Assembly (NCBI GenBank): GCA_913049615.1
Contig: CAJWZI010000026.1
Location: 1 to 10,654 of the forward strand
From: an uncultured Alphaproteobacteria bacterium
GTDB lineage: Bacteria > Pseudomonadota > Alphaproteobacteria > GCA-2731375
Direction: 5' to 3'
DNA length: 10,654 nt
Part shown: piece by piece, positions 1 through 10,654 of the stretch
How positions within the stretch are numbered: the stretch's first letter is position 1
Layout of the letters: every line of letters begins with the position of its first letter
Made by a program: the position numbers and the translations under genes
The notes under the pieces: model-generated
Seen by the model: only the letters and a program-made list of their open reading frames with translations
Databases searched by the model: none
What the model was told of the DNA's origin: nothing

Positions 1-1223
1 ACCCAAGTCCTCATATTCAGACGTTTCGCGTTCCTAATCTGAGTGAGATTAATTTTCCAGCGTTGCGTGCTGGTCGCCTGGCACGATTGCAACAAATGAT
101 GAAACGTCATGAAATCCCAGTTTGTCTTTTCTATAACCCGGGGAATATCCGATACGCAACGGGCACGGAGGTGATGGGTGTATGGACTGCAACCACATTA
201 GCTAGATATGCAGTGGTGCCCGCAGATGGTTCCCCAGTGATGTTTGAATATATGAACTCTATGCATGTCTCAGAGAAATTTGTTGATGACGTGCGCCCCG
301 CTCCAAATTGGCAGTACAAGGCAACTGCGGGGTTAGCAGCAGCTAATAAGTGGGCCGATGAGATTAAGTCTGTCATGGCTGAACTAGGGTACGCTGGTGA
401 ACCACTGGCGGTTGACAAACTTGATGGGTTTGGTTTTATGGCGCTGCAAAATGCCGGTATTACAGTCACGGATCCAAGTCCAGCGACGGTTGATGCGCGT
501 GAAGTAAAAACACCTGAAGAAATTCAATTAATGATTCTTAATGGGGGAGCTGGAGATGCCATGCTAGCGCAGTTCGAGGCGGCAATCCGACCCGGAATTC
601 GGGAGTATGAATTACTGGGAGTGTTGAACAAAGCTTTGTTTGATCACCACGGCGAGTTTATGTTTACCCGTTTGGTTGCTTCCGGCACCAACACCAACCC
701 TTGGATGTCTGAGGCTCATGACAAGGTGATTCAGCCTGGTGATTTGGTTGGTATTGATACTGATGCGAATGTTTATGAAGGCTATGTCGTCGATATTTCC
801 CGGACATTTTTATGTGGTGACATTGCCAGTGAAGGGCAGAAAGAGGCCTACCGAATTGCTTATGATTGTGTGAATGGTATGCGTGAATTGATGAAACCTG
901 GAATGACGTTTGAAGAGTTCGGCCATGCGGCACCAAAATTGCCTTCGGAATATCGGAACGGTCGCTATGGAGCCATGGCCCATCAGGCAGGGTTGGAAGA
1001 TGAAGGACCTGGAATACCCTACCCTGATGATGACCGCCGAGGGGGATGGGGCGTGTCATTCCCAGATCGTACAATTCAGGAGAATATGGTATTTTGCTTG
1101 GAATGCTACGCCGGTAAAGATGGTGCCCCATACGGTGTGAAGCTTGAAGACGAGGTTCTTGTAACCAAAGATGGTGCTGTTGCTTTGAGCACTTATCCTT
1201 TCGAAGCTAAATTGCTTGCCTGA
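1..1223 (+). CDS. M24-fold metalloenzyme, DddP-like (candidate DMSP lyase), 5' end outside window
   Basis: The reading frame is open from the first base. The residues before the TTG at 63 read like the family's conserved lead-in (VPNLSEINFPALRAGRLARL), so the TTG is an internal Leu codon and the true start lies upstream. About 406 residues are visible. Counting from the TTG at 63 as residue 1, the N-terminal creatinase-like domain spans about 1-140 and the pita-bread domain follows. Visible ligands are D232, D234 and D244 (IDTDANVYEGYVVDISRTF), H307, E347 and E362 (KLEDEVLV). From memory, DddP crystal structures use D295, D297, D307, H371, E406 and E421, with Tyr366 and Asp377 near the substrate. 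The D-x-D-x9-D spacing, Y302, D313 and the 15-residue E-E gap all match, while the H-to-first-E gap is 5 longer. DddP cleaves DMSP to dimethyl sulfide and acrylate in the cytoplasm. M24 fold is near certain; DMSP lyase activity is inference, and a prolidase or creatinase-type role remains possible. The stop is TGA. Confidence 0.85.
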   Translation, partial: PSPHIQTFRVPNLSEINFPALRAGRLARLQQMMKRHEIPVCLFYNPGNIRYATGTEVMGVWTATTLARYAVVPADGSPVMFEYMNSMHVSEKFVDDVRPAPNWQYKATAGLAAANKWADEIKSVMAELGYAGEPLAVDKLDGFGFMALQNAGITVTDPSPATVDAREVKTPEEIQLMILNGGAGDAMLAQFEAAIRPGIREYELLGVLNKALFDHHGEFMFTRLVASGTNTNPWMSEAHDKVIQPGDLVGIDTDANVYEGYVVDISRTFLCGDIASEGQKEAYRIAYDCVNGMRELMKPGMTFEEFGHAAPKLPSEYRNGRYGAMAHQAGLEDEGPGIPYPDDDRRGGWGVSFPDRTIQENMVFCLECYAGKDGAPYGVKLEDEVLVTKDGAVALSTYPFEAKLLA

Positions 1224-1274
1224 ATCTGTTTTGTGGAATGGAGCAGACTTTAATCGTGATTTAACAGTTGGACA

Positions 1275-1305
1275 CTAATGACTTCTTCTTTTGAGTAGTC
1301 ATTAG
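1275..1305. promoter_or_regulatory. 9-bp perfect inverted repeat upstream of the oxygenase gene
   Basis: CTAATGACT at 1275-1283 is the exact reverse complement of AGTCATTAG at 1297-1305, with a 13-base spacer. The repeat ends 7 bases before the ATG at 1313, where a ribosome binding site would sit, and no clear Shine-Dalgarno is seen. It could be a repressor operator or an mRNA hairpin controlling translation of the oxygenase. There is no T-run after it, so it does not look like an intrinsic terminator for the gene upstream. Confidence 0.45.
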
Positions 1306-1312
1306 AACTTAA

Positions 1313-2278
1313 ATGCCAAATACTCAAACGTTGGAAATTTCCGCGTTGTTCAGTGGATCTTCAAACGATTACTTCCGTGTGTGTAAGCAGATCGTTGATG
1401 TGCTCAACGAGGAAAGTGGGTTTGTTGCTGTAGGCCACCCGGCAATGGCAGAGCAACATCAACGTGCGGGTCGATTGACAAAGTTTTTCAATCTTGCTGA
1501 CGATGTCAAATTATCGATGGCTACTACGCAGCACCAACCTGCCAATCGAAACCAATACCGGGGTTATTATCCTGCGCCTGAGATTCGGGGTTTTTTAGAC
1601 AAGGAGCGATTGGACATTGGGCCCGAACCTGGCTTGTTGGCTCCGAATTTAGAAGGATCAGAAATTCTTAGTGAGTCAAATCCATGGCCATCGACTGAGC
1701 CACAGGCTGGTTGGCGATCAGATAGCCTTCAGTATTTTGATGATCTAAGAGAAATTGCTGTTGCATTGCTGGATTCAATTGCCTGTGGTTTAAATTTGGA
1801 ACGTCGTGATACGGATAATTTATGTCGAGGGCGTAACGGGACACTTCGACTGCTGAACTATCTGCCCCAACCACAGTATCTGCATTCAAATAACGCCCCC
1901 GAGATCGTTGATCAAAATAATAGATGGATAGTTGGCATCGAACATGTGGATACCACGACACTGACTTTGCTATGGCAGACGTATCCTGGCCTTCAGATCA
2001 AAGGACGAGATGATGTGTGGCGCGATGTTATCCCCCCTAAAGGGGGGCTATCCGTCCATTGTGGAGATCTTTTTACAAAGTTAACTTCAGGTGTGATTAA
2101 CGGATCAATTCACCGTGTACTTGGAGACGGTACGCATCGAACATCAGTAGGTATGTTTCTTGAGCCTGACTGGGCTACGGTAATTCGACCGCCAAATGTA
2201 GATGAAGGATTAAGCTACGCGGAACATTTACTCGGAGTCTTTTCTACACGTAAAAAAGTCCAGGCTAGAAGGTACTAG
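1313..2278 (+). CDS. Isopenicillin N synthase family 2-oxoglutarate/Fe(II) dioxygenase
   Basis: This 321-residue protein has the usual length and order of the family: an N-terminal DIOX_N-type part (LEISALFSG near 7-15, then SGFVAVGH near 35-42) and a C-terminal jelly-roll core. The Fe(II) triad is H211, D213 (EHVDTTTLTLL) and H267 (GSIHRVL); R276-T-S278 is the RxS motif that binds the 2-oxoglutarate carboxylate. Such enzymes couple 2-oxoglutarate decarboxylation to hydroxylation, desaturation, ring closure or oxidative demethylation of a small molecule in the cytoplasm. The substrate cannot be read from sequence. An in-frame TAA (1310-1312) directly precedes the ATG, so no longer start exists. 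It follows the DddP-like gene after 89 bases on the same strand and converges on the lyase block. An N-dealkylation or hydroxylation of a betaine would fit the neighbours but is inference. Confidence 0.88.
   Translation: MPNTQTLEISALFSGSSNDYFRVCKQIVDVLNEESGFVAVGHPAMAEQHQRAGRLTKFFNLADDVKLSMATTQHQPANRNQYRGYYPAPEIRGFLDKERLDIGPEPGLLAPNLEGSEILSESNPWPSTEPQAGWRSDSLQYFDDLREIAVALLDSIACGLNLERRDTDNLCRGRNGTLRLLNYLPQPQYLHSNNAPEIVDQNNRWIVGIEHVDTTTLTLLWQTYPGLQIKGRDDVWRDVIPPKGGLSVHCGDLFTKLTSGVINGSIHRVLGDGTHRTSVGMFLEPDWATVIRPPNVDEGLSYAEHLLGVFSTRKKVQARRY
2032..2047. repeat. C6-TAAA-G6 palindrome inside the oxygenase gene
   Basis: Six C (2032-2037) and six G (2042-2047) flank a TAAA loop. It lies in codons for Ile-Pro-Pro-Lys-Gly-Gly (about residues 240-245), a loop ahead of the GDLF strand in this family. 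The all-GC stem could fold in mRNA, and the two homopolymer runs are slippage-prone. The frame is intact here. Confidence 0.5.
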
Positions 2279-2329
2279 CACATATGTTTATAAGGCATCA
2301 TTGAGATGAGTTGCGAATTGTGTGTTCGC

Positions 2330-3772
2330 CTAACGGTTGAAAACAATGTTTTTCTCAAAGTGCTGTTGTAGGCTTTCGAGTTCATTACCTAGGTTTCTAC
2401 CCGTACGCTTAGTTACTGGCGGTACTAAGTTTCTAATCTGTTCCAATAATGGAGTAAGCCGGTGTGCAGGTTTGCGATTCGTAAGCCACAACGCTTGACT
2501 AGCGCTGGCTGCCAGCAACGTGAGTGATGCTTCCAGGCAGAAAGCTGAGCGAAGGTGCTTTTGGTAGGCAAATACGGACACAGACGCAACATCGTTCTGA
2601 CCGGCGATTCCACCGCCTTCACTAGACGGTAGGAAACTACGCCTAGCAGCAAGTCGTGCTTCTTCGCCATAACCGATCTGTAGAAAACTGAACATCGCAG
2701 TACCGTATGATTCTCCACCCGGTGCAGCTAGATTTGGAGGCAGATGGTCTGCACTGTGCAATTTCATTGTGTGTCGATCGGCGAGTGTGCATAGATCGGC
2801 GTAGCGGGCATTAATATCATCTATTGCGGGCGCGGCTTGGGCATTGTGGTAGCCGCCTGTCGAAATTACGCGGCCGAGTCGGTCACTGCCTTTTGGCAAA
2901 ATATAAACTGGATTATCCGTCACAGCCTGCAATGAAATTTCTGCAGATTCCCGTACGGTGCTGAACGCTTCTTCGGCGGCGGCTAACACGGGGGGCAGTA
3001 TGCGCCAGGACACCGGTGCCTGATAGGGCAAACGGCCTGTATTAGATGCTTTGTTGAGCCAATAGCGTAGAGAGCGAATCGCTTGTTTCTCATGGCGACT
3101 CTGACTGTACCGAAGCAATGAAGCACTGTAAGGTGCGAGTTGTGCCTGGTATGCTTCAATAGACAAGGCGAATACTTGATAGGCTAACGCCAGCCTATTT
3201 TTTGTAGCCAGAGCGACATCGCACAGTACTGCAGTTGAGACAGGCGAACCATTTATTCTAGCCATAGGTTCTGCTTCTTCGGTATCTCCACGGGGCATAT
3301 GACTCATCACATGGGCAAGGGGCAGAATTTCTCCGGCGCCGACCTGCCCGGACAGCGGCACTGTGGGAGTTGGGTTGTCGAGCATCTGTGCAATTCGCTC
3401 AGCCTCAATGGATCGAGTTTTTGCATTACCTTCGATGTAGTTCGTGAGGCGTGCAAAAATGATCATTCGTACGACTCGCTCCGGTAGGTTGTCGGGACCA
3501 AAGCCACCACCGGGCGGCACAAGATTACGTCGTTGTGCCATCTCCTTCTGTTGTTTTGGGGTCAGGCGTTTTGATGCATGCTGTCCTGCCCCAGACGTTG
3601 TGCCATAAATGAAGCGGGAACGGTCGCTGTTCAGGTAAGCCATGAATGATTTACGGGCTTGGTTGATAGATTTCTTGGCCGATTGAGAAATATTTACCGA
3701 TTCGCCATCAATTGCCACGCGTTTTAGGTTTTCGAGTGTGAAATCCTGCCGGTTATTCAAAGTTACAGTCAT
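2330..3772 (-). CDS. HAL/PAL-fold lyase lacking the MIO triad (paralogue A)
   Basis: The 480-residue protein aligns along its length with the histidine/phenylalanine ammonia-lyase family. Landmarks in order are the N-terminal DFTLENLKRVA (10-20), the Tyr loop FIYGTTSGAG (Y56), RINGSPVSTA (N174-G175, matching the family ALxNGT), QAPVSWR (Q251, R257), TDNP (285-288), STGGYHN (304-310), HTMKLH (334-339) and the GQND helix start (391-394). The family triad Ala-Ser-Gly in GSVGASGDLAPL is replaced by GQVGAGEILPL (142-152), so the serine needed to form MIO is absent. P. putida HAL residues H83, Y280 and E414 appear to be Pro, Val (V254) and Asn (N393). Family enzymes eliminate ammonia from His, Phe or Tyr; without MIO, another amine elimination is more likely. 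The ATG at 3772 has no Shine-Dalgarno. It is last in the - strand block, 29 bases after paralogue B, and ends in TAG. Fold is well supported; substrate is unknown. Confidence 0.85.
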   Translation of the reverse strand: MTVTLNNRQDFTLENLKRVAIDGESVNISQSAKKSINQARKSFMAYLNSDRSRFIYGTTSGAGQHASKRLTPKQQKEMAQRRNLVPPGGGFGPDNLPERVVRMIIFARLTNYIEGNAKTRSIEAERIAQMLDNPTPTVPLSGQVGAGEILPLAHVMSHMPRGDTEEAEPMARINGSPVSTAVLCDVALATKNRLALAYQVFALSIEAYQAQLAPYSASLLRYSQSRHEKQAIRSLRYWLNKASNTGRLPYQAPVSWRILPPVLAAAEEAFSTVRESAEISLQAVTDNPVYILPKGSDRLGRVISTGGYHNAQAAPAIDDINARYADLCTLADRHTMKLHSADHLPPNLAAPGGESYGTAMFSFLQIGYGEEARLAARRSFLPSSEGGGIAGQNDVASVSVFAYQKHLRSAFCLEASLTLLAASASQALWLTNRKPAHRLTPLLEQIRNLVPPVTKRTGRNLGNELESLQQHFEKNIVFNR

Positions 3773-3801
3773 GGTTATAGTTTTTGAATTACTAAAAATT
3801 G

Positions 3802-5265
3802 TTAGGCTATGTATTTAGTGAGCACAGAATCGCCATGTTGTATCGCAGATGTCAGGCGGTTGGTGAGTTTCTCAGCACTCTTTCCCAGTTCTCGCTTTTT
3901 GCTGACCGGTGGGAAGTCGCGTCTGATCTCTTGCGCAAATTCGTCGAGGTTGGTGGGCACGGCTCTGCTACAAACATCTAATGCATGGCTAGAGACACCT
4001 GCCAAAAGCGCCATTACCCGGTCAAATAGAACGGCTACACGAGCTTCATTGCGGCAAGCGATGTATCCCATGGCATTGATGTCATCTTGTTCGGATGCAC
4101 CTGGTTCTCCAGCACTCAGAAGACTGGGTTCCGCCCAACGTCTCATCTCGTCGATAAAATCTGCTGCAACGAATTCTATGTACGATGTTGTCCGACCAGT
4201 CCGAAATGTATCGCCATCCCGGACCAAGCGATCGGGAAGGTGGGATACTGGACCTTTATGTAGCTTGATAATATGTCGTCGTGCAACCTCTGCGAGGTCG
4301 ACCCAACTCATCGCCATTCCATCTAATGCCTGAGGCAATAGCGAATTGTGATACCCGCCAGTCGAGATTGCTTCGACTTTGCTTCCAGAACCTCGTGGGA
4401 AAAATATCGGGTTACTAACCATCGACTGTAAGCTTTCCTCTGAAGTTGTTGACAAGCGTTGGCTGGCTCTAAGCGCCTGCCCTAGGAGTCGCGGAAGAAT
4501 TCTGTAGCTCACTGGTGCTTGAAATGGACGCCTGTTTTCGTTTTGGGTCCCTTTGAGGAGGGCGGAAAGGTTGTCAATGGCCCGTGCTTCATAGGGGTCC
4601 CCCCAGAGTGGCTTTAAACCGGGATCGATATGTTCCAAGGGGGCCTGCATGGCGTCATACGATAAGGCGAAAACCTTCTGTGCGACTATAAGGCGCCGGT
4701 TGGCTTCAATAGCTGCGATGCTCCCCATACCGACAGAACAACACGCTGTGTTTCCCCCACTTGCTTGAAGCTGATTCTCACTTGGGCTCGGCATCAGGCG
4801 CATTAGATAAAACAAAGGGAGAATCTCACCAGGTGATGTGAGACCACCCGCAGGTATCCGAGGTACGTCACCATCTAGCGCTTTAGCTAGGTCTTGCGCA
4901 AATTTCTTGCTGACAGCTGCGCCTCCACGCAGAAATAGGGCCAGAATAGCAAATACCATTGCTCGCACTTTTGTTTCAGGCAAGTAATCGTCACCAAATG
5001 ACAGGCCGATGAACGGCATGCCGAGTTCTCTTAAACGTTTACGTTCTTTGGCACTGATCTGACGTTTAGCATTAGGCCCATAATCGCTGGTGACGCCATA
5101 GATGAATTGCCGCGGATGGTCTTTAACGAATTGTCTGAATTCTGTGTGGGCTCTATGCAAGTTTGCCAGCGCAGGACCCCCAAAACGTACTTTCTCGTGA
5201 CCGTCTGCTATTCGCTCGAGGTTGCTGAGAGATAAATCCTGAATTTCGTTGAGTAAAACAGTCAT
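3802..5265 (-). CDS. HAL/PAL-fold lyase lacking the MIO triad (paralogue B)
   Basis: This 487-residue protein is a divergent tandem paralogue of the next gene, with the same opening pattern (MTVLLNEIQD versus MTVTLNNRQD). Shared landmarks are FIYGVTS (Y56), K67 in NAKRQI, GEILPL (146-151), QAPVSYR (Q249, R255), SNP (284-286), STGGYHN (301-307) and HIIKLH (331-336). The MIO site reads GLTSPGEILPL (141-151): the central serine of Ala-Ser-Gly is missing or replaced by Pro. Unlike paralogue A, the ALxNGT region is degenerate (QASGGNTACCSVG, 167-179) and the Glu414-equivalent is Asp (D394). Family enzymes are homotetramers whose active sites use several chains, so A and B may form a mixed complex; this is inference. 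It lies 90 bases after an MttB-family gene and 29 before paralogue A, consistent with cotranscription. The ATG at 5265 follows an A-rich leader without a Shine-Dalgarno. Confidence 0.83.
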   Translation of the reverse strand: MTVLLNEIQDLSLSNLERIADGHEKVRFGGPALANLHRAHTEFRQFVKDHPRQFIYGVTSDYGPNAKRQISAKERKRLRELGMPFIGLSFGDDYLPETKVRAMVFAILALFLRGGAAVSKKFAQDLAKALDGDVPRIPAGGLTSPGEILPLFYLMRLMPSPSENQLQASGGNTACCSVGMGSIAAIEANRRLIVAQKVFALSYDAMQAPLEHIDPGLKPLWGDPYEARAIDNLSALLKGTQNENRRPFQAPVSYRILPRLLGQALRASQRLSTTSEESLQSMVSNPIFFPRGSGSKVEAISTGGYHNSLLPQALDGMAMSWVDLAEVARRHIIKLHKGPVSHLPDRLVRDGDTFRTGRTTSYIEFVAADFIDEMRRWAEPSLLSAGEPGASEQDDINAMGYIACRNEARVAVLFDRVMALLAGVSSHALDVCSRAVPTNLDEFAQEIRRDFPPVSKKRELGKSAEKLTNRLTSAIQHGDSVLTKYIA

Positions 5266-5355
5266 TAGTTATTTTTTTCGTAAATTGGTTGTAATACTAA
5301 AGCCAAGAAAGCGAATCATGGTAATCAGTACAACTTATCTAGACCGGCGGTACGA

Positions 5356-6909
5356 TCATCTCAATACCGCATCAACTCCGATCAGTTCTTGTTTTCGTTT
5401 TGCTACGTATTCTTCGAGTTCTTCCAGGATTGCCGGGTCTAGCGGTGGTTGTTCGTAGTCATTGATTGCCTGTTTCCAGATTGCATTGGCACGTTGTGCT
5501 GAGTCCAGGCTACCGGCTTCTTTCCAGGCTTCGAAATTCGTCCAGTCAGAGACAATGGGGGAATAGAACGCACTGTCATAGCGTTCCATCGTGTGGCTGG
5601 TGCCAAAATAATGCCCGCCGGGCTGTACCTCCCGCATGGCCTCAATGGCGAGGGTTTCCTCATTGACCACCAGCGGTTCCACGAATTCGGCCATCATCTG
5701 CATCATCTCGACATCAATAATCAACTTCTCAAAGGAGGCCACCAGGCCACCTTCTAACCAACCGCCTCCATGTACGATTCTGTTCGCATGACCCATAACG
5801 GCCCCCCACAGGGACATCTCACTTTCGTAGGCTGACTGGGCATCGACGGATGTTGATGCATTGGTGTTGCTGGACCGGAAGGGGATCTGGTAGCGCCTAC
5901 AGAGCTGGCCGGTGATATGGGTGGCTTTGGTCTGTTCTGGGGTACCAAACGCCGGGGACCCAGTGCGCATGTCTACGTTCGAGGTAAAACCACCATAAAC
6001 CGCAGGCACCCCCGGTCGCACCAACTGTGTCAGGACGATGCCGGCCAGCGCCTCGGCATTCTGCTGGGTAATGGCACCAATGACAGTGACCGGAGCCATG
6101 GCACCCGCCAACGTGAAAGGCGTCACAACCACCGGTTGCCCTGCGCGGGCGAGCTCGATCAAACCACCGGCCATGGGCCCGTCTATCAAGCGCGGTGAGT
6201 TGGTGTTGATACCGCCACCAATGACCACATGCTGCGGGAGATCTTCGTAATCGATACCAAAAAGAATACTGGCCATGTTCAGACCATCCCGGGCTTTGTT
6301 GCTGCCCAATAGGGAAGTGTTGATACATTTATCGGTATAACGAATCTGAGCTAATAGAATGTCAAGATGACGGCTGTTCTCGGGTAAATCGAGTGGTTCA
6401 AAGCCCCCACTCGCATAGTGAATAATGTCGTAGGTCTGAAACAGTTTCTTGTAATCACAAAGCTCAGCATACGTTCCCGGCCGACGTCCCCGGTCCAGGT
6501 CTGATACAAAAGCCGGTCCCCCGACTCCCGAGAAAGTGATGTGGTTGCCGCCGAGGGTCACCGACTTGTCTGGGTTGCGGGCTTTCTGGACATATTCTGG
6601 TGGCACGGTTTTGATAATTTCTTCGACCATCTCGGGATCGAGATAGACCATTTCCTCACTGTCGTCGACTCTTGCACCGCCTTCGCGATAGATTTTTCGA
6701 GCTTCTACATCGGTGACTTTCATGCCGAGCTCAGCGAGAACCCGCAACGAAGTCCGATGAATCGATTCGATTTCATCGGCGCTTAAGGGTTCGATGGGCG
6801 GCAGAACGTTTCGTATCTTTTTCCAGGGAAGAGATGGTTTTGCTGGTACACCGGCAGTACGTCGCTTTCGGCGGCGGCTTGGTTCGGATTCAACTTGAGA
6901 ATTAGTCAT
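5356..6909 (-). CDS. MttB-family (trimethylamine) corrinoid methyltransferase, tandem copy 1
   Basis: The 517-residue product belongs to the MttB superfamily, TIM-barrel enzymes that move a methyl group from a quaternary or tertiary amine to a corrinoid protein. Recognisable blocks are LSADEIESIHRTSLRVLAELG (42-62), TFSGVGGPAFVSDLDRG (125-141), TPFTLAGAMAPVT (263-275), GGFTSNVDMRTGSPAFGTPE (306-325), SSNTNASTSVDAQSAYES (346-363) and GGGWLEGGLVASFEKL (381-396). There is no in-frame TAG, so this is a pyrrolysine-free member. Characterised non-Pyl members act on betaines such as glycine betaine, proline betaine or carnitine rather than trimethylamine, so the substrate is open. The N-terminus is Arg/Lys-rich (PSRRRKRRTAG, 10-20) and probably disordered. 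Residues from about 10 to 514 are encoded by the same DNA as copy 2. No corrinoid protein or reactivase gene is in the window. The ATG at 6909 has no obvious Shine-Dalgarno; the stop is TGA. Confidence 0.9.
   Translation of the reverse strand: MTNSQVESEPSRRRKRRTAGVPAKPSLPWKKIRNVLPPIEPLSADEIESIHRTSLRVLAELGMKVTDVEARKIYREGGARVDDSEEMVYLDPEMVEEIIKTVPPEYVQKARNPDKSVTLGGNHITFSGVGGPAFVSDLDRGRRPGTYAELCDYKKLFQTYDIIHYASGGFEPLDLPENSRHLDILLAQIRYTDKCINTSLLGSNKARDGLNMASILFGIDYEDLPQHVVIGGGINTNSPRLIDGPMAGGLIELARAGQPVVVTPFTLAGAMAPVTVIGAITQQNAEALAGIVLTQLVRPGVPAVYGGFTSNVDMRTGSPAFGTPEQTKATHITGQLCRRYQIPFRSSNTNASTSVDAQSAYESEMSLWGAVMGHANRIVHGGGWLEGGLVASFEKLIIDVEMMQMMAEFVEPLVVNEETLAIEAMREVQPGGHYFGTSHTMERYDSAFYSPIVSDWTNFEAWKEAGSLDSAQRANAIWKQAINDYEQPPLDPAILEELEEYVAKRKQELIGVDAVLR
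5366..6884. repeat. 1519-bp direct repeat, copy 1 (body of the MttB gene)
   Basis: Line-by-line comparison shows this segment identical by eye to 7014-8532, at a constant offset of 1648. Identity stops inside both ends of the coding sequence. At the 3' end the last codons are GTA TTG AGA TGA here and GTC CTT CGC TAA in copy 2, both encoding Val-Leu-Arg. At the 5' end identity stops in codon 9, upstream of the Pro-Ser-Arg-Arg-Arg stretch. The intergenic sequences do not match. Confidence 0.93.
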
Positions 6910-6935
6910 TGTTTAGCCATTTTAGGAGAGTTGAC

Positions 6936-6960
6936 TGCTAAACGCTTTTCAGCGTTTGCA
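6936..6960 (-). promoter_or_regulatory. RNA hairpin with GAAA tetraloop between the tandem MttB genes
   Basis: Read on the - strand the transcript gives a 7-bp stem AAACGCT/AGCGTTT closed by a GAAA loop, a GNRA-type tetraloop. It is extended by TGC/GCA (6958-6960 with 6936-6938) around one unpaired base at 6939. It lies 26 bases before the start of MttB copy 1 and 43 bases after the stop of copy 2. No U-run follows, so it is unlikely to be an intrinsic terminator; transcript processing or stabilisation is more plausible. The fold is from base pairing by eye. Confidence 0.5.
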
Positions 6961-7003
6961 GGGAGATAGGCTGACGTGTCACGGATTGATCTTCAATAAA
7001 CTG

Positions 7004-8557
7004 TTAGCGAAGGACCGCATCAACTCCGATCAGTTCTTGTTTTCGTTTTGCTACGTATTCTTCGAGTTCTTCCAGGATTGCCGGGTCTAGCGGTGGTTGT
7101 TCGTAGTCATTGATTGCCTGTTTCCAGATTGCATTGGCACGTTGTGCTGAGTCCAGGCTACCGGCTTCTTTCCAGGCTTCGAAATTCGTCCAGTCAGAGA
7201 CAATGGGGGAATAGAACGCACTGTCATAGCGTTCCATCGTGTGGCTGGTGCCAAAATAATGCCCGCCGGGCTGTACCTCCCGCATGGCCTCAATGGCGAG
7301 GGTTTCCTCATTGACCACCAGCGGTTCCACGAATTCGGCCATCATCTGCATCATCTCGACATCAATAATCAACTTCTCAAAGGAGGCCACCAGGCCACCT
7401 TCTAACCAACCGCCTCCATGTACGATTCTGTTCGCATGACCCATAACGGCCCCCCACAGGGACATCTCACTTTCGTAGGCTGACTGGGCATCGACGGATG
7501 TTGATGCATTGGTGTTGCTGGACCGGAAGGGGATCTGGTAGCGCCTACAGAGCTGGCCGGTGATATGGGTGGCTTTGGTCTGTTCTGGGGTACCAAACGC
7601 CGGGGACCCAGTGCGCATGTCTACGTTCGAGGTAAAACCACCATAAACCGCAGGCACCCCCGGTCGCACCAACTGTGTCAGGACGATGCCGGCCAGCGCC
7701 TCGGCATTCTGCTGGGTAATGGCACCAATGACAGTGACCGGAGCCATGGCACCCGCCAACGTGAAAGGCGTCACAACCACCGGTTGCCCTGCGCGGGCGA
7801 GCTCGATCAAACCACCGGCCATGGGCCCGTCTATCAAGCGCGGTGAGTTGGTGTTGATACCGCCACCAATGACCACATGCTGCGGGAGATCTTCGTAATC
7901 GATACCAAAAAGAATACTGGCCATGTTCAGACCATCCCGGGCTTTGTTGCTGCCCAATAGGGAAGTGTTGATACATTTATCGGTATAACGAATCTGAGCT
8001 AATAGAATGTCAAGATGACGGCTGTTCTCGGGTAAATCGAGTGGTTCAAAGCCCCCACTCGCATAGTGAATAATGTCGTAGGTCTGAAACAGTTTCTTGT
8101 AATCACAAAGCTCAGCATACGTTCCCGGCCGACGTCCCCGGTCCAGGTCTGATACAAAAGCCGGTCCCCCGACTCCCGAGAAAGTGATGTGGTTGCCGCC
8201 GAGGGTCACCGACTTGTCTGGGTTGCGGGCTTTCTGGACATATTCTGGTGGCACGGTTTTGATAATTTCTTCGACCATCTCGGGATCGAGATAGACCATT
8301 TCCTCACTGTCGTCGACTCTTGCACCGCCTTCGCGATAGATTTTTCGAGCTTCTACATCGGTGACTTTCATGCCGAGCTCAGCGAGAACCCGCAACGAAG
8401 TCCGATGAATCGATTCGATTTCATCGGCGCTTAAGGGTTCGATGGGCGGCAGAACGTTTCGTATCTTTTTCCAGGGAAGAGATGGTTTTGCTGGTACACC
8501 GGCAGTACGTCGCTTTCGGCGGCGGCTTGGTTGTAAGTTTACGGTTGAGTCATTCAT
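7004..8557 (-). CDS. MttB-family (trimethylamine) corrinoid methyltransferase, tandem copy 2
   Basis: This 517-residue methyltransferase has the same product as copy 1 except for the first nine residues or so (MNDSTVNLQPSRRR here, MTNSQVESEPSRRR there). The fold, absence of an in-frame TAG and family motifs are therefore the same. It is the second gene of the - strand block, 33 bases after the amidotransferase-like gene and 94 bases before copy 1. The ATG at 8557 lacks a visible Shine-Dalgarno and the stop is TAA. The differing ends, with synonymous changes in the last three codons, indicate that copies 1 and 2 were separate paralogues whose interiors were homogenised. Protein identity this high implies that both have the same substrate, so the second copy may add dosage, or the distinct leaders and N-termini may give different expression. 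Confidence 0.9.
   Translation of the reverse strand: MNDSTVNLQPSRRRKRRTAGVPAKPSLPWKKIRNVLPPIEPLSADEIESIHRTSLRVLAELGMKVTDVEARKIYREGGARVDDSEEMVYLDPEMVEEIIKTVPPEYVQKARNPDKSVTLGGNHITFSGVGGPAFVSDLDRGRRPGTYAELCDYKKLFQTYDIIHYASGGFEPLDLPENSRHLDILLAQIRYTDKCINTSLLGSNKARDGLNMASILFGIDYEDLPQHVVIGGGINTNSPRLIDGPMAGGLIELARAGQPVVVTPFTLAGAMAPVTVIGAITQQNAEALAGIVLTQLVRPGVPAVYGGFTSNVDMRTGSPAFGTPEQTKATHITGQLCRRYQIPFRSSNTNASTSVDAQSAYESEMSLWGAVMGHANRIVHGGGWLEGGLVASFEKLIIDVEMMQMMAEFVEPLVVNEETLAIEAMREVQPGGHYFGTSHTMERYDSAFYSPIVSDWTNFEAWKEAGSLDSAQRANAIWKQAINDYEQPPLDPAILEELEEYVAKRKQELIGVDAVLR
7014..8532. repeat. 1519-bp direct repeat, copy 2 (body of the MttB gene)
   Basis: This is the partner of 5366-6884 in the same orientation. 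Every line compared by eye was identical, including third codon positions. Two identical segments this long, 129 bases apart, are a substrate for homologous recombination that would remove 1648 bases and leave one hybrid MttB gene in frame. Confidence 0.93.
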
Positions 8558-8590
8558 GGCTTGATGATGTATGAAATTAGTGAGACGAAT

Positions 8591-9304
8591 TTATGATGAG
8601 GGACCAACGAGGTCAGTTAAAAATTGACCTAGCCATTTCGCTTGGATTGGGTCGTAGAGATGACCCAACTCATCTTGTTGCTCTTGGGTCTGGGCTCCGG
8701 GGCAGCCGTAAGCGGCAAAATCAGAGACCTGCCAACGCTTAAAATTCTCCCGTGTGCATTCGGGATGAAATTGAAACCCAAAAGTTGTCTGTCCGTAACG
8801 GAAAGCCTGTGGAAAGTGTTCCGTTTTCGCAAGTAGTGTTGCGCCTTCCGGCACTGAAAAACCATGATAGTGTGCTTCCGTACCATACATTTGGTCCGGA
8901 AAAAAGTCGGTAGCCTCATCGGTGAGTGTCAGCGGGTAATAGCCGAATTCATGGATCCCATCAGCATGAGGTGCGACGTCCGCACCCAGTGCGCGGGCGA
9001 TGATTTGGCCACCCAAACAGAACCCTACCGTCGGAATCTGCCGATCAATGCACTGTTTTGCCCACTGGACCTCTTTCTGTAGCCAAGGATAAAGATCCGT
9101 GTGCCAGTCTTTTTCGTGTTCAGGCTTTCCTCCTCCGTAAATGACTGTAATCGCTACCGAGTCGTCAGGCTGATCCAGCCGGTCACCTTGGTCGATATGC
9201 CGCCAGTCAAGCTCATAACCGAGTTGGTCTAGTCGAGCTGCAGCGCGGTCCCGGGTTTCGGGTCCATCTGATCCATGAGGAATTAATACGGCTCGTTGTG
9301 CCAT
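8591..9304 (-). CDS. Class I glutamine amidotransferase-like protein (GMP-synthase-type GATase domain)
   Basis: The 237-residue protein is a stand-alone class I amidotransferase domain. The nucleophile is C96 in the elbow VGFCLGGQIIARALGA; the partner pair is H180 and E182 in FQFHPEC. YGGGKPEH (56-63) supplies the oxyanion strand, and HYHGFSVPEGATLLAKTEHFPQ (145-166) is the conserved stretch seen in GMP-synthase-like GATases. The domain hydrolyses glutamine, or a related gamma-glutamyl amide, to release ammonia or an amine. No synthetase partner is in the window, so it may act on its own like PuuD-type gamma-glutamyl hydrolases. The start is placed at 9304: the protein motif order begins there (MAQRAVLIPHG) and AGGGGG lies 6 bases upstream. 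A longer frame to 9568 exists but overlaps the divergent gene. It is the first gene of the - strand block, 33 bases before MttB copy 2. Its role there is unknown. Confidence 0.85.
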   Translation of the reverse strand: MAQRAVLIPHGSDGPETRDRAAARLDQLGYELDWRHIDQGDRLDQPDDSVAITVIYGGGKPEHEKDWHTDLYPWLQKEVQWAKQCIDRQIPTVGFCLGGQIIARALGADVAPHADGIHEFGYYPLTLTDEATDFFPDQMYGTEAHYHGFSVPEGATLLAKTEHFPQAFRYGQTTFGFQFHPECTRENFKRWQVSDFAAYGCPGAQTQEQQDELGHLYDPIQAKWLGQFLTDLVGPSS

Positions 9305-9540
9305 CGAATGCCCCCTATGATTTGTTACGATTATTTGTATTGTTGGGTCTCCAGAATAATAACCGCGAAACCCTTTATTAAACGGTCGGTAGGGTACACC
9401 AATTGCACATTTAGCCCAAGGCCACGACCCGTATATATCGTCAGCCATATGACTTCTATAGACTATCGCTCGTAGGTATTCTTTATAGGTATAGGTACGC
9501 GTCCCCCACAGAGGCAAATTCTGATTTAAGGCGATACGGT
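9305..9540. promoter_or_regulatory. Divergent intergenic region, probable promoters for both flanking transcription units
   Basis: These 236 bases separate the start of the - strand block from the + strand MttB-family gene and hold no supportable gene. Parts are AT-rich (9321-9376, 9432-9492), as expected for promoters, but no convincing -35/-10 pair with good spacing was found on either strand. Three AGGTA repeats lie at 9474, 9487 and 9494. On the - side, AGGGGG (9316-9311) is the likely ribosome binding site of the amidotransferase gene. The region is the obvious place for a shared regulator to act. Confidence 0.5.
9528..9531 (+). promoter_or_regulatory. Shine-Dalgarno (AAGG) for the + strand MttB-family gene
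   Basis: AAGG lies 9 bases upstream of the ATG at 9541. The frame is open further upstream but has no ATG close by, so this site decides the start. Most genes of the opposing block lack such a site. Confidence 0.5.
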
Positions 9541-10654
9541 ATGTCGGATAGATCTGATTCATCAACAAGGCGTCGAGGTCGACGAAAGCGGGTAGATACA
9601 GCTAATGTCGATGTGATCGATCAGTTACCCTGGGCGCAACCTATCTACACCGACCCCCCCACCGAGCCACTAGACGAAGACGGCCTTGAAGCAGTTCATG
9701 ATGCGGCGATGCGTATCGTGGAAGAAATTGGAATTGATTTTCTCCATGAGGAGGCCCGTAAAATATTGAAATACGCGGGCTGTGATGTTAGATCAGGTTC
9801 TCCGACAGTTCGTATGGATCGAGCATTCGTCATGGCGCAGGTTGAGAAAGCTCCCTCGACCATTACGCTGGAACCGAGAAATCCGCAGCGTAGTATTGTA
9901 TTTGGTGGAGCCTATGCAGCGTTTGGGCAGGTAGCCAGTCCGCCTAATGTTTCGGATTTGGACGGCGGGCGTCGCACCGGCAACCGAAAAGACTACCAGA
10001 ACTTATTGCGTCTGGCTCAAAGTTTTAACTGCATTCATTTCACAGGGGGCCACCCTGTTGAACCGGTAGACCTTCACGCATCTACGCGACACCTGGATGC
10101 ATTATTCGATATGCTAACCCTGACTGATAAGGTGATTCATGCTTACTCTTTGGGTAAAGAACGCATGGAAGATGCCATTGAAATGGTGCGAATTGCTGCA
10201 GGGGTCGATGACGAAGCGTTTGATGCAAAGATACGGATGTTCACCAATATCAATTCGTCATCGCCGCTGAAGCATGACTGGCCCATGCTTGATGGTGCAA
10301 TGCGACTGGCTCGCCGGAATCAGTTGGTGATTGTTACTCCATTTACTTTGTCAGGGGCGATGGCGCCGGTGACGTTGGCGGGGGCATTGGCTCAACAGAC
10401 TGCTGAAGGACTAGCAGCGATTGCGTTGTTGCAAGTCGTGCGCCCTGGTGCCCCTGTCGCTTATGGTTCTTTTACCTCTAATGTAGACATGAAGTCAGGG
10501 GCCCCGGCATTTGGTACGCCGGAATATATGCGCGCCACACAAATCTCCGGTCAGTTGGCGCGGCGATACGAGTTGCCATGGCGGGCATCCAACGCCAATG
10601 CCACCAACTGCGTCGATGCCCAGGCCACCTGGGAAAGTGCAGCATCGTTATGGG
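9541..10654 (+). CDS. MttB-family corrinoid methyltransferase, third divergent paralogue, 3' end outside window
   Basis: The ATG at 9541 opens a frame that stays open to the window edge, giving 371 residues. It is clearly homologous to the tandem copies: it begins with a basic Arg-rich tail (RRRGRRKRVD, 10-19), then LDEDGLEAVHDAAMRIVEEIG, NVSDLDGGRRTG, VTPFTLSGAMAPVTLAG, GSFTSNVDMKSGAPAFGTPEY and SNANATNCVDAQATWES. It is well diverged at the amino-acid level (for example WRASNANATNC versus FRSSNTNASTS), so it probably handles a different substrate or corrinoid partner. There is no in-frame TAG in the visible part, so it is also pyrrolysine-free there. It is transcribed away from the - strand block across the shared intergenic region, suggesting co-regulation. 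A run of seven C at 9654-9660 lies near codons 38-40. Family call is firm; substrate is unknown. The missing C-terminus should be about 145 residues if the length matches its paralogues. Confidence 0.9.
   Translation, partial: MSDRSDSSTRRRGRRKRVDTANVDVIDQLPWAQPIYTDPPTEPLDEDGLEAVHDAAMRIVEEIGIDFLHEEARKILKYAGCDVRSGSPTVRMDRAFVMAQVEKAPSTITLEPRNPQRSIVFGGAYAAFGQVASPPNVSDLDGGRRTGNRKDYQNLLRLAQSFNCIHFTGGHPVEPVDLHASTRHLDALFDMLTLTDKVIHAYSLGKERMEDAIEMVRIAAGVDDEAFDAKIRMFTNINSSSPLKHDWPMLDGAMRLARRNQLVIVTPFTLSGAMAPVTLAGALAQQTAEGLAAIALLQVVRPGAPVAYGSFTSNVDMKSGAPAFGTPEYMRATQISGQLARRYELPWRASNANATNCVDAQATWESAASLW

Follow-up and report, generated by a model that had tools for sequence, protein, structure and literature searches.

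A tandem pair of HAL-fold proteins without the MIO triad, candidate onium lyases, among betaine-methyltransferase-family genes

The window, that is, the whole stretch of 10,654 nucleotides analysed here, which probably comes from a marine bacterium, carries two adjacent HAL-fold genes, called A and B, together with the following features.

3..1223, plus strand: DddP-like M24-fold protein, open at its 5′ end
1313..2278, plus strand: 2OG-Fe(II) oxygenase, isopenicillin-N-synthase-like (PF03171 and PDB matches)
2330..3772, minus strand: paralogue A, 480-aa HAL-fold protein without the MIO triad, ATG-to-stop ORF
3317..3343, minus strand: MIO site of A (residues 144-152, VGAGEILPL), serine deleted
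3773..3801, minus strand: 29-bp spacer between B and A, B being upstream of A
3802..5265, minus strand: paralogue B, 487-aa HAL-fold protein without the MIO triad, ATG-to-stop ORF
4813..4839, minus strand: MIO site of B (residues 143-151, TSPGEILPL), serine deleted
5356..6909, minus strand: MttB-superfamily methyltransferase (PF06253, 644 bits)
7004..8557, minus strand: second MttB copy, identical to the first (5356..6909) at 1535 of 1554 bases
8591..9568, minus strand: class I glutamine amidotransferase-like ORF (PF00117; NCBIfam PRK06490 at 160 bits, below cut-off)
9541..10653, plus strand: third MttB-superfamily gene (PF06253, 465 bits), its 3′ end outside the window

A and B are two adjacent, full-length paralogues, as the sequence-only reading had described them; both ORFs are intact and match Pfam Lyase_aromatic (PF00221) at 177 and 151 bits, respectively (cut-off 27.3). 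The predicted models (pLDDT 92 for A and 91.1 for B) adopt the HAL fold along the whole chain. PDB fold matches of B to TAL, TAM, HAL and ergothionase were tied, and fold comparison did not separate ergothionase, HAL and TAM as the nearest structural relative. Among the matches listed, the best relatives that bear a name came from SAR202 and Chloroflexi MAGs (P0002, 87%; P0124, 84%). A PADLOC search with A gave no match to anti-phage systems, and a promoter and terminator scan was uninformative (2 promoters vs 7.1 expected; 11 terminators vs 7.6 expected).

Three betaine-methyltransferase-family genes and the DddP-like M24 gene surround A and B in the window. The best PDB matches of the M24 gene were 4rzy, 4s01, 4s00 and 4b28 at 166-173 bits, the next being at 63. 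It shares with the DMSP lyase DddP all six metal ligands, as named in PMC4108388 (here D252, D254, D264, H327, E367 and E382), and the equivalents of Tyr366 and Asp377 (Y322 and D333), but its NCBIfam DddP score of 234 bits lies below the cut-off of 600 and it was not accepted as DddP. The MttB gene at 5356-6909 matched PDB 4yyc at 367 bits and the glycine betaine methyltransferase 9yce at 313 bits, with only 154 bits to 7xcl/7xcm, which are named trimethylamine methyltransferase; because its frame is open without a stop, it has no in-frame amber codon. The TTG start of the amidotransferase-like ORF is probably placed too far upstream, where it overlaps the adjacent gene.

Translation of 3317-3343 and 4813-4839 on the minus strand reproduced the two motifs quoted in the sequence-only reading. 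When aligned, the sites read VGA-GEIL in A and TSP-GEIL in B versus VGASGDLA in HAL, so that the central serine reported as absent is removed by a one-residue deletion. In an alignment of 81 rows, the gap at the serine was present in 72 rows and ASGD in the 8 locus-derived canonical HALs, the ninth MIO row being a crystal chain in which MIO is printed as X; none of the 72 MIO-less rows placed a serine at the MIO position. Relatives were sampled as the best 120 of 2035 and the best 120 of 325 matches, giving 232 different proteins, and all 229 of these that cover the site read GE and none ASG, a uniformity that neither sequencing error nor chance explains. The clusters nearest to A and B, P0001 (98%) and P0121 (99%), comprise 79 and 143 member sequences, respectively. 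A sequencing error or frameshift was also ruled out by the intact ORFs. The conserved motif on which the earlier reading had based a functional subfamily thus needs rewording, since GEILPL is only its local form and the part constant across the sampled relatives is G-E without the serine; the subfamily itself, as opposed to decay, is borne out by this uniformity and by the conserved active-site columns. On sequence alignment, as opposed to a residue-level structural alignment, the MIO loop is missing and A and B cannot form MIO.

In HAL, Tyr53 is a conserved active-site tyrosine and Arg283 is the carboxylate-binding arginine. The Tyr53 equivalent is Tyr56 in both A and B, and the Arg283 equivalent is Arg257 in A and Arg255 in B, whereas the equivalents of Ser143 and Tyr280 are lost in both. 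The position of Tyr280 is occupied by Val in A and B and by Tyr in 11 of 11 MIO rows. Across 23 aligned sequences, Gln251, Arg257 and Asn287 did not vary and Tyr56 was almost invariant. Equivalents of Tyr53, Gln277 and Arg283 were each found in 12/12 members of the A group and that of Asn195 in 11/12; the B group had 10/10 for Tyr53, 9/10 each for Gln277 and Arg283, and 10/10 for Asn195. Pseudogenes are disfavoured by the conservation of these columns. Because the tyrosine and arginine are kept while Ser143 and Tyr280 are lost, we propose elimination without an electrophile, and the residue pattern suggests enzymes acting on a good leaving group rather than dead ones. The earlier alternative of other chemistry or no catalysis is thereby narrowed, since retention of the tyrosine and arginine in both paralogues disfavours its non-catalytic half.

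A tree was built without the MIO-site columns from 48 MIO-less rows, including ergothionase, and 11 HAL/TAL/TAM rows, with PAL absent. The two sets were separate (95/92), and A and B fell on the MIO-less side with ergothionase. Within that side, four ergothionase-like rows formed their own group (100/96) and A and B belonged to another (100/99). Ergothionase lacks MIO according to PMC13405746. The claim that MIO is the hallmark of the family had therefore already been broken by a characterised enzyme with the same deletion; what stands is that A and B are MIO-less. In the mostly open-access literature we found no description of the A/B group, nor of natural MIO-less HAL relatives besides ergothionase.

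The A/B pairing is found again in other genomes. In three of these (loci L116, L118 and L119) the pair genes share an ATGA overlap, as compared with the 29-bp gap in the window. Because of this recurrence and overlap, A and B are likely to form a heteromer. In the cultured Pikeienuella piscinae, the proteins P0018 and P0152 probably lie on a single contig of 4.37 Mb, since their contigs have the same length. For a Chloroflexota locus, matches were found at 1e-60 in 1 of 41 genomes of its class and in 2 of 400 genomes of its phylum (where at most 3 candidates per genome were scored), and neither set held a further A/B pair. B was matched at 1e-40 in 17/385 genomes of the class of G002, where identity at the level of the pair was confined to G002 and G491. 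The order of G003 had a match in 1/17 genomes, that of G491 only in G491 itself, and that of a Rhodobacterales-like genome in 3/36, all of them distant members. G491, with a genome of 2.7 Mb, encodes 26 MIO-less paralogues.

The genomic context agrees in part with an onium-lyase reading. A DMSP-lyase-family cupin adjoins another A/B pair, and methylated-amine/sulfonium-type neighbours are present at L116. The pair locus L118 showed no betaine or DMSP genes, and L119 contained M24 and choline-sulfatase-like genes (the first M24 being 22% identical to that of the window) with no seed match for MttB or DMSP lyase. Any neighbour seed was found in 11 of 80 fetched loci and none in 69, including all 24 titled Mesorhizobium. 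A dehydrogenase occurred at 8 loci vs 3.0 expected over the 80, a modest excess; these loci are not independent, because 5 of the 8 belong to one subclade, and two (L012 and L057) match at only 86-95 bits. The expectation of 1.4 obtained from 38 genomes chosen to include all 8 positives overstates the excess. Other neighbours were RraA and an ILVD dehydratase (L115), a PLP sulfo-lyase-like gene (L147; CuyA model, below cut-off) and SHMT (L149). MIO-less members also occur at hut loci without hutH (of the L065 and L147 type).

The explanation that we prefer, at slightly less than an even chance, is that A and B are MIO-free onium lyases that are inherited together and probably assemble into a heteromer. 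Tyr56 and the carboxylate-binding arginine would be kept for a reaction in which a trimethylammonium-type (or dimethylsulfonium-type) group is eliminated from a carboxylate, for instance the betaine of an amino acid, so that an unsaturated acid and trimethylamine (or dimethyl sulfide) are released. Because the self-made electrophile and the Tyr280 equivalent are lost, the leaving group would have to depart unaided. The neighbouring methyltransferase and DddP-like genes may serve to process methylated compounds of the same kind. The position of A and B outside the ergothionase subclade, the loss of Glu414 and the many loci without seed neighbours count against the onium reading. An eliminase, isomerase or hydratase in which the fold serves C-O, C-S or C=C chemistry that does not involve onium leaving groups would suit so diverse a family, with its multiple paralogues in G491, its varied neighbours (L115, L147, L149) and its majority of loci without onium-type genes. 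We consider this unlikely, as the informative neighbours, in the window and at L116, point to methylated amines and sulfonium compounds.

One or both proteins might instead be pseudoenzymes whose role is to stabilise or regulate the partner subunit. HAL-type active sites are assembled from several subunits, so one paralogue could be structural, and recurrent pairing with ATGA-coupled genes fits such a role; retention of the Tyr53, Gln277, Arg283 and Asn195 equivalents in both groups (11-12/12 in A, 9-10/10 in B) makes it quite improbable. Marginally less probable again is a MIO-free ammonia-lyase that deaminates ordinary, unmethylated amino acids through a direct acid-base elimination, in the manner of aspartase or fumarase and without an electrophile. 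Against this, replacing the serine by alanine lowers the activity of HAL and PAL >1000-fold, as stated in PMC3903478. The hut loci without hutH fit hercynine (histidine betaine) equally well as a substrate, the two genomes concerned are of unstated completeness, one (G001) being a MAG, and A and B themselves have no hut context.

By extension of the onium-lyase reading, the HAL fold may have lost MIO once and then radiated into a large and widespread cofactor-free onium-lyase family, of which ergothionase would be the first known. Its members would cleave diverse amino-acid betaines and sulfonium acids, and would include the marine heteromeric A/B, the 26 paralogues of a single 2.7 Mb genome and a MIO-less HutH stand-in that channels hercynine, or even histidine itself, into the histidine pathway. 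We regard this wider scenario as possible but doubtful. Should the onium-lyase reading be right, trimethylamine or dimethyl sulfide would have further, so far unrecognised sources in sea and soil, and a fold with an exotic self-made cofactor would have been put to new use without that cofactor, the leaving group having made it needless. By analogy with ergothionase, a broad, little-studied branch may cut trimethylamine-like groups from small molecules. Many members of this MIO-less PF00221 branch bear the label 'histidine ammonia-lyase', which is probably wrong because they cannot do MIO chemistry.

Among known systems, HAL, TAL and TAM have both the ASG triad and Tyr280, whereas A and B have neither and lie off the MIO side of the tree; the triad is likewise missing in comparison with MIO-dependent PAL. 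The curated hutH profile scored A at 138 bits and B at 103 bits, below its cut-off of 539. Ergothionase (ergothioneine trimethylamine-lyase of Treponema denticola; PDB 6s7j and 6s7q) is, like A and B, a MIO-free protein of the HAL fold; it splits ergothioneine into thiourocanate and trimethylamine. It has the same one-residue deletion (SIGE-GDI in 6s7j), Tyr280 is replaced in both, and the equivalents of Tyr53, Gln277 and Arg283 are common to both. However, identity in structural alignments is 15-18%, ergothionase reads GEGD where A and B read GAGE and SPGE (Asp to Glu), and it keeps Glu414, which is Asn in A and Asp in B. Because of this last change, ergothioneine is an unlikely substrate of A and B, and their identity with ergothionase itself was ruled out by the same change and by tree position. 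The serine deletion is shared by proteins of Mesorhizobium (L090) and G002 (L123), both reading SIGAGDL, and of Sinorhizobium meliloti pSymA (L139, SVGQADM), but these three fall in the ergothionase group (100/96), and 6s7j is the best PDB match of L090 (241 bits) and L139 (303 bits).

Paralogues A and B read VGAGEILPL and TSPGEILPL on translation where HALs have VGASGDLAPL, and alignment showed that the serine of the MIO triad (Ala-Ser-Gly) was deleted rather than substituted. The observation behind the sequence-only reading, that these tandem HAL/PAL-fold proteins have lost the triad and cannot form the MIO cofactor, was borne out. The gene layout of the window is as follows.

Genes of the window
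3-1223, plus strand, M24-fold gene
1313-2278, plus strand, 2OG-Fe(II) oxygenase
2330-3772, minus strand, paralogue A, full-length Lyase_aromatic
3802-5265, minus strand, paralogue B, full-length Lyase_aromatic
5356-6909, minus strand, MttB-family methyltransferase, first copy
7004-8557, minus strand, MttB-family methyltransferase, near-identical second copy
8591-9568, minus strand, class I glutamine amidotransferase-like ORF
9541-10653, plus strand, third MttB-family gene, open

The tandem MttB genes were identical at 1535/1554 bases (~1.52 kb), with mismatches confined to the 10 bases at the start and the 25 at the end; they arose by recent duplication or by gene conversion, or else are an artefact of assembly. 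The TTG start of the amidotransferase ORF overlaps the divergent third MttB gene, and its true start probably lies further downstream.

Two protein searches (best 120 of 2035 and best 120 of 325) yielded 232 different relatives, and the 229 that span the MIO site all had GE there (229/229) and never ASG (0/229). T59, G63, G147, E148, N174, Q251, R257, N287 and P288 were invariant in A, B and 21 diverse relatives, and Y56 was almost so. AlphaFold2 gave confident models (pLDDT 92.4 for A and 91.1 for B) whose entire chains matched HAL, TAL, TAM and ergothionase; in each, the GE site marks the start of a helix (146-156 in A, 148-157 in B). The MIO-less pair is real and conserved, and very probably functional.

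In a tree of 59 rows, made without the MIO columns and with 24/83 available rows left out, the 48 MIO-less rows including ergothionase split from the 11 MIO enzymes (95/92; 96% of 200 bootstrap trees). On the MIO-less side, four ergothionase-like rows formed a subgroup of their own (100/96); A and B fell in the second, which held the other 44 rows (100/99). The 12 A-type rows grouped together (98/93), as did the 10 B-type rows (100/99), and each of these two groups contained one unlabelled row from genome G491. This tree, rooted on TAL with PAL absent, is consistent with one ancestral serine deletion but falls short of proof.

Under the HAL numbering and residue roles that we assume for the alignment columns, the MIO-less rows kept the equivalents of Tyr53 (48/48), Gln277 (47/48) and Arg283 (47/48). 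The Tyr280 column held Tyr in 11/11 MIO rows. These counts indicate joint loss of the serine and Tyr280, with retention of the tyrosine and of the arginine that binds the carboxylate. The four ergothionase-like rows kept Glu414 (4/4) and had Leu for Tyr280, whereas Glu414 was Asn in 12/12 A-type and Asp in 10/10 B-type rows, with Val or Ile for Tyr280 in all 44 other MIO-less rows. With Glu414 replaced, A and B probably bind a side chain other than imidazole.

For 12 of the 40 best A matches there was a putative B partner, judged solely by a longest contig of the same length. The tandem B-A order recurred in the window and at L116, L118 and L119; the B stop and A start overlap as ATGA at these three loci and are separated by 29 bp in the window. 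Such gene coupling favours a putative A-B heteromer.

G491 (2.7 Mb) contained 26 MIO-less paralogues by motif, several of them arranged in tandem runs of 2 to 6 (L115-L117, L136-L138, L158-L163), and two hutH-model matches (681 and 491 bits) outside that count. At two hut loci the hutH place was taken by a MIO-less HAL-fold gene: at both L065 (645-8565; Chloroflexota MAG, G001) and L147 (6788-10817; G771, a genome taken from the class to which a Hyphomicrobiales MAG belongs) it comes after hutC and hutU, and L065 also has hutG and hutF close by. Despite these different sources the two proteins were 81% identical, and no hutH-level match was present in either genome (best 77 and 74 bits versus 539). 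These assemblies either lack canonical hutH, or urocanate is made by the MIO-less enzyme from hercynine or histidine.

The best PDB matches of the window's M24 gene were 4rzy, 4s01 and 4s00, which we take to be DddP, and 4b28, all at 166-173 bits (next, 63 bits). The six metal ligands, Tyr366 and Asp377 of DddP were conserved, and the gene scored below the NCBIfam DddP cut-off (234 versus 600). 4b28 is the DMSP lyase RdDddP (PMC4108388). The first MttB-family gene matched 4yyc (367 bits) and glycine betaine methyltransferase 9yce (313 bits) better than 7xcl/7xcm, whose chains are named trimethylamine methyltransferase (154 bits). Both kinds of neighbour, DddP-like M24 and betaine-type MttB, therefore suggest methylated onium compounds. 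PF06253 has been described as the methyltransferase that binds glycine betaine in marine bacteria and PF02574 as the linked methionine-synthesis module, with later demethylation genes close by (PMC12478193).

Elsewhere, where 80/158 relatives were retained as loci in the genome scan, the neighbours were mixed. A PF16867 DMSP_lyase cupin, of a family unrelated to M24, adjoined the pair of G491 (L116); the pair of G003 (L119) was surrounded by several M24 genes together with a choline-sulfatase-like gene; none of these three types was found at the pair locus of G002 (L118). As for MIO-less relatives at a greater distance, L138 and L120 were adjoined by PF02574 methyltransferases, and MttB was present in L064/L164, L117 and L152. 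A DMSP_lyase-type cupin lay 2.6 kb from L139. Dimethylglycine/sarcosine-dehydrogenase-type genes occurred in 8/80 loci against 3.0 expected (P 0.01), an expectation based on copy numbers in 38 genomes with the mean density assigned to the unmeasured rest; the 38 were picked to contain all 8 positives, and 1.4 loci were expected there. This excess is suggestive only, because 5/8 positives came from one subclade and two of the 8 matches were weak (86-95 bits). The absence of all neighbour seeds from 69/80 loci, including all 24 titled Mesorhizobium, counts against an onium context.

Several other features were seen at these loci. L139 (S. meliloti 2011 pSymA) carries at 5938-7578 a gene that resembles ergothionase (6s7j, 303 bits) and whose N-terminus looks signal-like by eye; an SBP_bac_5 protein and the cupin follow it, and the record's gene table is nearly empty in this region. 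Several MIO-less HAL-fold clades (L054, L089, L090, L123, L152, L158) have genes of the ornithine cyclodeaminase/mu-crystallin type in their vicinity, as does the ordinary HAL of L124, where (4828-9251) the ASGD HAL gene adjoins an MttB-family gene with 69% identity to the window's third copy.

Ammonia is a poor leaving group, which the MIO group activates in HAL. A trimethylammonium or dimethylsulfonium group would depart unaided, and a protein retaining the base and carboxylate clamp with the electrophile absent would be expected to perform 1,2-elimination on onium compounds. Our best reading of A and B, a tentative one that stops just short of probable, is a MIO-free onium lyase. No description of the A/B branch or its pairing was found in the literature searched. 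The kind of enzyme is already known: ergothionase eliminates such a group by 1,2-elimination without an electrophile, and A and B may use the same chemistry.
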